Source of the DNA: Octadecabacter temperatus
Lineage (GTDB): Bacteria; Pseudomonadota; Alphaproteobacteria; Rhodobacterales; Rhodobacteraceae
DNA: 64,000 bases
NCBI RefSeq assembly: GCF_001187845.1
Contig: NZ_CP012160.1
Span: forward strand, 1,178,001 to 1,242,000
Direction of reading: 5' to 3'
Made by a program: the position numbers and the translations under genes. Under the pieces are notes generated by a model. It searched no databases. It saw nothing but the letters and a program-made list of their open reading frames with translations, and was not told the origin of the DNA. Below, piece after piece: positions 1 to 64,000 of this stretch; position 1 is the first letter of the stretch, and the number at the start of each line of letters is the position of its first letter.

Positions 1-1436
1 ATGTTATCGTGACTGAGGGATTGATGGACGAAGAGTTCATCCGCACGCGCTGTGATTGGGACGAGTTCGCGCATTACGCCGAATTCATCTCCGATCCGCG
101 CCACGCACCTGAGGCGACTGCGATGCTAACGGGAGTTGACGCAAAAGAATTACGTGCCGCTGCCAAACTGTTTGCAACTGGCGGCAACGGGTCCATCTAT
201 TACGGCCTCGGCGTGACGGAACACTCCCAAGGGTCGACCACGGTTATGGCCATCGCAAACCTTGCGATGATGACGGGCAACTTGGGCAAAAACGGTGTTG
301 GTGTGAACCCGCTGCGCGGCCAGAACAACGTGCAAGGTGCATGTGATATGGGCTCGTTCCCGCATGAATTGCCCGGTTACCGCCACGTGTCTGACGACGC
401 CACACGCGAAGTGTTCGAAGCAATCTGGGGCGGCAAGATCGACCCAGAACCGGGCCTGCGCATCCCCAACATGCTGGACGCCGCCGTCGATGGCACGTTC
501 AAGGGGCTTTACTGCCAAGGTGAAGACATCCTTCAGTCCGACCCAGATACAAAGCACGTGCAGGCGGGTCTTGCGTCGATGGAATGCGTCATCGTGCATG
601 ACCTGTTCCTGAACGAGACCGCGAATTACGCCCACGTCTTCCTACCTGGTTCCACGTTCCTTGAAAAAGACGGCACATTCACCAACGCCGAACGCCGCAT
701 CAACCGCGTGCGCAAGGTTATGGCCCCGAAAAACGGCTATGCGGATTGGGAAATCACCATGATGTTGGCCAACGCGATGGACGCAGGTTGGACCTACACC
801 CACCCAAGCCAGATTATGGACGAAATCGCGGCCACCACACCCGGCTTTGCCAATGTGAACTACGAAATGCTGGAAACACGCGGCTCGGTTCAATGGCCGT
901 GCAATGACGATAAGCCTGACGGTTCCCCGATCATGCACGTCGACGGATTTGCGCGCGGCAAAGGGCAGTTCATCATTACCGAATACGTGGCGACGGATGA
1001 AAAAACCGGCCCACGCTTCCCGCTACTCCTCACAACTGGGCGGACCTTGTCCCAATACAACGTTGGCGCACAGACGCGGCGCACCGAGAACGTCGTCTGG
1101 CACGAGGAAGACGTACTCGAAATCCACCCCCATGACGCAGAAGTTCGCGGCGTGCGCGATGGCCAGTACGTTCGGCTTGCTTCGCGTGCAGGTGAAACGC
1201 AATTGCGCGCCAAGATCACCGATCGCGTGTCGACGGGTGTGGTTTACACGACCTTCCACCACCCCGACACACAGGCCAACGTTATCACCACGGACTATTC
1301 CGATTGGGCCACGAACTGCCCTGAATACAAGGTGACAGCGGTGCAAGTGGCTCTGTCCAACGGCCCGTCTGACTGGCAGGAAGACTATAACGCACAGGCA
1401 GCGCAATCGCGCCGCATCCTACCGGCTGCCGAATGA
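1..1436 (+). CDS. fdsA: NAD-dependent formate dehydrogenase alpha subunit, 3' part
   Basis: C-terminal part of the molybdopterin/tungstopterin-binding catalytic subunit, which oxidises formate to CO2 in the cytoplasm. The reading frame is open through the left edge, so the start and the N-terminal iron-sulfur and formate-site regions are outside the window. Visible stretches typical of the family are the pterin-binding segment with NPLRGQNNVQGACDMG, the FLPGSTFLEKDGTFTNAERR segment and a C-terminal molydopterin dinucleotide-binding domain with TTGRTLSQYNVGAQTRR. It is followed with a 4-base overlap by an FdhD gene and then by the small FdsD subunit, the order seen in fds-type soluble formate dehydrogenase operons. 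The alternative name is fdhA or fdhF; the family assignment is firm. Confidence 0.95.
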   Translation, partial: VIVTEGLMDEEFIRTRCDWDEFAHYAEFISDPRHAPEATAMLTGVDAKELRAAAKLFATGGNGSIYYGLGVTEHSQGSTTVMAIANLAMMTGNLGKNGVGVNPLRGQNNVQGACDMGSFPHELPGYRHVSDDATREVFEAIWGGKIDPEPGLRIPNMLDAAVDGTFKGLYCQGEDILQSDPDTKHVQAGLASMECVIVHDLFLNETANYAHVFLPGSTFLEKDGTFTNAERRINRVRKVMAPKNGYADWEITMMLANAMDAGWTYTHPSQIMDEIAATTPGFANVNYEMLETRGSVQWPCNDDKPDGSPIMHVDGFARGKGQFIITEYVATDEKTGPRFPLLLTTGRTLSQYNVGAQTRRTENVVWHEEDVLEIHPHDAEVRGVRDGQYVRLASRAGETQLRAKITDRVSTGVVYTTFHHPDTQANVITTDYSDWATNCPEYKVTAVQVALSNGPSDWQEDYNAQAAQSRRILPAAE

Positions 1437-2257
1437 GCCCGAGCCGGGCAGGCAACGGCGCACGCGCGACCAATGCTCACGTTGTGAGCAACGGCCGCTC
1501 AGTTGCGGCCACGCGAAGCCTGCCCGAAGAGGTGCCGGTGGCACTGGTCTACAACGGCACGACCCAAGCCGTGATGATGGCAACGCCCTGTGATCTAAAA
1601 GACTTCGGTCGTGGTTTCACCCGCACGGAAGGCTGGGGCGAGGTTGAGAGCATCGAAGTCGTGCCCCACGAAAACGGTATCGAAGTGCAAATGTGGTTGC
1701 CCGAAGAAATGGCAGATACATTGCAAACCCGCCGCCGTGCGATGGCGGGGCCCGTTGGATGTGGCTTGTGCGGCATCGACAGCCTTGATCAAGCCATACG
1801 CGACGTGCCGGCGGTTGACGGTGATATTACGCTAACCGCGAAAGATATCGCCACCGCGATGCGCAGTTTACGGGCGGGGCAAACCCTGCACGACCAAACG
1901 CGCGCCGTTCATGGGGCAGGTTTTTACGATCCCGATCAGGGTCTTACAGAAATTCGTGAAGATGTTGGCCGCCACAACGCCCTCGACAAACTCATTGGTG
2001 CGACACCAGACTGCAGCCATGGGGCAATCACACTTACATCACGTGTGTCCGTCGAAATGGTGCAAAAATCCGCGATGGCAGGTGCCCCAATAATCCTCGC
2101 CGTCTCTGCCCCAACGACCCTCGCCGTCGCCACGGCTAAGGCGGCAAACATCACACTCGTCGCTCTCGCACGCGATGAAACCTTTGAAATTTTCACCCGT
2201 CCGCACCGTATCTTGGTGCAATCTTCCCAATCCAATGAGGCCCCCGATGTCGCCTGA
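1433..2257 (+). CDS. fdhD: Formate dehydrogenase accessory sulfurtransferase FdhD
   Basis: FdhD passes sulfur from a cysteine desulfurase to the molybdenum cofactor before it is inserted in formate dehydrogenase. The protein is 274 aa, the usual size. The expected loop with two cysteines is present (GPVGCGLCGIDSL), as is the family stretch with AVHGAGFYDPD and the conserved EDVGRHNALDKLIG. The ATG overlaps the stop of the dehydrogenase gene (ATGA), which implies translational coupling and a matched supply of the chaperone. The homologue in fds operons is also called FdsC. Confidence 0.95.
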   Translation: MSPSRAGNGARATNAHVVSNGRSVAATRSLPEEVPVALVYNGTTQAVMMATPCDLKDFGRGFTRTEGWGEVESIEVVPHENGIEVQMWLPEEMADTLQTRRRAMAGPVGCGLCGIDSLDQAIRDVPAVDGDITLTAKDIATAMRSLRAGQTLHDQTRAVHGAGFYDPDQGLTEIREDVGRHNALDKLIGATPDCSHGAITLTSRVSVEMVQKSAMAGAPIILAVSAPTTLAVATAKAANITLVALARDETFEIFTRPHRILVQSSQSNEAPDVA

Positions 2258-2456
2258 AAAAATGACCCGTATGGCAAACCAAATCGCCACCTTCTTTGAA
2301 AGCCAACCGGACGCTGACAAAGCAGGCAGCGTTGCCGCGCACCTCAAGGAATTTTGGGAACCACGCATGCTAGAAAAACTCGCGGCCCATCTGAAAACCG
2401 GCGGCGAAGGCCTCAGCCCGCTCGCGTTAGAAGCCAGCAAACGAGTTACGTCCTAA
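2247..2456 (+). CDS. fdsD: Formate dehydrogenase delta subunit FdsD
   Basis: Small 69-aa protein matching the FdsD family, which accompanies NAD-dependent formate dehydrogenases. I chose the ATG at 2247 because the protein then begins MSPEKMTRMANQIATFF, the family's usual N-terminus, and because it overlaps the 3' end of fdhD by 11 bases. The longer in-frame extension lies wholly inside fdhD. The conserved features are the N-terminal helix with NQIATFF and the HLKEFWEPRM segment. It has no membrane segment or signal peptide. Last gene of the operon. Confidence 0.9.
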   Translation: MSPEKMTRMANQIATFFESQPDADKAGSVAAHLKEFWEPRMLEKLAAHLKTGGEGLSPLALEASKRVTS

Positions 2457-2475
2457 CTTCGCTTTGTCTCTGTTT

Positions 2476-2530
2476 CGAAAATATCCTCGGGGGTGAATGG
2501 CCTCTGGCCAGAGGGGGCAGACAGCCCCCT
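2476..2530. repeat. Intergenic double-hairpin repeat
   Basis: Downstream of fdsD lie a perfect 14-base palindrome (CCTCTGGCCAGAGG, 2501-2514) and, overlapping its end, a 7-base stem with a 5-base loop (AGGGGGC/GCCCCCT, 2512-2530), preceded by TTCGAAAATATCCTCGGGGG. From memory this layout resembles a dispersed intergenic repeat common in Roseobacter genomes; that needs a genome-wide search. No T-tract follows, so it is not a classical terminator. Confidence 0.5.
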
Positions 2531-2649
2531 GACCACGCCCGCCGCAGGCGCAAACCCGACCGGTTGCCGCAAAAAGGTCAGGGTTTCCACGCTTGTTTGC
2601 CACGCACCGCCGCCATAACCTGATGGTTAACAGGCAATGCAGGCGGATC

Positions 2650-3606
2650 ATGATCGGACCCATCCTCAAATCGCTCCGGCGTGAATACATGGACGTGACC
2701 CTGCGCAATGGGCGTGAGCGTATTGTGCGTATTATGGAACGCCCCGGCCATTGGATGTCCGAAACCCAGCTGAACGCCCTCACAACGGACCTGCGCACTA
2801 TTGCGGCTAAAACCTTGGACGAAGGCAGCCTAACCTACGGCGTCTTTGCGGGGGATCGCGATCGTATGCGGGACACCATCATTACGCTGGTTACCCTGCG
2901 CGATGGAACGCCAATCGCTTTTAACGCGCTGGCCGTGATGACCTTAGAAACACAACCCGAACCTGTTGACGTTTTGCACCTCGGTCTTGTGATGGTGGAC
3001 CCAGCGCAGCGCTCTGGTGGACTGTCTTGGGTGCTTTATGGTCTCACGTGCTTTTTGTTATTCGTGCGCAATCAGTTTCGCCCGCTTTGGATATCTAATG
3101 TCACTCAGGTTCCTGCCGTCGTTGGTATGGTTTCTGAAATGTTTTCAGATATTTGGCCTAAACCGAACGCGGAACGCCGTACGTTGAGCCACCTCCTAAT
3201 GGCGCGCCGGATTATGGGCAGCCAACGCCATGTCTTTGGTGTCGGCCAAGATGCAGAATTTGACGAAACACGCTTTGTCATCGCCAACGCCTACACGGGG
3301 GGATCGGATGATCTGAAAAAGACGTGGAACGCCGCCCCAAAGCACCGTGATGAAGCGTTTAATGACTTCTGCTCTGCCGAATTGGATTACACCCGCGGTG
3401 ACGATGTCTTGCAGTTGGGGCGCATGGATCTTGCCGCGATCCGACGATATCTGACCCGTGAAGTCCCAAAAACTGCGGTCATTGGCGTCCTGTTCACTGC
3501 AGGCTTCGTTGCGTTGCGGCGCTTGATCCTTCCTGTACTGTATTGGTCTGACAGTTCGCGACAGTTTTCGATCCTACGCCCCGCAAAAGGGGATCGCGAT
3601 GTTTGA
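2650..3606 (+). CDS. GNAT-like acyltransferase of an E1/nitroreductase operon
   Basis: About 318 aa. The middle resembles a GNAT-fold acyltransferase: a beta-strand region VLHLGLVMVDPAQRSGGLS, with QRSGG in the place of the acyl-CoA pyrophosphate loop, followed by a helix and the strand FRPLWISNVTQVPAVVGM. A hydrophobic stretch near the C-terminus (TAVIGVLFTAGFVALRRLIL) may anchor it to the membrane. The start is uncertain: ATG 2650 has an AGGCGG close upstream; ATG 2623 and TTG 2593 are in frame too. It overlaps the ThiF gene by 8 bases and so heads a four-gene operon. N-acyl amino acid synthase-like activity is possible; the substrate is unknown. Confidence 0.6.
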   Translation: MIGPILKSLRREYMDVTLRNGRERIVRIMERPGHWMSETQLNALTTDLRTIAAKTLDEGSLTYGVFAGDRDRMRDTIITLVTLRDGTPIAFNALAVMTLETQPEPVDVLHLGLVMVDPAQRSGGLSWVLYGLTCFLLFVRNQFRPLWISNVTQVPAVVGMVSEMFSDIWPKPNAERRTLSHLLMARRIMGSQRHVFGVGQDAEFDETRFVIANAYTGGSDDLKKTWNAAPKHRDEAFNDFCSAELDYTRGDDVLQLGRMDLAAIRRYLTREVPKTAVIGVLFTAGFVALRRLILPVLYWSDSSRQFSILRPAKGDRDV

Positions 3607-4465
3607 TTACGCTGAATTCACCACCCGTAACATCGGGTTCGTCACTCAAGCTGAGCAAACCAAGCTACGCGACGCCACCGTGTTCGTCTGTGGCACCGGC
3701 GGTATGGGTGGGGCCTGTATTCTGGGCCTTGTGCGGGCAGGTGTCGGTAAGCTGATCATCGCGGACCTTGATGAATTTGAGGTCAGTAACCTCAACCGTC
3801 AGGTCTTTGCGTTTGATCATACGATGGATCGACATAAGGCCGAAGCCACGGCTGAAATCGCGCGCCAGATTAACCCGGAGATCGAGATCGAAGTTCATCA
3901 CGGGGATTGGACAGAGCAGGTCGATGCGCTGATTGATCGTGCGATAATTGTGGTAAACGGCACCGATGATTTAGGGGCCTCATTGCTGCTCTACCGCCGC
4001 GCACGCGCTTTGGGGAAGACCGTGATCGATGCCTATGCCTCACCACTTCCGTCGGTCTACGTTACGGCTCCAACGGATAAGCCGCATGAGGAAAAGTTCG
4101 GCTACCCGACGATTGGGACGGATTGGGATAAGCTAAAAGACGATCAGATAAATCAGGCATTTTTATTGGAATCTGAATGGGTTGTGATTCATTCCTCATC
4201 TAGAAACTACATCGACTTGGAAATCGTTGGGGACGTTGTTGCGGGCAAACGATCCCGTATGTCTTTTGCGCCAATGGTGATCACAACCGGTCAGTTAATG
4301 TGCTACGAAGTCATTAACGCCGTACTGGACCGCCCGCATGGCACCGATAACCGTGGCTACTTTTTCAATCCGTACAAAGCCCGCGTTGAACGCCCCAAAC
4401 CCGCGATCGTCGCAGCAATTATGCGCCCACTTGTGCGGAGATTTCTGAATGGGCTGATGAAATGA
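3599..4465 (+). CDS. E1-like/ThiF family adenylyltransferase
   Basis: 288-aa Rossmann-fold enzyme of the ThiF/MoeB/HesA superfamily, which adenylates the C-terminus of a ubiquitin-like or peptide substrate using ATP. Visible motifs are the nucleotide loop CGTGGMGG (residues 31-38), D56-x-D58 followed by SNLNRQ (63-68), K80, and the Mg/ATP-site NGTDD (120-124). It lacks the zinc-binding CxxC pairs and the conserved catalytic cysteine loop of MoeB/ThiF, so it probably acts by adenylation alone. It overlaps its neighbours by 8 and 4 bases. The nitroreductase two genes downstream recalls Rv1355c-type proteins, in which ThiF and nitroreductase domains are fused. No small ubiquitin-like substrate is encoded nearby. 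Confidence 0.85.
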   Translation: MFDYAEFTTRNIGFVTQAEQTKLRDATVFVCGTGGMGGACILGLVRAGVGKLIIADLDEFEVSNLNRQVFAFDHTMDRHKAEATAEIARQINPEIEIEVHHGDWTEQVDALIDRAIIVVNGTDDLGASLLLYRRARALGKTVIDAYASPLPSVYVTAPTDKPHEEKFGYPTIGTDWDKLKDDQINQAFLLESEWVVIHSSSRNYIDLEIVGDVVAGKRSRMSFAPMVITTGQLMCYEVINAVLDRPHGTDNRGYFFNPYKARVERPKPAIVAAIMRPLVRRFLNGLMK

Positions 4466-5658
4466 CGTTGGCTGCCTCAGATACTGGAAACCTCTTCCTA
4501 GCGTTGGCCGCCCTCGCAGGGTTACTGATTTTGCAGGCCGTGATTTGTGCGCGCGACCCTTGGGCACCGCTTAATCGCCGCTTTTTGCTTGGGTTACGCG
4601 TTATGGCGATGCTTTTTGCTGGGCGTGCGCTTTTAATCTTAACGGGATGGGATTTCTTCAGATTTTTCATCCTTTTAGGGGCGACTTTGATCCCACTGTC
4701 GGTCCTGCTTTTGGCCGAGGGCTTGCTGCGGCGACATGCACCGCTGGGCGTAAAATTCTGGGTTATGGGGGGCACGATCCTGTTTTCCATTCTGTCATTT
4801 TGGTGGTCAAACAGCGTCGATCCGTTAAGGCTTGTTGGCCTGCTGGCGTTCCAATTGAGCGGCTTTTTCATCGGGGCATGGCTTGTTTTGACCCGCAACA
4901 AGGCGAGCTTAACGGTCGCAGAAAACCAAACTGTTGAGCGATTGGCTCTTTCGCTTTTCTTACTTGTTCCGTTCGCCGCAGCAGATTTTCTTATGGATTA
5001 TCTGGATCTTCCGGCACAAATCTCACCGCTAGGCGTGCTATTTTTATGCTGGCTTGCGGTTTCATTAGGACGCTCGCAATCGCAACATCGCGCACCGTTG
5101 GTGTCATTCTTTGCCATCGTTTTGGGCGCGGGGCTTTCTGGGTTTGTCATCGCACACATGGTTGGGATGGATAAGGATGCGACGATCCTAACATTGGTGG
5201 TGATCCTCGCTGCTGTTTTGGTCGCTGTCCTCTTTATCGAAGCGCAAACACTGCGCTCGGAAGAACAGTCGCAAACACTACTTCGGCATCTGGCCGAGGA
5301 TCGCTCTCGCGACGCGCTCGGCTTCCTACGCGGATTACAAGCGCACCCCTTGGTAGAAGGGGCCGCATTGATCGAGGCCACGCAGCTAAGTGATCTAGAG
5401 ACATCTGTATTGAAGCACATCTTTAAGGTTCGCCCCGTGTTGCGCCGCGCCGATCCACCCTTCACAGACGGCGCAGAGGGTGACCACATCAAGCACCTGT
5501 TCAGCATGTTTAACGCCAGCCACATCCTGCTGGCTGACGACGAACCGATCACGCTGGTCGCGCTGTCGATGCCATCCTTGGCGACGTCACCACGTGCCGA
5601 GCTAGAACTAGCCGCAGTCCAACGCATGGCGCGATTAATGACGAAGGCAAGGCCATGA
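4462..5658 (+). CDS. Seven-helix membrane protein with cytoplasmic C-terminal domain
   Basis: 398 aa. About seven to eight hydrophobic segments fill residues 10-260 (for example LFLALAALAGLLILQAVI and ATILTLVVILAAVLVAVLF). A soluble domain of about 130 residues then follows, beginning with a predicted helix rich in E, Q and R (EAQTLRSEEQSQTLLRHLAEDR) that could be a signalling coiled coil. I do not recognise the family. The gene overlaps both neighbours by 4 bases, placing it between the E1-like enzyme and the nitroreductase. It could be a sensor or a membrane platform for the three enzymes. Confidence 0.75.
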   Translation: MTLAASDTGNLFLALAALAGLLILQAVICARDPWAPLNRRFLLGLRVMAMLFAGRALLILTGWDFFRFFILLGATLIPLSVLLLAEGLLRRHAPLGVKFWVMGGTILFSILSFWWSNSVDPLRLVGLLAFQLSGFFIGAWLVLTRNKASLTVAENQTVERLALSLFLLVPFAAADFLMDYLDLPAQISPLGVLFLCWLAVSLGRSQSQHRAPLVSFFAIVLGAGLSGFVIAHMVGMDKDATILTLVVILAAVLVAVLFIEAQTLRSEEQSQTLLRHLAEDRSRDALGFLRGLQAHPLVEGAALIEATQLSDLETSVLKHIFKVRPVLRRADPPFTDGAEGDHIKHLFSMFNASHILLADDEPITLVALSMPSLATSPRAELELAAVQRMARLMTKARP

Positions 5659-6623
5659 TATCTCAAGACATTTTTGAAACCTGCGTGGCGCGTGCTGCAT
5701 TGGCACCGACCGTCCACAATACCCAGCCGGCCCGTTGGGTGCGGGATGAAAATGTTCTGTCGCTGTTCTGTGACACGAACGTCGGACTTACGTTTGGGGA
5801 CCCGTCAGGGCGCGATGCCGCTTTGTCTTGTGGCGCTGTGCTTGAGGCCATGATCTTGGCCTTGTCCGCTAATCAGATCACGGTTGAAGTGACCCTGACA
5901 GGTAATGACACTGCGCCAAATCAGGGGCTCGTTGCTGTGGCCCACCTAGTTGTTTCGTCTGGGGAACAGGACGGTTTGCATGAGCAGCTAGAAAACCGGT
6001 TCACATGGCGTGGCGCGTTTTCGTCTGAGCCTGCGAAGCTGTTCGGCTGGACGCGGGGCGATGCACGGTTCGTCATGGATCAGCCAGGTCGCAGTTGGCT
6101 GGCGGAACGCAATGACTGGGCCAGCCATCAAATCATGCAGCAGGGCCGCTTTCGTGATGAACTGGTGAGCTGGATGCGATTGAGCGACACTCATCCGCGC
6201 GCAGGTCTTGATGGGATGGATCGCGCCTCCATGCAGATGAGTGAGTCTGAGGCGCGCATGGCGCACTATGCACTGATTAACTTCTGGCGCTGTTTGAAAG
6301 TCTTCGGTCTTACAAAGGGGTTGGTTTCTGAAACAGAAGTGACATTAACAGCGCCTCTTATAGCTTTGTTTCATAGAGATAATGCTGAAGATCCGGTCGT
6401 TTCTGGCCGTGCGTATCTGCGCATGTGTCTTGAGGCCGCGTCGTTAGGCTTTGCTGGGTGGCCAATGGCAGCTTTGTCGGACAATCCAACAACGAACGCG
6501 CAGGTCTGTGAACGTTTCGGGATCGGGCAAGATCGCCAATTGGTTCAGGTCATTCGTTTTGGATTACCTACAGGTGAAGCCGCACCCCGTGCGCGCCGCC
6601 CCTTAAGCGAAGTCATCCGTTAA
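5655..6623 (+). CDS. Acg-like nitroreductase family protein
   Basis: 322 aa, resembling the Acg/Rv3131-type FMN-binding nitroreductase family: N-terminal ARAALAPTVHNTQPARW, matching the flavin phosphate loop with the conserved SxHNxQPWxF-like signature, and a C-terminal LEAASLGFAGWPMAALSDNP segment typical of the second half of the fold. Last gene of the four-gene operon, starting 4 bases before the end of the membrane-protein gene and overlapping the convergent peroxidase gene end by 4 bases. It may oxidise or reduce the product of the upstream acyltransferase/E1 pair; the reaction is not known. Confidence 0.75.
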   Translation: MISQDIFETCVARAALAPTVHNTQPARWVRDENVLSLFCDTNVGLTFGDPSGRDAALSCGAVLEAMILALSANQITVEVTLTGNDTAPNQGLVAVAHLVVSSGEQDGLHEQLENRFTWRGAFSSEPAKLFGWTRGDARFVMDQPGRSWLAERNDWASHQIMQQGRFRDELVSWMRLSDTHPRAGLDGMDRASMQMSESEARMAHYALINFWRCLKVFGLTKGLVSETEVTLTAPLIALFHRDNAEDPVVSGRAYLRMCLEAASLGFAGWPMAALSDNPTTNAQVCERFGIGQDRQLVQVIRFGLPTGEAAPRARRPLSEVIR

Positions 6624-7936
6624 TCTACGGGCAATCCGCTTGGCACGCTTTCTGGGCGCCCCATTGGACGCGCGTCAGCTGTGACGCCTGTTAGTGCATG
6701 CAGAAACGCTTCTATATAGGTCACTTCAGCGACGCTTAGCGCAACTGGATTAATGTCGAGGACTGCCACTTGCCGCGCCATTTCGCGCGTGTCTTGACGG
6801 ATCGCGAAATCAACGCCTCCAAATCGCGGGGCGTCGGGCAAGGCGGCCATATCAGTGGTCCAAGCCGCGCGCGCGCTGACCGGATCGGCATGGTGGCGGA
6901 TCATGTCGGCCAAACTCGGGTAAGCGCCGTTGTGCCCATATGGCGCCGTGAGGGCGACATTACGCAGCGATGGTGTACGAAAGCGGTAGGCGTCTGATAG
7001 CAGGTCTGTTTCTCCCATGCGCCCGACATCTCGTGGCATTTTATCAAAGGTGCGTGTGCGACCGGGACCGAATGCTGGCAAGCCAAGTGCGTGGAAGCCT
7101 TGGTCTGTGAACAGCGGGCCAGAATGGCATGTGGCACAACGGGCCTCGCCAAAGAACAACGCACGCCCACGTTCGGCGTTTTCGGGCAGGGGTGTTCCGG
7201 CCAGCCACGCATCATAAGGGCTGTCAAAGCTGCGCCACTCGGTATTGATGAAAGCACCCAAAGCATTGCCAATTTCGACGATTGTCAGGTCCAGCGGTTC
7301 TTCAACGCTATCAAAGGCCTCGATGAACATGTCCACGTAAGTCTCGTTCCCTCGGACCCGCGCGGCGATGATGGGCCATGCCGCATCAATGCGGTCATGG
7401 GTTGCGCCAGCTACGTCGTTTTCGCCAGGGTTTCCCGCCATTTCGAATTGGGCCGTTAGGGGGAACAAGGCTTGGGCGGCAACGATATTATCGAGACCTT
7501 GAGGGAGCCATTCTTCGGCGGGTGAATCAAATCCGTTCCCGAATTGGTTGGATACTTCCAATCGCCCGTCATGGAACAGCACATCAATCGAGTTATGCCC
7601 AATGTTCCAAAGGCTTGGAGCGTTTCGCGGCACGCGTTTTCGGATGTCCCCGACAAGACGTTCTTCGCCAAGCCCGATGCCGCCTTCACCAATCCCCAGC
7701 GATAGCCCATCGCCACTGGCGAGGTCGTGATGATGGCAGGTTCCGCATGAAATATTCCGGTTTCCGCTCAATATCCTATCATAAAATAGCAATTGCCCAA
7801 TCCGCGCTTGCGCTGGGTCGCTGTCCACGAAATCATCCATGGAGATCGAGTCGGCGAACGCCCCGCTCGCAGCAAAACTGCAGGAAAGTACGATATGGAA
7901 AACGTATGGAAACCGTATGGAAAACGTATAGCTCAT
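6620..7936 (-). CDS. Di-heme cytochrome c peroxidase / MauG family protein
   Basis: Periplasmic di-heme enzyme. Two CxxCH haem c sites are visible, CGTCH in the N-terminal third and CATCH in the middle, together with the family stretch FRTPSLRNVALTAPYGHNGAYPSL. The start at 7936 gives a signal peptide (hydrophobic YVFHIVLSCSFAASGAFA, cleavage after AFA). The open frame continues upstream to 8047 without a better start. The first codons overlap the divergent Sel1 gene by 42 bases, and both starts contain the same three 11-base repeats. Hydrogen peroxide reduction or a MauG-type oxidation are both possible. Confidence 0.85.
   Translation of the reverse strand: MSYTFSIRFPYVFHIVLSCSFAASGAFADSISMDDFVDSDPAQARIGQLLFYDRILSGNRNISCGTCHHHDLASGDGLSLGIGEGGIGLGEERLVGDIRKRVPRNAPSLWNIGHNSIDVLFHDGRLEVSNQFGNGFDSPAEEWLPQGLDNIVAAQALFPLTAQFEMAGNPGENDVAGATHDRIDAAWPIIAARVRGNETYVDMFIEAFDSVEEPLDLTIVEIGNALGAFINTEWRSFDSPYDAWLAGTPLPENAERGRALFFGEARCATCHSGPLFTDQGFHALGLPAFGPGRTRTFDKMPRDVGRMGETDLLSDAYRFRTPSLRNVALTAPYGHNGAYPSLADMIRHHADPVSARAAWTTDMAALPDAPRFGGVDFAIRQDTREMARQVAVLDINPVALSVAEVTYIEAFLHALTGVTADARPMGRPESVPSGLPVD
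7894..7926. repeat. Three tandem 11-base repeats across two divergent starts
   Basis: Units TATGGAAAACG (7894-7904), TATGGAAACCG (7905-7915) and TATGGAAAACG (7916-7926), followed by TATA. The array lies inside the 5' coding ends of both the peroxidase gene (minus strand) and the Sel1 gene (plus strand). Eleven is not a multiple of three, so gain or loss of one unit would shift the frame of both signal peptides. Confidence 0.9.
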
Positions 7937-8407
7937 GCAGGCATTTTGGCTGCATTGCTGGGGGTTACAAGCCCTGTTTACGCGGCTGATTTGGAAGATG
8001 CGCGCGATTTGATGGAAGCGGGCGAATTTGAAGCCGCGCGTGCGCAATTTGAGGTTCTGGCGCGCTCCGGTAATGCCGATGCCGAGGAACTGATCGGCGT
8101 CATGTATGCCCTTGGACTTGGTGTCGAACAGGACGACGAACGTGCCTTTGAATGGTACTTGCGTTCGTCAATGAAAGGGCACCCTGGCGCGCAATCCGGG
8201 ATTGGCTGGTACTATGAACTCGGACGCGGGATTGAGGCGCCTGACTTGGTTCGGGCCTATTTATGGTATGCGTTATCTGCGATTGGCGGAGACGTGGACG
8301 CGCCGGACTCGCTTGAGGAACTGACCCCGCGCATGACCGCCGAGCAGATCGCCCGTGCGCAGGTTTTGGTGGATGACTACAAGGTCTGGATGTACCCGTT
8401 TCGGTGA
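7895..8407 (+). CDS. Sel1-repeat (TPR-like) periplasmic protein
   Basis: 170 aa. The ATG at 7895 has an AGGAAAG ribosome-binding site and gives a signal peptide (IAHAGILAALLGVTSPVYA then ADL). The mature protein carries two Sel1-like helical repeats with the A-x-x-x-G-x-x-Y and A-Q-x-x-L/I-G signatures: ADAEELIGVMYALGLGVEQD and PGAQSGIGWYYELGRGIE. Such proteins usually bind partner proteins. Its start overlaps that of the divergent peroxidase, so the two are likely co-controlled. Confidence 0.8.
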   Translation: MENVWKPYGKRIAHAGILAALLGVTSPVYAADLEDARDLMEAGEFEAARAQFEVLARSGNADAEELIGVMYALGLGVEQDDERAFEWYLRSSMKGHPGAQSGIGWYYELGRGIEAPDLVRAYLWYALSAIGGDVDAPDSLEELTPRMTAEQIARAQVLVDDYKVWMYPFR

Positions 8408-8539
8408 TGTTACGCGGTCTAGATTTCCCAGAAATCCGCCGTTTATCCGCAAATTATCGACATATTAATGACTGACTTTTAGGTTAATTCGCACGCAATT
8501 GTGGGCTGTATTGCGGCCTGTCGACAAAGGACGTGTACC

Positions 8540-9733
8540 ATGGCCGATATGTTATTAGGTGGCATTATTATCAACGAAATTTTCGTTGATCCAAATGGCG
8601 CGCTCAATTTCGACACAGACGGGAATGGTACCGCGAGCGCACTGGATGAGTATGTTGAACTATACAACACATCTGGCAGCGCGATTGATATTTCTGGACT
8701 AGAATTGTGGGATTCTGGGTCCGGACAATGGTTCACGTTTCCTGCGGGCTCGGTATTGGAATCTGGCGGCCGCGCTATGGTTCTCACTGGTGTGCAGTTA
8801 GGTGGTAGTTTGCCGACGGGTGGCCCAGATGATTTGTTCTTTGATGCAGGGCGCGGAACGGCGGTGATCAACAACGGTGGCGATAACGTCACCCTCTATG
8901 ACCCTAACAATGACGAATTCATTCAGGCGACGTTCAATGGCGATCCTTTGGATGACCCAACGACCTACTCAGGGTTTTCCGGTACAGCAACGCAGGTCGG
9001 TGCAGGCGAAGACTTTGGCAATGACACCGACGGTGAATCCTTACAGCGGGATGGTGATGGTCAGGACACTTTCATCAGCGGAACACCGACGCCGGGAACC
9101 ACGAACGTCTGTTTTGCCGATGGAACGCGCCTTGCGACACCCAATGGGGAAATTTCAATTGAAGACCTAAAGATTGGTGATCTTGTGCACACCGCAGATG
9201 ATGGGCCGCAACCTGTTCGCTGGCTTTACAGCTGCACGTGGCAACGCGAAGACGTCAGTCAATCGCTAAACCTTTCAGCTGTCTTAATCCGCGCAGACGC
9301 ACTTGGCGTTGGCTTGCCTAGTTGTGATTTGCGTTTATCCCAACAACATCGTGTCTTGGTGCAGGGGGCCATTGCGCAACGCATGTTTGGCGAAGATGAA
9401 GTCCTAATTCCAGCCAAAGCATTACTAAGTGTGGCGGGCGTATCTCTTGAGGTGCCGGAGGTTTCGGTCACCTATTATCATGTCATGTTAGACGATCATC
9501 ACATCGTTACCGCCAACGCAGTTGCGGCTGAAAGTTTGTTTCTTGGAGAGCAAGCCTTGGCGTCTATCCCTGAACAAGGTCTGAAGGAAATCAGCCTGTT
9601 GTTGGATGTTTCAATCGATGATCTGACGGATGGGAGCGTTGAAGCGTTGCCAGCGCGTGCGTTGGTCGGTGGTCGCCGTGCATCCAGACTGGTCGCCCGT
9701 CATTTACGCAACAACCGTCCGCTTGCGATCTGA
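8540..9733 (+). CDS. Lamin-tail domain / Hint domain protein
   Basis: About 397 aa in two parts. The N-terminal 170 residues resemble a lamin-tail (LTD) beta-sandwich: GGIIINEIFVDPNG, DEYVELYNTSGSAIDISG and DSGSGQWFTFPAGSVL. The C-terminal half is a Hedgehog/intein-type Hint domain: CFADGTRLATPNGEISIEDL, then GDLVHTADDGPQPVRW and the late conserved block YYHVMLDDHHIVTANAV. Cys at the domain junction (TTNVCFADGT) is the expected self-cleavage residue. Such proteins are common in Rhodobacteraceae and probably exported or surface-associated, but no classical signal peptide is visible. Its 3' end overlaps the convergent nuclease gene by 30 bases. Confidence 0.85.
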   Translation: MADMLLGGIIINEIFVDPNGALNFDTDGNGTASALDEYVELYNTSGSAIDISGLELWDSGSGQWFTFPAGSVLESGGRAMVLTGVQLGGSLPTGGPDDLFFDAGRGTAVINNGGDNVTLYDPNNDEFIQATFNGDPLDDPTTYSGFSGTATQVGAGEDFGNDTDGESLQRDGDGQDTFISGTPTPGTTNVCFADGTRLATPNGEISIEDLKIGDLVHTADDGPQPVRWLYSCTWQREDVSQSLNLSAVLIRADALGVGLPSCDLRLSQQHRVLVQGAIAQRMFGEDEVLIPAKALLSVAGVSLEVPEVSVTYYHVMLDDHHIVTANAVAAESLFLGEQALASIPEQGLKEISLLLDVSIDDLTDGSVEALPARALVGGRRASRLVARHLRNNRPLAI

Positions 9734-10420
9734 AATCTGCACCTCTGCTAGTATCGGTAAATGATCTGACGCGTGGCGCCCCGTCACCTTTCGCGGAATA
9801 TCAAGCATGCGCACGTTTAGCCGTTTGCAATGGGCGATCCGATCGAGCGCACCCATGGGCAGGCTCGACGGAAATGTACGCCCCGGGGTCAGGATGGTGT
9901 AGCGTCGTGCAAGGCGACCAAGCCCCACGCGCTGTGACCATTCGTTGAAATCCCCCAAAATGATGGTTGGGCGCGGCGGTAACGCATCGAGTTCCTCACG
10001 GATATGGTCCAGCTGGCTTCGGCGCGAACGGCGCAACAGCCCAAGGTGAACGCCAACAACGCGAAGGTTTGGCAAATCAACAGCAATCGCGCCACGCGGT
10101 TCCAACCCTGGAAGCGGGTACCTGTGAACCTGTTCAGCGGTAATGTTTGGACGTGCCAGCAACGCGATACCGTGCCACCCAAGGCTGGTGTCGTTGTCGG
10201 CCACAGGAAGCGGCCGCAGATCGGTATGGGTTTCGATCAGATTGCGCGGCAGGGCTGATGGGCGCGCACCCATACGAAAGTCCGCCTCTTGCAGGGCAAC
10301 CACATCGGCATCAAGGGCATTCACAGCGTCCAGTACCCGCAACGGATCACGGCGCAGGTCCGTGCCAAGGCCTGCGCGAATGTTATAGCTGGCTATGCGA
10401 AGGGGTGTGTGTTGCTGCAT
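9704..10420 (-). CDS. Endonuclease/exonuclease/phosphatase (EEP) family protein
   Basis: 238 aa from the ATG at 10420. Motifs of the EEP fold: LRIASYNIRAG near the start, DADVVALQEAD (metal-binding Glu), LRVVGVHLGLL, TIILGDFNEW and the catalytic C-terminal GRHASDHLPILAEV. I chose 10420 because the longer open frame upstream runs through the divergent membrane-protein start. The protein has no signal peptide. Substrate (DNA, phosphoester or phospholipid) is not shown. The 3' end overlaps the Hint gene. Confidence 0.85.
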   Translation of the reverse strand: MQQHTPLRIASYNIRAGLGTDLRRDPLRVLDAVNALDADVVALQEADFRMGARPSALPRNLIETHTDLRPLPVADNDTSLGWHGIALLARPNITAEQVHRYPLPGLEPRGAIAVDLPNLRVVGVHLGLLRRSRRSQLDHIREELDALPPRPTIILGDFNEWSQRVGLGRLARRYTILTPGRTFPSSLPMGALDRIAHCKRLNVRMLDIPRKVTGRHASDHLPILAEVQISDRKRTVVA

Positions 10421-10460
10421 ACTACCTATATTGGCATTCAACGTTGCAATCGGAAGACCC

Positions 10461-11090
10461 ATGCAAAAGATATCCAGTCCAATCGTCATTCGCATCATCC
10501 AGACCATTCTAACGCTTGAGATATTATCGGGTGTTGCCACCCAAACTTGGCAGGCGGTTTTCGTGGGTGCGGCGACCTTGGGGCTTACGTTCTTGCCAGA
10601 ACGGTTTGCTGCGTTCTTTGGGATTAGATTGCCACGCTCGGTTCTCACATCGATTGTCGTGTTCATATTCGCGACAATGTTTCTGGGCGAGGTTGGCGAT
10701 TTTTATGAAAAATTCTGGTGGTGGGATGTCGTGTTGCACTTCATGTCCGCGCTCAGCTTTGGCGCGTTTGGGTTCTTGCTGATCTTCATGTTGTTTGAGG
10801 GGGATCGCTACGCCGCACCGCCTTGGGCCTTAGCGACATTAGCGTTTTGCGTTGGCCTGTCGATTGGTAGCTTGTGGGAGGTTTTTGAGTTTTCCATGGA
10901 TCAGCTGTTTGGGATGAACATGCAAAAATCCGGCCTCGTGGATACCATGAAGGACCTGATCGTCGACGCCGCCGGCGCTGCGATTGGCGCATTTTCAGGG
11001 TATCTTTACTTGAAAGGTCGACAGTTCGGCGGGCTTGGAAAGGTTCTGGAACAGTTTGTAGACGCCAATAAGCGTTGGTACGGGAAGTAG
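10461..11090 (+). CDS. DUF2238-like integral membrane protein
   Basis: 209 aa with about five to six hydrophobic helices. The segments GDFYEKFWWWDVVLHFMSA and GSLWEVFEFSMDQLFGMNMQ resemble the DUF2238/YjdF family, which has conserved acidic and histidine residues inside the membrane region. ATG 10461 has GGAAG upstream; the longer frame would overlap the divergent EEP gene. Function unknown. About 40 bases separate it from the divergent EEP gene, so they share an upstream region. Confidence 0.75.
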   Translation: MQKISSPIVIRIIQTILTLEILSGVATQTWQAVFVGAATLGLTFLPERFAAFFGIRLPRSVLTSIVVFIFATMFLGEVGDFYEKFWWWDVVLHFMSALSFGAFGFLLIFMLFEGDRYAAPPWALATLAFCVGLSIGSLWEVFEFSMDQLFGMNMQKSGLVDTMKDLIVDAAGAAIGAFSGYLYLKGRQFGGLGKVLEQFVDANKRWYGK

Positions 11091-11189
11091 CGAAAGTTGG
11101 TCTCGCAGGTGCGGCGACCTGCACTGGTGACATCCATGCAAAATATCGTATGCATGTTCTTGAATGTAATTGCCAGAAGGGCGCGCCCA

Positions 11190-12134
11190 ATGATCCGCAC
11201 CAGTATTTTATGCATGACGGCAGCAACGCCGCTGTTGGCGAATGAGGACATTGCCGATCAGTATCCACAGTCCGTTCTGTACGAAGCGCCAGTTCAGGTC
11301 ATCAAGAACGTGTGGTCCGCAATCGGCGCGACGGCACCGCCAACGTATGAAAACGCTGGGCACAACAACAACCTGTCTTTCATTGTGACGGGCGACGGCG
11401 TGATCGTGGTGAATGCTGGGGCCAACTACGCGTTGTCCGCTGCAATGCATGACGAAATTCGCGCCGTGACGGATCAACCCGTGAAATTGGTCATCAACGA
11501 GAACGGGCAGGGCCACGCGATGCTGGGCAACAACTACTGGGTCGAACAGGGGGTTGATATCCTCGCCCACGTCGATGCCGCCGCCGCGTTTGAGGATCGG
11601 GCTGCGCAAAGTTACGAAGGGATGGTTCGGTATGCTCGTGAAAACTCTGAAGGCACAGTTGCTCACGGGCCAACCATTACGTTTGAAGGCGAATACATCA
11701 TTGAGATGGGCGATATGCGGATTGAGGTTTTGGACCTTGGCCCCGCGCACAGCCCCGGTGATGTTTCGGTCTGGCTACCTGAACAGAAGATGTTGATTGC
11801 GGGCGATGCAGCATTTCACGAACGTATGCCCCCAATTTTCGGGGACACTTGTACGCGCTGTTGGTTGGAGACATGGGAAACCGCCGTCGAACCGCTCGGC
11901 GCGCTTTACGTAATCCCAGGGCACGGCCACCCAACGAACATGGACGTGGTGCGCGCAGGGACCCATGGCTACGTCAGCTACCTGCGCGAAAAGATTGGCG
12001 AGCACATCGAGGAAGGCGGCGATCTGGCTGGGGCTTACTACGTTGATCAGTCTCCCTACAAACATTTAGACACGTTTGAGGAACTGGCCACTAGAAACGC
12101 AGGCGTGGTCTATTCCGAGATGGAGTGGGAATAA
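11190..12134 (+). CDS. MBL-fold metallohydrolase-like protein with altered metal motif
   Basis: About 314 aa, exported: the N-terminus MIRTSILCMTAATPLLANED is a short signal peptide. ATG 11190 has AGAAGG nine bases upstream. The fold is that of metallo-beta-lactamases: NNNLSFIVTGDGVIVVNAG, LGPAHSPGDVSVWLPEQKM, AGDAAFHERMPPI and the late histidine block PGHGHPT. The usual HxHxDH zinc motif is replaced by NENGQGHAM, which keeps only the last histidine. This resembles SoxH-like/quinoprotein-associated subfamilies from memory. It may bind one metal or another substrate class. Confidence 0.8.
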   Translation: MIRTSILCMTAATPLLANEDIADQYPQSVLYEAPVQVIKNVWSAIGATAPPTYENAGHNNNLSFIVTGDGVIVVNAGANYALSAAMHDEIRAVTDQPVKLVINENGQGHAMLGNNYWVEQGVDILAHVDAAAAFEDRAAQSYEGMVRYARENSEGTVAHGPTITFEGEYIIEMGDMRIEVLDLGPAHSPGDVSVWLPEQKMLIAGDAAFHERMPPIFGDTCTRCWLETWETAVEPLGALYVIPGHGHPTNMDVVRAGTHGYVSYLREKIGEHIEEGGDLAGAYYVDQSPYKHLDTFEELATRNAGVVYSEMEWE

Positions 12135-12169
12135 GCGACGCTTTCGTCCCATTAGAATAAGCCGAAACG

Positions 12170-12199
12170 TAAAAGGGCCGCCCGTAACTGGGCGGCCCT
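12170..12199 (-). terminator. Rho-independent terminator of the TRAP operon
   Basis: A perfect 10-base stem (AGGGCCGCCC/GGGCGGCCCT, 12174-12199, loop of six) is followed on the minus strand by TTTTACG. It sits just past the stop of the dctP-type gene at 12222. Confidence 0.85.
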
Positions 12200-12221
12200 C
12201 ACTGTGTTTAGAAACAACAGA

Positions 12222-13283
12222 TTAGTTTAGGTCAGCGTCGTAGCTTGCTGCGAGGTCGGCTTCGACTTCGTCCACGGCCGCGATCAATGCGTCGAGGATT
12301 TGGTCTGCACCATCCACGTTGCCGCGGAACCAAGCTTGAACTGGCTCAGCCGCTTCAGCGAACATTGCTTTCTCTTCAGGTGTTGGAACGTAGAGGTTAC
12401 CGCCACCCGCAACGAAGTCTGCGTAGGCTTGGATAGAGTTACGCTTAGGTGACGCGAAAGTCGCCTGTTGCAGCGCGTAGAAGCCGTCCACGATTACGCG
12501 GCGCTGTGCTTCGTCCATGCCAGTGAAACGTTCGTTGTTCATCCACCAGAGCGCACCCATATAAGCGTGGCCGTCAAGCGTGACGTACTGCAGGCCTGCA
12601 TCAGGGAACTTCATGCCCATGATGTCTGTGATGCCGTTCTTGGACCCTTCAACAACGCCCGTTTGGAACGATGTGAACAGCTCAGGCCATGGGATCGGTG
12701 TCGGGGATGCACCCAAAGCGCGCACGAGTTCCTGCGGCAGGTCGGCCACAACCGTACGGATCTTCAGGCCTTCCATGTCGGCAGGTGTCTGAACAGGGCG
12801 AACAGTGTTCGCAAAGTTACGCCAGCCGCCGGTGTTACCGATCGTCATCAGACGGATCGTGTCCTCAGATGTTTCCAGCGCCATGTCACGCATTGTGCGC
12901 ACGAAATCGCCTTGAAGCACGGATTCAGCAACGCGGTCATCAGACATCAGGTACGGCAGGTCGAGGACTTGCACGTACGGGAAGATACCCGCAGCGCCAC
13001 CAGATGTGGACACGTAGATGTCGATGGAGCCTTCAGAAACGCCTTCAAGACATTCCGCACCAGTCGCACAGATTTGTGTGCCCATGAAGATTTCCACGGC
13101 AATTGCGCCGTTGGATGCAGATTCAACGTAGTTTTTGAACACGATCAGACCGTCATAGTCTTCATCGTTTTCGTTGGAGTTCGCCGTGGCACGCAGAGTG
13201 ACAGCGTGGCCATCAGCGTAAACTGGTACTGCGGCCATTGTGTAGGCTGCGATCATGCCAGCCGTTGCGAGATACTTCATCAT
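12222..13283 (-). CDS. dctP: TRAP transporter substrate-binding protein (DctP family)
   Basis: 353-aa periplasmic solute-binding protein with a signal peptide (YLATAGMIAAYTMAAVPVYA, then DGHAVTLRATANS). Family landmarks are EGVSEGSIDIYVSTSGGAAG, the PADMEGLKIRT segment with the arginine that salt-bridges a carboxylate ligand, and PIPWPELFTSFQTGVVEGSKN. GGAGGA lies eight bases before the ATG. It is first of the TRAP genes, 37 bases upstream of the large permease. Ligand unknown; a carboxylate or sulfonate is likely for this family. Confidence 0.92.
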   Translation of the reverse strand: MMKYLATAGMIAAYTMAAVPVYADGHAVTLRATANSNENDEDYDGLIVFKNYVESASNGAIAVEIFMGTQICATGAECLEGVSEGSIDIYVSTSGGAAGIFPYVQVLDLPYLMSDDRVAESVLQGDFVRTMRDMALETSEDTIRLMTIGNTGGWRNFANTVRPVQTPADMEGLKIRTVVADLPQELVRALGASPTPIPWPELFTSFQTGVVEGSKNGITDIMGMKFPDAGLQYVTLDGHAYMGALWWMNNERFTGMDEAQRRVIVDGFYALQQATFASPKRNSIQAYADFVAGGGNLYVPTPEEKAMFAEAAEPVQAWFRGNVDGADQILDALIAAVDEVEADLAASYDADLN

Positions 13284-13321
13284 TTTAATAATCCTCCCAG
13301 ATTTTTGATGTTGGATTAGGG

Positions 13322-14869
13322 TTAGTTTGCGGGTGGTCCAGGGCTAATGCAAGCCATGTAACCACTGTCAGGCGCACATCCGAGGAAGTCCGCGAGATAG
13401 GGAACCGTCATTGAAATTTGTGGGAAGAAGGTGATCAAAAAGATCACCGCGACTTCCACGGCAAGGAACGGCAGGATAGCCTTCGCGATGGTTTCCACCT
13501 TTTCGCGAGAGACCGTTGAAGCCACGAATAGAACAAGTCCCATTGGCGGCGTTGCCAGGCCTACCGTGAGGTTGACGCTCATGATGATGGCGAAGTGGAC
13601 AGGGTGTACGCCGATATCAACAAAGATTGGTCCGAGGATGGGTCCAAGGATGATGATCGCGGGTCCTGCGTCCAAGAACATGCCGACGATGAACAACAGG
13701 ATGTTGATCAGGAACAACAGGATCAGCGGGTTTTCAGACAACCCAAGAATCAGGTCTGCCAATGTCGTTGCCGCACCGGATGTCGCGACAATGGTTTTGA
13801 ACGCAACGGCTGCGCCCACAAGCAACAGCACCGATGCCGACGCAAGCGCCGAGCGTTGCAACACGTCAAAGAAGTCCGCCCATGTGAGGGATTTAAGCAC
13901 GAACACGGACACCAGAAGGGCGTAGGCCACCGCGATTGTCGAGGCTTCCGTCGGGGTCATGACGCCGATCAGAATACCACCGAGGATGATGATCGGTGTT
14001 TGCAGCGGAACGACGCCCTTTTTGCACACGGTGCGGAAGTCAGCACTGACTTGGCCACGCAACGCGACCAGCAGGACGTGCGCCAAGATCAGTAAGATCA
14101 GCAGCGTTCCCCAAAGCATGAAACCTTCTGGGCGCGTGTAACCGCTGAAGGATTGCACGCCACGATAAACGGCCCAAAGCAGGCCCATAAGGTTGATGCG
14201 TGCGAGGACAAAGGACAGCCAGAATTCAATCGGGGCGATGGTCTGGTTTTTGGTGACGATGCGTTCCGCTTTCGGCAGGTCGTATCGATCCGCCATGAGG
14301 CGCACCATAACCATCAGGCCAACACCCACGAGAACACCGGGTACGATACCTGCAAGGAACAACGCCGCGACGCTTTCCCCCATGACATAAGCGTAGATAA
14401 TCATGATGCCGGAGGGCGGGATGATCGGGCCAATGACGGAAGATGCTGCCGTAATGGCAGCAGCGAATTTGCGGGTGTAGCCGTTCTTTTCCATCGCAGG
14501 GATCAAGGTGGAGCCAAGGGCAGATGTGTCTGCCACAGCGGACCCGGACAGGCCTGCGAATAGAATGGAGCTGAGGATGTTCACCTGCGCAAGTCCGCCG
14601 CGCAGATGGCCCATGAATGCCTGTGAAAACTCAACAAGACGCGTGGTGATGCCACCACGGTTCATCACTTCACCAGCAAGCATGAAGAACGGCAAAGCCA
14701 TCAGCGGGAAACTGTCGATCCCCGTGTAAACATTGCGATAAAGGATCGCGAGATCCTTTTCGTTACCGGTTACCCACGTCATGAAACCCGGGGCGAACAG
14801 AAGCGCAAAAACGACCGGTGTGCCGATCATCAAGATCACGAGGAAGAGGGGAAGGAACCAAATCAGCAT
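13322..14869 (-). CDS. dctM: TRAP transporter large permease (DctM family)
   Basis: 515 aa, about 12-13 membrane helices. Conserved segments: SFPLMALPFFMLAGEVMNRGG, FAGLSGSAVADTSALGSTLIPAM and IIPPSGIMIIYAYVMGES, and in the second half MFLDAGPAIIILGPILGPI and GLATPPMGLVLF. It forms the sodium-driven channel with the small permease encoded just before it (start and stop share one base). The gene order on this strand is DctQ, DctM, DctP. Confidence 0.95.
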   Translation of the reverse strand: MLIWFLPLFLVILMIGTPVVFALLFAPGFMTWVTGNEKDLAILYRNVYTGIDSFPLMALPFFMLAGEVMNRGGITTRLVEFSQAFMGHLRGGLAQVNILSSILFAGLSGSAVADTSALGSTLIPAMEKNGYTRKFAAAITAASSVIGPIIPPSGIMIIYAYVMGESVAALFLAGIVPGVLVGVGLMVMVRLMADRYDLPKAERIVTKNQTIAPIEFWLSFVLARINLMGLLWAVYRGVQSFSGYTRPEGFMLWGTLLILLILAHVLLVALRGQVSADFRTVCKKGVVPLQTPIIILGGILIGVMTPTEASTIAVAYALLVSVFVLKSLTWADFFDVLQRSALASASVLLLVGAAVAFKTIVATSGAATTLADLILGLSENPLILLFLINILLFIVGMFLDAGPAIIILGPILGPIFVDIGVHPVHFAIIMSVNLTVGLATPPMGLVLFVASTVSREKVETIAKAILPFLAVEVAVIFLITFFPQISMTVPYLADFLGCAPDSGYMACISPGPPAN

Positions 14870-15624
14870 CAGGAAGCACTCGCCATGTCTTCGTCGCCAA
14901 GGGGGGCGAGGCCGGTGTCTTTACCGAACAGTTTCAGGATTTGACGAAGGATCAACTCAACACACGCCAAGATGAGGAGGTTGATCCCGATCCACAGGGC
15001 AATGTATTGATAATAGTTGCTAAACTTAGCGCGGCACTTGCCGATTTCGATCCCGAAGGGCCAGCGCAGCGTTGACGAACAGCCGCGACCAGACAGCGTG
15101 TCGACGTGGTTGTTTAGCCCTTTGTCCCACATCACAAGCAGCACTGCTAAAGACATGCCAAACAAGATAAGCGTCAAAACCGCAGAAAGGCGCGGCGCGA
15201 GGGCGCGTTCCAACATATCAATGGCGACAAAACCACCATGACGGTAGGCGACTGGCGCCATAAGGCCTGTCATCCAGAGCATACCGAAACGGGCAGCTTC
15301 TTCGGTCCAGTTGGGGGCATCGTTTAGGGCGTAGCGCATGAAGACTTGGAGCAGAATGAAGCAAACCATGAGGATAAGCGCGCCAATTGAAATGGCTTTG
15401 CAGGCCTTATGAAGGCGTTCATTAATTGCCGCATGGGCTTGGACCGCCGGAACAGGGCGGATCAAACAAGCAATCCAAAGGATCGCGAGCATGAGACCGA
15501 CAAAGGCCATATCACCCATGCCGATGGCATCAGCCAAAGCTTCGCGGCGGTCCTCAAAGGCACCGATGAACAAGATCACCACATATGCGGCGGCGACCAG
15601 TCCGATTGCAAGACGTCCTCCCAA
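14869..15624 (-). CDS. dctQ: TRAP transporter small permease (DctQ family)
   Basis: 251 aa, larger than the usual 160-200 aa because an extra pair of helices precedes the DctQ core. The core contains FMRYALNDAPNWTEEAARFGMLWMTGL followed by HGGFVAIDML, the standard DctQ signature. I accept TTG 15624 as start because GGGAGGG lies about ten bases upstream and the ATG at 15650 is out of frame. The stop overlaps the DctM start by one base. Confidence 0.88.
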   Translation of the reverse strand: MGGRLAIGLVAAAYVVILFIGAFEDRREALADAIGMGDMAFVGLMLAILWIACLIRPVPAVQAHAAINERLHKACKAISIGALILMVCFILLQVFMRYALNDAPNWTEEAARFGMLWMTGLMAPVAYRHGGFVAIDMLERALAPRLSAVLTLILFGMSLAVLLVMWDKGLNNHVDTLSGRGCSSTLRWPFGIEIGKCRAKFSNYYQYIALWIGINLLILACVELILRQILKLFGKDTGLAPLGDEDMASAS

Positions 15625-15688
15625 CGGCTTACCCTCCCTAGCTTGCTCATTTTGAGCTGTTATCAGGGTCTTACGCCCTGTTTCTAAT

Positions 15689-16174
15689 TCAACCTTTTAG
15701 CGAAACGAACTTTCCGGATTGGAACAATAGCGGTAGGCCGTCCCGTGATTGCGCGCGTGTGACCTGACCAATGATGATCGTGTGATCGCCCGCGTCATGT
15801 TCGGCGTGAAGTGAACATTCGAACCGTGCAAGGCATCCCTCAATGAGGGGTACGTTGTTTTCATTCATAGACACATCAAACCCGTCAAAAGCAGATTTGT
15901 TTTTGGTGAACCCGTCGCAAAGCTGTTTCTGATGGGCGTCCAAAACGTGGATCGCAAAGTGCTTTGCACCTGTGAAGTAATTGAAACGCTTGGATGATTT
16001 CGCGGGGGACCACAGCACCAATGGTGGGTCAAGCGACACCGAGGCAAAGCTATTTGCGGTGATCCCGATTGGGCCATCGGCTGACGGAACCGTCACCACA
16101 GTAACCCCAGTGGCATAAGCGCCAAGGGCGTCGCGAAACGCGCGTGCATCTTGCGTGGGGTCAAAGGCGTTCAC
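15689..16174 (-). CDS. Flavin reductase family protein
   Basis: About 161 aa of the flavin reductase-like FMN-binding split-barrel family: FRDALGAYATGVTVVTV at the N-terminus, then GITANSFASVSLDPPLVLWSP and FAIHVLDAHQKQLCD. It would supply reduced FMN to the LLM monooxygenase two genes upstream on the same strand. GTG 16174 is preferred over TTG 16183 because GAGG lies nine bases before GTG but touches TTG. The gene begins next to the aldo/keto reductase stop. Confidence 0.88.
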   Translation of the reverse strand: MNAFDPTQDARAFRDALGAYATGVTVVTVPSADGPIGITANSFASVSLDPPLVLWSPAKSSKRFNYFTGAKHFAIHVLDAHQKQLCDGFTKNKSAFDGFDVSMNENNVPLIEGCLARFECSLHAEHDAGDHTIIIGQVTRAQSRDGLPLLFQSGKFVSLKG

Positions 16175-16175
16175 G

Positions 16176-17060
16176 TCAAGCAACCTCGTGTCCTAGCGCG
16201 GCTTCATAGAGTTTGAACCAAGTCTCGCGATCCATTTCTACCTTAAGTGCGTCAGAGAAGCCTTTGATACGGCTTATGTTATTTGTTCCCATAACAGGAA
16301 GGATTTTTGCAGGGTGCGCCAAAAGCCAAGCGACGGCAACTGCGCTGCGATCCACTGAGTTTTCAGCGGCAACAGTATCCATTGCACGGCCAAGGTCCGT
16401 GTCGGCAGTCATCAACGCACCGCCACCCAGCGGGGACCATGCCATCGGAGCAACGCCGCGTTCTTGCAGGAATGCAAGGTCGCCGTTGGTCAGCGCGTCA
16501 TGTGCAGACAGGGAAACTTCGATCTGGTTGGTGACCAATTTGGACTTCATCGCAGATTGCAGCAGCGTCCAGTCGTGCAGCTTGAAGTTGGAAACACCCA
16601 CGGAACGCACTTTGCCAGAGGCAACGACTTCGTCCAGTGCCGCACCCGTTTCGTGGTGGTCCATCAGTGGGTCAGGGCGGTGGATCAGCAGAACGTCGAT
16701 CTTGTCGATCCCCATAAAACGCAAGGAATGTTCGACGGAATTCAAGATATGCTCACGGCTGGTATCGTAAAACTTGCCAGAGACATGACCGTAACGACCC
16801 GCAGGGATCAGGATATCGCATTTGGTGACGACTTCGATCTGGTCTTTGATGGATTGGGTCAGGCCCGCACCCATAATTTCCTCGGCCATGTAGCCGCCAT
16901 AGATGTCAGCTTGGTCCATGGTTGTTATGCCTTGCTCAAGGCAGGCTTCGATCTTGGCTTGGACGGCTTTGGGGGACGTGTCATCCACGTCTCCAAGGCG
17001 CCACATACCGTACACGATGCGCGAAAGAGAAAGGTCAGGCGTGAGATTAATGCGTTCCAT
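16176..17060 (-). CDS. Aldo/keto reductase (YdhF-like)
   Basis: 294-aa NADPH-dependent (beta/alpha)8-barrel oxidoreductase. Catalytic landmarks: Asp and Tyr in TTMDQADIYGGYMAE, the lysine region VTKCDI, HRPDPLMDHHETG and the cofactor-binding SNFKLHDW and MGTNNISRIK. It starts exactly where the LLM monooxygenase stops (shared base at 17060), so it belongs to the same operon. Probably reduces or oxidises an aldehyde or ketone made by the monooxygenase; the substrate is not shown. Confidence 0.9.
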   Translation of the reverse strand: MERINLTPDLSLSRIVYGMWRLGDVDDTSPKAVQAKIEACLEQGITTMDQADIYGGYMAEEIMGAGLTQSIKDQIEVVTKCDILIPAGRYGHVSGKFYDTSREHILNSVEHSLRFMGIDKIDVLLIHRPDPLMDHHETGAALDEVVASGKVRSVGVSNFKLHDWTLLQSAMKSKLVTNQIEVSLSAHDALTNGDLAFLQERGVAPMAWSPLGGGALMTADTDLGRAMDTVAAENSVDRSAVAVAWLLAHPAKILPVMGTNNISRIKGFSDALKVEMDRETWFKLYEAALGHEVA

Positions 17061-18214
17061 TAGATGCGGGGTCCGTTTCCGAGAGGGGTTGCAGGCGTGT
17101 CATTGGGGACACGACCATAGGCATGAGGCAATGAACAGGTTTTTAGGTCTGGCATGACGAGTTTACCAAAGTGCTTAGCTTCATCGATGTGTGGGTAACC
17201 TGAGAAGATGAAAGAACGAATGCCCATTTTGCGGTATTCTTCGATTTTGGAAAGCACCTGATCGGCAGATCCAACAAGGGCCGCGCCACAGCCAGACCGC
17301 GCACGACCAACGCCGGTCCAAAGGTTTGGTTCAACATAGCCGAATTTATCGGCCAATTCCCGCGCCTTAGCTTGGTGGGCAACTCCCAACGAAATGCTGT
17401 CATGGGCGCGATCACGGATCAGTTTGCCGTATTCATCGTCAAGTTTTGACGCGATGTGGTCCGCGTATTCGCGTGCCTCAGCTTCGGTGTCGCGCACAAT
17501 CATATGGACGCGCAGGCCGTAATCGAGTGTGCGATTATAACGTTCCGCCACCGCGTTCACGTCTTTCATGCGCTGTGCGAGTTGTTCCTTGGGCTCGGGC
17601 CACATCAGGTAAACGTCACAGTGCTGACCGCACAGGTCTAGTGCAGCGGGCGAGTAGCCGCCAAAGTAAAGTAGCGGACCACCAGTTTGGTACGGGGTCG
17701 CTGGGGCAGTGGGGACGTTTGCGAATTGGTAGACTTCGCCGTCATAGTTGATTTCGTCCTGCGTCCACGCTTGCTTGAGGATTTCGACAACTTCGCGGGA
17801 ACGTTGGTAGCGAAAGCCGCTTTCTGCAACTTCACCTGGGAAATCGGAGGAGATGACGTTCAGGGTCAAACGGCCCTTCATCATATGATCCAACGTCGCC
17901 ACCGTGCGCGCCAACATGATTGGCTGCATTTCACCGCACCGGATCGCGGCGAGCATGTTTATCTTTTCCGTGAGTGGAGCCATGCCCGCAACGAAAGACA
18001 GTGTATCTTGCCCAACCTGATAGCTGGACGGCGCGAGGATGTTGCGGAATCCTTGTTGTTCGGCTTCCAGAACGATGTCGCGGCAATGCTCCCATGAGGA
18101 ACGAAGTGATCCATCAGGCACGCCCAAAAACTCGTAGTCGTCTGAACATAAAGCGGAAAACCAGCTAACCTCTGATGCATCAAGGTCGGCGGACGTGACT
18201 GGAACGATGCTCAT
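17060..18214 (-). CDS. LLM-class FMN-dependent monooxygenase (SsuD-like)
   Basis: About 384 aa of the bacterial luciferase-like (beta/alpha)8 family, close in layout to alkanesulfonate monooxygenase: SSYQVGQDTLSFVAGMAPLT, MLAAIRCGEMQPIMLARTVATLDHM and GRLTLNVISSDFPGE. ATG 18214 has a strong GGGGAGGAG site; the longer frame runs into the promoter region. It needs reduced flavin from the downstream flavin reductase. It is divergent from the GntR regulator. A sulfonate, sulfone or long-chain substrate is possible; not resolved. Confidence 0.88.
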   Translation of the reverse strand: MSIVPVTSADLDASEVSWFSALCSDDYEFLGVPDGSLRSSWEHCRDIVLEAEQQGFRNILAPSSYQVGQDTLSFVAGMAPLTEKINMLAAIRCGEMQPIMLARTVATLDHMMKGRLTLNVISSDFPGEVAESGFRYQRSREVVEILKQAWTQDEINYDGEVYQFANVPTAPATPYQTGGPLLYFGGYSPAALDLCGQHCDVYLMWPEPKEQLAQRMKDVNAVAERYNRTLDYGLRVHMIVRDTEAEAREYADHIASKLDDEYGKLIRDRAHDSISLGVAHQAKARELADKFGYVEPNLWTGVGRARSGCGAALVGSADQVLSKIEEYRKMGIRSFIFSGYPHIDEAKHFGKLVMPDLKTCSLPHAYGRVPNDTPATPLGNGPRI

Positions 18215-18274
18215 GATTCTCCTCCCCAGAGAGTGGTATTGCCCCTTGCGTAGCATCCCAAACGTAGTGCATCA

Positions 18275-18283
18275 ATACTGTAT
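18275..18283. promoter_or_regulatory. Candidate GntR operator
   Basis: ATAC-T-GTAT palindrome in the 100-base divergent interval between the monooxygenase and the gntR gene. GntR-family operators are short palindromes of this kind, and the regulator is encoded next to it. Inferred from position and symmetry only. Confidence 0.35.
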
Positions 18284-18315
18284 CAATTATTTCGCAACTT
18301 TAGGGAGGGGCGCAA

Positions 18316-19026
18316 ATGTCAGACAGTCAACGCCCCACGGCGCTGCCCAAATACGTTCAGATCGCAGAGATGCTGATCCGTGATATTGCGGCCGGTCGGC
18401 TTGTGGATGGCGCGCGTTTGCCGCCTGAGCGTGAGCTGTCTCAATCCCTGAACACCGCAGTTGGAACCTTGCGTAAGGCACTGGATTTATTGGTGGAAAA
18501 GAACCTTCTGGAACGTGTCCAGGGGTCGGGGAACTATGTACGTGCGCGCGCTGATGTGCCGTCTGTCTATTCGTTTTTGCGGATCGAGCGGTTGCAGGGC
18601 GGTGGTTTGCCAACGGCCGAAGTGTTGTCGATTGACCAGATGGTGGCCCCACGCGAAGCAGGATTTGCCAGCCCGAACGGGTTTCGGTTCCGCAGGTTGC
18701 GATTCATGGACGACATTCCAGCGGCCATGGAAGAAATTTGGCTGGATTGCGCGGTTACAGAGGTGGTCGATGAGGATGCCGTATCTGAATCCCTTTACCT
18801 CTATTATTCTGAAGTGCTTGGGGTCGTGATCACCAGCGCTGAAGACCGAATTAACCTTGCGCCTACACCTGATTGGGTTGATCCCCGATTTGGTTTAAGG
18901 GCGGGTGAAATTGCTGGATATATTGAGCGAACAGGGCGCGCGCATACGGGCGAAACTGTTGAGTATTCAAGAACATGGTTCGATCCGAACCAGATTAATT
19001 ACGTCTCGAGACTTGGAAAGACCTAA
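18316..19026 (+). CDS. GntR family regulator (HutC/UTRA type)
   Basis: 236 aa. The N-terminal 70 residues are a winged helix of the GntR type (PKYVQIAEMLIRDIAAGRL, LPPERELSQSLNTAVGTLRKAL, LERVQGSGNYV). The rest fits the UTRA ligand-binding domain (EEIWLDCAVTEVVDE). GGGAGGGG precedes the ATG. It is divergent from the monooxygenase-reductase operon and is followed after three bases by the Gfo/Idh gene, so it likely controls both directions in response to a pathway intermediate. Confidence 0.9.
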   Translation: MSDSQRPTALPKYVQIAEMLIRDIAAGRLVDGARLPPERELSQSLNTAVGTLRKALDLLVEKNLLERVQGSGNYVRARADVPSVYSFLRIERLQGGGLPTAEVLSIDQMVAPREAGFASPNGFRFRRLRFMDDIPAAMEEIWLDCAVTEVVDEDAVSESLYLYYSEVLGVVITSAEDRINLAPTPDWVDPRFGLRAGEIAGYIERTGRAHTGETVEYSRTWFDPNQINYVSRLGKT

Positions 19027-19029
19027 CAC

Positions 19030-20139
19030 ATGGACATGGTGAACTACGGCATAATCGGCTGCGGAATGATGGCGCGCGAGCATATTCAAAATATCAACCT
19101 GCTGCCTCATGGCCGCGTTTCGGTGGTGTTCGACCCAGTGCTGGAAATGGCGCAAAATTGCGCAGTGCTGGCTGGAAAAGGCGGGGCAGGGCCTGAAGCA
19201 GTGGTTGCTGGATCGCTGGACGATTTATTGGCGCATCCAGAGTTGGACGCGATTGTTATCGTGAGCCCGAACTACCTGCATGCCGCCCAATTGCACGAAA
19301 TCGTCGCGAAACGACCTTTGCCGATCTTGTGCGAAAAGCCGCTTTATACGGACCCCGAAGATGCCGCTAAGCTGGACGCATTGTTTGAGGGTTACCCGCA
19401 TCCTGTTTGGGTCGCGATGGAATACCGCTACATGCCACCCGTAGCAGCATTGATTGAACAGGCTGAGCAAGCAACGGGCGGGATATCCATGCTGACCGTG
19501 CGCGAACACCGTTTTCCGTTTTTGCCAAAGATCGGCGATTGGAACCGCTTTAACGAGAACACAGGCGGCACACTTGTCGAAAAATGCTGCCACTTCTTTG
19601 ACCTCATGCGCCTTATTCTAAAGGCGGAACCTGTGCGCGTTATGGCGTCTGCAGGGCAGGCGATGAACCATTTGGAAGAAACTTACGACGGACGCACGCC
19701 TGACATTTGGGACAACGGCTATGTGATTGTCGATTTTGAAAACGGCACCCGCGCCATGCTTGAGCTGTGCATGTTTGCCGAAGGATCGCGCTACCAAGAA
19801 GAAATCAGCGCTGTGGGGCCAAAGGGCAAGATCGAATGCCTCGTGCCCGGACCGGGACGGTTTTGGCCAGCACAATTGGGACCAGCGCCCGTGCCGCAGG
19901 TGATCATCTCGCCACGTGCACCTCAGGGGCCGATCACAATGGATATTCCTGTTGATCCGGCATTGCTGGACGCAGGCGATCACAACGGTTCTACGTTCTA
20001 CCAGCATCAACGCTTCAACGCAGTGGTGCGCGGGCAGGGTGAGGTCGAGGTCACCCTTGCGGATGGCGCAAAGGCTGTGGCAATTGGGTTGGCCGCGCAG
20101 GAAAGTGCGCGTACGGGGCAGGCGGTTACGGTTCAATAG
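19030..20139 (+). CDS. Gfo/Idh/MocA family oxidoreductase
   Basis: 369-aa NAD(P)-dependent dehydrogenase. The Rossmann start is YGIIGCGMMAREHIQN, followed by the family signature CEKPLYTDPEDAAKL with the EKP motif, and the catalytic-region sequence GGTLVEKCCHFFDLM. An alternative ATG lies two codons in. Co-directional with, and three bases from, the GntR gene. Members act on sugars, inositols or related polyols; nothing here fixes the substrate. Confidence 0.9.
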   Translation: MDMVNYGIIGCGMMAREHIQNINLLPHGRVSVVFDPVLEMAQNCAVLAGKGGAGPEAVVAGSLDDLLAHPELDAIVIVSPNYLHAAQLHEIVAKRPLPILCEKPLYTDPEDAAKLDALFEGYPHPVWVAMEYRYMPPVAALIEQAEQATGGISMLTVREHRFPFLPKIGDWNRFNENTGGTLVEKCCHFFDLMRLILKAEPVRVMASAGQAMNHLEETYDGRTPDIWDNGYVIVDFENGTRAMLELCMFAEGSRYQEEISAVGPKGKIECLVPGPGRFWPAQLGPAPVPQVIISPRAPQGPITMDIPVDPALLDAGDHNGSTFYQHQRFNAVVRGQGEVEVTLADGAKAVAIGLAAQESARTGQAVTVQ

Positions 20140-20163
20140 GTTAAGATGGTCCGCTGTGCGGAC

Positions 20164-20583
20164 TTAACGCCCCTTTGAGCCAAGTGGTTGAAAGAAACGT
20201 AGCAGGTATCCATCGGGATCAGCGACGACAAATTGACGGTTACCTACGTCGCAGTCGTCTTTCCGATACCATTTGTCTTCAACTTCGAGGTAAAGCGGGA
20301 CTTTAGCCGCTGCCAGCGCGTTTGTAATAGGGGCGATATCTTCGACCTGTATCTGTACGTTTAAACCTCTGCCAAAAGGGTATTGGGTCGGTAAATGACC
20401 GTCGTCAAATGTTCTTCCTTCGCCAATCTGATCAATCATAAGTTCAGCGCCGTCGAGGCTAAGGTAACTGAAACCTTCTTCTGGACGGTCATAAAGGCAC
20501 GCAAAGCCCAAAATTTCGCAATAGAACGTTCGAGATTTGACCCAATCAGAAACTGCGAATTCTGGAACAACTAAGGATGGCAT
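20164..20583 (-). CDS. VOC (glyoxalase/bleomycin resistance) family protein
   Basis: 139 aa made of two beta-alpha-beta-beta-beta units: VVPEFAVSDWVKSRTFYCEILGF, then GLNVQIQVEDIAP and FVVADPDGYLLRFFQPLG, whose terminal Glu is replaced by Arg-Phe. The pattern (WYRKDDCDVGNRQFVVADPDG) is close to bleomycin-resistance-like VOC proteins. AGAAGG precedes the ATG. Single gene between two divergent or convergent enzymes; ligand unknown. Confidence 0.85.
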   Translation of the reverse strand: MPSLVVPEFAVSDWVKSRTFYCEILGFACLYDRPEEGFSYLSLDGAELMIDQIGEGRTFDDGHLPTQYPFGRGLNVQIQVEDIAPITNALAAAKVPLYLEVEDKWYRKDDCDVGNRQFVVADPDGYLLRFFQPLGSKGR

Positions 20584-20648
20584 GAAAAACGACCTTCTAA
20601 TGACCGGTAGGTAGATAGAACATACAAGATGGGGCCGTCAATTTGGGC

Positions 20649-21446
20649 TCAATGCGGCCAAATCATCGGGAACCAATCGGTTCGCAATTTCTGTCCTTGA
20701 ACCATGTCGTGCCCCGGAAATGGGGGCGATGTGGGGCCGGGGCGTTCGGTGTAACGCGCATCATCCCCCAATAATCGCAGGGAAAAGGCGCGTCGGCGAG
20801 ATGCCGTTTCATTGCCGCGCGCGCCGTGCAGGATGTTGTAGTTAAACGCCACAGCGTCGCCTGCCTCCATAGTGTATTCGCGGACTTCCATGCCTTCGGC
20901 GTCTGGGTCCGGTACGGGCATGTAGTCGTCCTCATTCGGATAAAACGCAGTCTCAGAAAGCCAGCGGGTGGGCAGAACGGGCTTGGGCCATTTGTGCGAT
21001 CCAGCAACGCAGCGCAAAGATGCATCCGTGACCGGATCAAGCGGCGACCAGAAGCTGACGGTTTGTTGGCCTTCAACGAAATAATATGGGCCATCCGTGT
21101 GCCACGGCGTGGGCTTTGACGTTCCCGGTTCTTTCACGAGCACGTGGTCATGAAACAGCTGCACCGTTTGGCTTTGCATCAGGTCGGCTGCGATTTGGGC
21201 TGCGGGGCTGTCGCGAATGACCGTTTCGAACTCGGGGATGCGTTGCCAATTACAGTAATCATCAAAGAAACGCCCGCTTTCGCCAGATTTTAGGTTTTCG
21301 GCGGCGTAGGGGCCAGGTTCAGCCATGTTGCGATCAACGCCTTCTCGAAGTGTTTCGACGTGGTCTGCAAACAGACCTTTGATGAGGACCACGCCGTCGC
21401 GTTGATAGGCGTCGATGTGGTCTTGCGTAATAAGGAGATGTGTCAT
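20649..21446 (-). CDS. Phytanoyl-CoA dioxygenase (PhyH) family protein
   Basis: 265-aa Fe(II)/2-oxoglutarate-dependent oxygenase. The metal triad is visible as H-x-D in PTPWHTDGPYYF and the distal H in NILHGARGN, followed by the 2-oxoglutarate-binding Arg in RRRAFSLRLLGDD. N-terminal DAYQRDGVVLIKGLF is typical. It lies at the far end of the TRAP/monooxygenase gene set and directly beside the dusA integration site; its 5' region is shared with the old dusA promoter. Confidence 0.9.
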   Translation of the reverse strand: MTHLLITQDHIDAYQRDGVVLIKGLFADHVETLREGVDRNMAEPGPYAAENLKSGESGRFFDDYCNWQRIPEFETVIRDSPAAQIAADLMQSQTVQLFHDHVLVKEPGTSKPTPWHTDGPYYFVEGQQTVSFWSPLDPVTDASLRCVAGSHKWPKPVLPTRWLSETAFYPNEDDYMPVPDPDAEGMEVREYTMEAGDAVAFNYNILHGARGNETASRRRAFSLRLLGDDARYTERPGPTSPPFPGHDMVQGQKLRTDWFPMIWPH

Positions 21447-21520
21447 GTCAGCAGCGTGGGCCTCGCGCTGCGGTGCGTCAAGGGATGACAGCGCGCCGTG
21501 GCGGGGTTATATGCGCGGCC

Positions 21521-21616
21521 ATGAGCGCGAATTTACATACAGCTGCCCGCCTAAGCGTGGCCCCGATGATGGATTGGACCTACAGACAGAAAAATGCCGC
21601 CTTACCAGAGGGTTAG
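21521..21616 (+). pseudogene. dusA: Displaced 5' fragment of dusA
   Basis: Starts ATGAGCGCG and reads MSANLHTAARLSVAPMMDWT, the N-terminus of DusA, then leaves homology at the att site and stops at TAG 21614-21616. The intact dusA at 36356 carries the matching ARLSVAPMMDWT but a different first 13 residues. This is the original chromosomal start, cut off by the integration event. Confidence 0.85.
21554..21579 (+). other. attL, left attachment site in dusA
   Basis: Matches 36401-36426 at 23 of 26 positions; the shared core is CCGATGATGGA followed by Y-TGGAC (21563-21579). The site encodes SVAPMMDWT of DusA, the usual target of dusA-type integrases. Confidence 0.85.
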
Positions 21617-21629
21617 GCGGCTGTTTTTT
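21596..21629. terminator. Bidirectional terminator just inside attL
   Basis: An 11-base stem with one mismatch (GCCGCCTTACC / GGTTAGGCGGC, loop AGAG) is followed by TGTTTTTT on the plus strand and by ATTTTT on the minus strand. It would end transcription from the old dusA promoter before it enters the island, and transcripts leaving the PrtN-like gene. Confidence 0.85.
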
Positions 21630-21630
21630 C

Positions 21631-21652
21631 CGAGTCATACGCGAGTCATACG
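21631..21652. repeat. Candidate integrase arm sites, left end
   Basis: Two adjacent copies of CGAGTCATACG (21631-21641 and 21642-21652). The nine-base core GAGTCATAC recurs at the right end of the island next to the integrase gene, as expected for arm-type binding sites of a tyrosine integrase or its directionality factor. Confidence 0.65.
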
Positions 21653-21678
21653 CGCAATGGTGTTCCGTCCCATTTAAC

Positions 21679-21939
21679 CTAGCTGTGAAGGCGGCTAAAT
21701 TCCTCCAATCCATCCGCGTGGCGTTCATCCACATAGGTGGCGAGGTCGCGCACGTGCACGCCCTTTGCGGCCTTCTGACTGTCTTCCATGCGAATGACGT
21801 TCAGCTTGATTTTGCCGTCTGAAACCTTGCGCAGGAACTTGGGCAAGGTGAGGTGGGGGAAGTAGTCCTTAACTACTACGTCCACGGGGATGATGGGCAA
21901 TCCCTCATATCGGCCCGTCAGCATCCAAAGTGTATCCAT
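21679..21939 (-). CDS. Pyocin activator PrtN-like protein / candidate excisionase
   Basis: 86 aa resembling the PrtN family: TLWMLTGRYEGLPIIPVDVV, KDYFPHLTLPKFLRKVSDG and MEDSQKAAKGVHVRDLATYV. The predicted winged or MerR-like helix-turn-helix with KDYF/TLPKFLRKV suits DNA binding. Its position beside attL and the arm-type repeats suggests it acts as recombination directionality factor as well as, or rather than, a transcription activator. GGAAGGAAA lies upstream of the ATG. Confidence 0.8.
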   Translation of the reverse strand: MDTLWMLTGRYEGLPIIPVDVVVKDYFPHLTLPKFLRKVSDGKIKLNVIRMEDSQKAAKGVHVRDLATYVDERHADGLEEFSRLHS

Positions 21940-22099
21940 ATGTCATATTTCCTTCCGTTCGTCGTTTCATTGCATGCCAGCTCTCCTTTTTGTTGTGGGC
22001 ATGGTACGTATAGCAGACAGACAGATAAACGGTCAAGTCATTGTTTTTGAATGCATTTTTAAGCTTGAAGCTGAATTTTGGGTTGCACGGACGGGCAGG

Positions 22100-22113
22100 G
22101 CGGCTGACGCCGC
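22100..22113. repeat. TRAC-loop hairpin 1
   Basis: GCGGC-TGAC-GCCGC, a perfect 5-base stem in the divergent interval between the PrtN-like and lipoprotein genes. Member of an island-wide family. Confidence 0.6.
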
Positions 22114-22222
22114 GAGCCGTTACCATTTTCGCGGAAGCTTCGTGCACGATGGGCGAACGCACTTGTCATTTTATTTTTCTCAGCGAAACTAGACGGCGAT
22201 GGTTTATTACTGGAGGTGCATT

Positions 22223-22627
22223 GTGTCGAAGTCGGGCCTTGTCGTTGGAGCATTGTTGGTTTTGACAGGGTGCGTGCCGCCTGAGCAGACCGCTGTTGTT
22301 GGCCCATCTGGGCAGGTCATGTCATTGGCCAGATGCAGTCAGTCACCAAATGGATGCTACCAACAAGCTTCAGAAACCTGTCAGGGGTCTTATCAAGTCC
22401 TAGATAGCTACAGCAAGTCTGGCGGTTTGATTGCTGACGTTCTTCCGGGTCCGGTCACTTGGTACTATATGAATTATCAGTGTGGTGCTTCCGATGGGCG
22501 CACGCCTAGCTTCCCGTTTCGGGGGCAACAGTACGTTCCACCGCCCATTGTGGTGAATCCTGCGCCGGTGACCACGACGACAAACTGCAATCGGTTTGGA
22601 AACAACGTCACCTGTACGACGCGATAA
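22223..22627 (+). CDS. Small lipoprotein of unknown function
   Basis: 134 aa. GTG 22223 follows a GGAGG site by six bases and gives a lipoprotein signal: SGLVVGALLVLTGC with the lipid-attachment cysteine at the end. The mature part contains three further cysteines (CSQSPNGC, ETCQGSYQV, YQCGAS) and a C-terminal low-complexity PPPIVVNPAPVTTTTNC. I do not recognise the family. It is an unusual gene for a satellite and could alter the host envelope. Confidence 0.7.
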   Translation: MSKSGLVVGALLVLTGCVPPEQTAVVGPSGQVMSLARCSQSPNGCYQQASETCQGSYQVLDSYSKSGGLIADVLPGPVTWYYMNYQCGASDGRTPSFPFRGQQYVPPPIVVNPAPVTTTTNCNRFGNNVTCTTR

Positions 22628-22727
22628 CAATACTTATCTGGCCGCGATTAGCTGCCCACCTCAGGCAAAGGCGGTGGGTTTGTTAATCGGGGTTGCTGAC
22701 GATTTCGATGGGCGGGGAGTCGTCATT

Positions 22728-22743
22728 GTCCGCGTTAGCGGAC
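22728..22743. repeat. TRAC-loop hairpin 2
   Basis: GTCCGC-GTTA-GCGGAC (TAAC loop on the minus strand), a perfect 6-base stem between the convergent lipoprotein and Mrr genes; the position fits a terminator-like role. Confidence 0.65.
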
Positions 22744-22902
22744 GCAGTTGGCATTCGCCGCAAGCGCGAAAACAGAACGCGACTAGATAGCCACTAGCAA
22801 GAAGGGGCGGTTTGCAGACATTCGCTGCGGGTGCAAGATGGTCGGTTTTGTGACTGGAGAAAACACCTTCGAGAACATTCGGCTTTGTGCTGTGTTTGCC
22901 GA

Positions 22903-23922
22903 TTATTCCGCAGCTTCGATAACGTCTGGAACGTAGATTTGCTTAAGTGGGATGAGCGTCCTGTAACTTGCTGACATCTTCCCGTAGTTTTCGAGAATAA
23001 TGTCGACGAGTTCTTCGCCATCGATCAATCGCAGCTTTGAGCGATTGCGTTCCAGTAATCGGGCGGGGCGGCTGTAGGACCCAAGGGTTATAAACAGGCC
23101 AAATTCACCGTCCCCCAGTGTCCCGAGCAACTGGTTCGCGTCTGGCTCACCTATTTGTCCTGTCTGGCGCTTACATTGAACTTTGATGATGGGAGGTTGA
23201 AATCCGAGTTCATCCGTGTGGGCAATCACATCGACGCCACCGTCGCCAGATTTGTCAGACACGCGCGCGGTGTAGCCCATGCACTCTAGCAAATGGGCGG
23301 TGAACTCTTCAAAGTCATACCCGCTTAGGCCGGAATGAATGCGCTTAATGACGAAGTCATGGGTGGTCTGCTCTGCCTGCGCTGACACTCGCTGGGTTAC
23401 TTGATCGTCATTTGGAGTGTCTTCGTCTGGGACGTCCGCGTCAGTCTTAACGCCGACCTTTGCCAAAAATTCTGCTGCGTGTTTGGTCACAGCAAAAAGC
23501 GTGATGAACGATCCGATTTCATAAAGTGCGGCTTGGGTGAAGTCGCTACGTGGAAATGATTCAATCCAGTTCACGCCGCGCCTGTGCGTCAGTTCGTCCA
23601 GTCCATCTTCGCCCATGTTGACACGCTCGACCGTGTCAGTGAAGGTTCCGATATTCACGCGCCCATCGTGTTTGGAGGGATAGATAACGTAGTCGCCAGC
23701 CTTAACCGCATGGGTAAAGCGATAGACTATGCCTGCTGTAACAGGCACTGCGCCCGCTTTAAGGTCAGGGTATGTGGCCGCGATGGCGGTTTTATAGGCT
23801 TCCCGATCATCCGGAAGTTCAAAGATGTTGCCGAGTTCATGCCAGCCCATTGAGACGAAGCCATCTTCTAGCGGCGTGTCGCTCACCTGTTTTGGCATGT
23901 GAACGCCCCAGATATTAGTCAT
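22903..23922 (-). CDS. Mrr-type restriction endonuclease
   Basis: 339 aa. Residues 15-105 (FVSMGWHELGNIFE, YRFTHAVKAGDYVIYP, IGTFTDTV) look like a PUA/EVE-type reader domain that may recognise modified bases. Residues 195-310 are an Mrr catalytic domain: SGYDFEEFTAHLLECMGY, GDGGVDVIAH with D231, and VQCKRQ with the Q-x-K pair at 249-251, the PD-(D/E)xK variant of this family. The ATG overlaps the upstream methylase stop by 8 bases, so the two are coupled. Likely cuts DNA according to methylation state. Confidence 0.88.
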   Translation of the reverse strand: MTNIWGVHMPKQVSDTPLEDGFVSMGWHELGNIFELPDDREAYKTAIAATYPDLKAGAVPVTAGIVYRFTHAVKAGDYVIYPSKHDGRVNIGTFTDTVERVNMGEDGLDELTHRRGVNWIESFPRSDFTQAALYEIGSFITLFAVTKHAAEFLAKVGVKTDADVPDEDTPNDDQVTQRVSAQAEQTTHDFVIKRIHSGLSGYDFEEFTAHLLECMGYTARVSDKSGDGGVDVIAHTDELGFQPPIIKVQCKRQTGQIGEPDANQLLGTLGDGEFGLFITLGSYSRPARLLERNRSKLRLIDGEELVDIILENYGKMSASYRTLIPLKQIYVPDVIEAAE

Positions 23923-26900
23923 CTTTGCTGTCCTCGTTACTGCTACGTTTGACGGCTTTCATCTTCTCGACGACTTCCATCGTCTCGACGCTGACGCGGG
24001 TAACGCGCTTAAGTAGGTCCACCACTTGTTCTTTGTAGTCGGCAAAGCGGTAGGTGTTGAACTTTTCGCGGATCGTGGGATCACGAGGCGTTTTCTCTTT
24101 GTATTGGTCCAGTATCCATTCAAGGCCGGAGCGGTTGCCCAGCTTGTAGTCCCAACACTCTGGCGGGATACCGGACAGGGTTGTTTCGCTATCCAGTGTG
24201 ATGGTCCCAGCGTCCTTGTCGGCTTTGAGGCTGACCTTGGGTGCCAGACCTGCCTTCACAGCCTTCACGTCCTCTTCGTCAGAGCGTTTCAGCTTATACG
24301 GCTTGACCTTTTCGTAGCCGATGTGCAGGTCCAGCAGGGTCTGGCCCCAATCGCGCCATTGGGGGAAATCGGGATAGAACGGAATGCGGGGAAATTCGCG
24401 TTTCAGGTTGATTGCGTAGGTTTCACGGTAAACGGGATCGTGCAGGACGGCGTAGACATAGGCGAAAATGTCGTCCTTGGTGATCTTGGCTTTCTTGCCG
24501 TAATGGGCGGTGAATTTGTTAAAGGCCCAATCGGTGATGTTGTCGATACGCCCGCCTTCAAGGTTGTAGCGATAGCGGGCAAGCGTCTGACTCCCACCGG
24601 ACGCCGGACTGACAAAGTTCAGGTCAGGGACTTGATTAATCGCAAGGCTCAAGAATGGCTTCCCTGAACTATCACCCATGAACGTGATTGAGGAATTTAG
24701 GTGCTGACCCATCCCAAAGATTGTTCGAGTCAGATTTGACATTTCGTTAAAGGCCGTGTCTCGATACATCGCCTTTTTGACATACGGCCTATAATTCGCG
24801 GTAATGATTGACGACTTATTGAATCGGTGCTTCTTGCGTCCCAGCAAGTCTTTTTTTACCGAGCGGGTCCATTTGATTGAATAGTCTAGCGCGTCAGCGA
24901 TTTCTTTGGGGCTCTTGAGTGTTTTCAATCGCTTTCGATCTTGTTCGTAAATCCCAACAAGATGCTTGGCTTTTGCGGCCAAATCATTCTCCGAAAAGTC
25001 GTAAACCCAATCATCGCGGTTCGTAGCAACGCCAAGAGAAAATAATTTGAATATCGCTTTCTCTTGCGAGGCCACCTTCGCAGCCTTCGTCTTCTTATCC
25101 GCGACGGGCAACAGATCGTCCCAGTTGTTTTCCGTCTGGTTGATCCAGTTCCCCTTTTCATCCGGTGTCACCACCTCGTATTTCGCATCCGACGCCTTGA
25201 CCGCACTTAGCCATGACAGCTTGTCGTCCGAGGTTTCCAGTTCCGGCCTGCGCACGTAGTGGATTTTGCAATCGCGTTTCTTTTTCTTGCCCAGTTGTCT
25301 GCGCACGAAGAACGAAATCGCCACACCCGTCTGGATGCCAAAGACATTGTTCTTGGTGCCGGACAGCTTCGGGTTGGCACGCACATCACCGCCAAGGTCC
25401 ACAAGGTAGATTTCGTCAAACTCTTGCGCGACATACCTTCTGAACCCATCAAACGTCCGGCTGTCGATGAAGCTACGGTTGGTGACGAAGGCGATGACAC
25501 CGTCATCGTGCAACCGATCTGACGCCCAACGGAAGAACCGCGCATACATGTCGTAGACTTTGGTTTTCTGCGCAGTGGACAGCTTCACAAAGCTACGCTT
25601 AATCAGGTCATCAATGTGCGGATAGGTGCGGTTCTTGTTGTTGTCGTTCTCGTTCTGCTGGTTGGCGTTGTAGGGCGGGTTGCCGATCACCACGGAAATC
25701 TTGCGCTTGTTCTGGCGCTTTACCCGCGCGACGTTTTCATCCGACACGGACGCGAACATATCAAACTGGTGGCCAGACTTGATGCCAAGCCCGCCGATGT
25801 TGTCCAACGTGTCCACGAAGCACAGGTTGGGGTATTCAGCGTATTGGCCTGACACCGCCTGATAGGTCGCCTCAATGTTCAGGTTGGCCACGTAGTAGGG
25901 CAGGATCGCGACCTCGTTCGCGTGCAGTTCTTCGGTGTATTTGTGGCGCAGCTTGTCGGGCTGGCCACGAAAGTACTCGATGAGTTCACAAATATAGGTG
26001 CCAGTGCCCGTCGCGGGATCAAGGATTTCGACGCCTTCGTCGATCAGGCGCTTGCCGAAATGTTTGTCGGTCAGCCAATCGGCCCCTTCGATCATGAATT
26101 TCACGATCTCGTTTGGTGTATAGACCACCCCCAGACGGTCAGCGGCGTCAGGATTATAGACCTTGTAAAAGTTCTCGTAGATCACCTTTAGGAAGGTCTG
26201 TTTCTCCGTGTGGCTGGTGATCTGCGCAGCGTTGGCGTTGATCGCCGTGTAGTAGGGCTGCAATGCCTTGAGAGTGGATTTCTTGACCGCTCCGGTGAAG
26301 AATGCGCCCTCTAGTTCGTAGAGCAGTTTCGCCACGTTGTTGTCGCGGTGAAAGTCCGCTTCGTCAAAGACACGGGCAAAGATTTCTTCCGTAAGGATGT
26401 GCTGGATAAGCATCTCGCGCACGTCATCGCGCCCAAGCGTGGGGTTGATGGTTTCGCATGCGTGGGCGAGGAATTTCTTGGCAGCGGTTTTGAATGTCAC
26501 GTTGATCTTGTAGGCTTCGTCAATCTTCTCGCGTAGCGCAGTCAGGACAGCGGGTAAGTCAGCCTTGAACTGTTCAACCGCCAGTCGAAACTGAGCGATC
26601 TCGGGGCGTTGATAGCCGAAGAACAGGTTGAGGAGTTGCTCAAGCCCAGCGGTATCTGTCATATCGCAACGGGTGATTTCATTGCGGTCCTGCCACAAGA
26701 CCGCGACACGGGAATCTTCAAAGATTATGTTGTCTTGAGGATACCCTGTAAGCAGCTTCGCCTTGATTTCAGCGTCAAGGTCATCGTCGGTGTCTTTGGC
26801 TTCCCAATACCCCAAGGGGACGCGCACATCGTGCAGGATAGCCCCGTCAGGGCGGATAGGTTTCTTGAGGCTAGATTGCATCGGATACTGATTGATGAAG

Positions 26901-27037
26901 GTAAGGCCGTCCGACTTGGCCCAAGCTTTTAGCAAGTCCTTGAACGCCTCGCTGATGACGCCTTCAGTAAGAGAGCCGCTTACCATTCGGATTTTGTCGA
27001 TGTCAGCAAGATAGCTGTTGATCAGTCTTTGGCTCAT
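23915..27037 (-). CDS. Type ISP/IIG-like restriction-modification methyltransferase
   Basis: 1040 aa. The N-terminus holds a PD-(D/E)xK nuclease-like domain: R-P-D64-G, then YWE79AK81. The middle is an adenine-specific methyltransferase: SAM-binding ILDPATGTGTYICELIEYF (340-347) and catalytic NPPYNANQ (453-456). The C-terminus (from about 800) matches the specificity region of type ISP enzymes (LNLKREFPRIPFYPDFPQWRDWG-like layout and the final DYKEQVVDLLKRVT). The helicase domain usual for ISP enzymes is absent. GGGGTGAG precedes the ATG. First gene of the operon with mrr. Confidence 0.88.
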   Translation of the reverse strand: MSQRLINSYLADIDKIRMVSGSLTEGVISEAFKDLLKAWAKSDGLTFINQYPMQSSLKKPIRPDGAILHDVRVPLGYWEAKDTDDDLDAEIKAKLLTGYPQDNIIFEDSRVAVLWQDRNEITRCDMTDTAGLEQLLNLFFGYQRPEIAQFRLAVEQFKADLPAVLTALREKIDEAYKINVTFKTAAKKFLAHACETINPTLGRDDVREMLIQHILTEEIFARVFDEADFHRDNNVAKLLYELEGAFFTGAVKKSTLKALQPYYTAINANAAQITSHTEKQTFLKVIYENFYKVYNPDAADRLGVVYTPNEIVKFMIEGADWLTDKHFGKRLIDEGVEILDPATGTGTYICELIEYFRGQPDKLRHKYTEELHANEVAILPYYVANLNIEATYQAVSGQYAEYPNLCFVDTLDNIGGLGIKSGHQFDMFASVSDENVARVKRQNKRKISVVIGNPPYNANQQNENDNNKNRTYPHIDDLIKRSFVKLSTAQKTKVYDMYARFFRWASDRLHDDGVIAFVTNRSFIDSRTFDGFRRYVAQEFDEIYLVDLGGDVRANPKLSGTKNNVFGIQTGVAISFFVRRQLGKKKKRDCKIHYVRRPELETSDDKLSWLSAVKASDAKYEVVTPDEKGNWINQTENNWDDLLPVADKKTKAAKVASQEKAIFKLFSLGVATNRDDWVYDFSENDLAAKAKHLVGIYEQDRKRLKTLKSPKEIADALDYSIKWTRSVKKDLLGRKKHRFNKSSIITANYRPYVKKAMYRDTAFNEMSNLTRTIFGMGQHLNSSITFMGDSSGKPFLSLAINQVPDLNFVSPASGGSQTLARYRYNLEGGRIDNITDWAFNKFTAHYGKKAKITKDDIFAYVYAVLHDPVYRETYAINLKREFPRIPFYPDFPQWRDWGQTLLDLHIGYEKVKPYKLKRSDEEDVKAVKAGLAPKVSLKADKDAGTITLDSETTLSGIPPECWDYKLGNRSGLEWILDQYKEKTPRDPTIREKFNTYRFADYKEQVVDLLKRVTRVSVETMEVVEKMKAVKRSSNEDSKDD

Positions 27038-27052
27038 TACTCACCCCATACG

Positions 27053-27065
27053 TGTAACATGGTTA
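27053..27065 (-). promoter_or_regulatory. 13-base motif upstream of the methylase gene
   Basis: Plus-strand TGTAACATGGTTA, containing TAAC-ATG-GTTA dyad symmetry. The same 13 bases occur at 28513-28525 upstream of the serine recombinase. Candidate shared operator. Confidence 0.5.
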
Positions 27066-27690
27066 GAGCTCCTGAGGAAGAACGTCTACTCGAAAGAGAA
27101 AAGGCATTGCCTGAGCTAAGTGTGAGTTCGCGGGCGCGTCGATTTCAGCGCTGCAGCGAAAGTTTGGTTCGATGGGCCGCACTGCAGCATGGCAGAGGGT
27201 GAGCCAGTGTCTGCTTTGGGCCGTCCCTATTCAGGCTGGAAAGGTGTGCAATCACCGAGCCAGCCCTAACCGACGCCTGAGCAGCATACCCAGAAATGGC
27301 TATGGCCCGGCTAACATGCAGTGTGTGGGTCGTGCAACTGCGCATAGAGAGCCACTTGGACCAAGAAAACGGCGCGAAAACGGGTTAACAAAGGCAACCT
27401 TTTCCAGCCAGAATTGAAATTTTTTTCGGGCCACCTGCGAATCCCCCATGGGGGGAGGGGGGGCTGTCAGAAAAAGGCAAAATCTTACAAGCGTGGAAAA
27501 ATTAGCGAGTCTACAACCGGACGGCTGTATTTCGGAGGAGTCTGCAAGGAAAGTGTTAAACACGGTTGCACGCGCCGGATGGGTTCCGTTTCTGTTGCTG
27601 TTGCTCTGGTCCTCAGCTACTACGCGCCGGAATCGACGTGGAGGGTATACCCCCTTGGAGCCTCATATTGCTTATATTCGTCAACGTCTT

Positions 27691-27704
27691 AGCGCTAACG
27701 CGCT
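27691..27704. repeat. TRAC-loop hairpin 3
   Basis: AGCGC-TAAC-GCGCT, a perfect 5-base stem downstream of the serine recombinase stop on the minus strand. Confidence 0.6.
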
Positions 27705-27792
27705 CAGTTCCCTTTGATCGAACCAAACGATTCAACGTGACCAGACCACGCCGCCCCGCCATGCCCATGGGCCAGAAATACGCTTGTTTCTA

Positions 27793-28467
27793 CTATGCGG
27801 CGAGTCTGGCCTCTAATCTGGCCACGGATGTGGGGTGCCACTGCTTTCCCCGTGCCGTTTCAAAACCGCGTTTGTTCAACTCATTTGCCTTGGCCTGAAG
27901 GGTGTTAAAACCTTCGTTTCTGAGGTCTTCCAAGGCTGCGGATAGGTCCGATGCACGCGCTAACGCGCGTGTCTTGATGACCTGCACAGCGGCTGTATTG
28001 CCCTTGTCAGCACGCCTAAGGGCGTCAGCCCCGTTGGGGTTCCCGAATGTCTTTCCACGTGCCTTTGCGGCCTTCATGGCGACACGGGTTCTGTCCCCGA
28101 TCATGCGGGATTCTTCCTGTGCAAGAACACTCATGATTCCGATGGTCATGGGGTTGGCGGTGGGTATATCGCACGCCACGAAAGGGACCTTAGAGTCCTG
28201 TAAATTAAGGAGGAAAGCCGCATTGCGTGAGAGTCTGTCCAGCTTGGCGATGACAAGGGTCGCACCCTTGGCGCGTGCCGTTCTAAGGGCGCTTTCAAGC
28301 TGCGGTCTGGAGTCGATCCGTCCCGACTCTACCTCTTCGAATTCTGCCACGATTTCTGCGCCGTGGGTGGCGGCGTAAGCCGCGATTGCAGCGCGCTGGC
28401 CTTCGATACCCAAACCGCTGCGCCCCTGCTTATCGGTGCTTACTCTGATATACGTTACGATCTTCAT
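27793..28467 (-). CDS. Serine recombinase (resolvase/invertase family)
   Basis: 224 aa. The catalytic domain begins KIVTYIRVSTDKQGRSGLG with nucleophile S10, and has LVIAKLDRLSRNAAFLLNL with the conserved arginines and the E-helix region MTIGIMSVLAQEESRMIGDRT. The C-terminus contains a short helix-turn-helix (FNTLQAKANELNKRGFETARG...WHPTSVARL). ATG 28467 has AGAGGAATAAG; a longer frame to 28530 would read through the inverted repeat. A second recombinase inside an integrase-bearing island suggests either a resolvase or a nested insertion. The 3' coding region contains TRAC-loop hairpin 4. Confidence 0.9.
   Translation of the reverse strand: MKIVTYIRVSTDKQGRSGLGIEGQRAAIAAYAATHGAEIVAEFEEVESGRIDSRPQLESALRTARAKGATLVIAKLDRLSRNAAFLLNLQDSKVPFVACDIPTANPMTIGIMSVLAQEESRMIGDRTRVAMKAAKARGKTFGNPNGADALRRADKGNTAAVQVIKTRALARASDLSAALEDLRNEGFNTLQAKANELNKRGFETARGKQWHPTSVARLEARLAA
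27954..27971. repeat. TRAC-loop hairpin 4
   Basis: CACGCGC-TAAC-GCGCGTG, perfect 7-base stem, lying inside the serine recombinase coding region, unlike its intergenic relatives. Confidence 0.6.
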
Positions 28468-28481
28468 ACTTATTCCTCTTT

Positions 28482-28525
28482 TTACAAATGGACTAGGGAG
28501 CCCTACGCCATTTGTAACATGGTTA
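28482..28525 (-). promoter_or_regulatory. Inverted repeat and 13-base motif upstream of the serine recombinase
   Basis: TTACAAATGG (28482-28491) and CCATTTGTAA (28508-28517) form a perfect 10-base inverted repeat with 16 bases between. It overlaps a copy of the 13-base TGTAACATGGTTA (28513-28525) also found before the methylase gene. Likely an autoregulatory operator or a recombination site for the recombinase. Confidence 0.55.
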
Positions 28526-28705
28526 TGCATGATTCTGGAGTCTTTTCAATGACTTATTGGGGGAGTAGTGCGTGTCGTGAACGTTGTTTGCAATCTGGTA
28601 TGCTAGAATGCAAGGTTGCGCGAGGTTGCGCGGTGCCACGTCGAAGGCGGCTAATCGGGGTATTTTGGCGCCTTAGGTGTTATTGCGGACGCCATATAAC
28701 CTGCC

Positions 28706-29110
28706 TCAAAGCGGGCCGCTGAGCAGACCAACGTGTCTAAAGATGTTGTTGATCGAGGTCGCGGCAAGTGCAAACGATTTGAACGTGGATGCTGCACTGA
28801 ATTCGTCTAGCGCAAAATCGCCATCATACACTTTGAACACTCGTTTTTGCCTTCCGAACAATCCCTGTCCAGCATTCTCACAAGTGAAGACAAAGTCTGA
28901 TTCAATCTGAGGGCAGGTCAGGACAAAGACACCCTTGTCCATGCCGTCTAACGCTGCCTGTGCAGACTGTGTAAATTCCGGATGAAACCGTACCACCAAA
29001 CCCTTCGAGTGCTGCTTTTTCAAAACTGACAGAAGAAACTGCGTGTGTTTGGCCTCAAAGGGCAGGAGGTTAGATGTCCTTTGGATTTCATCAATCGTGC
29101 ACTGGTCCAT
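28706..29110 (-). CDS. Hypothetical protein
   Basis: 134 aa from ATG 29110, which has AGAGGGG upstream; the longer frame overlaps the divergent SWIM gene region. No motif recognised. Predicted mixed alpha/beta soluble protein, with LLPFEAKHTQFLLSVLKKQH, FVFTCENAGQGLFGRQKRVFKVYDGDFAL. The last phrase, a beta strand followed by a basic turn, resembles stress or tail-fibre-associated proteins only loosely. No signal peptide. Divergent from the SWIM gene, with about 120 bases between. Confidence 0.55.
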   Translation of the reverse strand: MDQCTIDEIQRTSNLLPFEAKHTQFLLSVLKKQHSKGLVVRFHPEFTQSAQAALDGMDKGVFVLTCPQIESDFVFTCENAGQGLFGRQKRVFKVYDGDFALDEFSAASTFKSFALAATSINNIFRHVGLLSGPL

Positions 29111-29230
29111 GATCGTATGCCCCTCTAGGTTGCGAGGATAAATCACAGCGGCGGACGGATTATGCAAGGGCGTGTGCGCCTTAATCGTGCCGTAAATGTG
29201 CTGCACCAATTCCGAAAAGAGGAGTCAGAT

Positions 29231-29851
29231 ATGCTGTTCTATGTCCAAGGAAGCGGGAAGACCCCGTACGAATTGAAAGCAACGGGCGCAGGTGAGACGT
29301 TCTATCTGGCTTGTTCATGCCCAGCCGGACGCAAGACAGGAAAACAATGCAAGCACGCCCGCGCGCTTCTTATGGGGGAGGTGACTGCGCTACAGGAAGG
29401 GTCTGGCGACTTAGTTGAATTGGCGAAGCTGGCGGCGGGGTCATCGGCGATTGCAGAGGCCATGGACCGACCACTTGAAAAGATGCCACACAGACCGCCT
29501 GAGGGCGCGAGCTGCGTGAAGTCGCTTTACGAAGTCGGTTGCCCGCTAATCGACGCAACGGACCTGACGCCTCAATACAGCGAAGAGGGCGGGGACTGGA
29601 AGGTGCGCCGCCTGACACTGCACGAACGTTGGAGGAACGGAAACCTTAAGAAGGGCGCGGCGTTTGAACTGACTTGGGAAGAAATGTCAGGGGACGTGGT
29701 GGTCCAAGCGGACGGGTCATTGGCCTATGAGAACGTGAAGCCCCGTGCGCGTCCATACGTGGTTAGGGGGAAGAGCATGCAGACCGTCACACGCAAAAAA
29801 TTCGAGGATGCTTATGACTTCCTTATCAAGGCTATGGCGAAGCGCGGTTGA
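29231..29851 (+). CDS. SWIM zinc-finger protein
   Basis: 206 aa. ATG 29231 follows AAAGAGGAG. Residues 26-45 contain the CxC...CxH SWIM signature (C28-S-C30, C40-K-H42, in YLACSCPAGRKTGKQCKHAR), a zinc finger used for DNA or protein binding. The remainder (GCPLIDATDLTPQYSEEGG, LTWEEMSGDVVVQADG) is a soluble domain I do not recognise. Alone on its strand in this part of the island; the stop touches TRAC-loop hairpin 5. Confidence 0.75.
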   Translation: MLFYVQGSGKTPYELKATGAGETFYLACSCPAGRKTGKQCKHARALLMGEVTALQEGSGDLVELAKLAAGSSAIAEAMDRPLEKMPHRPPEGASCVKSLYEVGCPLIDATDLTPQYSEEGGDWKVRRLTLHERWRNGNLKKGAAFELTWEEMSGDVVVQADGSLAYENVKPRARPYVVRGKSMQTVTRKKFEDAYDFLIKAMAKRG

Positions 29852-29866
29852 GGCGCTGACGCGCCT
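29851..29866. repeat. TRAC-loop hairpin 5
   Basis: AGGCGC-TGAC-GCGCCT, perfect 6-base stem starting on the last base of the SWIM gene stop codon. Confidence 0.65.
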
Positions 29867-30289
29867 ACAGACGCAATCACTTCTCCCTCAGCGAAGAGCC
29901 GCCACGCGTTGAATCCTGCCCACTTCATCGTATGAGGTGAAATGAGGTGGTCTAGATTTACCTCACCTCTAATTCGTACTTATTTTATTGGTCTTTTCTT
30001 CTTTAAGTGAGTTGAGTGATGTTAATGAAGTGATCTGAGAGTTATTATAGAGAAACATTTCTTTTTATTGCCGTAGGCATATGTCGATAAAGAAAAATAA
30101 AAAATATATCCTATGGGGCGGCGCGGGCAGGGGTACCTCATGACCTCACCTACCTCACTTATCTTACTTGTTGTAATTAAAACAGGTACTTACTGGTGTG
30201 ATGTGTCCTTGTTGCACTTCATTATGACGGGCAGGATGGTGAAGTGACTTCCTGAAGCAGGCCAGAACATCCCTCGCCGGACAAGAGAA
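29867..30289. other. AT-rich repeat region, candidate replication origin
   Basis: No gene. Two groups of a short iteron-like repeat, TGAGGTGA/TGAGGTGG and ACCTCACCTC (29933-29969), and ACCTCA, ACCTCACC, ACCTCACT (30135-30159), flank a strongly AT-rich core (29970-30115) with runs such as AAAGAAAAATAAAAAATATAT. The neighbouring gene encodes an AAA+/primase-like replication protein. This arrangement fits an origin used after excision. Confidence 0.45.
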
Positions 30290-30307
30290 AGGGCGCTGAC
30301 GCGCCCT
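30290..30307. repeat. TRAC-loop hairpin 6
   Basis: AGGGCGC-TGAC-GCGCCCT, perfect 7-base stem, followed on the minus strand by TTCTC, 35 bases past the AAA+ gene stop; could end that transcript. Confidence 0.65.
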
Positions 30308-30341
30308 CTATCCTCTCACTGTCACTCAAATTCAGCGACGT

Positions 30342-32306
30342 TCAAGTGACCTTAGGCGTCAACTTCCACACGGTCCGGCGCTGGCGTGTCCCTGCCTTCT
30401 CCAGACGCACCTCTACACCGTCGAGGTTAAAGTACGCGTCAGCGTACTGTGCGAGAAACTTTCCCATCGCGGTGGCGTCATAGATGACGTCTGCATCGCG
30501 CTTCGTCTTGCGGACGCCTTCAAGTGCGATGTCTTCAGTGAAACACAAGTCCACAAGTCCCTCGTCACCCCCGACCAACATTTCGTTACTGACGTTCCTC
30601 TGTGCCGCGTCATTAGCCTTTTCCCACCAGACGGCGACAAGGTCATTGATGCCTTCCGCCTCGTTGATCGACGCGACGCGGTCCTTCTGGTCTTCGTTAG
30701 ACAGAAAGGTGGTGATCCCAGCATGTTCAAGGACGCCGCCCAATACGCGGACCCATTCGCCAAACGAGGCCATATGGGGGGCATTCTGAGGGGCGGGCAT
30801 ACCCGCGAACACCCACGCCTTCACAAGCGTCAGCGCGGCGCACAGAAGCTCTTCTCGGTGCTTTGCGATATGCCCCCCCTCCAAGCTATACTTGAATGTG
30901 GTACGGGCCTTGGGGTTCTCCATCTGGGCGTCGAGGCGGATCAAAAACGCGCGCCGCTTGAGGTCTTCGTTCAAGCGGGCATTATTTGACGTCATGATGG
31001 TCATGGCGTTTACGGCCACGGTCGCCATCGATGACTGCCCAAGAATGCGGCCTTCAAACGTCGTTGCCGTCAGAACGGACGCCAAGGCGTCGGACACAAT
31101 TTCGCCCGATACATTATCAAACCACATGAAAGGCTTGGGCGCGCGCAGAGAGGCAAAGATAAGCTTGCGCCGTTCCTCTTCGTTTGAAGGCAAGGCGGCG
31201 GACGGTTCGGATGCACCGGCAACAATGCGATACGCACCCTCTGCGAGCAAAGACGCACCCGTTGCGACCTTGGGCTTCGTAATGAAAGCCATCGGCAGCG
31301 GCCCGTCGATCATCTGACGGCAAAAGGGGGTAAGCAACATCGCAAGAAAATTCGCCATGCTCGCAGGAACGTCATCCGCATAAAGCGTTTCCCCGTCGGG
31401 GCGGCAGTCCTCCCCGTCAAAAGGAAAGTCTCCAAACAGGTCCAACAAAGTTTCCAAGGCCTCATCGATGTCAAGCTGCGTCGGAATGCGAGGAATGTTC
31501 AGCATACGCAAGTTCGCAGGAAGCGACATATAGATGCCTGTGTCTTCGTCGTATCCGTTCGTGCTGATCAAATCCCCATCGGACGCAAACAGAGGGTGCG
31601 TTGCAATCTGGGTGAGGCAGGGGAAGGTGTAGTTACCGTAATACAGCTCCTCTACTACATCCATGGGGGCGCTGCATGACTGCATTTCGCCCCCCTGATC
31701 TACAAAGAACGGGGCGTAATCGTGGACGATTGGACGAAGACTACGCGGGGACAAAAAGTCCATTTCTTCGCGCTCTGCCTGAGGGTTGCGGACGACGCGG
31801 ACAAGGTTCTTACCGTGCCGTAACAGGACAGGTGTATAATTATCATTCACGTTCTTGATGCTGTCGTATGCGTATGTCTTGAGGTCGTCGAAGCCAAACG
31901 TCCCCATCACGTTCGTCTTTCCCTTTGCCTTGTCATTCGCGATACCCATGGCGGACCATTCCGACTCTGCGAAGTTATGAGCTGCGTTCAAATAGCGCTT
32001 GGGAAGGGCCGCAGACCACTTTGTCGCGATTTTACTGGAAAAGATGTTGATCTGACTTGTATCGATCTTGGACTTCACAAGCGACATATAGAACTTGGCA
32101 AGTTCGAGGTCCGTGAAGGGGGAGTCGTCTGCGTGCTCTTCGATCTGCTGTTCGAACATCACGTTTACATACAACGGCACATTTCTAATCTCTTCGATTT
32201 CTCGAATGTTGAACTTGTTCCTAAACTTTCTGCCGCCTTCCGACATCTTTGTCCGGACGGTAACGGTTGGATGATCCGGCGGAGTCATCGCGATAACATT
32301 TGCCAT
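30342..32306 (-). CDS. AAA+ primase/helicase-like replication protein of the island
   Basis: 654 aa from ATG 32306 (AAAGGAAA upstream). The C-terminal half resembles the ATPase of phage and plasmid primase-helicases: KPKVATGASLL at 344-354 in the Walker A position, FMWFDNV at 393-399 as Walker B, sensor-like MTIMTSNN (435-442) and RRAFLIRL with a candidate arginine finger. The Walker A lysine is missing (TGAS rather than TGKS), which is unusual. N-terminal 300 residues show no clear primase motif. It lies beside the AT-rich repeat region, supporting a role in island replication. Confidence 0.7.
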   Translation of the reverse strand: MANVIAMTPPDHPTVTVRTKMSEGGRKFRNKFNIREIEEIRNVPLYVNVMFEQQIEEHADDSPFTDLELAKFYMSLVKSKIDTSQINIFSSKIATKWSAALPKRYLNAAHNFAESEWSAMGIANDKAKGKTNVMGTFGFDDLKTYAYDSIKNVNDNYTPVLLRHGKNLVRVVRNPQAEREEMDFLSPRSLRPIVHDYAPFFVDQGGEMQSCSAPMDVVEELYYGNYTFPCLTQIATHPLFASDGDLISTNGYDEDTGIYMSLPANLRMLNIPRIPTQLDIDEALETLLDLFGDFPFDGEDCRPDGETLYADDVPASMANFLAMLLTPFCRQMIDGPLPMAFITKPKVATGASLLAEGAYRIVAGASEPSAALPSNEEERRKLIFASLRAPKPFMWFDNVSGEIVSDALASVLTATTFEGRILGQSSMATVAVNAMTIMTSNNARLNEDLKRRAFLIRLDAQMENPKARTTFKYSLEGGHIAKHREELLCAALTLVKAWVFAGMPAPQNAPHMASFGEWVRVLGGVLEHAGITTFLSNEDQKDRVASINEAEGINDLVAVWWEKANDAAQRNVSNEMLVGGDEGLVDLCFTEDIALEGVRKTKRDADVIYDATAMGKFLAQYADAYFNLDGVEVRLEKAGTRQRRTVWKLTPKVT

Positions 32307-32427
32307 GTGGTTTCCTTTTTGTGGGTTAAATTTGCATTCGGATTCCTTTCTCGATTCACATTCTGGACCGTTTCGCTTGCCCCGATGATCAGGGGGACGC
32401 CGCAACGGACAAGGGCAGGCTGATGAA

Positions 32428-32443
32428 GGCGGCTAACGCCGCC
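32428..32443. repeat. TRAC-loop hairpin 7
   Basis: GGCGGC-TAAC-GCCGCC, perfect 6-base stem between the small-gene operon end and the AAA+ gene start. Confidence 0.65.
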
Positions 32444-32595
32444 AATAGTATCTCAGGACGTCAGTGAGACGCCGCTTTCTTCTACGCAATTCGTGCGGGT
32501 TGGGTCAAGGAAAGTGCAACAAATTCAGTTACTTCTGGCTTGAAGATGAATTGGAGGTTGCACCAAAGTACGGCAAATGCAGCTTCAAGCTGCGC

Positions 32596-32910
32596 TTAAA
32601 CGGGCCGGTGGAAGTCCACACTATCCGTCAAACAGTCAAACGAGATTGTGTCCTGAAGAGGCCAACCACCCCTTTTGAAGGTCCACGTCCCGTCATCGCG
32701 GGGGATAAAATTTGATGCACTAAGAACGCGGCGGGCCACTGCCTCATCCCCGTCCAACACGGCTGCAAAATCAACGAAACTGATATAAAATCCGCCACAA
32801 CGCGCGGGGCGTGTTGTGGTCGTCGCCGCGCGAAAAATGTTGATAAGTTCAATCGTCAGGGCGTTATCATCGCTAATAAACGGGGCGTTGTGTTCAATGT
32901 CAGAGGTCAT
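32596..32910 (-). CDS. Hypothetical small island protein
   Basis: 104 aa from ATG 32910, preceded by AAGGAAAC and overlapping the upstream 57-aa frame (ATGA). Composition is acidic and soluble: FISDDNALTIELINIFRAAT, then GGFYISFVDFAAVLDGDEAVARRVLSASNF and a basic-aromatic DGTWTFKRGGWPLQD. No family recognised. Last gene of a seven-base-spaced or overlapping operon of small genes. Confidence 0.6.
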   Translation of the reverse strand: MTSDIEHNAPFISDDNALTIELINIFRAATTTTRPARCGGFYISFVDFAAVLDGDEAVARRVLSASNFIPRDDGTWTFKRGGWPLQDTISFDCLTDSVDFHRPV

Positions 32911-33080
32911 GACGTTTCCTTCAAGTGTGGGTATTCCATATTCAACCGGTTCGCGATTGCCGCGCGGATGGTCTCGAAAGCGGACTCGAATTCCTGAGGG
33001 GATGCCCCCACCATTGCGGCGCGGGCGTTTGCCCACAGTTCGGCACGACGCGCGGGGCGTGTGGTCGTCTTATTCTGCAT
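32907..33080 (-). CDS. Hypothetical 57-aa island protein
   Basis: Short frame beginning MQNKTTTRPARRAELW and ending HLKETS. Its ATG lies within the last 11 bases of the upstream gene and its stop overlaps the next ATG by 4 bases (ATGA), so both ends are coupled. One predicted amphipathic helix (PQEFESAFETIRAAIANRL). Too short for automatic length cut-offs. Supported by the overlaps, not by similarity. Confidence 0.55.
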   Translation of the reverse strand: MQNKTTTRPARRAELWANARAAMVGASPQEFESAFETIRAAIANRLNMEYPHLKETS

Positions 33081-33324
33081 TCTTCATGCCCTCCAAAAAC
33101 TCATCAATTTCGATCTTGAGACGCGCCTCTTCAGCTTCGCGCTGTTCGGGGGTCATACGTTCGCGGGCCTCCAAACCGCGCTCAATGCGCGCACGCTTTT
33201 CACGTTCGCGCGCGATCTCTGAAGCGGTCTTTCCCTTCTTCCCAAAGCCGTCGCGACCGTCGCTGTTCTTGCGATAAATGACGGAAGAATCCGACATTGC
33301 GCCGCCGTCTTCAAATTCATCCAT
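33070..33324 (-). CDS. Hypothetical charged helical protein
   Basis: 84 aa from ATG 33324, which overlaps the upstream stop (ATGGATGA). Highly charged: the C-terminal half, ASEIAREREKRARIERGLEA onward, should form one long helix or coiled coil. This composition is common among small phage accessory or DNA-packaging-associated proteins, but no family is identified. Confidence 0.6.
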   Translation of the reverse strand: MDEFEDGGAMSDSSVIYRKNSDGRDGFGKKGKTASEIAREREKRARIERGLEARERMTPEQREAEEARLKIEIDEFLEGMKNAE

Positions 33325-33565
33325 AACGGCGGTCCCCGTCCTTGAGGCTGGCACGCGCCCTCAAATCGTTGCGCCGCCGATCCTCAGGCGTGAGGGCCAC
33401 AGGTCCTGAAAGACGCCGCTGGAGGGCTTCAAACTCTGCCACGGTCAACAGGCGGCTAGGAAACAAGACGCACTGGTGCGCGCCGTCCTGAATTCGAAAC
33501 AGGTGGTCATATGGACCGTCCGGTGCGTGTTCGCGGCAAGCGTTTTCAATCTTATCCAAGGTCAT
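33317..33565 (-). CDS. Hypothetical small island protein
   Basis: 82 aa. I take ATG 33565 (TLDKIENACREH...) rather than GTG 33580, because TGATG couples it to the upstream stop and GGGGG lies upstream. Sequence: HLFRIQDGAHQCVLFPSRLL, then VAEFEALQRRLSGPVALTPEDRRR. No known domain. Confidence 0.6.
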   Translation of the reverse strand: MTLDKIENACREHAPDGPYDHLFRIQDGAHQCVLFPSRLLTVAEFEALQRRLSGPVALTPEDRRRNDLRARASLKDGDRRYG

Positions 33566-34056
33566 CACAAAAGCCCCCACTTGCGCGCCATGCGAAGGCG
33601 TGCCTGATGGTCTGACATTTCTGAAAGCAATCGAATCTTTTCATTGCGGTCGTCAGCTTCACCCACGGGGGCGGTGGTCACGCCCAAATCACGCGCGCGG
33701 GCGAGCTTACGTGCGCGGGCGTCGGTGCTGCGTGCGTGGGCTGCGTCGGTGGTGATCTTATCCAATTCTGCAACGGCGGCGGCGCGTGCGTCTTCGTCCC
33801 CATCCGCGATTGCCGCCTTGCGCGCCACATCGGACAACGCCGGAAGCTCGCGCAGTTCACGCTGATAGGCCTCTTCGTCCAGCGGTGCACCCATAGTCGC
33901 AAGGCGAATCTCGCGGATGTCCAGAACGTCCGCCGGTTCAATTGTGACGCCCTGCGCACGGGCGTCGGTGATTGCGCGTTCAGACAGTTCTGCGAGGCGG
34001 CTAGCAAGCGTGTCAGAGGCGTTTACGATTGCGGTAAAGTTTGTGTGGTCGGTCAT
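33565..34056 (-). CDS. Hypothetical helical island protein
   Basis: 163 aa from ATG 34056 with GAGGAGTC upstream. Ala-, Arg- and Asp-rich, largely helical (SDTLASRLAELSERAITDAR; DARAAAVAELDKITTDAAHA). Begins one base after the upstream stop. No family recognised; a scaffold or regulatory role is possible. Confidence 0.6.
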   Translation of the reverse strand: MTDHTNFTAIVNASDTLASRLAELSERAITDARAQGVTIEPADVLDIREIRLATMGAPLDEEAYQRELRELPALSDVARKAAIADGDEDARAAAVAELDKITTDAAHARSTDARARKLARARDLGVTTAPVGEADDRNEKIRLLSEMSDHQARLRMARKWGLL

Positions 34057-34057
34057 T

Positions 34058-34588
34058 TTAAGACTCCTCATTATTGGCGATGATGAACGCGGGCGACATT
34101 GCCAGCATTGCGGGGCGGGGGGCGTTGCAAATAACGTGCGCCAAGACGTGCGGCTGCAGGATTGCGAGGTCCTTCAGCTCGTTAAGATTCCCAACGACGG
34201 CGGGGACGCAAAGCTTTGAATTCGCAACGGCCACAAAAAATGCGCTCTGGACCTGCGCCCACCGGTCCTGCATTGCCTCGTCAGGCAACCAATCAATAAG
34301 ACGACGTGCGGTGGGTGTCGCCTCGATCCCTCCTGCATACATGCTGTCCGGTGCGATGGTTGCGGCTGCGAAAAGCTTCTCAATTGCACCCGCTGCTACC
34401 TCAGAAGGTGCTAAGGTCGTCACAGCTTCTGCGAGCAAATAGCGGCGGCGATATGCCGGTGCGATAGACTTAGGTGAGGGTGTGGGGGCGAGATGCGAGG
34501 GGGTGATCCCCCCGCGCTTGAAGCGACGGGTGGGGGTAATTCGGCACACACCCGCCGCATTCTCATAATCGTCGATAGAAATGAACAT
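34058..34588 (-). CDS. Hypothetical protein, first gene of the small-gene operon
   Basis: 176 aa. Starts MFISIDDYENAAGVCR. Contains RRRYLLAEAVTTLAPSEVAA and ARRLIDWLPDEAMQDRWAQV, helical and soluble, with a hydrophobic C-terminal third (AVVGNLNELKDLAILQPHVL). Unknown function. The 285 bases upstream (34589-34874) hold its promoter and no gene; they include an AT-rich TTTTTATTTATTGACTATC stretch just before the start. Confidence 0.6.
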   Translation of the reverse strand: MFISIDDYENAAGVCRITPTRRFKRGGITPSHLAPTPSPKSIAPAYRRRYLLAEAVTTLAPSEVAAGAIEKLFAAATIAPDSMYAGGIEATPTARRLIDWLPDEAMQDRWAQVQSAFFVAVANSKLCVPAVVGNLNELKDLAILQPHVLAHVICNAPRPAMLAMSPAFIIANNEES

Positions 34589-34874
34589 TGAGGGCCTTTT
34601 GCGGTTAGAGAGTTTTTATTTATTGACTATCTTTACCACATATGGCAGGGCCGAGTCTCGTTTTTGACAGGAACGGGTCAAAAATGATTCGTTTTGATTT
34701 AGGGGGCCGCACACCTCCACGCCGCTAACGGGGCTACAGAACGGGCAGGGGCGCTGGCACAGCAAGGGCGCAAACGCGGCTGGGACCATTACAAGGCGGC
34801 GCAGGCGTGGGTATATGGAAAGTCTGGATGCTTATGGGTATGAAAGGTAAACCCATTTCGAAAAGGCCATATTC

Positions 34875-35138
34875 ATGAACCCAATTATCGTCATTGTTAT
34901 TTCGTATTTGCTGACAGGCGTTTATCGAATTAGGCAAGATTTCAAGCAGAGCTTCCACAACCGTCCAGCATATGCCCGCAACTCAAGCCGCTTTCTAGTC
35001 GGATTCATGCTCGTTGTTCTGACTTGGCCGGTCATGCTTTACCATGAAGTACGGATACATAAATCCATCGGGCGGGCATTGCCCCTGACATTTGTTTTTC
35101 TCGCCTTAATTGGTTTTGGGTTCTGGCTGAATTCCTGA
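34875..35138 (+). CDS. Small two-helix membrane protein
   Basis: 87 aa with an N-terminal helix (IIVIVISYLLTGVYRI), a basic loop, then FLVGFMLVVLTWPVMLYHEV and LPLTFVFLALIGFGFWL. AAAAGG lies about ten bases before the ATG. The TWPVMLYHE phrase recurs as GWPIFLTHE in the small membrane protein at 38567. Convergent with the integrase, separated by hairpin 8. Function unknown; could be an immunity or exclusion factor by position only. Confidence 0.6.
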   Translation: MNPIIVIVISYLLTGVYRIRQDFKQSFHNRPAYARNSSRFLVGFMLVVLTWPVMLYHEVRIHKSIGRALPLTFVFLALIGFGFWLNS

Positions 35139-35140
35139 TG

Positions 35141-35154
35141 GCCGCGTTAGCGGC
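35141..35154. repeat. TRAC-loop hairpin 8
   Basis: GCCGC-GTTA-GCGGC, perfect 5-base stem filling the 19-base gap between convergent genes, as expected for a bidirectional transcription stop. Confidence 0.65.
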
Positions 35155-35157
35155 GTG

Positions 35158-36243
35158 TCAGGTCACTTCGTTGATCCACTTCCAACTTGCGTACTTGTCG
35201 CCGCGCTCGCGGACGTGCGTGTACCGTTCCAAGCTCTTCCATGCCTTGTGGCCGGTTACGGCGGCAAGCTGAGGCACGCTGAGGCCTTTCTCCGCGAGGT
35301 ATGAAGCCCCTTCATGGCGAAGGTCGTGAAAGTGTAGGTCGTGGATGTCCAGTAGCTTACAGGCCTCTGTAAATCGCCTGCTGACGGTGTCGCCATTGTA
35401 GGGGAAAATCTTTTCCTTTTTGCGTGGCATGGCTTCGATTATCGCGGTGCACGGGTCCGGCAATTCCACCCACGTATCCACGCCGCCCTTCTGCCCCGGA
35501 TTCTTCATCTTGCGGACCAAGACTCTATGATGGTCCGGCTCAAAGTCTTCCCACGTGATCCGGCAAATCTCCGCCTGACGGCGGGTACTGAAAATAGCAA
35601 AAGCGACAACGTTGTGCATAGGCATGGTTCTGGGATTGGACTCCGTGGCCTGCTGGAAATGCGCCATTAGCTTGTCCAGTTCGTCCAGTGTAGGGCGGCG
35701 GGTGCGCTCTTCTGCTTTGCTGACGTGGCCGTTACGGGTCAGAACCCGTTGCGCGTCCTTCATAGCCTGTGCGTCCAGTTCATAGCCCCACAGCGGTCGT
35801 GCGTCTGAGAATACGGCGGCAAGGTGTGAGAGGTAATTGAGGGCGGTGGCGCTTGAGTTTAGGTCGGGGCGGTCGTGAAGCTCTTTCACAAACGTAACGA
35901 TATGTTTGGACTCGATCTTATCGCAGGGCATACCTGCAATATCATATTCCGTACGTATGGTCCGCAGAACCTGTGCCTTTGTCTTCCCAATCGCGGTCAA
36001 AGACTCCTTGATATACTTATCAATTGCATCCCCTAGGGTTACACCTGCATCGCTTCGCTTCTTGGGCGTCAGCCCCAAACGGATTTCTGCGTCAATCTCT
36101 TCTTCGCGTTTCTTCGCCCACGCCTTGGCGGGCTTCGGTTTGTCAAACGTACGCGACTCTTGGTAAGGAGGATTGCGGCGGACAATTTGCGCCGTAACAC
36201 TGGTCTTGCCGCTCTTTAAGGTTCGTTCGCGAAAGGTGGCCAT
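35158..36243 (-). CDS. int: Tyrosine integrase of the dusA island
   Basis: 361 aa. N-terminal arm- and core-binding domains are followed by the catalytic domain with R222 in STRRQAEICRITW, H306-x-x-R309 in FHDLRHEGAS, H332 in TGHKAW and nucleophile Y341 in RYTHV. It is encoded about 110 bases from attR, reading away from it, with candidate arm sites between. This placement is typical for dusA-specific integrases. Confidence 0.95.
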   Translation of the reverse strand: MATFRERTLKSGKTSVTAQIVRRNPPYQESRTFDKPKPAKAWAKKREEEIDAEIRLGLTPKKRSDAGVTLGDAIDKYIKESLTAIGKTKAQVLRTIRTEYDIAGMPCDKIESKHIVTFVKELHDRPDLNSSATALNYLSHLAAVFSDARPLWGYELDAQAMKDAQRVLTRNGHVSKAEERTRRPTLDELDKLMAHFQQATESNPRTMPMHNVVAFAIFSTRRQAEICRITWEDFEPDHHRVLVRKMKNPGQKGGVDTWVELPDPCTAIIEAMPRKKEKIFPYNGDTVSRRFTEACKLLDIHDLHFHDLRHEGASYLAEKGLSVPQLAAVTGHKAWKSLERYTHVRERGDKYASWKWINEVT

Positions 36244-36246
36244 TCT

Positions 36247-36293
36247 GTATGACTCCGATATATTTCGTATGACTCTGAGTCATACTGTATGAC
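36247..36293. repeat. Candidate integrase arm sites, right end
   Basis: GTATGACTC at 36247-36255 and 36267-36275, the inverted GAGTCATAC at 36277-36285 and a partial GTATGAC at 36287-36293. The same nonamer occurs twice at the left end. These overlap the integrase promoter, so binding could also autoregulate it. Confidence 0.65.
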
Positions 36294-36355
36294 AAAACGG
36301 GCGTAAATGGGGCAAAAAGGGACAAAATCGGGCAGGCTGATAGAGTGGAAAATAA

Positions 36356-37372
36356 GTGAATAACCCAATAAAATATAACCTTTCCAGCTCTGCTCGCCTC
36401 AGCGTTGCACCGATGATGGACTGGACGGATCGCCATTGCCGCTATCTGCATCGTCTGTTGTCGCGCCGCACGTTGCTCTATACGGAAATGGTGACGTCGC
36501 CTGCGCTGGTACGTGGTGATGCGCGCCATTTATTGCGGTTTGATGGGGCGGAACAGCCAGTGGCGTTGCAGCTTGGCGGATCTGACCCTGTAGAGCTTGC
36601 AAAGGCCGCTGTGATGGGCGCGGATGCGGGATATTCTGAGATCAACCTCAACTGCGGTTGCCCGTCTGATCGGGTGCAATCGGGCGCGTTTGGGGCTGTC
36701 TTGATGAAACAACCCGCGTTGGTGGCTGAATGTTGCGCTGCGATGATTGCCGCGCAACCTGCTGAAGTCACTGTGAAATGCCGCATTGCTGTGGATGATC
36801 AGGACCCCGAAGAAGTCTTGCCAGAGTTCCTCGCCCGTATCGTTGGCGCAGGTGTAACCCGCGTCACGATCCATGCGCGAAAGGCGTGGTTGCAAGGGCT
36901 GTCGCCTAAGGAAAACCGTGACGTACCGCCGCTGGATTATGATCTGGTACACCGGATGAAGGGGCTGTTTCCGAACCTGCATATTTCCATCAATGGCGGT
37001 GTCGCGACGCTGGAACATGCCAAGGAATTGCTGGATGCAGGCCTTGATGGTGTGATGATCGGGCGGGCGGCGTACCACAATCCGACCGATATTTTGCAAG
37101 CCGCTGATGCCGTTGTTTGGGGCGGGGACATGGGGCGGGACCCCGTAGATGTCGTTCTGCAAATGCGCGACTATATCGAAGCACACATGGCGGACACGAC
37201 GCGTGGCGGTGGCAAGCTGATGCCCGTTGCAAAGCCGATGTTGGGGCTGTTTGCAGGGCGTCCAGGTGCGCGCCAATGGCGGCGCTACCTGTCTGAAAAT
37301 GCCCACCTTGAGGGCGCAGGCTGGTCTACGATCGAAGATGCGCTGGCCGCGATGGAGCGCACTGCGGCTTAA
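36356..37372 (+). CDS. dusA: tRNA-dihydrouridine(20/20a) synthase DusA
   Basis: 338-aa FMN enzyme that reduces uridine 20/20a of tRNA. Landmarks: APMMDWTDRHCRYLHR, TEMVTSPALV, VALQLGGSDP, EINLNCGCPSDRV with the catalytic Cys and VTIHARKAWLQGLSPKENR. The first 13 codons, from GTG 36356 (NNPIKYNLSSS), come from the integrated element; they replace the native start left at 21521. Expression therefore depends on a promoter inside the island's right end. Confidence 0.93.
   Translation: MNNPIKYNLSSSARLSVAPMMDWTDRHCRYLHRLLSRRTLLYTEMVTSPALVRGDARHLLRFDGAEQPVALQLGGSDPVELAKAAVMGADAGYSEINLNCGCPSDRVQSGAFGAVLMKQPALVAECCAAMIAAQPAEVTVKCRIAVDDQDPEEVLPEFLARIVGAGVTRVTIHARKAWLQGLSPKENRDVPPLDYDLVHRMKGLFPNLHISINGGVATLEHAKELLDAGLDGVMIGRAAYHNPTDILQAADAVVWGGDMGRDPVDVVLQMRDYIEAHMADTTRGGGKLMPVAKPMLGLFAGRPGARQWRRYLSENAHLEGAGWSTIEDALAAMERTAA
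36401..36426 (+). other. attR, right attachment site in dusA
   Basis: Counterpart of 21554-21579 with three differences; the 11-base core CCGATGATGGA (36410-36420) is identical. Lies in codons 16-24 of the rebuilt dusA. Confidence 0.85.
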
Positions 37373-37427
37373 CGGGTTGTCGCCGCGCCGTGCTTAGGCA
37401 ATGTTGGCGCAAATCTTGGAGCTTACT

Positions 37428-38246
37428 ATGCCTGAAATGTCTGTACTTTTACCGCTTGTCGGATTGCTTATGGTGATTGGTGCGTTTGCTGGCGTTTTGG
37501 CGGGATTATTGGGCGTTGGAGGGGGCATCGTGCTGGTGCCCGCGTTCTTTTATGCGTTTTCGGCGCTTGGCTATGACAGCCCGCAATTGATGCAAATTTG
37601 TTTGGCGACCTCCTTGGCGACGATCATCGTTACGTCACTAAGGTCTCTGAATTCGCACAACAAAAAGGGTGCGGTGGAATGGGACATTCTGCGTGGCTGG
37701 GGTTTGGGCATTGTCATTGGCGCGATCATCGGCGTGGCCGTGGCGACGCAATTACGATCCGTTGTTTTGCAGGCGCTGTTTGGTGGTTTGGGAATTTGCA
37801 TCGGCTTGTATATGGCGTTTGGGAAATCGGACTGGCGGCTGGGTGAGGGGATGCCGAAGGGTGCGTTCCGCGCGATTGGATCACCGGTAATCGGGTTTCT
37901 ATCTGTGTTGATGGGGATTGGCGGCGGCAGCTTTGGGGTGCCAACAATGACGTTGTTCGGCGTACCGATCCACCGTGCTGTGGCAACAGCGTCCGGCTAC
38001 GGCGTGATTATCGCACTGCCCGCAGTTATTGGCTTCCTGTTTGCCGATATTGAGGTCGCTCCACCGTTAACCGTGGGGGCGGTGAACTTCGGTGCGTTCG
38101 GTGTGGTTGTATGCATGACGCTCATCACAGCGCCTTGGGGTGCGGCACTGGCGCACCGCATGGACCCGAAACCGCTGAAGCGGGTGTTCGGGTTCTTCCT
38201 GATACTGGTTGCGCTGAACATGCTACGTAAGGTTCTGTTGGGTTAG
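37428..38246 (+). CDS. TauE/SafE family sulfite exporter-like permease
   Basis: About 272 aa, eight hydrophobic segments. Two family signatures are visible: GVLAGLLGVGGGIVLVPAFF in the first half and GFLSVLMGIGGGSFGVPTM in the second. ATG 37428 has TTGGAG seven bases upstream and the shorter form is chosen on that basis. Exports sulfite, sulfoacetate or another anion; it is not linked to a sulfur pathway here. Confidence 0.9.
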   Translation: MPEMSVLLPLVGLLMVIGAFAGVLAGLLGVGGGIVLVPAFFYAFSALGYDSPQLMQICLATSLATIIVTSLRSLNSHNKKGAVEWDILRGWGLGIVIGAIIGVAVATQLRSVVLQALFGGLGICIGLYMAFGKSDWRLGEGMPKGAFRAIGSPVIGFLSVLMGIGGGSFGVPTMTLFGVPIHRAVATASGYGVIIALPAVIGFLFADIEVAPPLTVGAVNFGAFGVVVCMTLITAPWGAALAHRMDPKPLKRVFGFFLILVALNMLRKVLLG

Positions 38247-38324
38247 GTGCTAAGGTCCACTTTGCGGACAAAGCTGCCGTCCGCTTGATTGAACTTTTTG
38301 GCGAGTCGTGCTCTAGCAGTTTCC

Positions 38325-38528
38325 ATGGTTAAATTAAAAAATGTCTTGGCCCTTGTTTGCGTTGCTTGCTTTGTTTGGCTTTGCTTTTTTGGCGACTTAT
38401 TACAAGCGGGAGACCCAAAGACCAGCACCATGGTGGTCCTCGGTTTACTTGGCGTGTCATTTTTCGTGCTTCTTTTCTTACGTTTTTCTTCGATGTTGGT
38501 TTGGCTTAGGGCGTTCTTCTCTATGTGA
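38325..38528 (+). CDS. Possible small membrane protein
   Basis: 67 aa with two hydrophobic helices (LALVCVACFVWLCFFGDLL and TMVVLGLLGVSFFVLLFL). No clear ribosome-binding site. A second plus-strand frame (38341-38604, SWPLFALLALFGFAFLATYY) overlaps it and is also hydrophobic, so which of the two is real is not settled. Confidence 0.35.
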   Translation: MVKLKNVLALVCVACFVWLCFFGDLLQAGDPKTSTMVVLGLLGVSFFVLLFLRFSSMLVWLRAFFSM

Positions 38529-38566
38529 TCTTGAACAAGAGATGCCCTTCTTTTCAAAAAGGCTCA

Positions 38567-38863
38567 TCACTTACGCCTCTTATAGTCAAACCACTCATGT
38601 GTAAGAAAAATGGGCCAACCAAACACTAAGAAGAGCTTTCTGATAAGCCAGTGTTTCTCAGGAAAAGATGTGTATGGAATTGCGATGGCAGTAGCGAACA
38701 TTAATACCGTGATCCAAAAGAACATTGTTATTCGTTTTCTTTTTGCGCGCCAAAAGTCATACATCTTAAGTTCCCCCGCAAACGCCACAGCATACCTAAC
38801 CACCCCTAGACAGACCAATAATATAAAGAGGATTCGGCTCAATAACGCATTGATAGCATACAT
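38567..38863 (-). CDS. Small membrane protein
   Basis: 98 aa with three hydrophobic segments (RILFILLVCLGVVRYAVAF, MFFWITVLMFATAIAIPYTSF and LVFGWPIFLTHEWF) and a basic tail. The start is uncertain: ATG 38863 or 38878. The WP..L.HE phrase also occurs in the small membrane protein in the island at 34875. The interval 38247-38908 is more AT-rich than its surroundings, suggesting acquired DNA. Confidence 0.5.
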   Translation of the reverse strand: MYAINALLSRILFILLVCLGVVRYAVAFAGELKMYDFWRAKRKRITMFFWITVLMFATAIAIPYTSFPEKHWLIRKLFLVFGWPIFLTHEWFDYKRRK

Positions 38864-38908
38864 CCGTGCATGACATAGCATTGGCAACATTGGGCTCAAT
38901 GCAGATAT

Positions 38909-39148
38909 TCATCCCTTAAGGCGTGCCGCACGGCCACCGCGACGTTTGGTGATTAGCTTTGTGCGGTTGGACAGGTCGTCCATAACCGCCTTGCGCGCAT
39001 CGCCAGACAAGCTGGACCATGCACCGATTTCATCGATTGAGCGTAAGCAGCCGGTGCACAGGCGCGATTCTGGATGGATCACGCAAATCTTGATGCAGGG
39101 GCTTTCGATCTCGGCGCGCTTCCAGATGTCATCTGTGTCGTCGGTCAT
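38909..39148 (-). CDS. DUF1289 family protein
   Basis: 79 aa with the four-cysteine pattern of DUF1289: ESPCIKICVIHPESRLCTGC, followed by LRSIDEIGAWSSLS. Probably a small zinc- or iron-binding protein. Its ATG overlaps the ruvX stop by 4 bases, a common arrangement in Rhodobacteraceae. Confidence 0.88.
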   Translation of the reverse strand: MTDDTDDIWKRAEIESPCIKICVIHPESRLCTGCLRSIDEIGAWSSLSGDARKAVMDDLSNRTKLITKRRGGRAARLKG

Positions 39149-39621
39149 GACGCGGTCCGCAAATGGCCGAGGCGATCTAGCAGGCCTTGCAGAATGATCC
39201 CAGCGGCGACGTTGTCGATGCGTTCGGCACGGCGTTTACGCGATAGGTCGGCCTCAAGCATGGCACGATCAGCGGCCACGGAAGACAGGCGTTCGTCCCA
39301 GTAGGTGATCGGCAGCTCGGTTAGGCGGGCAAGATTGCGGGCAAAGGCGCGAGTGGATTGCGCGCGCGGCCCTTCAGAGCCGTCCATATTGCGCGGCAAG
39401 CCAAGCACAATGCCCGCCACATTGCGATGCGCTGTGATTTCAAACAGGCGCGTGGCATCAGCCTGAAACTTCGTACGTTTGATGGTTTCAAGTGGAGAGG
39501 CGATCGTCAGCATCGCATCAGACACAGCAACGCCAATGGTCTTGGTCCCAAGATCGAGGCCAACAAGGGGCGCAAAGCTGGGTAGGGCGCCAGCAAATTC
39601 TGTGACGTCTTCGAAGATCAT
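39145..39621 (-). CDS. ruvX: Holliday junction resolvase-like RuvX/YqgF
   Basis: 158 aa, RNase H-like fold: LVGLDLGTKTIGVAVSDAML, VLGLPRNMDGSEG and ITYWDERLSSVAADRAML, with the conserved acidic residues in DLGTKT, DER and ERIDNVAA. In other bacteria this protein trims the 5' end of pre-16S rRNA. Coupled to ccmI upstream (ATGA) and DUF1289 downstream. Confidence 0.93.
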   Translation of the reverse strand: MIFEDVTEFAGALPSFAPLVGLDLGTKTIGVAVSDAMLTIASPLETIKRTKFQADATRLFEITAHRNVAGIVLGLPRNMDGSEGPRAQSTRAFARNLARLTELPITYWDERLSSVAADRAMLEADLSRKRRAERIDNVAAGIILQGLLDRLGHLRTAS

Positions 39622-40841
39622 TCGGTCAGGCCTGCATCTTGTGCTGCGCGACGTACGATTTGAACAGCTTGGATGTCAGCGCCGAAAATTGCCTCGGCCT
39701 CATTAAATACCGTTAATGCAGTTTCATCTTCGCCGAGTATCGCAAGGGATGAGACGAGACGCGCCCAGTCTTGTGGTGGGCCGCCCTCGGATGCGAGGCG
39801 ATCTGCCAACTGACCAACCATGCCTTGGATCATTTGCTGGCGCTCTTCCGGGCTCAGGTCTTCGGCCGCTTCAAGGTCGGCGTTGGTTGGACCGCGTTGA
39901 TCGGGCAGGGCGTAGTCCATACCCAATTGCGCAGCGACGTCGGAAATCTGGCCAGCGGCGAAATTCCAATACATCGTATCTTTGTCGCCGTTTTCCACCA
40001 CATTGCGCCAGAAGTTAAAGGCGCGATCAGGGCGGTCGTTCTGCGCGTAAAGCAGACCCGCATAATACAGCGCAGGGGTGCTTTCAGGGTTGTTTTGCAG
40101 AATACGCACAGTGATTGTTTCTGCCTCAGGCGACACATAGCCCTGCGTGCCGATCACCAGAAAGTCGAGGAGGCGTACGTAGTCAGCCTCAGTGACGGTA
40201 TCCCCCAAAAGGGCGATGGTGCGTTCCTGCGCACGGGCAGCGCGCTGCATATTTCCGATACTGGCCTCAACCTGCGCGAGGTAAGCCCATCCTTGCACAG
40301 CATCCGGACGTTCAAACGCCGCCGCGCGCAAAGCTTGCAGAATTTCAGCGGTCTCAGGTTCAGCCAATGAGATCGAGTCAAATTCGGGACTTTCGGCCTC
40401 TGCCTCAAGCTGGGAAGGGCGGTTGGCGCGGCGTTCTTCGGCAATCGCAATGCGTTCAGCGCGTGGAACATCGCCGTAACCTGCAGCACCAAGTTCCCAG
40501 TACAGCAAACCAGTGCCGGTCAGTAATGCCGCGGCCAAAGTAAACGCAACCGCACGGCTCATCTTTTGTGGAGCGCCTGTGGCATCGGCGCGCGCATTTG
40601 TGTCTGCTGTCAGCAAACGACGTGAGATTTCGGTACGTGTACGCTCGGCCTCAGCCTCATCCAATACGCCACGCGCCAAGTCTCGCTCAACTTCCAGCAA
40701 CTGGTCGCGGTAAATGTTGATGTCTGTGTCTTTGGCGGCCTGAGCGGCGCGCCCGCGCCAAAGCGGGGTGAGCACTGCGCCAACTGCCAGCACACCGAGT
40801 ACCGCACACGTCAGCCCGAAAATGATAAATTCGCTGTTCAT
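39618..40841 (-). CDS. ccmI: Cytochrome c biogenesis protein CcmI
   Basis: 407 aa. N-terminal membrane helix IIFGLTCAVLGVLAVGAVL, a heptad-rich loop (INIYRDQLLEVERDLARGVL), second helix (FTLAAALLTGTGLLYWELG), then a periplasmic TPR domain (AFERPDAVQGWAYLAQVEAS and ALYYAGLLYAQNDRPDRAF). Holds apocytochrome c for haem attachment. ATG 40841 is preferred; the longer frame lacks a hydrophobic start. The other ccm genes are not in the window. Confidence 0.9.
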   Translation of the reverse strand: MNSEFIIFGLTCAVLGVLAVGAVLTPLWRGRAAQAAKDTDINIYRDQLLEVERDLARGVLDEAEAERTRTEISRRLLTADTNARADATGAPQKMSRAVAFTLAAALLTGTGLLYWELGAAGYGDVPRAERIAIAEERRANRPSQLEAEAESPEFDSISLAEPETAEILQALRAAAFERPDAVQGWAYLAQVEASIGNMQRAARAQERTIALLGDTVTEADYVRLLDFLVIGTQGYVSPEAETITVRILQNNPESTPALYYAGLLYAQNDRPDRAFNFWRNVVENGDKDTMYWNFAAGQISDVAAQLGMDYALPDQRGPTNADLEAAEDLSPEERQQMIQGMVGQLADRLASEGGPPQDWARLVSSLAILGEDETALTVFNEAEAIFGADIQAVQIVRRAAQDAGLTE

Positions 40842-41011
40842 ACCGCAAGATGTAGTCGTTTGGCGCGTCCGAAAAAAGGGACAATCGCGTGAAGTGTTGC
40901 GGCCAAAGGGCGCGTGTCGCAAACTGATGTCTTTATGCCGCTGCGAGTATCCTCTTTTTCTCCATACGGCCCAGAAGAATAAGTAGATGATTTAACGTCC
41001 AGGGGACCGAC

Positions 41012-42256
41012 ATGCGCCGCTTTTCCGCTTTTGCCATTGCCCGTGAAGCCACACGTTACCATTCAGGATGGGAACGCCATTGGCGCAGCCCTACACCAAA
41101 GAAGAAATACGACGCCATTATCGTTGGTGCCGGTGGACATGGGCTGGCGACGGCGTGGCACTTGGGCAAGCACTACGGCATCACCAATGTGGCGATCATC
41201 GAAAAAGGCTGGCTTGGCGGCGGTAACACAGGGCGCAACACGACCATCATCCGCTCCAACTACCTGCAAGACCCGTCTGCGGCGATCTATGAGAAGTCTC
41301 GGTCCTTGTACGAAACGATGAGCCAAGACCTGAACTACAACGTCATGTTTAGCCCACGCGGTGTGATCATGCTGGCCCAAACCCACCATGAGGTTCGCGG
41401 TTATCAGCGCACAGCGCACGCCAATGCGTTGCAGGGCGTCACGACAGAATGGATTAACCCTGCACGGGTGAAGGAACTCTGCCCGATCATGAATATTGAG
41501 GGGCCGCGTTATCCGGTTCTGGGTGGTCTGTGGCAGGCACGGGGCGGCACAGCGCGTCACGATGCGGTTGCATGGGGCTATGCGCGGGCCTGTTCTGATA
41601 TGGGCATGGACATCATCCAGCAATGCGAAGTCACGAATGTGCGCACCGAGGGTGGCAAGGTCGTCGGTGTCGATACGACCAAAGGTGCGATTGATTGCGA
41701 TAAGCTGGGGATGGTTGTTGCAGGTCACGCGTCGCATTTGGCGGATATGGCGGGCTTTAGACTGCCGATGGAATCTGTGGCGTTGCAGGCGCTTGTGAGT
41801 GAGCCGATCAAGCCGTGTATGGATATTGTCGTGATGGCCAACACTGTGCATGGCTATCTGTCCCAGTCCGATAAGGGCGAAATGGTGATTGGCGGCGGCA
41901 CGGACGGATTTAACAACTACACCCAGCGCGGGTCGTTCCACCATGTTGAGGAAACCGTGCGGGCGCTCAATGAAACCTTCCCAATCCTGTCGCGCCTGAA
42001 AATGCTGCGCCAATGGGGCGGGATTGTTGATGTGACGGGGGATCGCTCGCCCATTCTATCGAAAACCCCGATTGAGGGCGTCTTTGTGAACTGCGGCTGG
42101 GGCACGGGGGGCTTTAAGGCCATCCCAGGGTCCGGCTTTGCGATGGCAGAACTGATGGCCAAGGGCGCGTCACCGTTGACGGATGAGTTTTCCATGTACC
42201 GGTTTAGGGAAGGGAAGTTCATTGATGAGAGTGTAGCGGCGGGGGTCGCGCATTGA
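41012..42256 (+). CDS. soxB: Sarcosine oxidase beta subunit
   Basis: 414 aa. FAD-binding Rossmann motif YDAIIVGAGGHGLATAWHLG near residue 35, GGNTGRNTTIIRSNYL, and the C-terminal GGIVDVTGDRSPILSKTPI with CGWGTGGFKAIPGSG. It is the flavin-bearing subunit that oxidises sarcosine to glycine and formaldehyde. First gene of the sox operon here; no glyA precedes it. Confidence 0.95.
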   Translation: MRRFSAFAIAREATRYHSGWERHWRSPTPKKKYDAIIVGAGGHGLATAWHLGKHYGITNVAIIEKGWLGGGNTGRNTTIIRSNYLQDPSAAIYEKSRSLYETMSQDLNYNVMFSPRGVIMLAQTHHEVRGYQRTAHANALQGVTTEWINPARVKELCPIMNIEGPRYPVLGGLWQARGGTARHDAVAWGYARACSDMGMDIIQQCEVTNVRTEGGKVVGVDTTKGAIDCDKLGMVVAGHASHLADMAGFRLPMESVALQALVSEPIKPCMDIVVMANTVHGYLSQSDKGEMVIGGGTDGFNNYTQRGSFHHVEETVRALNETFPILSRLKMLRQWGGIVDVTGDRSPILSKTPIEGVFVNCGWGTGGFKAIPGSGFAMAELMAKGASPLTDEFSMYRFREGKFIDESVAAGVAH

Positions 42257-42765
42257 TGGAGTGGCTCAAGGGCCTGAGCGGCAGGCGTATAGGGTTTGCT
42301 TTGGTTTTACTCCCGATTTGTGGCTTCATGGGCTGGTCGTTTGCAAAGGCAGCACTGGGGGATTCAGCAACTGATTTTCAGAGGTTCGGATCGGTGATTG
42401 TTGCTTTTACAGTTTTCGCGTTTGCGCTTACGAACAAAGAGTTAACCACATTAAGAAAGAGCGTGGACTCTGATAAACTTGAGAGATTACAGGCGGCCGC
42501 CGAGAGCATTCGCGATCTGGAACAGAGCGTTTCGGAACTAAGCGAAGCTGAGTTGGCAACCGAGGAAAAAGCCAAGATCAACGAAGTTCTTAGTGTGAAA
42601 GAAGAAGTTGAGAACGGATTGGAATTGTTGCCGCAAGTGGCACGGTTTCTGAGGAATTTGTCGATTGCGGAAATAGCGTTGTTGATCGTTGGAACTTTAC
42701 AGTGGGGCTACGGTGACCTGTTTCATTGTTGGGCGCACGGAAACGGGTGGCAAGTATGCTATTGA
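42256..42765 (+). CDS. Membrane protein with coiled coil, inserted in the sox operon
   Basis: 169 aa. Two N-terminal helices (GFALVLLPICGFMGWSFAKA; FGSVIVAFTVFAFALT), a coiled coil (LERLQAAAESIRDLEQSVSE) and a C-terminal helix (IAEIALLIVGTLQWGYGD). ATG 42256 overlaps the soxB stop by one base. Not a known sarcosine oxidase partner; its base composition and lack of homologue in standard sox operons suggest a later insertion. Layout resembles small phage or plasmid membrane proteins. Confidence 0.6.
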   Translation: MEWLKGLSGRRIGFALVLLPICGFMGWSFAKAALGDSATDFQRFGSVIVAFTVFAFALTNKELTTLRKSVDSDKLERLQAAAESIRDLEQSVSELSEAELATEEKAKINEVLSVKEEVENGLELLPQVARFLRNLSIAEIALLIVGTLQWGYGDLFHCWAHGNGWQVCY

Positions 42766-43009
42766 TCTCAGTCTATCAGGCATCTTCCAGCCGACCCAAA
42801 CCCGCCAATCCGGCCACCTCTCGCCCAAATCGTCCGGCGTTTTCCGCTCATATTCCAACGCGCCCAATTTCCGCCATTGTGTCCTCACCAAAGGCGTTTC
42901 GGGACATGACTGTCGCCAAAATACCCTGCCGCGCTTCGCGCTTTCGGGACATTTTGTCGGCGTCTTCCATTCTGGGGGGCCCAAAACGCCAGAAACAGGA
43001 GGACTTGAA

Positions 43010-43249
43010 ATGGCTGACTACGACTTCTCGAAACCTGCGCCAGACCGGTCGCACCGCATTCCGCATAACACGGGCTCGGGCACGGGGGGCTTGGGGCTTA
43101 TCCTCGTTGGCACCGTCATCGTGCTCGTCGTGCTTTACGCTGTCTTCGGGGGGGCTGCCGTGCCGCTTGAGCAAGACCCAAGCGCCATTGCGCCCGCGTC
43201 TGAAGTGCCAGCACCTGCTGCCGACGCAACACCCGCGCCAACGCAATAA
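43010..43249 (+). CDS. Small single-helix protein in the sox operon
   Basis: 79 aa: polar N-terminus (DYDFSKPAPDRSHRIPHNTG), one membrane helix (GLGLILVGTVIVLVVLYAVFG) and an Ala/Pro-rich tail. AGGAGG lies six bases before the ATG. Unknown function. The 240 bases before it contain no other convincing gene. Confidence 0.65.
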   Translation: MADYDFSKPAPDRSHRIPHNTGSGTGGLGLILVGTVIVLVVLYAVFGGAAVPLEQDPSAIAPASEVPAPAADATPAPTQ

Positions 43250-43378
43250 CGACCACCACTCACGGCTAAGTCTTACAGGGCGGGGCGCAATCCCCGCCCC
43301 AAAAGCCGTGTCCGCCCTAAACTTGCCCCTTCACTTTGAACTTGGGGGCATTGCTGCCTCCGCTACGGAGGTCCGCCC

Positions 43379-43720
43379 ATGCTGATCCTTGAATGCCCAT
43401 ATTGCGGCGTAAACGCTGATGAGACCGAGCTGCACGCAGGGGGCGAAGCGCACCTGAAACGGTTCGGACCTGAGGCGTCTGATGAAGAGTTCGAAGGCTA
43501 CTTGTTCGTGCGCGAAAACCCCAAGGGTGTGCATCTGGAACGCTGGCAGCACCGTTATGGCTGCGGCAAGTGGTTCCACGCCGCGCGCTGCACGACGACG
43601 CTTGAGGTGTTTGGCACGTATTCCGCACAAACCCTCGCGCCGCCTAAGGAATTGGTTGCAAAGATAAAAGAGAAGCGCCCTGACTGGACATGGCGTGAAT
43701 TCGGGGGGGCATCGACATGA
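43379..43720 (+). CDS. soxD: Sarcosine oxidase delta subunit
   Basis: 113 aa with the zinc-binding pattern of SoxD: LECPYCGVNADETELH near the start and GCGKWFHAARCTTT later, giving Cys-Cys-His-Cys ligands. Overlaps soxA by 4 bases. Confidence 0.93.
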   Translation: MLILECPYCGVNADETELHAGGEAHLKRFGPEASDEEFEGYLFVRENPKGVHLERWQHRYGCGKWFHAARCTTTLEVFGTYSAQTLAPPKELVAKIKEKRPDWTWREFGGAST

Positions 43721-46700
43721 GCACACGTCTGAACACTGCAGGGCGGCTGATCAACCGCGACACGCCTGTCAGCTTTACGTTTAATGGCAAGAACATGCAT
43801 GGGTTTGAAGGCGACACGCTGGCGTCTGCACTGATCGCCAATGACCAGATGCTGGTGGGGCGTTCGTTCAAATACCACCGTCCGCGTGGCATTGTGGCAT
43901 CCGGTGCGGAAGAACCCAACGGCTTGGTGAACCTTGGCAAGGACGGGCATTTTGAGCCCAACCAAAGGGTCACAACGCAGGACCTGTTTGACGGGCTTGA
44001 GGCGAGCTCACAGAACCATTGGCCGAGCCTTGAATTCGATGTGGGGGCTGTGAACGCCAAGCTGGGACGCTTTATGCCGGCTGGCTTCTATTACAAAATG
44101 TTCATCCATCCGCGCCCATTGTGGAAGCATGTCTATGAGCCGATCATTCGCCATGCCGCTGGATTGGGCAAGGCGCCCAAAGATCGCGATGCAGATATCT
44201 ACGAACATTTTTACGCCCATGTGGACGTTATGGTCGTTGGTGGCGGCATTGCGGGTCTGTCCGCAGCTTTGGCTGCTGGACGTGCTGGCGCGCGCGTGTT
44301 GCTGGTTGAACAGACGGCCCATTGGGGCGGTCGTGCGCCAGTTGATGGTGCGCAGATTGACGGTTTGGATGCCGATGCGTGGTTAAAGAACGCTCTGCAA
44401 GATCTTGAAAATATGTCGAATGTTACCGTTGTTGCACGTTGCATGGGGGCGGGTGTTTATGACCACGGTTATGCCTTGGCGTATGAGCGTCTGACAGACC
44501 ACCTAAGCGGAAAAGACGGCCCGCGTCATCGTTTGTGGCGCGTTCGCACGAAGCAGATTGTGACCGCGACAGGTGCGATTGAACGCCCGCTGTCGTTCGC
44601 TGGAAATGACATTCCGGGGGTCATGTTGGCGTCTGCGGTGCGTGATTACGTGGTGAACTACGGCGCGTCTGTTGGGGATCGCACCGTTGTCGTGACGAAC
44701 AATGACGACGCTTATCGCACCGCGATTGCAATGGTGGACGCAGGCCTTGATGTCCCTGCGATCATCGATGCGCGGATGGCAGCGGGGCCTTTGGCGCTGG
44801 AGGCCGAGGCGCTGGGCATTCGCGTGCTGCACGGCAAAGGTATTTCAAAGGTTAAAGGTGGCAAACAGGTCTCCGGTGTTGAAATCTGTGCGCAGGCCGG
44901 AGAAGGCGGCGCGCTGGAAGAGATTGAATGCGACGCCGTGGCCATGTCAGGTGGTTGGTCGCCCGTGGTGCACCTATGGTCCCATTGCGGCGGCAAGCTG
45001 ATCTGGGACGAGGCGCAAAGTCATTTCCGTCCTGATCCCGCGCGCCCACCACTGGGGGCTGATGGCACAGGGTTCGTGACCACAGCAGGGATCGCCCACG
45101 GCGCCATGAGCACCCGCGATTGCCTTGTCAACGGCCATGAAGCAGGCGCTCAGGCAGCGGCATTGGCTGGGGCGACCGGCAAGGTTGGCAAAGCCCCGAA
45201 AGGTGACGCGCCAGATGAGGCTCCGATGGCGGCGGTTTGGATCATGCCGCAGGGTGCGGGGTATAAGCTGCGCTCAAAGATGTGGTTAGATTATCAGAAC
45301 GACGTGAAAGTTTCTGACGTTCAGCTGGCCGCGCAGGAAGGTTATGAAAGCGTTGAACACACCAAGCGGTATACGACTTTGGGTATGGCGACGGATCAAG
45401 GTAAACTAAGTAACATCAACGGTTTGGCGGTCCTTTCTGACGCACTTGGGCAGGCTATTCCGGCGACGGGAACAACAACATTCCGCCCGCCGTATACCCC
45501 GATTTCACTGGGTTCCATTGGCGGCGAAGCGTCAGGCGAGCTATTCCAACCGTTGCGCAAAACGCCGATCCATGAGTGGAACGACGACAACGGTGCCTAC
45601 TGGGAACCTGTCGGCCAATGGCGTCGCGTTTACACCTATCAGCGAGACGGTGAAAGCATTGAGGATGCGGTGAACCGTGAGGTGAAGAACACCCGTGAGA
45701 ACCTTGGTCTGTTGGATGCGTCAACCCTAGGGAAGCTCGTGGTTTCCGGCCCCGATGCGGGCAAGTTCCTCGACATGATGTACACCAACATGATGTCCAA
45801 TTTGGCTGTCGGGAAATGCCGCTACGGTTTGATGTGCGGTGAGCAGGGCTTCCTGTCAGATGATGGTGTGGTTGCGCGCATCGCTGAGGATCGCTGGCTT
45901 TGCCACACGACCACGGGCGGCGCGGACAGTATTCATGCGCATATGGAAGAGTGGCTGCAGACAGAATGGTGGGATTGGGACGTTTACGTCGCCAACATCA
46001 CGGAACAATACGCGCAAATCGCTGTGGTCGGCCCCAATGCCCGTAAGCTGTTGGAAAAGCTGGGCGGCATGGATGTATCGGCAGAGGCTCTGCCGTTCAT
46101 GCAATGGCGCGATGGTGAAATCGGCGGGTTTGATTGTCGTGCCTATCGCATCTCGTTCTCGGGCGAGTTGTCTTACGAGATCGCGGTGAAAGCCAGTGAA
46201 GGCGAAGCATTCTGGAAGACCTTGTATGAGGCAGGGCAGGAATTCGGCCTGATGCCATACGGCACCGAAGGCCTGCACGTGCTGCGCGCCGAGAAGGGCT
46301 TTATTATGATCGGGGACGAGACGGATGGCACGGTCATCCCGCAAGACCTTGGGCTGAACTGGGCGATTTCCAAGAAGAAAGAAGACTTCTTGGGCAAACG
46401 CGGCCAGCTGCGCAGCCATATGGTTGATCCTGATCGCTGGAAACTTGTGGGGCTGGAAAGCACGGATGGGTCCGTCATTCCTGATGGTGCTTATGCTGTT
46501 GCGGAGGGCGAGAACGCCAATGGCCAACGCAACGTGCAGGGGCGCATTACATCAACCTATTACAGCGCCAACCTTGAGCGCGGGATCGCGATGGGGCTTG
46601 TGCACAACGGGCCGGACCGGATGGGCGAGGTGATTACCTTCCCCAAAACTGACGGCACGGAAGTTCAAGCAAAGATCGTTGATCCGGTTTTCTATGACCC

Positions 46701-46725
46701 AGCTGGGGAGAAACAAAATGTCTAA
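43717..46725 (+). CDS. soxA: Sarcosine oxidase alpha subunit
   Basis: 1002 aa. N-terminal 2Fe-2S-like/ubiquitin-fold start (FTFNGKNMHGFEGDTLASAL), NAD-binding VDVMVVGGGIAGLSAALAAG, and a C-terminal glycine-cleavage T/aminomethyltransferase domain that transfers the one-carbon unit to tetrahydrofolate (ISFSGELSYEIAVKASEGEA, AEKGFIMIGDETDGTVIPQD). Standard length. Together with B, D and G it makes the heterotetramer. Confidence 0.96.
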   Translation: MSTRLNTAGRLINRDTPVSFTFNGKNMHGFEGDTLASALIANDQMLVGRSFKYHRPRGIVASGAEEPNGLVNLGKDGHFEPNQRVTTQDLFDGLEASSQNHWPSLEFDVGAVNAKLGRFMPAGFYYKMFIHPRPLWKHVYEPIIRHAAGLGKAPKDRDADIYEHFYAHVDVMVVGGGIAGLSAALAAGRAGARVLLVEQTAHWGGRAPVDGAQIDGLDADAWLKNALQDLENMSNVTVVARCMGAGVYDHGYALAYERLTDHLSGKDGPRHRLWRVRTKQIVTATGAIERPLSFAGNDIPGVMLASAVRDYVVNYGASVGDRTVVVTNNDDAYRTAIAMVDAGLDVPAIIDARMAAGPLALEAEALGIRVLHGKGISKVKGGKQVSGVEICAQAGEGGALEEIECDAVAMSGGWSPVVHLWSHCGGKLIWDEAQSHFRPDPARPPLGADGTGFVTTAGIAHGAMSTRDCLVNGHEAGAQAAALAGATGKVGKAPKGDAPDEAPMAAVWIMPQGAGYKLRSKMWLDYQNDVKVSDVQLAAQEGYESVEHTKRYTTLGMATDQGKLSNINGLAVLSDALGQAIPATGTTTFRPPYTPISLGSIGGEASGELFQPLRKTPIHEWNDDNGAYWEPVGQWRRVYTYQRDGESIEDAVNREVKNTRENLGLLDASTLGKLVVSGPDAGKFLDMMYTNMMSNLAVGKCRYGLMCGEQGFLSDDGVVARIAEDRWLCHTTTGGADSIHAHMEEWLQTEWWDWDVYVANITEQYAQIAVVGPNARKLLEKLGGMDVSAEALPFMQWRDGEIGGFDCRAYRISFSGELSYEIAVKASEGEAFWKTLYEAGQEFGLMPYGTEGLHVLRAEKGFIMIGDETDGTVIPQDLGLNWAISKKKEDFLGKRGQLRSHMVDPDRWKLVGLESTDGSVIPDGAYAVAEGENANGQRNVQGRITSTYYSANLERGIAMGLVHNGPDRMGEVITFPKTDGTEVQAKIVDPVFYDPAGEKQNV

Positions 46726-47248
46726 TATAGCAGTAGTAACGCGCGCAGATGCACGCGGCATGATTACCTTGCGCGGTGATCTGGGCAGCGCAAAGATAAA
46801 GAAAGCGGTCAAAGCTGCCACAGGGCAAAAGATGCCTGTGTCTGGACAGTTTTTGGGCGACGGGACACAGGGTGTTGCGTGGATGTCCCCGGATGAGCTG
46901 TTGTTGATCGTTCCCTATGACAGCGTTGGCACGTCAATCGAGGGGCTCAACAAAGCGCTCGTCAAGACGCACTTCTTGACTGTGGATGTTTCGGACGCAC
47001 GGGCGGTGTTTACGGTTTCCGGAGACGGCGCACGCGATGTGCTGGCGCGGCTTTGCCCTGTTGATTTGCACCCTGACAGCTTTGGCGTCGGCCAAGCACG
47101 CCGCACGCGCTTAGCGCAGATTGCGGCGGCGTTCTGGATGCATGAGGGTGGCCTTGACGTGGTTTGTTTCCGCTCGGTCGCGGATTATGCGCACGGGGTA
47201 CTGACCCGCGCAGCGACCACCGGAGACAAGACCGGCTTTTTCGCCTAA
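46718..47248 (+). CDS. soxG: Sarcosine oxidase gamma subunit
   Basis: 176 aa from ATG 46718 (GGGGAG upstream), overlapping soxA by 8 bases. Matches the SoxG family in MSPDELLLIVPY, VDVSDARAVFTVSGDGARDV and RLCPVDLHPDSFG. Last gene of the sox operon. Confidence 0.92.
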   Translation: MSNIAVVTRADARGMITLRGDLGSAKIKKAVKAATGQKMPVSGQFLGDGTQGVAWMSPDELLLIVPYDSVGTSIEGLNKALVKTHFLTVDVSDARAVFTVSGDGARDVLARLCPVDLHPDSFGVGQARRTRLAQIAAAFWMHEGGLDVVCFRSVADYAHGVLTRAATTGDKTGFFA

Positions 47249-47353
47249 AGGCGTGCGCATTTTGCAGCAACTTGTGCATTTGTGTGGCGCTACCTTTTGT
47301 CCGCTGCGGTGTCGTGCGAAACTCTGAAAAACGAACAAAAGTCAGGGCAGGCC

Positions 47354-48358
47354 ATGCGCATTACATCAATCACGCCAATGAAGGACGAAGCGCCGTTCAT
47401 TCTGGAATGGTATGCCTATCACAGCTTGATTGGTTTTAATGATTTTCTAGTGTTTTCAAACGATTGCACTGATGGCACCGATTTGATGCTGGAGCGGCTG
47501 GATGAGTTGGGCAAATTGCGCCATTTTGCCAACCCGACAATGTTTACCAAGAGCACGCACCATCATTGGCAAGTTATTCGATACATCAACACGTTTACAC
47601 GCCTGAAACGGTCCGATTGGGTGGCAAGTTTCGATGTGGACGAGTTTATTTGTGTTAATGCAGGTGACGGAACATTGCAGGCGTTGTTTGATGCCGTGAA
47701 TGGCGCGAACGTCATTACATTCAATCAGCTTAACTTCGGGTCTGGCGGTTTAGACACCTATGAAGATCGTTTGCTTATTGACCAGTTCGAATATGCTTGG
47801 GCCTATGAAGGTGAATACCATCGTGGTGTGTCGCGCCGCGGCACCAAGTCCCTCACGCATAAGTCGGCAAACGCGAGCAATTTCGCCAATCACTCTCCGA
47901 ACGTGCGCAAGGAGGATCTGGGCGGTGTAAAATATGTGAATGGCAGTGGCGCGCCACTTGATGCGTCGCGTTTGCTGAACGACGTGAAATTCCTTGAAGC
48001 ACCCGATTTTGGCTACGATTTGGTGCAGTTGAACCATTACGTTGTCAAATCTGCGGAAAGCTTTCTGCTGCAAGCGGACCGCGGCAACGCAAACCACGCG
48101 GACCGCAGCGCAGATTTCAAATACTGGCGCCGTTACAACAACAACGACGTGCATGACACGCGCATTCAACGATGGTCCGAACGGGTGCAAGACGCCGTGG
48201 CCGAGCTGCGCAAAGACCCAGAGTTGAACGATCTGCACCAACGCGCGGTTGAGATTCACAAAAACCGACTTGTTGAGTTGAAGAAAGACGAAAACATGAG
48301 CGGGCTATACAACCGAATTCGTAAGCAGCAACGCAAGAAACCAGGTTTGGCGGGCTAG
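47354..48358 (+). CDS. Family 2-type glycosyltransferase (Glyco_tranf_2_4-like)
   Basis: 334 aa. GT-A signatures ITSITPMKDEAPFILEWYAY, FLVFSNDCTDGTDLMLERLD and the metal-binding ASFDVDEFICV (DxD). It ends with a basic tail (RIRKQQRKKPGLAG). CAGGGCAGG precedes ATG 47354. Related to the three GT modules encoded on the other strand just downstream; probably part of one surface-glycan locus. Donor and acceptor unknown. Confidence 0.88.
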   Translation: MRITSITPMKDEAPFILEWYAYHSLIGFNDFLVFSNDCTDGTDLMLERLDELGKLRHFANPTMFTKSTHHHWQVIRYINTFTRLKRSDWVASFDVDEFICVNAGDGTLQALFDAVNGANVITFNQLNFGSGGLDTYEDRLLIDQFEYAWAYEGEYHRGVSRRGTKSLTHKSANASNFANHSPNVRKEDLGGVKYVNGSGAPLDASRLLNDVKFLEAPDFGYDLVQLNHYVVKSAESFLLQADRGNANHADRSADFKYWRRYNNNDVHDTRIQRWSERVQDAVAELRKDPELNDLHQRAVEIHKNRLVELKKDENMSGLYNRIRKQQRKKPGLAG

Positions 48359-49167
48359 GACTTTACCGAAACGGGGCAGTCTTTCACCCAGTTCTTATCG
48401 TCAGCATAGCCCAAACTGATGAGCGCATCACCGTATTCCTCGACATAGATTTCCGCCAGCGCGCGCGGCATTTGAGTTTTCCATTGCGCCACGGAACCGG
48501 AGGTAATGTGGCGTGCATGCTGTTTGCCAAGTTCGGATGCTTCGTTCACGCCACCGAACAGGCTGTGCTGCCAATAGGCCTGCACGGCTTTGTCGATATC
48601 GAGGCCCTCAATCGCGAATTCTTCAAGGATTTCACGAATTTTCACGCAGTTCACATCAACGATCAGATCTTCATAGCGCACATCACCAACCGCGTTGCCG
48701 CTATAATCCCATGCCAACATCTCAGCGACAGTCTCGGCATGCTTGTTGCGCATTTCAAACTGCCATCGCTCAAGGTCATTGGGCAGAGCGTTCAGGTGGT
48801 CTTGGTAGTTTTTGCCACCCAGATCATCGCTCGGGTTAGCAAGGAATTTCTCTCGTCCAAGTGGGGCTTTGCGGTGATAGCGCATTCCCGACAACAGCAC
48901 ATCACGCGGATCGCGGATCATGTGAATGAAACGGGCATGGGGCAGGGCGTGCAGTTCGTTGGGAAAGGTGCTTTCCCAATTCACTATAATCTGCGGGCCA
49001 GTTTCGGCTGCCAAACTAATCTTTTCCGCGTCGTGGCATTGCATCAGGGGGATGTCCTGATCGCGCTTTATCTCGTGCAGAACACGGCGCAGCCAAACGG
49101 TGCCCGTTTTGTGATGGGTTCCGACACATAAGAACCGCGCAGGGCCGATCTCAGCCGGATTTATCAC
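48355..49167 (-). CDS. Sulfotransferase family protein
   Basis: 270 aa from GTG 49167. PAPS-binding motifs: 5'-phosphosulfate loop FLCVGTHHKTGTVWL and 3'-phosphate region HMIRDPRDVLLSGMRYH. The GTG overlaps the upstream glycosyltransferase stop (GTGA). An A9 run directly before it allows a -1 slip from the glycosyltransferase frame straight into this frame. It would transfer a sulfate to the glycan made by the neighbouring enzymes. Confidence 0.88.
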   Translation of the reverse strand: MINPAEIGPARFLCVGTHHKTGTVWLRRVLHEIKRDQDIPLMQCHDAEKISLAAETGPQIIVNWESTFPNELHALPHARFIHMIRDPRDVLLSGMRYHRKAPLGREKFLANPSDDLGGKNYQDHLNALPNDLERWQFEMRNKHAETVAEMLAWDYSGNAVGDVRYEDLIVDVNCVKIREILEEFAIEGLDIDKAVQAYWQHSLFGGVNEASELGKQHARHITSGSVAQWKTQMPRALAEIYVEEYGDALISLGYADDKNWVKDCPVSVKS

Positions 49168-50174
49168 TTTTTTTTTGCGTCTTTCGGCTTTCCGAAATGG
49201 CCCGTGTCGATGAACGTGCGGAAATCCGGCTCTGTCAGTTGGTAATCGAGCACACGTTGGGAGCAATCCGCGCAGGCACGGGTTAGCGCCGCAAGGTCAT
49301 CGTCTTTCATCCACTCATCAATAATGGGGCGAATACCGTCTGTGCGGATCGTCGTGTCCTCACAGGTGTTGATGTCGTATTTGTCCCAATACTCCATGTC
49401 GATACGGTCTTTGTTCTTGGAGTTCGCAGTGCCACGCAGACGCTTAAGAAGGAAATCTTCGCGGGATTTAATCGCGTAGTGGTTAACCTGTGCAAACTCG
49501 TTGGAAACGTTTTCGCTGTTCCCGCGCCAACCTTTTTCAAGGTATTGGTCACCCATCGGTTTGCCCGCTGCATTGGTCCATTTGACCATGCCTGGTACAA
49601 GCTCAACGTCTTTTTCAAACCTTGGGCGGTGGACAGCGAAATAGTCGAACTTGCCTGGGCGGAATAGTGTTTTGAAGCCCCAGACAAGGCCGTTCTCGGG
49701 GTCATCGAAGCTAGATCCGCGTGTGTAGCGTTCTGTTACCAGCTCATCCGACATTTTGGATTGCCCTTGGCTGCCCATCAAACGCCAGTTGATTGAAATG
49801 GCGTCAGGGGCGCCGCATGCCTCAATCAGCGCGTCGATTGAGCGGTCTCCAACATGGATGTTGAGGAACTCATCAGCGTCGACAATGAGGACCCAATCCG
49901 CAGCCTTGACCCAGTCAATTTGATTGGCGCGCGAATAGGCTCGGCGTTGTGGGTCCATTTTGGGGCCAAGGGGGTTGTCGAAATGTTTAACAACTCCCAT
50001 CTGGTCCAAACGGTTCAAGATTAAGTTGGTGCCATCCGTGCAATCATTTGAAAAGATGCAGAAATCTGTGATTCCAATGGACTTATGATAGGCCAGCCAT
50101 TCCAAAAGGTAGGGGCCTTCATTCTTCATTGTCGACACAAGGACCTTTCGGCCCGCATCAGGAGCAATCGTCAT
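49164..50174 (-). CDS. Family 2-type glycosyltransferase
   Basis: 336 aa. GT-A landmarks: VLVSTMKNEGPYLLEWLAYH, FCIFSNDCTDGTNLILNRLD, VLIVDADEFLNI (DxD) and the acceptor-side RGNSENVSNEFAQVNHYAIK. The C-terminal codons GCA AAA AAA AAG TGA contain the A-AAA-AAG slippery pattern. ATG overlaps the upstream stop (ATGA). Confidence 0.88.
   Translation of the reverse strand: MTIAPDAGRKVLVSTMKNEGPYLLEWLAYHKSIGITDFCIFSNDCTDGTNLILNRLDQMGVVKHFDNPLGPKMDPQRRAYSRANQIDWVKAADWVLIVDADEFLNIHVGDRSIDALIEACGAPDAISINWRLMGSQGQSKMSDELVTERYTRGSSFDDPENGLVWGFKTLFRPGKFDYFAVHRPRFEKDVELVPGMVKWTNAAGKPMGDQYLEKGWRGNSENVSNEFAQVNHYAIKSREDFLLKRLRGTANSKNKDRIDMEYWDKYDINTCEDTTIRTDGIRPIIDEWMKDDDLAALTRACADCSQRVLDYQLTEPDFRTFIDTGHFGKPKDAKKK
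49167..49177 (-). other. A9G slippery run at glycosyltransferase/sulfotransferase junction
   Basis: Minus strand reads GCA AAA AAA AAG TGA in the glycosyltransferase frame. A-AAA-AAG is the dnaX-type -1 slippery heptamer in the correct phase. A -1 shift gives AAA GTG ATA AAT, the start of the sulfotransferase frame, without a stop. Confidence 0.6.
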
Positions 50175-52768
50175 TGGTTTGCTGCTTTCTGGTTTAGGTC
50201 TTTTCGAGACTTTTTTTTTGAGAGGGCTGCGATGAGCGCATCTGCAGATGCGGTCGCTTCTGCAGCGCTTGTGCGGGCGTCTGTGTCGTCCTCGCTCGGT
50301 GTTTTGTCATCGGCAACCGCTTCCCCTTTCGCTTGCGCGATGAGGTTGCTGCGGCTGGCGCCTTTGGATGCGGTGCGCAGCGACGTGATAAATGCGCGAA
50401 TGTCATCATCGGCGACGCCGGCTTCTTTCAGGCGTGTTACTTCGGCCTGTGCGGACTTGGGCAAGTGCTGTGTAAAGATCACCGACTCTTTCAGCGCATC
50501 CACATCAATCGTAGAGGCTTCTTTCAGTTCTGAAAGCCAATGATCATATTCACCGTTGTCACGCAGCATATTCACGCGGCCAGCATGATAATCCAATGCT
50601 TCGTCTTGCAGTTGGCGCATTTGTGGGTCGCTTAGAATGTCGTCGACCATTTTTTGGACCGTAGGGATGTGGCGGTCAATGGATCCGGGTGTGGATTCAT
50701 TCCGGTCAAAATAGGCGAAATAGGCGGCGTTATACTTGTCTTCTTTGTTGTTCACATTGCCACGCACACGACGCAGCAAATAGGCCTCGTAGCTTTTAAC
50801 CGCGTAGTGGTTCATTTCAGCAATGTCATACCCAATCGTGGGCCGAGTAGAACGCCAACCCGACAAAGAGAATTCATCTGGTAATGGATCGCCAGACCCG
50901 TTGACCCAAAGCTGATCGAGCAATGCTTTGGCGTTCTCTGGGCGGTGGTTCAACTTGCGGATCGAGGGGCGGTGAATTCCGAGTTTAATATCCGCGTAGG
51001 GTTTGAAGAGGGTCTTAACCCCCCAACCTTTGCGAAATCCGTCGTCAGCCGCATGGCTGTAGTTTTCGATCACAAGGCCGGGGTTCCAATCTGTAACACC
51101 AGACGACCCGAAAAAGCGCCACGTAATGGCCATTGCCTGCGCATCTGGGTTCATCACATCCAGCAGGTCGTCAATTTTCCCTTCGCCGGTCTTAACGGTC
51201 AGGAACTCGTCGGCATCCATCACCAAAACCCATTCGCTCAGCATCACCTCAGGATTGCGACCCGCAAGGGACAGCGCGTTCATCTGGGGGCGTTTGCCTT
51301 CGGGTACGTCATTTCGGAAATGTTGAACGTGTCCCAATTCCTGCAATCGCATCAACATCTTGTCGGTGCCGTCATTACAGTTGTTGGTGTAGACACAGAT
51401 ATTTTCGAAGCCGATGTGCTTGTGATAGGCGACCCATTCGACAAGGCTATGACCTTCGTCTTTCATCATCGAAAGGATGGTCGTGCGGTATTTGGGGGCC
51501 GCAGATTCTGGGTTGACCTTCGCGTTGAGTTTGGGTGCCTTTTCTTTCTCTTTTTCACGCGACACAGGTCGATTGTCGCCCTTTTGGGTCGGTCGAGCAG
51601 CATCAAAGACATCTTCGTTGCGCGCGTCTTCCTCGGCCTTAATACCGACAGAGCGGGCGACCATTTTTGCGATCGTCGCGTCGTCAATACCGCTGGCCTG
51701 CATCTCTTTGATTTTTTCCTGCCAGACCTTGGGCAAGTGTTGGGTGAACAAAACTTCATCCAAACCCGTAATTTCAACGGCACTCGCCTTTTTCAGCTCG
51801 ACGATCCATGGATCATATTCACCAAGGCTGCGAAGGCGTTCTACGCGAGACGCATGAAAGTCCAGCGCCTTGTCTTGTAGTTCACGCATGATTGGATCAG
51901 CGAGGATTTCGGCAATCGTTTCATGTAACGCTTTGCTGTGGCGCTGCACATTCAGATGTTCTTCTTCGTTGCGGTCAAAGATCGCGAAATAACCGGCGTT
52001 ATACTTGTCTTCTTTGTTGTTTACGTTACCGCGCAAACGGCGCAACAAATAAGCCTCGTAGCTTTTGACGGCATAGTGGTTCAGTTCGATCAGCCCGTAG
52101 CCCAGCGTGCGACCCGTAGAACGCCAGCCTTTTTGCTGAAAGCTTTCGGGCATTGGCTGGCCGGATCCATTGACCCAGTGCTTCAGAATATCGGCGTCTT
52201 CGCCAAGTTGTTCGATCTTTCCAGGTTTGTTGGTGGGGCGGTGAATGCCAAACTTGATGTGCTCGCGCGGCTTGAACATGGACTTAACGCCCCAGCCTTT
52301 GCGGAACCTGTCTGGTGCGCCTTTTGTGTATGTCTCGGTGACCAGTCCAGGATTCCATGGCGTCACTTCGGACGAGCCGAAAAACCGCCATGTGATCGCA
52401 AGGGCATCCGTTTGTGGGGGCAGGCGGTCCATCACATCAGAGATCATGCCGTCGCCGCACTTGATGGACACAAACTCGTCTGCGTCCATTGTGAGAACCC
52501 AGTCAGAGTCTGTAATTTCGGGATTTGCCGACGCCAAGGCCAAGGCGTTCGGTTGGGGTTTTTTGCCTTCTGGGACGTCATTGCGGAAGTGCTGGACCCA
52601 ACCAAGCTCTTGCAGGCGAATAAGCATCTCATCCGTGCCGTCGCCGCAGTTGTTTGTGTAAACGCAGATGTTATCGAAGCCGATGTGCTTGTGGTAGGCG
52701 ACCCATTCAACGAGCGAGTGGCCTTCATCCTTCATCATCGACAAAATTGTATACTGGTGTTTAGCCAT
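50171..52768 (-). CDS. Tandem double glycosyltransferase
   Basis: 865 aa with two GT-A modules of about 330 residues. Module 1 starts YTILSMMKDEGHSLVEWVAY; module 2 repeats YRTTILSMMKDEGHSLVEWV near residue 430. Both have CVYTNNCxDGTD and VLxMDADEF. The linker (residues 385-430) is charged (REKEKEKAPKLNAKV). The C-terminal extension is Ala/Ser-rich and ends SKKKSRKDLNQKAANQ; its AAA AAA AAG codons form a slippery run. High DNA similarity between modules points to an internal duplication. The first gene of the three-gene minus-strand operon. Confidence 0.87.
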   Translation of the reverse strand: MAKHQYTILSMMKDEGHSLVEWVAYHKHIGFDNICVYTNNCGDGTDEMLIRLQELGWVQHFRNDVPEGKKPQPNALALASANPEITDSDWVLTMDADEFVSIKCGDGMISDVMDRLPPQTDALAITWRFFGSSEVTPWNPGLVTETYTKGAPDRFRKGWGVKSMFKPREHIKFGIHRPTNKPGKIEQLGEDADILKHWVNGSGQPMPESFQQKGWRSTGRTLGYGLIELNHYAVKSYEAYLLRRLRGNVNNKEDKYNAGYFAIFDRNEEEHLNVQRHSKALHETIAEILADPIMRELQDKALDFHASRVERLRSLGEYDPWIVELKKASAVEITGLDEVLFTQHLPKVWQEKIKEMQASGIDDATIAKMVARSVGIKAEEDARNEDVFDAARPTQKGDNRPVSREKEKEKAPKLNAKVNPESAAPKYRTTILSMMKDEGHSLVEWVAYHKHIGFENICVYTNNCNDGTDKMLMRLQELGHVQHFRNDVPEGKRPQMNALSLAGRNPEVMLSEWVLVMDADEFLTVKTGEGKIDDLLDVMNPDAQAMAITWRFFGSSGVTDWNPGLVIENYSHAADDGFRKGWGVKTLFKPYADIKLGIHRPSIRKLNHRPENAKALLDQLWVNGSGDPLPDEFSLSGWRSTRPTIGYDIAEMNHYAVKSYEAYLLRRVRGNVNNKEDKYNAAYFAYFDRNESTPGSIDRHIPTVQKMVDDILSDPQMRQLQDEALDYHAGRVNMLRDNGEYDHWLSELKEASTIDVDALKESVIFTQHLPKSAQAEVTRLKEAGVADDDIRAFITSLRTASKGASRSNLIAQAKGEAVADDKTPSEDDTDARTSAAEATASADALIAALSKKKSRKDLNQKAANQ
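50211..50220 (-). other. A9G slippery run at the double GT / GT junction
   Basis: Minus strand reads TCA AAA AAA AAG TCT in the 865-aa frame. After a -1 shift the frame continues VSKRPKPESSKP and enters the downstream glycosyltransferase at its ATG, with no stop between. GTCT-CGAAA-AGAC follows immediately as a small potential hairpin. Confidence 0.6.
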
Positions 52769-53005
52769 CAGATGCGGCCCAGCTGTGCGTTGTTCACGTT
52801 TTACCTGCTTTTATTTCGCGTTCTCGCGCGGTTGCCAGTTATTTTGGCGTTAACGCACCATAACGACCTGAGGCCCCAAGTCCACTGTTGCGAGGGGGGA
52901 AACAATGCCAATTGCGACCATTTTGATGCAAAGCGACTTGACCTTAGGGGCCTGAAGGCTTTGTTACGTGTTAGAGAATTGTAAATCCAACAATGAGGTT
53001 ACCTA

Positions 53006-53605
53006 ATGGCTTTTGAACTTCCTGATCTTCCATATGCCCACGACGCACTTGCAGCACACGGCATGTCCGCTGAAACAATGGAATTCCACCACGACATGCA
53101 CCACAACGCATACGTCACCAACGGCAACAAGCTGATTGAGGGCACTGAGTGGGCTGGTAAATCCCTCGAAGACATCATCACGGGTACATACGATGCATCT
53201 GCAACTGCGCAGAACGGCATCTTCAACAACATCTCTCAGCTTTGGAACCACAACCAGTTCTGGGAAATGATGGGCCCGAACTCTGGCGCAATGCCGTCCG
53301 AGCTCGAAGCCGCCATCAAAGAGAGCTTCGGCTCTGTTGACGAATTTAAATCACAGTTCTCCGCAGCAGGTGCAGGCCAGTTCGGTTCCGGTTGGGCATG
53401 GCTTGTGAAGAACGCTGACGGTTCCTTGGCTGTGACCAAGACAGAAAACGGCGTGAACCCATTGTGCTTCGGCCAGACTGCACTGCTTGGTTGCGACGTA
53501 TGGGAGCACTCCTACTACATCGATTTCCGCAACGCGCGCCCGAAGTACCTTACAAACTTCCTCGACAACCTTGTGAACTGGGAAAACGTCGCATCCCGCA
53601 TGTGA
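53006..53605 (+). CDS. sodB: Superoxide dismutase [Fe]
   Basis: 199-aa cytoplasmic enzyme. Metal ligands are visible in the first helix (METMEFHHDMHHNAYVT region), in NHNQFWEMM and in the C-terminal CDVWEHSYYIDFRN. GWAWLVKNADG is typical of the Fe/Mn family, and AAGAGQFGSGW favours the Fe type. GAGG lies before ATG 53006. A single gene, ended by the terminator at 53626. Confidence 0.95.
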   Translation: MAFELPDLPYAHDALAAHGMSAETMEFHHDMHHNAYVTNGNKLIEGTEWAGKSLEDIITGTYDASATAQNGIFNNISQLWNHNQFWEMMGPNSGAMPSELEAAIKESFGSVDEFKSQFSAAGAGQFGSGWAWLVKNADGSLAVTKTENGVNPLCFGQTALLGCDVWEHSYYIDFRNARPKYLTNFLDNLVNWENVASRM

Positions 53606-53625
53606 TCAACCCAACCCAGACATAA

Positions 53626-53655
53626 GAAAGGCCCGCCAGTTTGGTGGGCCTTTTT
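53626..53655 (+). terminator. sodB terminator
   Basis: GAAAGGCCCGCCA, loop GTTT, then GGTGGGCCTTTTT: a 10-base stem and T-tract 20 bases past the sodB stop. Confidence 0.88.
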
Positions 53656-53701
53656 CAATCGGGGTGCCGGTTGCCAGGCAGCGAAACGATGGACTTAGAC
53701 G

Positions 53702-54862
53702 ATGACAAAAGACGCACAGTATTGGTCGAACTGGTTTTGGGACACGTTCTTTGCCGATTGGCTTTCGGTTGTTCAGGACGATCAAGGCGGGGTCTTTGAT
53801 TTTCTCGATCTAGACGGTGCGTCTGATCTCTCGTCTGGCAAAACCGTTCTTGCGCAGGCGCGCAGTCTTTTCACGTTTGCCCATGCCGCATTGGCGACGG
53901 GCAATCCGGTCTTCATTGACGCTGCCCGCAAGCAGGCCGACATTGTGCGCAGTTTTGAAAAATCGAAAGGCTTGTACCGCGCCAAAATGACACGGGACGG
54001 GCAACCGAGCGACGCCCCTGAGGATAGTTTCGCACGCAGCTACGACCAGACCTTTATCATTCTGGGCTTTGTGACGTGGAACAAGATTGTTCCGTCCGCT
54101 GAAAATGCTGTTCTGATCGAAGATTGTTGGGCTGCGCTACAGTCTGATCTAACGGACCCAGCCACGGGTCTTTTGCGCAATGATGATAGCGGTGCAGATA
54201 CAGGACCCGCGCAAAACCCACATATGCACCTTTATGAAGCCTGCCTTCAGGGGTTCCAAATGACGCAAGACGCGGTTTGGTTATCACGCGCCGCTGGATT
54301 GCGCGAAATTGGGTTGAAGCACTTCATGGATGAGGACAGCGGAACAATCGCTGAGTTCTTGACGCCAGACCTGAAGCCATTGCAGGGGGCGAACGGACAG
54401 CGCCGCGAAGTCGGGCATCAATGCGAATGGGCGTGGTTATTGCTTGAGGAGGCCGAGCTTGCGCAGATCGACGCCCCAAAAACCGCCGCTGCGCGTTTGA
54501 TTGCATTCACCAACCAGCATGGGTTTGCGCGTAATGGCCTGTTTAGCGGTGCGGTTTATGATGCGGTGTCCGCGCAGGGGGCAGTTGTTGAAAACAGTTT
54601 CCTAATGTGGCCACAGACCGAAGCGATCAAGATCCTCTCATCCCGTCATCGTGCGGGCGACCCAGCGGCAGGTGAACAGGCGCAACATCTGATGTGCCTG
54701 ATGTTCGAGCGCTGGTTCACTGAGTATCGTTTCTTCATCAACCAGCTTGATGCGAATGGCACCGTCATTTGGGGCGAAGGGCTAACCCGCCTGATGTACC
54801 ACATCGTCATTGCAATGACCGAAGGGGCCAAGGCAGGTCTATGGGAAATACCCCAGACCTAA
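53702..54862 (+). CDS. AGE-family epimerase/isomerase
   Basis: 386 aa, (alpha/alpha)6-barrel of the N-acylglucosamine 2-epimerase/sugar isomerase family: GKTVLAQARSLFTFAHA, NPHMHLYEACL, GHQCEWAWLLLEEAEL with the catalytic histidine, and MWPQTEAIKIL near the C-terminus. The ribosome-binding site is weak. It may be a mannose or yihS-like isomerase; the exact sugar is not shown. Confidence 0.88.
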   Translation: MTKDAQYWSNWFWDTFFADWLSVVQDDQGGVFDFLDLDGASDLSSGKTVLAQARSLFTFAHAALATGNPVFIDAARKQADIVRSFEKSKGLYRAKMTRDGQPSDAPEDSFARSYDQTFIILGFVTWNKIVPSAENAVLIEDCWAALQSDLTDPATGLLRNDDSGADTGPAQNPHMHLYEACLQGFQMTQDAVWLSRAAGLREIGLKHFMDEDSGTIAEFLTPDLKPLQGANGQRREVGHQCEWAWLLLEEAELAQIDAPKTAAARLIAFTNQHGFARNGLFSGAVYDAVSAQGAVVENSFLMWPQTEAIKILSSRHRAGDPAAGEQAQHLMCLMFERWFTEYRFFINQLDANGTVIWGEGLTRLMYHIVIAMTEGAKAGLWEIPQT

Positions 54863-54871
54863 GCCTCGTGC

Positions 54872-55426
54872 CTAAGCCACGTGTTTTGACAGCGCGGTTT
54901 CCAGCGCGCCAATATCCGACACCACTTCAACATATCCACGCAGGCTTGCGTCTGCGAATCCATTGTCGATCATGTGATCGATCATTGTCAGGAGCGGATC
55001 CCAGTACCCATTGGTATTGATCACAAAGACGGGTTTGTCATGCAATTCAAGCTGTCGCCATGTGAGGGCTTCGAACAGTTCATCAAGGCTTCCGGCGCCA
55101 CCCGGTAGAACGACGACTGCATTGGCGTTCATCAGCATGACTTTTTTACGTTCATGCATGGTTTCAGTCACGATAAAGGTCGTGAGGTCGGTTTTGCCCA
55201 CTTCCCAATCCATTAAGTGCTGAGGGATAACGCCGAACGTATCACCGCCGCCGATCTGGGCCGCACGTGCGACACGACCCATCAATCCGACATCGCCCGC
55301 ACCGTAAACCAATCGCCAACCGTTCTTGGCGAGCATTGTCCCGCAATCGGTGGCGGCCTGCGCATAAGCTGGGTCCGTTCCATCACGAGACCCACAATAG
55401 ACGCAGACTGAAAAGGTAGGGGACAT
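54872..55426 (-). CDS. TIGR00730 Rossmann-fold LOG family protein
   Basis: 184 aa. Signature PGGAGSLDE (PGGxGTxxE type, with T replaced by S) after VVLPGG, plus CVYCGSRDGTDPAYAQAA near the start and GLMGRVARAAQIGGG. These enzymes cleave nucleoside 5'-monophosphates, including cytokinin precursors. GGAGCC precedes ATG 55426. Convergent with the epimerase gene. Confidence 0.9.
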   Translation of the reverse strand: MSPTFSVCVYCGSRDGTDPAYAQAATDCGTMLAKNGWRLVYGAGDVGLMGRVARAAQIGGGDTFGVIPQHLMDWEVGKTDLTTFIVTETMHERKKVMLMNANAVVVLPGGAGSLDELFEALTWRQLELHDKPVFVINTNGYWDPLLTMIDHMIDNGFADASLRGYVEVVSDIGALETALSKHVA

Positions 55427-55520
55427 GTTGGCTCCGATCATCGTTATTGGCTGCACTAAAGCAGGTTTTGACCCGTGATAGTCTCGTTGCTACAGTCTGC
55501 CAACTGTTGGGGAGCGAAAC

Positions 55521-56798
55521 GTGCAGACGAAATACCAAATGATCGGCGGCGGCGCCGTGGTTGCTGTCGCAATTGGCGCGGCGATTTACTTGCGCCCGTT
55601 GCCGCAAGACGCGGATAGCGTGCCTGAGGCAGTTGCTGAACCTGCCGCTCAAGAGGTGGTCGTTGTTGCGCAACCCGCTGAAACTGTTGAGGAAACAGCA
55701 CCGGTCGCTGAGCCGGTACCCGTTCCACCGTTGCTGTTGACCGATTTGCGGTTTGAACCTGATGGCGGCTTTGTGGTCTCTGGCACGGGGCAGCCAAACA
55801 CCGCAGTCGCTGTGATGATTGATGGTGTCGAAGTTGAACGGGTGATGTCCGGCGCGGATGGTGCGTTTTCGTTTGTCGGTTTTGTGGGCCATTCCGACAG
55901 CCCGCGTACAATGACAGTCGTTAGCAACCCTGACGGTGATAGCGTTGAAGCAGACCGAACGTTCGTGTTGGCCGCAAATCCTGCGCCGGTTGTTGTTGCT
56001 GCTGTGGAAGAGGTCATTCCAGAAGTCACCGAAGTTGATGAAACCGCCGAAGAAGCCGAAGAACCTGAGAATGTTGAAATACCGGAGGAAACTGAAGTAG
56101 CTGAGGAAGTTGAAACGCCTGAGGAAACTGAAGCACTTGAAGTTGCTGAAGCACCAGACGCTCTTGAGGCGCCCGAGGAACCAGAGGTCGCTGAAACAAC
56201 CGCCCCAGCCAGCCCAGCGACACCCGCGATCATCGCCATTACACCTGAAGGCGTGGATGTTGTTCAGGCTCCGGTTGCCGCGGACACGCCGCCCGAGGTG
56301 ATGTCCAACGTTGCACTTGATACGATCACCTATGATTTAGAAGGCGATGTGATCCTGCGCGGCCGCGCTATCGGGGAGGGCGGGTATGTGCAGGTTTACG
56401 TGAACAACGCTCCCGTTAGCCGCTTACCCATTGATGCCAACGGGACATGGCGTGGCGATTTGCCGGATGTTGATACGGGCGTGTACACGCTGCGAATCGA
56501 TGAGGTCGACGTTGAGGGCGATGTTGTCAGCCGCATTGAAACCCCGTTCCTGCGTGAAGACCCAGCCGATGTGATCGAAGCGATGGCCGAAGATGTCGCA
56601 AATCCTGAATTCACAGTTGCAACGCGCACGGTTCAACCTGGGGCGACGCTCTGGGCGATTGCTGAGGAACGATATGGATCGGGCGTTTTGTATTTTAAAG
56701 TGTTCGAGGCCAACCGCGACCGCATCCGCGACCCTGACCTGATCTATCCGGGGCAGGTGTTTATGGTTCCTGAAGACGATGCCGAGAGTTCAAATTGA
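55521..56798 (+). CDS. LysM-domain cell-envelope protein with acidic linker
   Basis: 425 aa. N-terminal helix ([18 protein letters not shown]) as signal or anchor; two beta-sandwich segments (about residues 70-150 and 260-350) with repeated layouts ([20 protein letters not shown] and [20 protein letters not shown]); a Glu/Val-rich linker (residues 165-235); and a C-terminal LysM peptidoglycan-binding domain, [19 protein letters not shown] to [16 protein letters not shown] 55521 has GGGGAG upstream. Overlaps the XdhC gene. Confidence 0.85.
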
Positions 56799-57760
56799 AC
56801 GATCTAGGCGGGCTTCCAAAACTGGCCCTTGATTGGCATCTAAGTGGGCAAGGCGCGGTCCTTGCAACTGTCGTTGAGACATGGGGATCCGCACCAAGGC
56901 CCGCGGGCAGCCAACTGGCCATTCGCGCCGACGGGCATATGGAGGGGTCCGTTTCAGGAGGCTGCGTTGAAGGCGCGGTTATCGTTGAGGCGATGGACGC
57001 CCTGAATGACGGAAAACAGCGGCTTTTGGATTTTGGCGTCAGTGATGATGAGGCCTTTGCCGTCGGTTTGGCCTGCGGTGGTCGCATACGCGTACTGGTT
57101 GAGCCTGTCGGTGGGGCGTTGCCCGTCGATGTTTTGACCAAATTGGTCGCGACGCGCGAAGCCAGCGAATCCATAGCCTATGTCGCTGATCTGCACGGGG
57201 AAGCACGGTCATTGGTCGGTTGTGGTTCTTACCCAGACCGGTTTCGCTTGGACCGGTCCGGCGTGGAAGAGGACGGCCAGACGTTCGTCGCCGTTCACAA
57301 CCCGCCTTTGCGCATGATCATCGTTGGTGGCGTACATATTGCCCAACACTTAGCGCCCATGGCGCGGGCTTGTGGGTATGACGTTACTTTGGTGGATCCA
57401 CGCACAAGTTTTGCATCACCTGCGCGGTTTCCGGATGTAACGATCATAGAAGAATGGCCCGATGCAGCACTTGAGCAACTGGGCCTTGATGCACGCACGG
57501 CAGTTGTCACACTAACCCATGATCCGAAACTGGACGACCCCGCGATCATGACCGCGCTGCGCTCGGATGTATTTTACCTTGGGTGCTTGGGGTCCACGCG
57601 CACCCATGCGAAGCGGGTGACACGGTTGAATGACGCAGGTTTTAGCGATGAACTTGAGCGGATCAATGCGCCAGTTGGCTTGGACATTGGCGGGCGTTCG
57701 GTTGCGGAAATTGCCGTCAGCATTATCGCGCAAGTGACGCAGGCGTTACGCCAAGGGTAG
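56795..57760 (+). CDS. xdhC: XdhC family protein
   Basis: 321 aa. N-terminal XdhC/CoxI domain ([50 protein letters not shown]) and a C-terminal Rossmann domain ([52 protein letters not shown]). It sulfurates and inserts the molybdenum cofactor in xanthine dehydrogenase-type enzymes, none of which is near. TTG start overlaps the LysM stop (TTGA). Confidence 0.9.
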
Positions 57761-57785
57761 GGCGTTAACCGGCTGCCTTTAAACG

Positions 57786-57817
57786 AAAAAGCGCCGCACA
57801 ATTAAGTGCCGCGCTTT
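57786..57817 (-). terminator. infC terminator
   Basis: 12-base stem with one mismatch (57788-57799 and 57806-57817, loop AATTAA) followed on the minus strand by TTTTTCG; lies just past the infC stop. Confidence 0.8.
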
Positions 57818-57840
57818 CAAATTAGAATGTCGCGAGCGAC

Positions 57841-58389
57841 TTATTTTTGCGGCAATGGCCCGATGATCATGACCATCTGGCGGCCTTCCATCTTCGGGAA
57901 GTTCTCAATCTTGCCGTGCTCTTTGGTGTCTTCAGCAACACGCTCCAGCAGCTCGCGGCCAAGGTTCTGGTGCGCCATTTCGCGACCACGGAACCGCAAA
58001 GTAATCTTTACTTTGTCGCCGTTGTCCAGAAATTTGAAAACGTTGCGCATTTTGACGTCGTAGTCATTGGTGTCCGTGTTCGGGCGGAACTTAACCTCTT
58101 TGATCTCGATGATCTTTTGCTTCTTGCGGGCTTCGGCCTCGCGTTTCTGCGTCTCATACTTGAACTTGCCGAAGTCCATGATCTTACACACGGGCGGCGA
58201 TGCGTTCGGAGAGATCTCAACCAAGTCGAGGCCGGCATCATCTGCCATTTGCATCGCGCGCTCAGGCGTTACGACGCCGGCGTTTTCGCCATCCGCTCCG
58301 ATGAGACGGATTTCGGGTGCGCGAATGCGGTCATTTACGCGGGGGCCGGTGTCGCGCTGTGGAGGCGCATTATGAGGTCTGCGGGCTAT
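57841..58389 (-). CDS. infC: Translation initiation factor IF-3
   Basis: 182 aa if translation starts at the ATA codon at 58389. The two IF-3 domains are clear: [34 protein letters not shown] (N-domain and linker) and [37 protein letters not shown] (C-domain). No ATG, GTG or TTG lies near the true N-terminus; the first in-frame ATG (58254) would remove 45 conserved residues. AAGGA stands eight bases before ATA. A non-standard start codon is the known basis of infC autoregulation. Confidence 0.95.
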
Positions 58390-58591
58390 TGGACTTTTCC
58401 TTAGATTGTTTGTCGTTCAAGCGCAGAACGTAAACCTGCCACGCCAGCACTTCAAGGCGCAAAACGCGAATTCGTAATTGGGTGAAACGGGGAAGATAGG
58501 GTATCGCTTCCCGCTTTTCTTTGCACAAGCAGCATGGCATACGTCCGCCCGAGGTCCAGTTGGGGCCATGTATTTTTAAAGGACGAGACAC

Positions 58592-59596
58592 ATGAGAGGC
58601 ACGATTGCAATTATCGTTATCGCCGTACTTGGTTACTTTGGTTACCAGTGGGGCGCCAATGGCAAAAACCCGATGCAAGTATTCACGGGCGCTGCTGAAA
58701 TGGCTGGCGACGCAGCGACCGGCGCTGCAGACATGGCTGGTGACGTTGTTGAAGGCGCGACAGACATGGCGTCTGACGCAGTTGAAGCAACAACTGATGC
58801 GGTTTCCGACGTTGCCGAAGGTGCTGCAGACATGGCGTCCGACGCGGTTGAAGCAACAACTGATGCGGTTTCCGACGTTGCCGAAGGCGCTGCAGACATG
58901 GCGTCCGACGCGGTTGAAGCAACTACTGACGCAGTTTCCGACGTAGCCGAAGGCGCGACAGACATGGCGTCTGACGCTGTTGAAGCAACAACTGATGCGG
59001 TTTCCGACGTAGCCGAAGGTGCTGCAGACATGGCGTCCGACGCGGTTGAAGCAACAACTGATGCGGTTTCCGACGTAGCTGAAGGCGCAGCAGACGTAGC
59101 ATCCGACGCAGTTGAAGCAACAACTGATGCGGTATCCGACGTTGCCGAAGGCGCGACAGACATGGCGTCTGATGCAGTTGAAGCAACAACAGATGCAGTA
59201 TCTGACGTTGCAGAAGGCGCGACAGACATGGCGTCTGATGCAGTTGAAGCAACAACTGATGCAGTATCCGACGTTGCCGAAGGCGCAGCAGACGTAGCAT
59301 CCGACGCAGTTGAAGCAACAACAGACGCAGTATCCGACGTTGCAGAAGGCGCGACTGATGCTGCTGCTGACACTGCAGAAGCAGCAACTGAAGCAGCAAC
59401 AGCAGCAACACCCGACATCGCGACACTTCTGACACCAGAAGGTTTCGACGCTGGTCAGGTTCTGGAACTGGTTCAGTCTTCCGACCTTGGCGCGATTGCT
59501 AAGACACAGCTGGCTGCACAGGTTGCAGAAGCTGCGGCTGACCCATCCAAGCTGACTGACGTACTTGCTGCGATCAAAACAGCGCTTGGCATGTAA
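58592..59596 (+). CDS. LEA-like protein with nine 22-residue repeats
   Basis: 334 aa. N-terminal membrane helix (GTIAIIVIAVLGYFGYQWG), then residues 60-257 consist of nine 22-aa units, each two 11-mers: ASDAVEATTDA and VSDVAEGAADM/TDM. The 11-residue period, Ala richness and acidic charge match LEA group 3-type amphipathic helices. A C-terminal globular part follows (TLLTPEGFDAGQVLELVQSS, LTDVLAAIKTALGM). Probably a periplasmic or membrane-associated stress or spacer protein; no enzymatic motif. Confidence 0.85.
   Translation: MRGTIAIIVIAVLGYFGYQWGANGKNPMQVFTGAAEMAGDAATGAADMAGDVVEGATDMASDAVEATTDAVSDVAEGAADMASDAVEATTDAVSDVAEGAADMASDAVEATTDAVSDVAEGATDMASDAVEATTDAVSDVAEGAADMASDAVEATTDAVSDVAEGAADVASDAVEATTDAVSDVAEGATDMASDAVEATTDAVSDVAEGATDMASDAVEATTDAVSDVAEGAADVASDAVEATTDAVSDVAEGATDAAADTAEAATEAATAATPDIATLLTPEGFDAGQVLELVQSSDLGAIAKTQLAAQVAEAAADPSKLTDVLAAIKTALGM
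58769..59362 (+). repeat. Nine tandem 66-base coding repeats
   Basis: Nine copies of a 66-base unit encode the 22-residue repeats. Copies differ mainly at synonymous third positions (for example gccgaagg versus gcagaagg), so the repeat is old enough to have drifted, yet unit length is exact. Confidence 0.9.
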
Positions 59597-59616
59597 GCCA
59601 AACGGCATACCAAACG

Positions 59617-59647
59617 AAAAGGGCCGCTCAATCGAGCGGCCCTTTTT
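59617..59647. terminator. Bidirectional terminator
   Basis: AAAAGGGCCGCTC, loop AATC, GAGCGGCCCTTTTT: perfect 12-base stem between convergent genes, with T-tracts on both strands. Confidence 0.88.
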
Positions 59648-59665
59648 GCATTCTGTAACAAGTGT

Positions 59666-60520
59666 TTAGTCTAGGAAGGCTTTCTCAACCACGTAGTGTT
59701 GTGGGTTGGAATTCGCGCCCTCAACCAGGCCGTATTCCTCGAACATCTCTTTGAGCTCAAGGTTGAACGCCATGTTCCCGCAAATCATCGCACGGTCGCT
59801 TTCTGGGTTCAGCGGTGGCACGCCAAGGTCTTCGAATGCTTCGCCAGAACGCATGAGGTCCGTGATACGGCCCATCTTCGGGCTCTCTTCACGTGTGGTG
59901 GTCGGATAATACTTGATCTTCTTCCAGAACCCTTCACCGATCACTTCGTTCAGCAGCTCATCATCTTTGAGCGCCTCGATCAGGTCGCGGCCATAGGTCA
60001 ATTCGCCAACTTCGCGACAGGTGTGCGTGATGATGACTTCGTCGTAGTCTTCATAAGTCTGTGGTTCGCGCAGCAAGGATGCGAAAGGCGCAAAGCCAGT
60101 GCCGGTTGCAAAGAACCAGATACGCTTGCCCGGGATCAATGCGTCATGCACCAGTGTGCCAACAGGCTTGGGGCGCAAGATGACTTGCTCACCAACTTTG
60201 ATGTGCTGCAACTTGGATGTCAGCGGGCCGTCTTGCACTTTGATGGAATAGAATTCCAATTCCTCGTCCCAGCTAGGGGAGGCGATGGAATACGCACGCA
60301 ATAGCGGCTTAACCTTGCCCGTGTCTGGGTTCGGATCACCCATCAGACCGATCATCACAAATTCACCCGAGCGGAACCGCATGGATGCGGGGCGGGTCAT
60401 TTTAAAGCTGAACAGGCGGTCTGTGTAGTGCTTCACTTCGGTCACGGTCTGCGCATCGGGCAGGGCGGGAACGGCTTTGGTTGCTGTGCTTGTATCTGTC
60501 ACGGGCTTCATTTCTGTCAT
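59666..60520 (-). CDS. fpr: Ferredoxin--NADP reductase
   Basis: 284 aa. FAD-binding LLRAYSIASPSWDEELEFYS (RxYS motif), VGTLVHDALIPGKRIWFFAT, GTGFAPFASLLREP and nucleotide-binding ITHTCREVGELTYG. C-terminal HYVVEKAFLD is typical of bacterial FNRs. ATG 60520 is chosen; the ribosome-binding site is weak and an ATG three codons downstream is possible. Confidence 0.93.
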   Translation of the reverse strand: MTEMKPVTDTSTATKAVPALPDAQTVTEVKHYTDRLFSFKMTRPASMRFRSGEFVMIGLMGDPNPDTGKVKPLLRAYSIASPSWDEELEFYSIKVQDGPLTSKLQHIKVGEQVILRPKPVGTLVHDALIPGKRIWFFATGTGFAPFASLLREPQTYEDYDEVIITHTCREVGELTYGRDLIEALKDDELLNEVIGEGFWKKIKYYPTTTREESPKMGRITDLMRSGEAFEDLGVPPLNPESDRAMICGNMAFNLELKEMFEEYGLVEGANSNPQHYVVEKAFLD

Positions 60521-60605
60521 GTGTCTATGGCGCAGGCATATGCCCACGCCCCTCTGTTACGCTTTGATCTATGTCAGTGAAAGGGGTGCGTTTACCGCGA
60601 CGGGA

Positions 60606-61022
60606 TTAGCCGCGCATACGTGCTTGGTAATCGTGTGCTTTCCAGTCCGCACGGGCCAGCCATTGGTCCTCAGACTGACGCGCGGCCAGATCATCGGAAA
60701 TCTCGACCTCATCAAACCCAGAACGCCGCGCCATTGCGTATTGATCCGCAATCACGTGACCACGCGCGCGAAGGCGTCCCGTGAACCCCATGCGACGCAA
60801 CTGCGCAGCAATCGTAAAGCCACGCCCATCCGCGAAAGACGGGAAATCAATGCGGATCATGTCGATCTTTTGCAGGCATTCTGCCAAATCGGATGGTTCG
60901 GCATCTGACGCAAGGTCCACAGCCAGCTTAGCACAATCATTGGCCGCAATGTCTGTCAAAGCGACCCATCCGGTCTGCCAGTCATCGTTGCTAAACCCTG
61001 TGTCGGTTACGATCACACTCAT
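60606..61022 (-). CDS. DUF934 family protein of sulfite reduction operon
   Basis: 138 aa. DUF934 features: MIRIDFPSFADGRGFTIAAQ, RRMGFTGRLRARGHVIADQY and C-terminal ADWKAHDYQARMRG. Family members are associated with sulfite reductase. AAAGGACG precedes ATG 61022. Follows cysH after 49 bases, in the same direction. Confidence 0.9.
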   Translation of the reverse strand: MSVIVTDTGFSNDDWQTGWVALTDIAANDCAKLAVDLASDAEPSDLAECLQKIDMIRIDFPSFADGRGFTIAAQLRRMGFTGRLRARGHVIADQYAMARRSGFDEVEISDDLAARQSEDQWLARADWKAHDYQARMRG

Positions 61023-61071
61023 TTTTTCGTCCTTTTCTGGCTCAACTTCATCTTGGCCAATAAACTCAAAT

Positions 61072-61791
61072 TCAGGAGGCTCGAACGGCGCCGTTGGCTC
61101 CGAAGTGGATGCCACATTCCGTCTTGCTTTGATCGCGCCAGCGGCCCGCACGTGCGTCTTCGCCGGTCTTTACTTTTGTCGTGCAAGGCGAACATCCAAC
61201 GGATGGGTAGCCTTTGGCGACAAGCGGGTGGCGCGGCAGGTTATGCGCCTTGATATAGTCCTGCAGATCATCCCTGTCCCAATGGGCCAACGGGTTTACC
61301 TTGGCGCGTGGCAGGCGGCCTAATGGACGTTCGATCTCAAAGTACTCGAGCGCCTGACGATCGCCACCTTGGACGCGCTTGCGCCCAGAAACCCAACCGT
61401 CGAACCCTTGCAGCGCGCGTTGAAGTGGTTCTGTTTTGCGCAGGGCACAGCAGGCATCTGTGTCGTGAAGATGCAGCAGGTTTTCGTTGTCTTTCTCAAA
61501 CAGTGTTTCGCGCTTGGCACGGATAGCACGCACGTCTGTCAGGCCAAGTTGGGCCGCAACATCGCGCTGGTACTCAAGCGTTTCGGCAAACAGCATTTCA
61601 GTGTCGATGAATAAAACCGGCACGTCAGGGTTAATTTGTGCAGCCATATGCAGTAAAACAACGCTTTCCGCACCAAACGAGCTGACCAAAGCCATGTCGC
61701 CAAAGTTGTTCAGCGCGTGTTCAAGGACGTCCTGCGCATCTTTGTCTTTGTAGACGCGGTTGAGCGTGGAAAGTTGACCATCAAGCGGCAT
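61072..61791 (-). CDS. cysH: Adenylylsulfate/phosphoadenylylsulfate reductase
   Basis: 239 aa. Catalytic ECGIHF motif near the C-terminus, SSFGAESVVLLHM and FIDTEMLF substrate loops. The two cysteine pairs of the 4Fe-4S type (DACCALRK and SVGCSPCTTK) are present, so APS is the likely substrate. ATG 61791 overlaps the cysI stop by 11 bases and has AAAGGAAAAAG upstream. Confidence 0.93.
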   Translation of the reverse strand: MPLDGQLSTLNRVYKDKDAQDVLEHALNNFGDMALVSSFGAESVVLLHMAAQINPDVPVLFIDTEMLFAETLEYQRDVAAQLGLTDVRAIRAKRETLFEKDNENLLHLHDTDACCALRKTEPLQRALQGFDGWVSGRKRVQGGDRQALEYFEIERPLGRLPRAKVNPLAHWDRDDLQDYIKAHNLPRHPLVAKGYPSVGCSPCTTKVKTGEDARAGRWRDQSKTECGIHFGANGAVRAS

Positions 61792-63445
61792 CTGCTTTTT
61801 CCTTTGGATAAAGAATGTCTTTGAACGGTGCCGCACCGAGGCGACGGTAGGTTTGGATAAAGGTCTCGTCGTCGTTGTCGCGTAGGTCCATGTAACCGAC
61901 CACAAGACGTTCGATTGCCGGCACGATATCATCCGCGCTGAACCCTGGGCCTGCGCGTTCACCAACAGCGGCCGTTTCGGTGTGATCGCCACCCAGTGTG
62001 ATCTGGTAGTTTTCAACACCAGCACGGTCGAGGCCAAGAATACCGATGTGGCCCACGTGGTGGTGGCCACAGGCGTTGATGCAGCCCGAAATTTTGATCT
62101 TTAGTTCACCGATGTCGTGTTCCAATTTCAGTTCGTCAAAACGTGTCGCGATCTGCTGTGCGATTGGAATAGAGCGGGCTGTTGCAAGTGCGCAGTAGTC
62201 CATACCGGGGCAGGCGATGATGTCTGATACCAGTCCGATATTGGCCGTCGCTAGCCCAGCTACCCGTAATATCTGGTAGATATCCATAAGGTTAGATTTG
62301 TGGACATGCGGCAGGATAACGTTTTGCTCGTGGCTGATGCGCAGCTCATCGTGGCCGTACTTGCGGGCAAGGTCCGCCATGACGCGCATTTGATCCGCAG
62401 TTGCGTCACCTGGTGTATCACCATGCTTTTTGATGGAAATGCTGACAATTGCATATCCGTCGGCGCGGTGCGCAGTCAGGTTGGTATCAGTCCAGCTGCG
62501 GAACGCAGGGTTTGCAAGGCGCGCGGCCTCAAAACCATCCGTGTTGGCTGACTTGAACTCTGGCGCAGCGAATTGCGCCTCAATCGTGCGCAGGATGTCT
62601 TGATCGACGCCATTAAACGTTGGGCGAATTTCAGCGAAACGTTCGTCCACCAAGCGGCGGATTTCATCGATTCCGTGCTCGTGCACAGTGATCTTGATGC
62701 GCGCTTTATACTTGTTGTCGCGACGACCAAGACGGTTCCAAACGGAAACAGTCGCCTCAATGAATGGCAGCAGGTCGGCTTCTGGCAGGAAGTCGTGCAG
62801 CACTTTGCCAATCATTGGTGTGCGGCCAAGACCACCACCAACAAGCACTTCGTAACCACGAACGCCGTCGCGCTCCAGAATGCGGATGCCGATGTCATGC
62901 GCCTTGATCACGGCGCGGTCGGCAGCAGCACCCGTTACAGCAAGTTTGAACTTACGTGGCAGGAACTGGAATTCCGGGTGGTCAGTCGACCACTGGCGCA
63001 GCAATTCTGCGACAGGGCGCGGGTCTGCGACTTCATCAGCTGCAGCGCCTGCAAAGTGGTCAGCGGTGACATTACGAATGGTGTTCCCAGACGTCTGGAT
63101 CGCGTGCATTTCAACATCTGCGAGGTCAGACAACATGTCAGGCACGTCGCGCAGTTCAGGCCAGTTGTATTGGATGTTCTGGCGCGTGGTGAAATGGCCG
63201 TAGCCTTTGTCATATGTCTCAGCCAAGTGGGCGAGCATATCCATTTGTTTGCTGTTCAACGTGCCATACGGCACCGCAACGCGCAGCATGTAGGCATGCA
63301 GTTGCAGGTACAGGCCGTTCATCAAGCGCAGCGGCTTGAATTCGTCTTCGGTCAAAGACCCATCAATACGACGTTCAACTTGGCCGCGGAATTGGGCGAC
63401 ACGTTCACGGACGAATTTCTCGTCAAAATCGTTGTACTTATACAT
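61781..63445 (-). CDS. cysI: Nitrite/sulfite reductase hemoprotein (CysI-like)
   Basis: 554 aa. Siroheme/4Fe-4S ligands CPGMDYC and ISGCINACGHHH, plus N-terminal GHFTTRQNIQYNW and the duplicated ferrite-like half (ISHEQNVILPHV). Reduces sulfite to sulfide. It begins two bases from the DUF2849 stop and is followed by cysH with an 11-base overlap. Confidence 0.94.
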   Translation of the reverse strand: MYKYNDFDEKFVRERVAQFRGQVERRIDGSLTEDEFKPLRLMNGLYLQLHAYMLRVAVPYGTLNSKQMDMLAHLAETYDKGYGHFTTRQNIQYNWPELRDVPDMLSDLADVEMHAIQTSGNTIRNVTADHFAGAAADEVADPRPVAELLRQWSTDHPEFQFLPRKFKLAVTGAAADRAVIKAHDIGIRILERDGVRGYEVLVGGGLGRTPMIGKVLHDFLPEADLLPFIEATVSVWNRLGRRDNKYKARIKITVHEHGIDEIRRLVDERFAEIRPTFNGVDQDILRTIEAQFAAPEFKSANTDGFEAARLANPAFRSWTDTNLTAHRADGYAIVSISIKKHGDTPGDATADQMRVMADLARKYGHDELRISHEQNVILPHVHKSNLMDIYQILRVAGLATANIGLVSDIIACPGMDYCALATARSIPIAQQIATRFDELKLEHDIGELKIKISGCINACGHHHVGHIGILGLDRAGVENYQITLGGDHTETAAVGERAGPGFSADDIVPAIERLVVGYMDLRDNDDETFIQTYRRLGAAPFKDILYPKEKADAA

Positions 63446-63447
63446 GA

Positions 63448-63750
63448 TTAAACCTGCTCGACTTGTTTGCCATGGGCATAGTTGGATGGGCCGCGTGTGC
63501 GGAATTCTTCGCGAAAGTGGGTGGCCTCTGGGCCATTTTCACCCAACTTGGCATCGGCCAAGTAGGCGCCAACCATCACGTTCTTTTGTGCGTTTGCTTC
63601 CAGAAGGCGCAGATCGGCGTGCGCTTCGTCTGTCAGGAACTCTGCTTCGGCAATATCGCCGGACCATGTATCCTTGGCTGTGAACCAAACCGCATCGCCC
63701 TCAATCAGAAGGTTGGATGTGATCACTTTTGGTGTGAATGCGCGGGCCAT
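63448..63750 (-). CDS. DUF2849 family protein
   Basis: 100 aa: KVITSNLLIEGDAVWFTAKD, SGDIAEAEFLTDEAHADL, then VMVGAYLADAKLGENGPEAT and HFREEFRTRGPSNY. Always found with cysG and cysI in this lineage as far as I know. It starts one base after the cysG stop. Confidence 0.9.
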   Translation of the reverse strand: MARAFTPKVITSNLLIEGDAVWFTAKDTWSGDIAEAEFLTDEAHADLRLLEANAQKNVMVGAYLADAKLGENGPEATHFREEFRTRGPSNYAHGKQVEQV

Positions 63751-63751
63751 G

Positions 63752-64000
63752 TTATTGGGCCTCCTGTTGTAGGTCGTAAGATGACGCAGCCGCGATGGCC
63801 GCACGGGGCGCGAGCCCAAGGAATGTCAGGGCAGGGCCAGTCAACTCTGCAGCGGTAATGGTCGGTTCCATTTCCGCCAGTGTGGTTGTCAAAACACGCT
63901 GATCAGCGCGAGAGACGTTTTCGATAACGGTGACGGGCGTGTTAGGGTTGGCACCATGCATCAGCAGGCGGCCTTGGATAAAGCGTGCGGATTTTTTGCC
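63752..64000 (-). CDS. cysG: Siroheme synthase (uroporphyrinogen-III C-methyltransferase) C-terminal fragment
   Basis: The last 82 codons: FIQGRLLMHGANPNTPVTVI, ENVSRADQRVL and GPALTFLGLAPR match the end of the SUMT domain that methylates uroporphyrinogen III for siroheme. The frame is open through the right edge, so the N-terminal part is outside. First gene of the cys operon in view. Confidence 0.9.
   Translation of the reverse strand, partial: GKKSARFIQGRLLMHGANPNTPVTVIENVSRADQRVLTTTLAEMEPTITAAELTGPALTFLGLAPRAAIAAASSYDLQQEAQ

Follow-up and report, generated by a model that had tools for sequence, protein, structure and literature searches.

At two gene borders in an operon of chromosomal glycan enzymes from Octadecabacter temperatus, the coding sequence runs through nine consecutive adenines (A9), and slips at these runs may plausibly join the three encoded enzymes into one chain. 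The operon lies in the window, the whole stretch of 64,000 nucleotides that we analyzed, where genes for a double glycosyltransferase (GT1=GT2; the equals sign marks modules sharing one frame), a third glycosyltransferase (GT3) and a sulfotransferase (ST) follow one another in this order on the minus strand (Table 1). Our best explanation, to which we assign an even chance, is that this operon is prone to slippage and yields mainly three separate, translationally coupled enzymes and, besides these, a small fraction of fusions, for which slippage of RNA polymerase is a more likely source than stimulated ribosomal frameshifting. In this view, the C-terminal tails that contain the A9 runs evolve fast, are rich in lysine and serve as linkers between modules. 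Normally, GT1=GT2, GT3 and ST would each be made as a protein of its own, with translation of GT3 and ST started by coupling at 4-nt overlaps. In a minority of transcripts, RNA polymerase would add one A at an A9 run and so lead into the next frame without a stop, and a few of the ribosomes may reach that frame by a −1 shift on A_AAA_AAG. The slipped products would be GT1=GT2=GT3 and GT3=ST fusions, and at the same junctions small changes would have fixed permanent fusions in relatives.

Table 1. Genes, stop/start overlaps and A9 runs of the operon (window positions)
Feature	Position	Strand	Basis
GT1=GT2, 865-aa double glycosyltransferase	50171..52768	minus	Pfam, two stretches matching PF13704/GT92-like
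GT3, 336-aa glycosyltransferase (PF13704/GT92-like)	49164..50174	minus	Pfam
ST, 270-aa sulfotransferase, start GTG 49167	48355..49167	minus	Pfam PF00685/PF13469
Stop/start overlap ATGA, 4 nt, GT1=GT2/GT3	50171..50174	minus	
Stop/start overlap GTGA, 4 nt, GT3/ST	49164..49167	minus	
Junction-1 A9 run, then G 50210; A_AAA_AAG in phase within GT1=GT2	50211..50219	minus	
Junction-2 A9 run, then G 49167; A_AAA_AAG in phase, directly before GT3 TGA	49168..49176	minus	

The GT1 and GT2 modules share 61.7% identity over 371 aa, and GT3 is about 35% identical to each of them. Both the PF13704/GT92-like assignment (140.5 and 76.4 bits; curated cut-off, 27.5) and the PF00685 assignment of ST (33.6 bits; curated cut-off, 22) lie above threshold. 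Against PDB entries, ST has weak matches to the sulfotransferases 7d1x and 7eov (E about 0.009), and GT3 has no match up to E = 1. The open-access literature searched, at the level of titles and abstract openings, yielded nothing on this operon.

Two A9G runs, each forming a dnaX-type heptamer (A_AAA_AAG), had been reported here in an earlier note on this DNA; both are present, with coordinates that differ from those reported by at most one base, and the gene frames bear out the phase of the heptamer at both junctions. At junction 1, the GT1=GT2 frame reads TCA AAA AAA AAG TCT and ends, 12 codons past the run, at a TGA (50173-50171) overlapping the ATG of GT3 (50174), whereas its −1 frame continues as KKKVSKRPKPESSKP-M, that is, through 12 stop-free codons into GT3, as the note had said. 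Its statement that the second frame enters ST at the GTG is equally correct: at junction 2, the GT3 frame reads GCA AAA AAA AAG TGA, and the −1 frame leads directly into GTG ATA AAT. One extra A opens the downstream frame at both junctions; of the three frames after each run, one yields the fusion, one reaches the annotated stop and one meets a stop early. A double shift would produce a four-module chain of about 1471 residues (853 + 12 + 336 + 270), so the fused length of about 1480 previously given was slightly too high. Runs of this length are rare in the 3.26-Mb genome, in which 16 A-runs of eight or more occur on both strands and only the two junction runs reach nine. Among its 331 matches to AARAARAAR, seven runs have the A8R form, namely five A8G and the two junction A9G. 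The operon therefore has two A/T runs of at least nine within coding regions in a genome where such runs are rare, as expected of slippage sites, and its ATGA and GTGA overlaps are those expected of translational coupling.

We compared the junctions of 46 loci (the window and L020–L064), in each of which GT3 was found. ST adjoins GT3 in 33 of them, fused in one (L021) and unfused in 32, and all 32 unfused junctions place ST in −1, whether or not they have a run, because a 4-nt stop/start overlap always puts the next gene in that frame. The overlap is present at both window junctions and in most of the unfused relatives compared. Phase alone therefore says nothing about frameshifting; the open in-phase frame, which the earlier note had pointed out, is ordinary overlap geometry, and we rejected it as evidence. 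A9 or longer occurs at six of the 32 unfused junctions (window, L020, L022, L028, L037 and L064) and is missing from the other 26; with L021 included, A9 or A10 is found at 7 of 33, five of these runs being followed by G and one lying in the already fused gene. At junction 1, 45 loci have an upstream glycosyltransferase: 15 carry in-frame fusions, 21 place GT3 in −1 and 6 in +1, and 3 have it in frame 0 but past a stop. Five of the 45 have A9 (window, L020, L021, fused L023 and fused L044) and 40 lack it.

This geometry raises the question of whether the runs are incidental, that is, whether poly-lysine tails merely adjoin plain 4-nt coupling and the runs do nothing beyond causing occasional errors. 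The independence of the −1 arrangement from the run agrees with this, as do the start codons at both window junctions, with which the two downstream genes need no slip, and the lysine-rich GT1 tails without A9 that are common among the relatives in the codon test described below. However, the runs are more frequent than codon usage predicts. Across 19 genomes of the genus, we found 60 distinct runs of A9 or longer, in 17 genomes. Without G006, which was left out (19 runs; best GT3 match only E = 5.6e-4), 12 of the 41 distinct A9 runs in 16 genomes, including that of the window, fall inside this operon of a few kilobases, and with G006 counted, 12 of 60. They are distributed as two each in G000, G001 and G002 and one each in G003, G007, G010, G013, G015 and G017; the run in G007 (locus L027) sits within the tail of GT1, with 224 nt left to the stop, and was not counted as a junction run. 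When synonymous codons from the same genes were shuffled with the amino acids fixed, 2.8 A9-bearing tails were expected among 30 tails of 16 loci and 11 were observed; none of 20000 draws reached this number, with related species treated as independent, and 12 of the 30 tails could carry A9 at all. Junction 1 was unusable for this test in L022 (contig end) and L029 (Ns). Pairwise synonymous divergence among the five closest species is about 0.7–1.5. Mutation alone, without selection, may also have lengthened the runs. The Lys codons of run 2 are conserved across the five species in 2 of 2 cases versus 3 of 18 for other conserved Lys codons, which is only suggestive as support.

In a GT3 tree of 34 rows, the window groups with L020 and L021 (support 100/96) and then with L022 and L037 (100/99), and all five carry a junction-2 run of exactly nine As. 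L028 (A9) and L064 (A10) are placed elsewhere in the tree, so the junction-2 runs probably had at least two origins. The ST start in the 4-nt overlap is GTG in the window and L022 and ATG in L037. Two further loci have genes fused at these same borders: L021 has a single GT3=ST frame that passes through an A9C run at junction 2, and L023 encodes GT1=GT2=GT3 in one frame of about 1198 codons through an A9C run at junction 1. Both are metagenome-assembled genomes, in which one-base errors are possible; P0121, a metagenome protein of 1196 aa that represents a 90%-identity cluster of 34 sequences, has the same junction-1 fusion as L023 and is 99% identical to it over the whole length. Fourteen more loci have a GT1=GT3 fusion (L044, L046, L047 and L050–L060), and at least six GT=ST and two GT=GT=ST proteins occur among the 325 best-listed homologues. 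Such fusions in Rhodobacterales (e.g., Nioella and Tropicimonas) have the same modules, order and junctions as the window operon, but they are permanent, and A9 stands at the junction in only L044 of the 14 GT1=GT3 loci, where it lies in an already fused linker. The comparison of run length and phase among relatives that the note had called for supports its interpretation in part, with fusions at both borders on one side and, on the other, a broken phase at L021 junction 1 and the run-less majority of GT3/ST junctions.

In L020 (O. ascidiaceicola), ST has no usable start. Its GT3 frame ends in AAA AAA AAG CGC TAA and its ST frame reads AAA AAA AAA GCG CTA AAT CCG; counted from the GT3 stop, the interval −103 to +65 is free of ATG, GTG and TTG. 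The GTG at +65 comes after the GTHHKTGT loop common to all ST proteins compared, and a start farther upstream is unlikely, as no Shine-Dalgarno sequence was found at −151, −112 or −103. The gene is nevertheless full length and otherwise intact (dN/dS 0.05–0.08 versus five relatives), and its only near route of translation is the A9G run in −1 phase. This leaves either a slip at A9 or a true fusion in an assembly that is one A short, and either way the predicted product is a GT3=ST polypeptide. Plain translational coupling, which the window junctions otherwise resemble, requires no A-run, and L020 has lost the start codon that it does require. The fusion of enzymes proposed in the note is better backed by relatives than expected, through in-frame genes at both borders and L020, whereas in the window strain itself a fusion is inferred, and even more so the complete four-module chain. 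One could also suppose that one or both window runs really have ten As and that the genes are plainly fused there, given that homopolymers are error-prone and that relatives have fusions. We consider this extremely unlikely: the window has well-formed ATGA and GTGA overlaps, as unfused relatives do and L020 does not, and a full fusion would need two independent errors.

Shine-Dalgarno strength was compared across the 46 junction loci together with L108 and L110, L108 being kept in the set without a run though its ST looks broken. ST starts beside A9 have weaker sequences (mean −3.6 kcal/mol, n = 5) than those without (−7.4, n = 28; one-sided P = 0.0035, uncorrected for kinship), as would be expected if independent starting were needed less. 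No run-linked difference was seen at junction 1 (P = 0.32; n = 3 vs 29), and a loss of Shine-Dalgarno sequences there was rejected. Together with the codon excess, the genome-wide uniqueness of the two window runs and the start-less ST of L020, the weakened ST sites speak against incidental runs, a reading that we regard as possible, if somewhat unlikely. As a rule, only the states preceding and following a gene fusion are observed; here, separate, apparently slip-dependent (L020) and fused versions of the same enzyme pairs occur at the same A-runs in closely related species, so that the path from operon to multi-enzyme protein can be tested stepwise.

As to the slipping machinery, our best explanation supposes that slips in the window strain are frequent enough to be of use and come mainly from RNA polymerase, less from the ribosome. 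According to passages in three papers, polymerase slippage at A runs of nine or more can give far more shifted product than a slippery heptamer (PMC5009743, PMC4256274, PMC1088944); one of them names nine as the run length that shows selection against slippage in many genomes (PMC1088944), and another puts the longer product of the tssM A11 run at about 20% (PMC4256274). The window operon resembles such A9/T9 cases (Thermus dnaX, insertion sequences, Citrobacter tssM) in that an A-run near the end of a frame opens another frame. It differs in that the runs stand at the borders of complete, independently started genes, twice per operon, and in that the putative slippage would join several enzymes in one product. 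Were it real, chromosomal glycan enzymes would join the known slippage cases, which in the literature consulted are mostly insertion sequences, dnaX and secretion genes, and gene callers would miss the fused products of such operons.

The other mechanism offered in the note, dnaX-type −1 ribosomal frameshifting programmed by stimulators, is the weaker of the two. It has in its favor the in-phase A_AAA_AAG with an open −1 frame at both junctions, the stop codon directly after run 2, and the tRNA complement: as in E. coli, whose UUU tRNA-Lys makes this heptamer shifty according to a passage in PMC5009743, only a UUU tRNA-Lys was found among 30 typed tRNA loci, a list that is incomplete (no Ile), besides six untyped Rfam tRNA matches of 83–87 bases. 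This tRNA complement allows for a ribosomal shift. However, RNA folding downstream of the window runs was unremarkable (scored without pseudoknots, junction 1 gave z = −0.71 and 0.09, and junction 2 gave −0.10 and −0.90), and no stimulatory structure was found in six folded stretches, four from the window and one each from L020 and L021, which is what makes it the weaker mechanism. In E. coli, heptamers prone to frameshifting reach 2.1–10 times the background (0.055%) when stimulators are absent, a range over heptamers and not for A_AAA_AAG alone (PMC4066793). Furthermore, the junction-1 run of L021 is out of −1 phase and would need a +1 shift, and L020 and L023 have AAC in place of AAG at junction 1. 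A shift here would also lengthen the product, whereas dnaX frameshifting shortens it. We consider programmed frameshifting very unlikely.

The junction-1 run of L021 may also point to variation in run length. The L021 protein and the metagenome protein P0122 are 99.65% identical over 853 aa and diverge exactly at this run. Past it, P0122 corresponds to a different frame of the L021 DNA and stops at the point where this frame and the GT3 start overlap. Their run lengths thus appear to differ, and one more A in the P0122 strain would explain the divergence. Such a one-base change, deduced here from proteins, is what would be seen if replication slippage altered run length heritably, leaving the enzymes fused, separate or truncated among cells, and the three outcomes of the frames after each window run would suit phase variation, of which cell-surface genes and poly-A/T tracts are typical according to a passage in PMC3711429. 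The operon shares with poly-A/T contingency loci its glycan-type genes, a homopolymer at a frame-critical place and this apparent length difference between near-identical sequences. However, the case consists of one sequence pair, metagenome assemblies may err at homopolymers, and junction 2 has nine As, no more and no fewer, in each of the five closest species. For a contingency locus, A9 is short, and every length of the run leaves the upstream catalytic modules intact. We find a heritable switch quite improbable. A broader idea, which we put forward as unlikely, is that homopolymer length at gene borders may act as an adjustable dial that sets how much of a sugar-transferring and sulfating pathway is produced as separate enzymes or as a single assembly-line polypeptide, with transcriptional slippage acting over short times and one-base length mutation over long ones, and with the ST of O. 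ascidiaceicola already dependent on slips.

The protein encoded at L021, a related locus in a metagenome-assembled genome, was 99.65% identical over 853 aa to the homologous protein P0122, and the two diverged exactly at the A-run of junction 1, the border between GT1=GT2 and GT3 (about 5877–5932 in L021). Judging from the protein sequence of P0122, a one-base difference in run length would give such a divergence. Where GT1 occurs singly (L024–L028, L034, L037, L064, L108, and L110), its tail is mostly an Ala/Lys/Thr-rich linker resembling histone H1, a character less marked in L027, and this linker varies from species to species. Among the homologues listed, five proteins (P0119, P0143, P0178, P0179, and P0190) combine a GT92-like module with PF05050 according to precomputed annotation; this domain, an FkbM-type methyltransferase, is a fusion partner of another kind.

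Downstream of ST, the window carries a further glycosyltransferase gene on the opposite strand (Table), and the tails of the two genes overlap by 4 nt (48355–48358). A glycosyltransferase module was likewise found downstream on the opposite strand in 16 of the 45 related loci (L020–L064). At L108, in genome G005, a frame change near the conserved loop of ST, judged by eye from the sequence, appears to disrupt the gene.

Table. Additional glycosyltransferase gene in the window
Feature	Position	Strand	Remark
Fourth PF13704 glycosyltransferase gene	47282–48358	+	Convergent with ST

Genome G006 yielded only a very weak GT3 match. It contained 19 A9 runs, 16 of them on one strand, a count far above that of its congeneric genomes.
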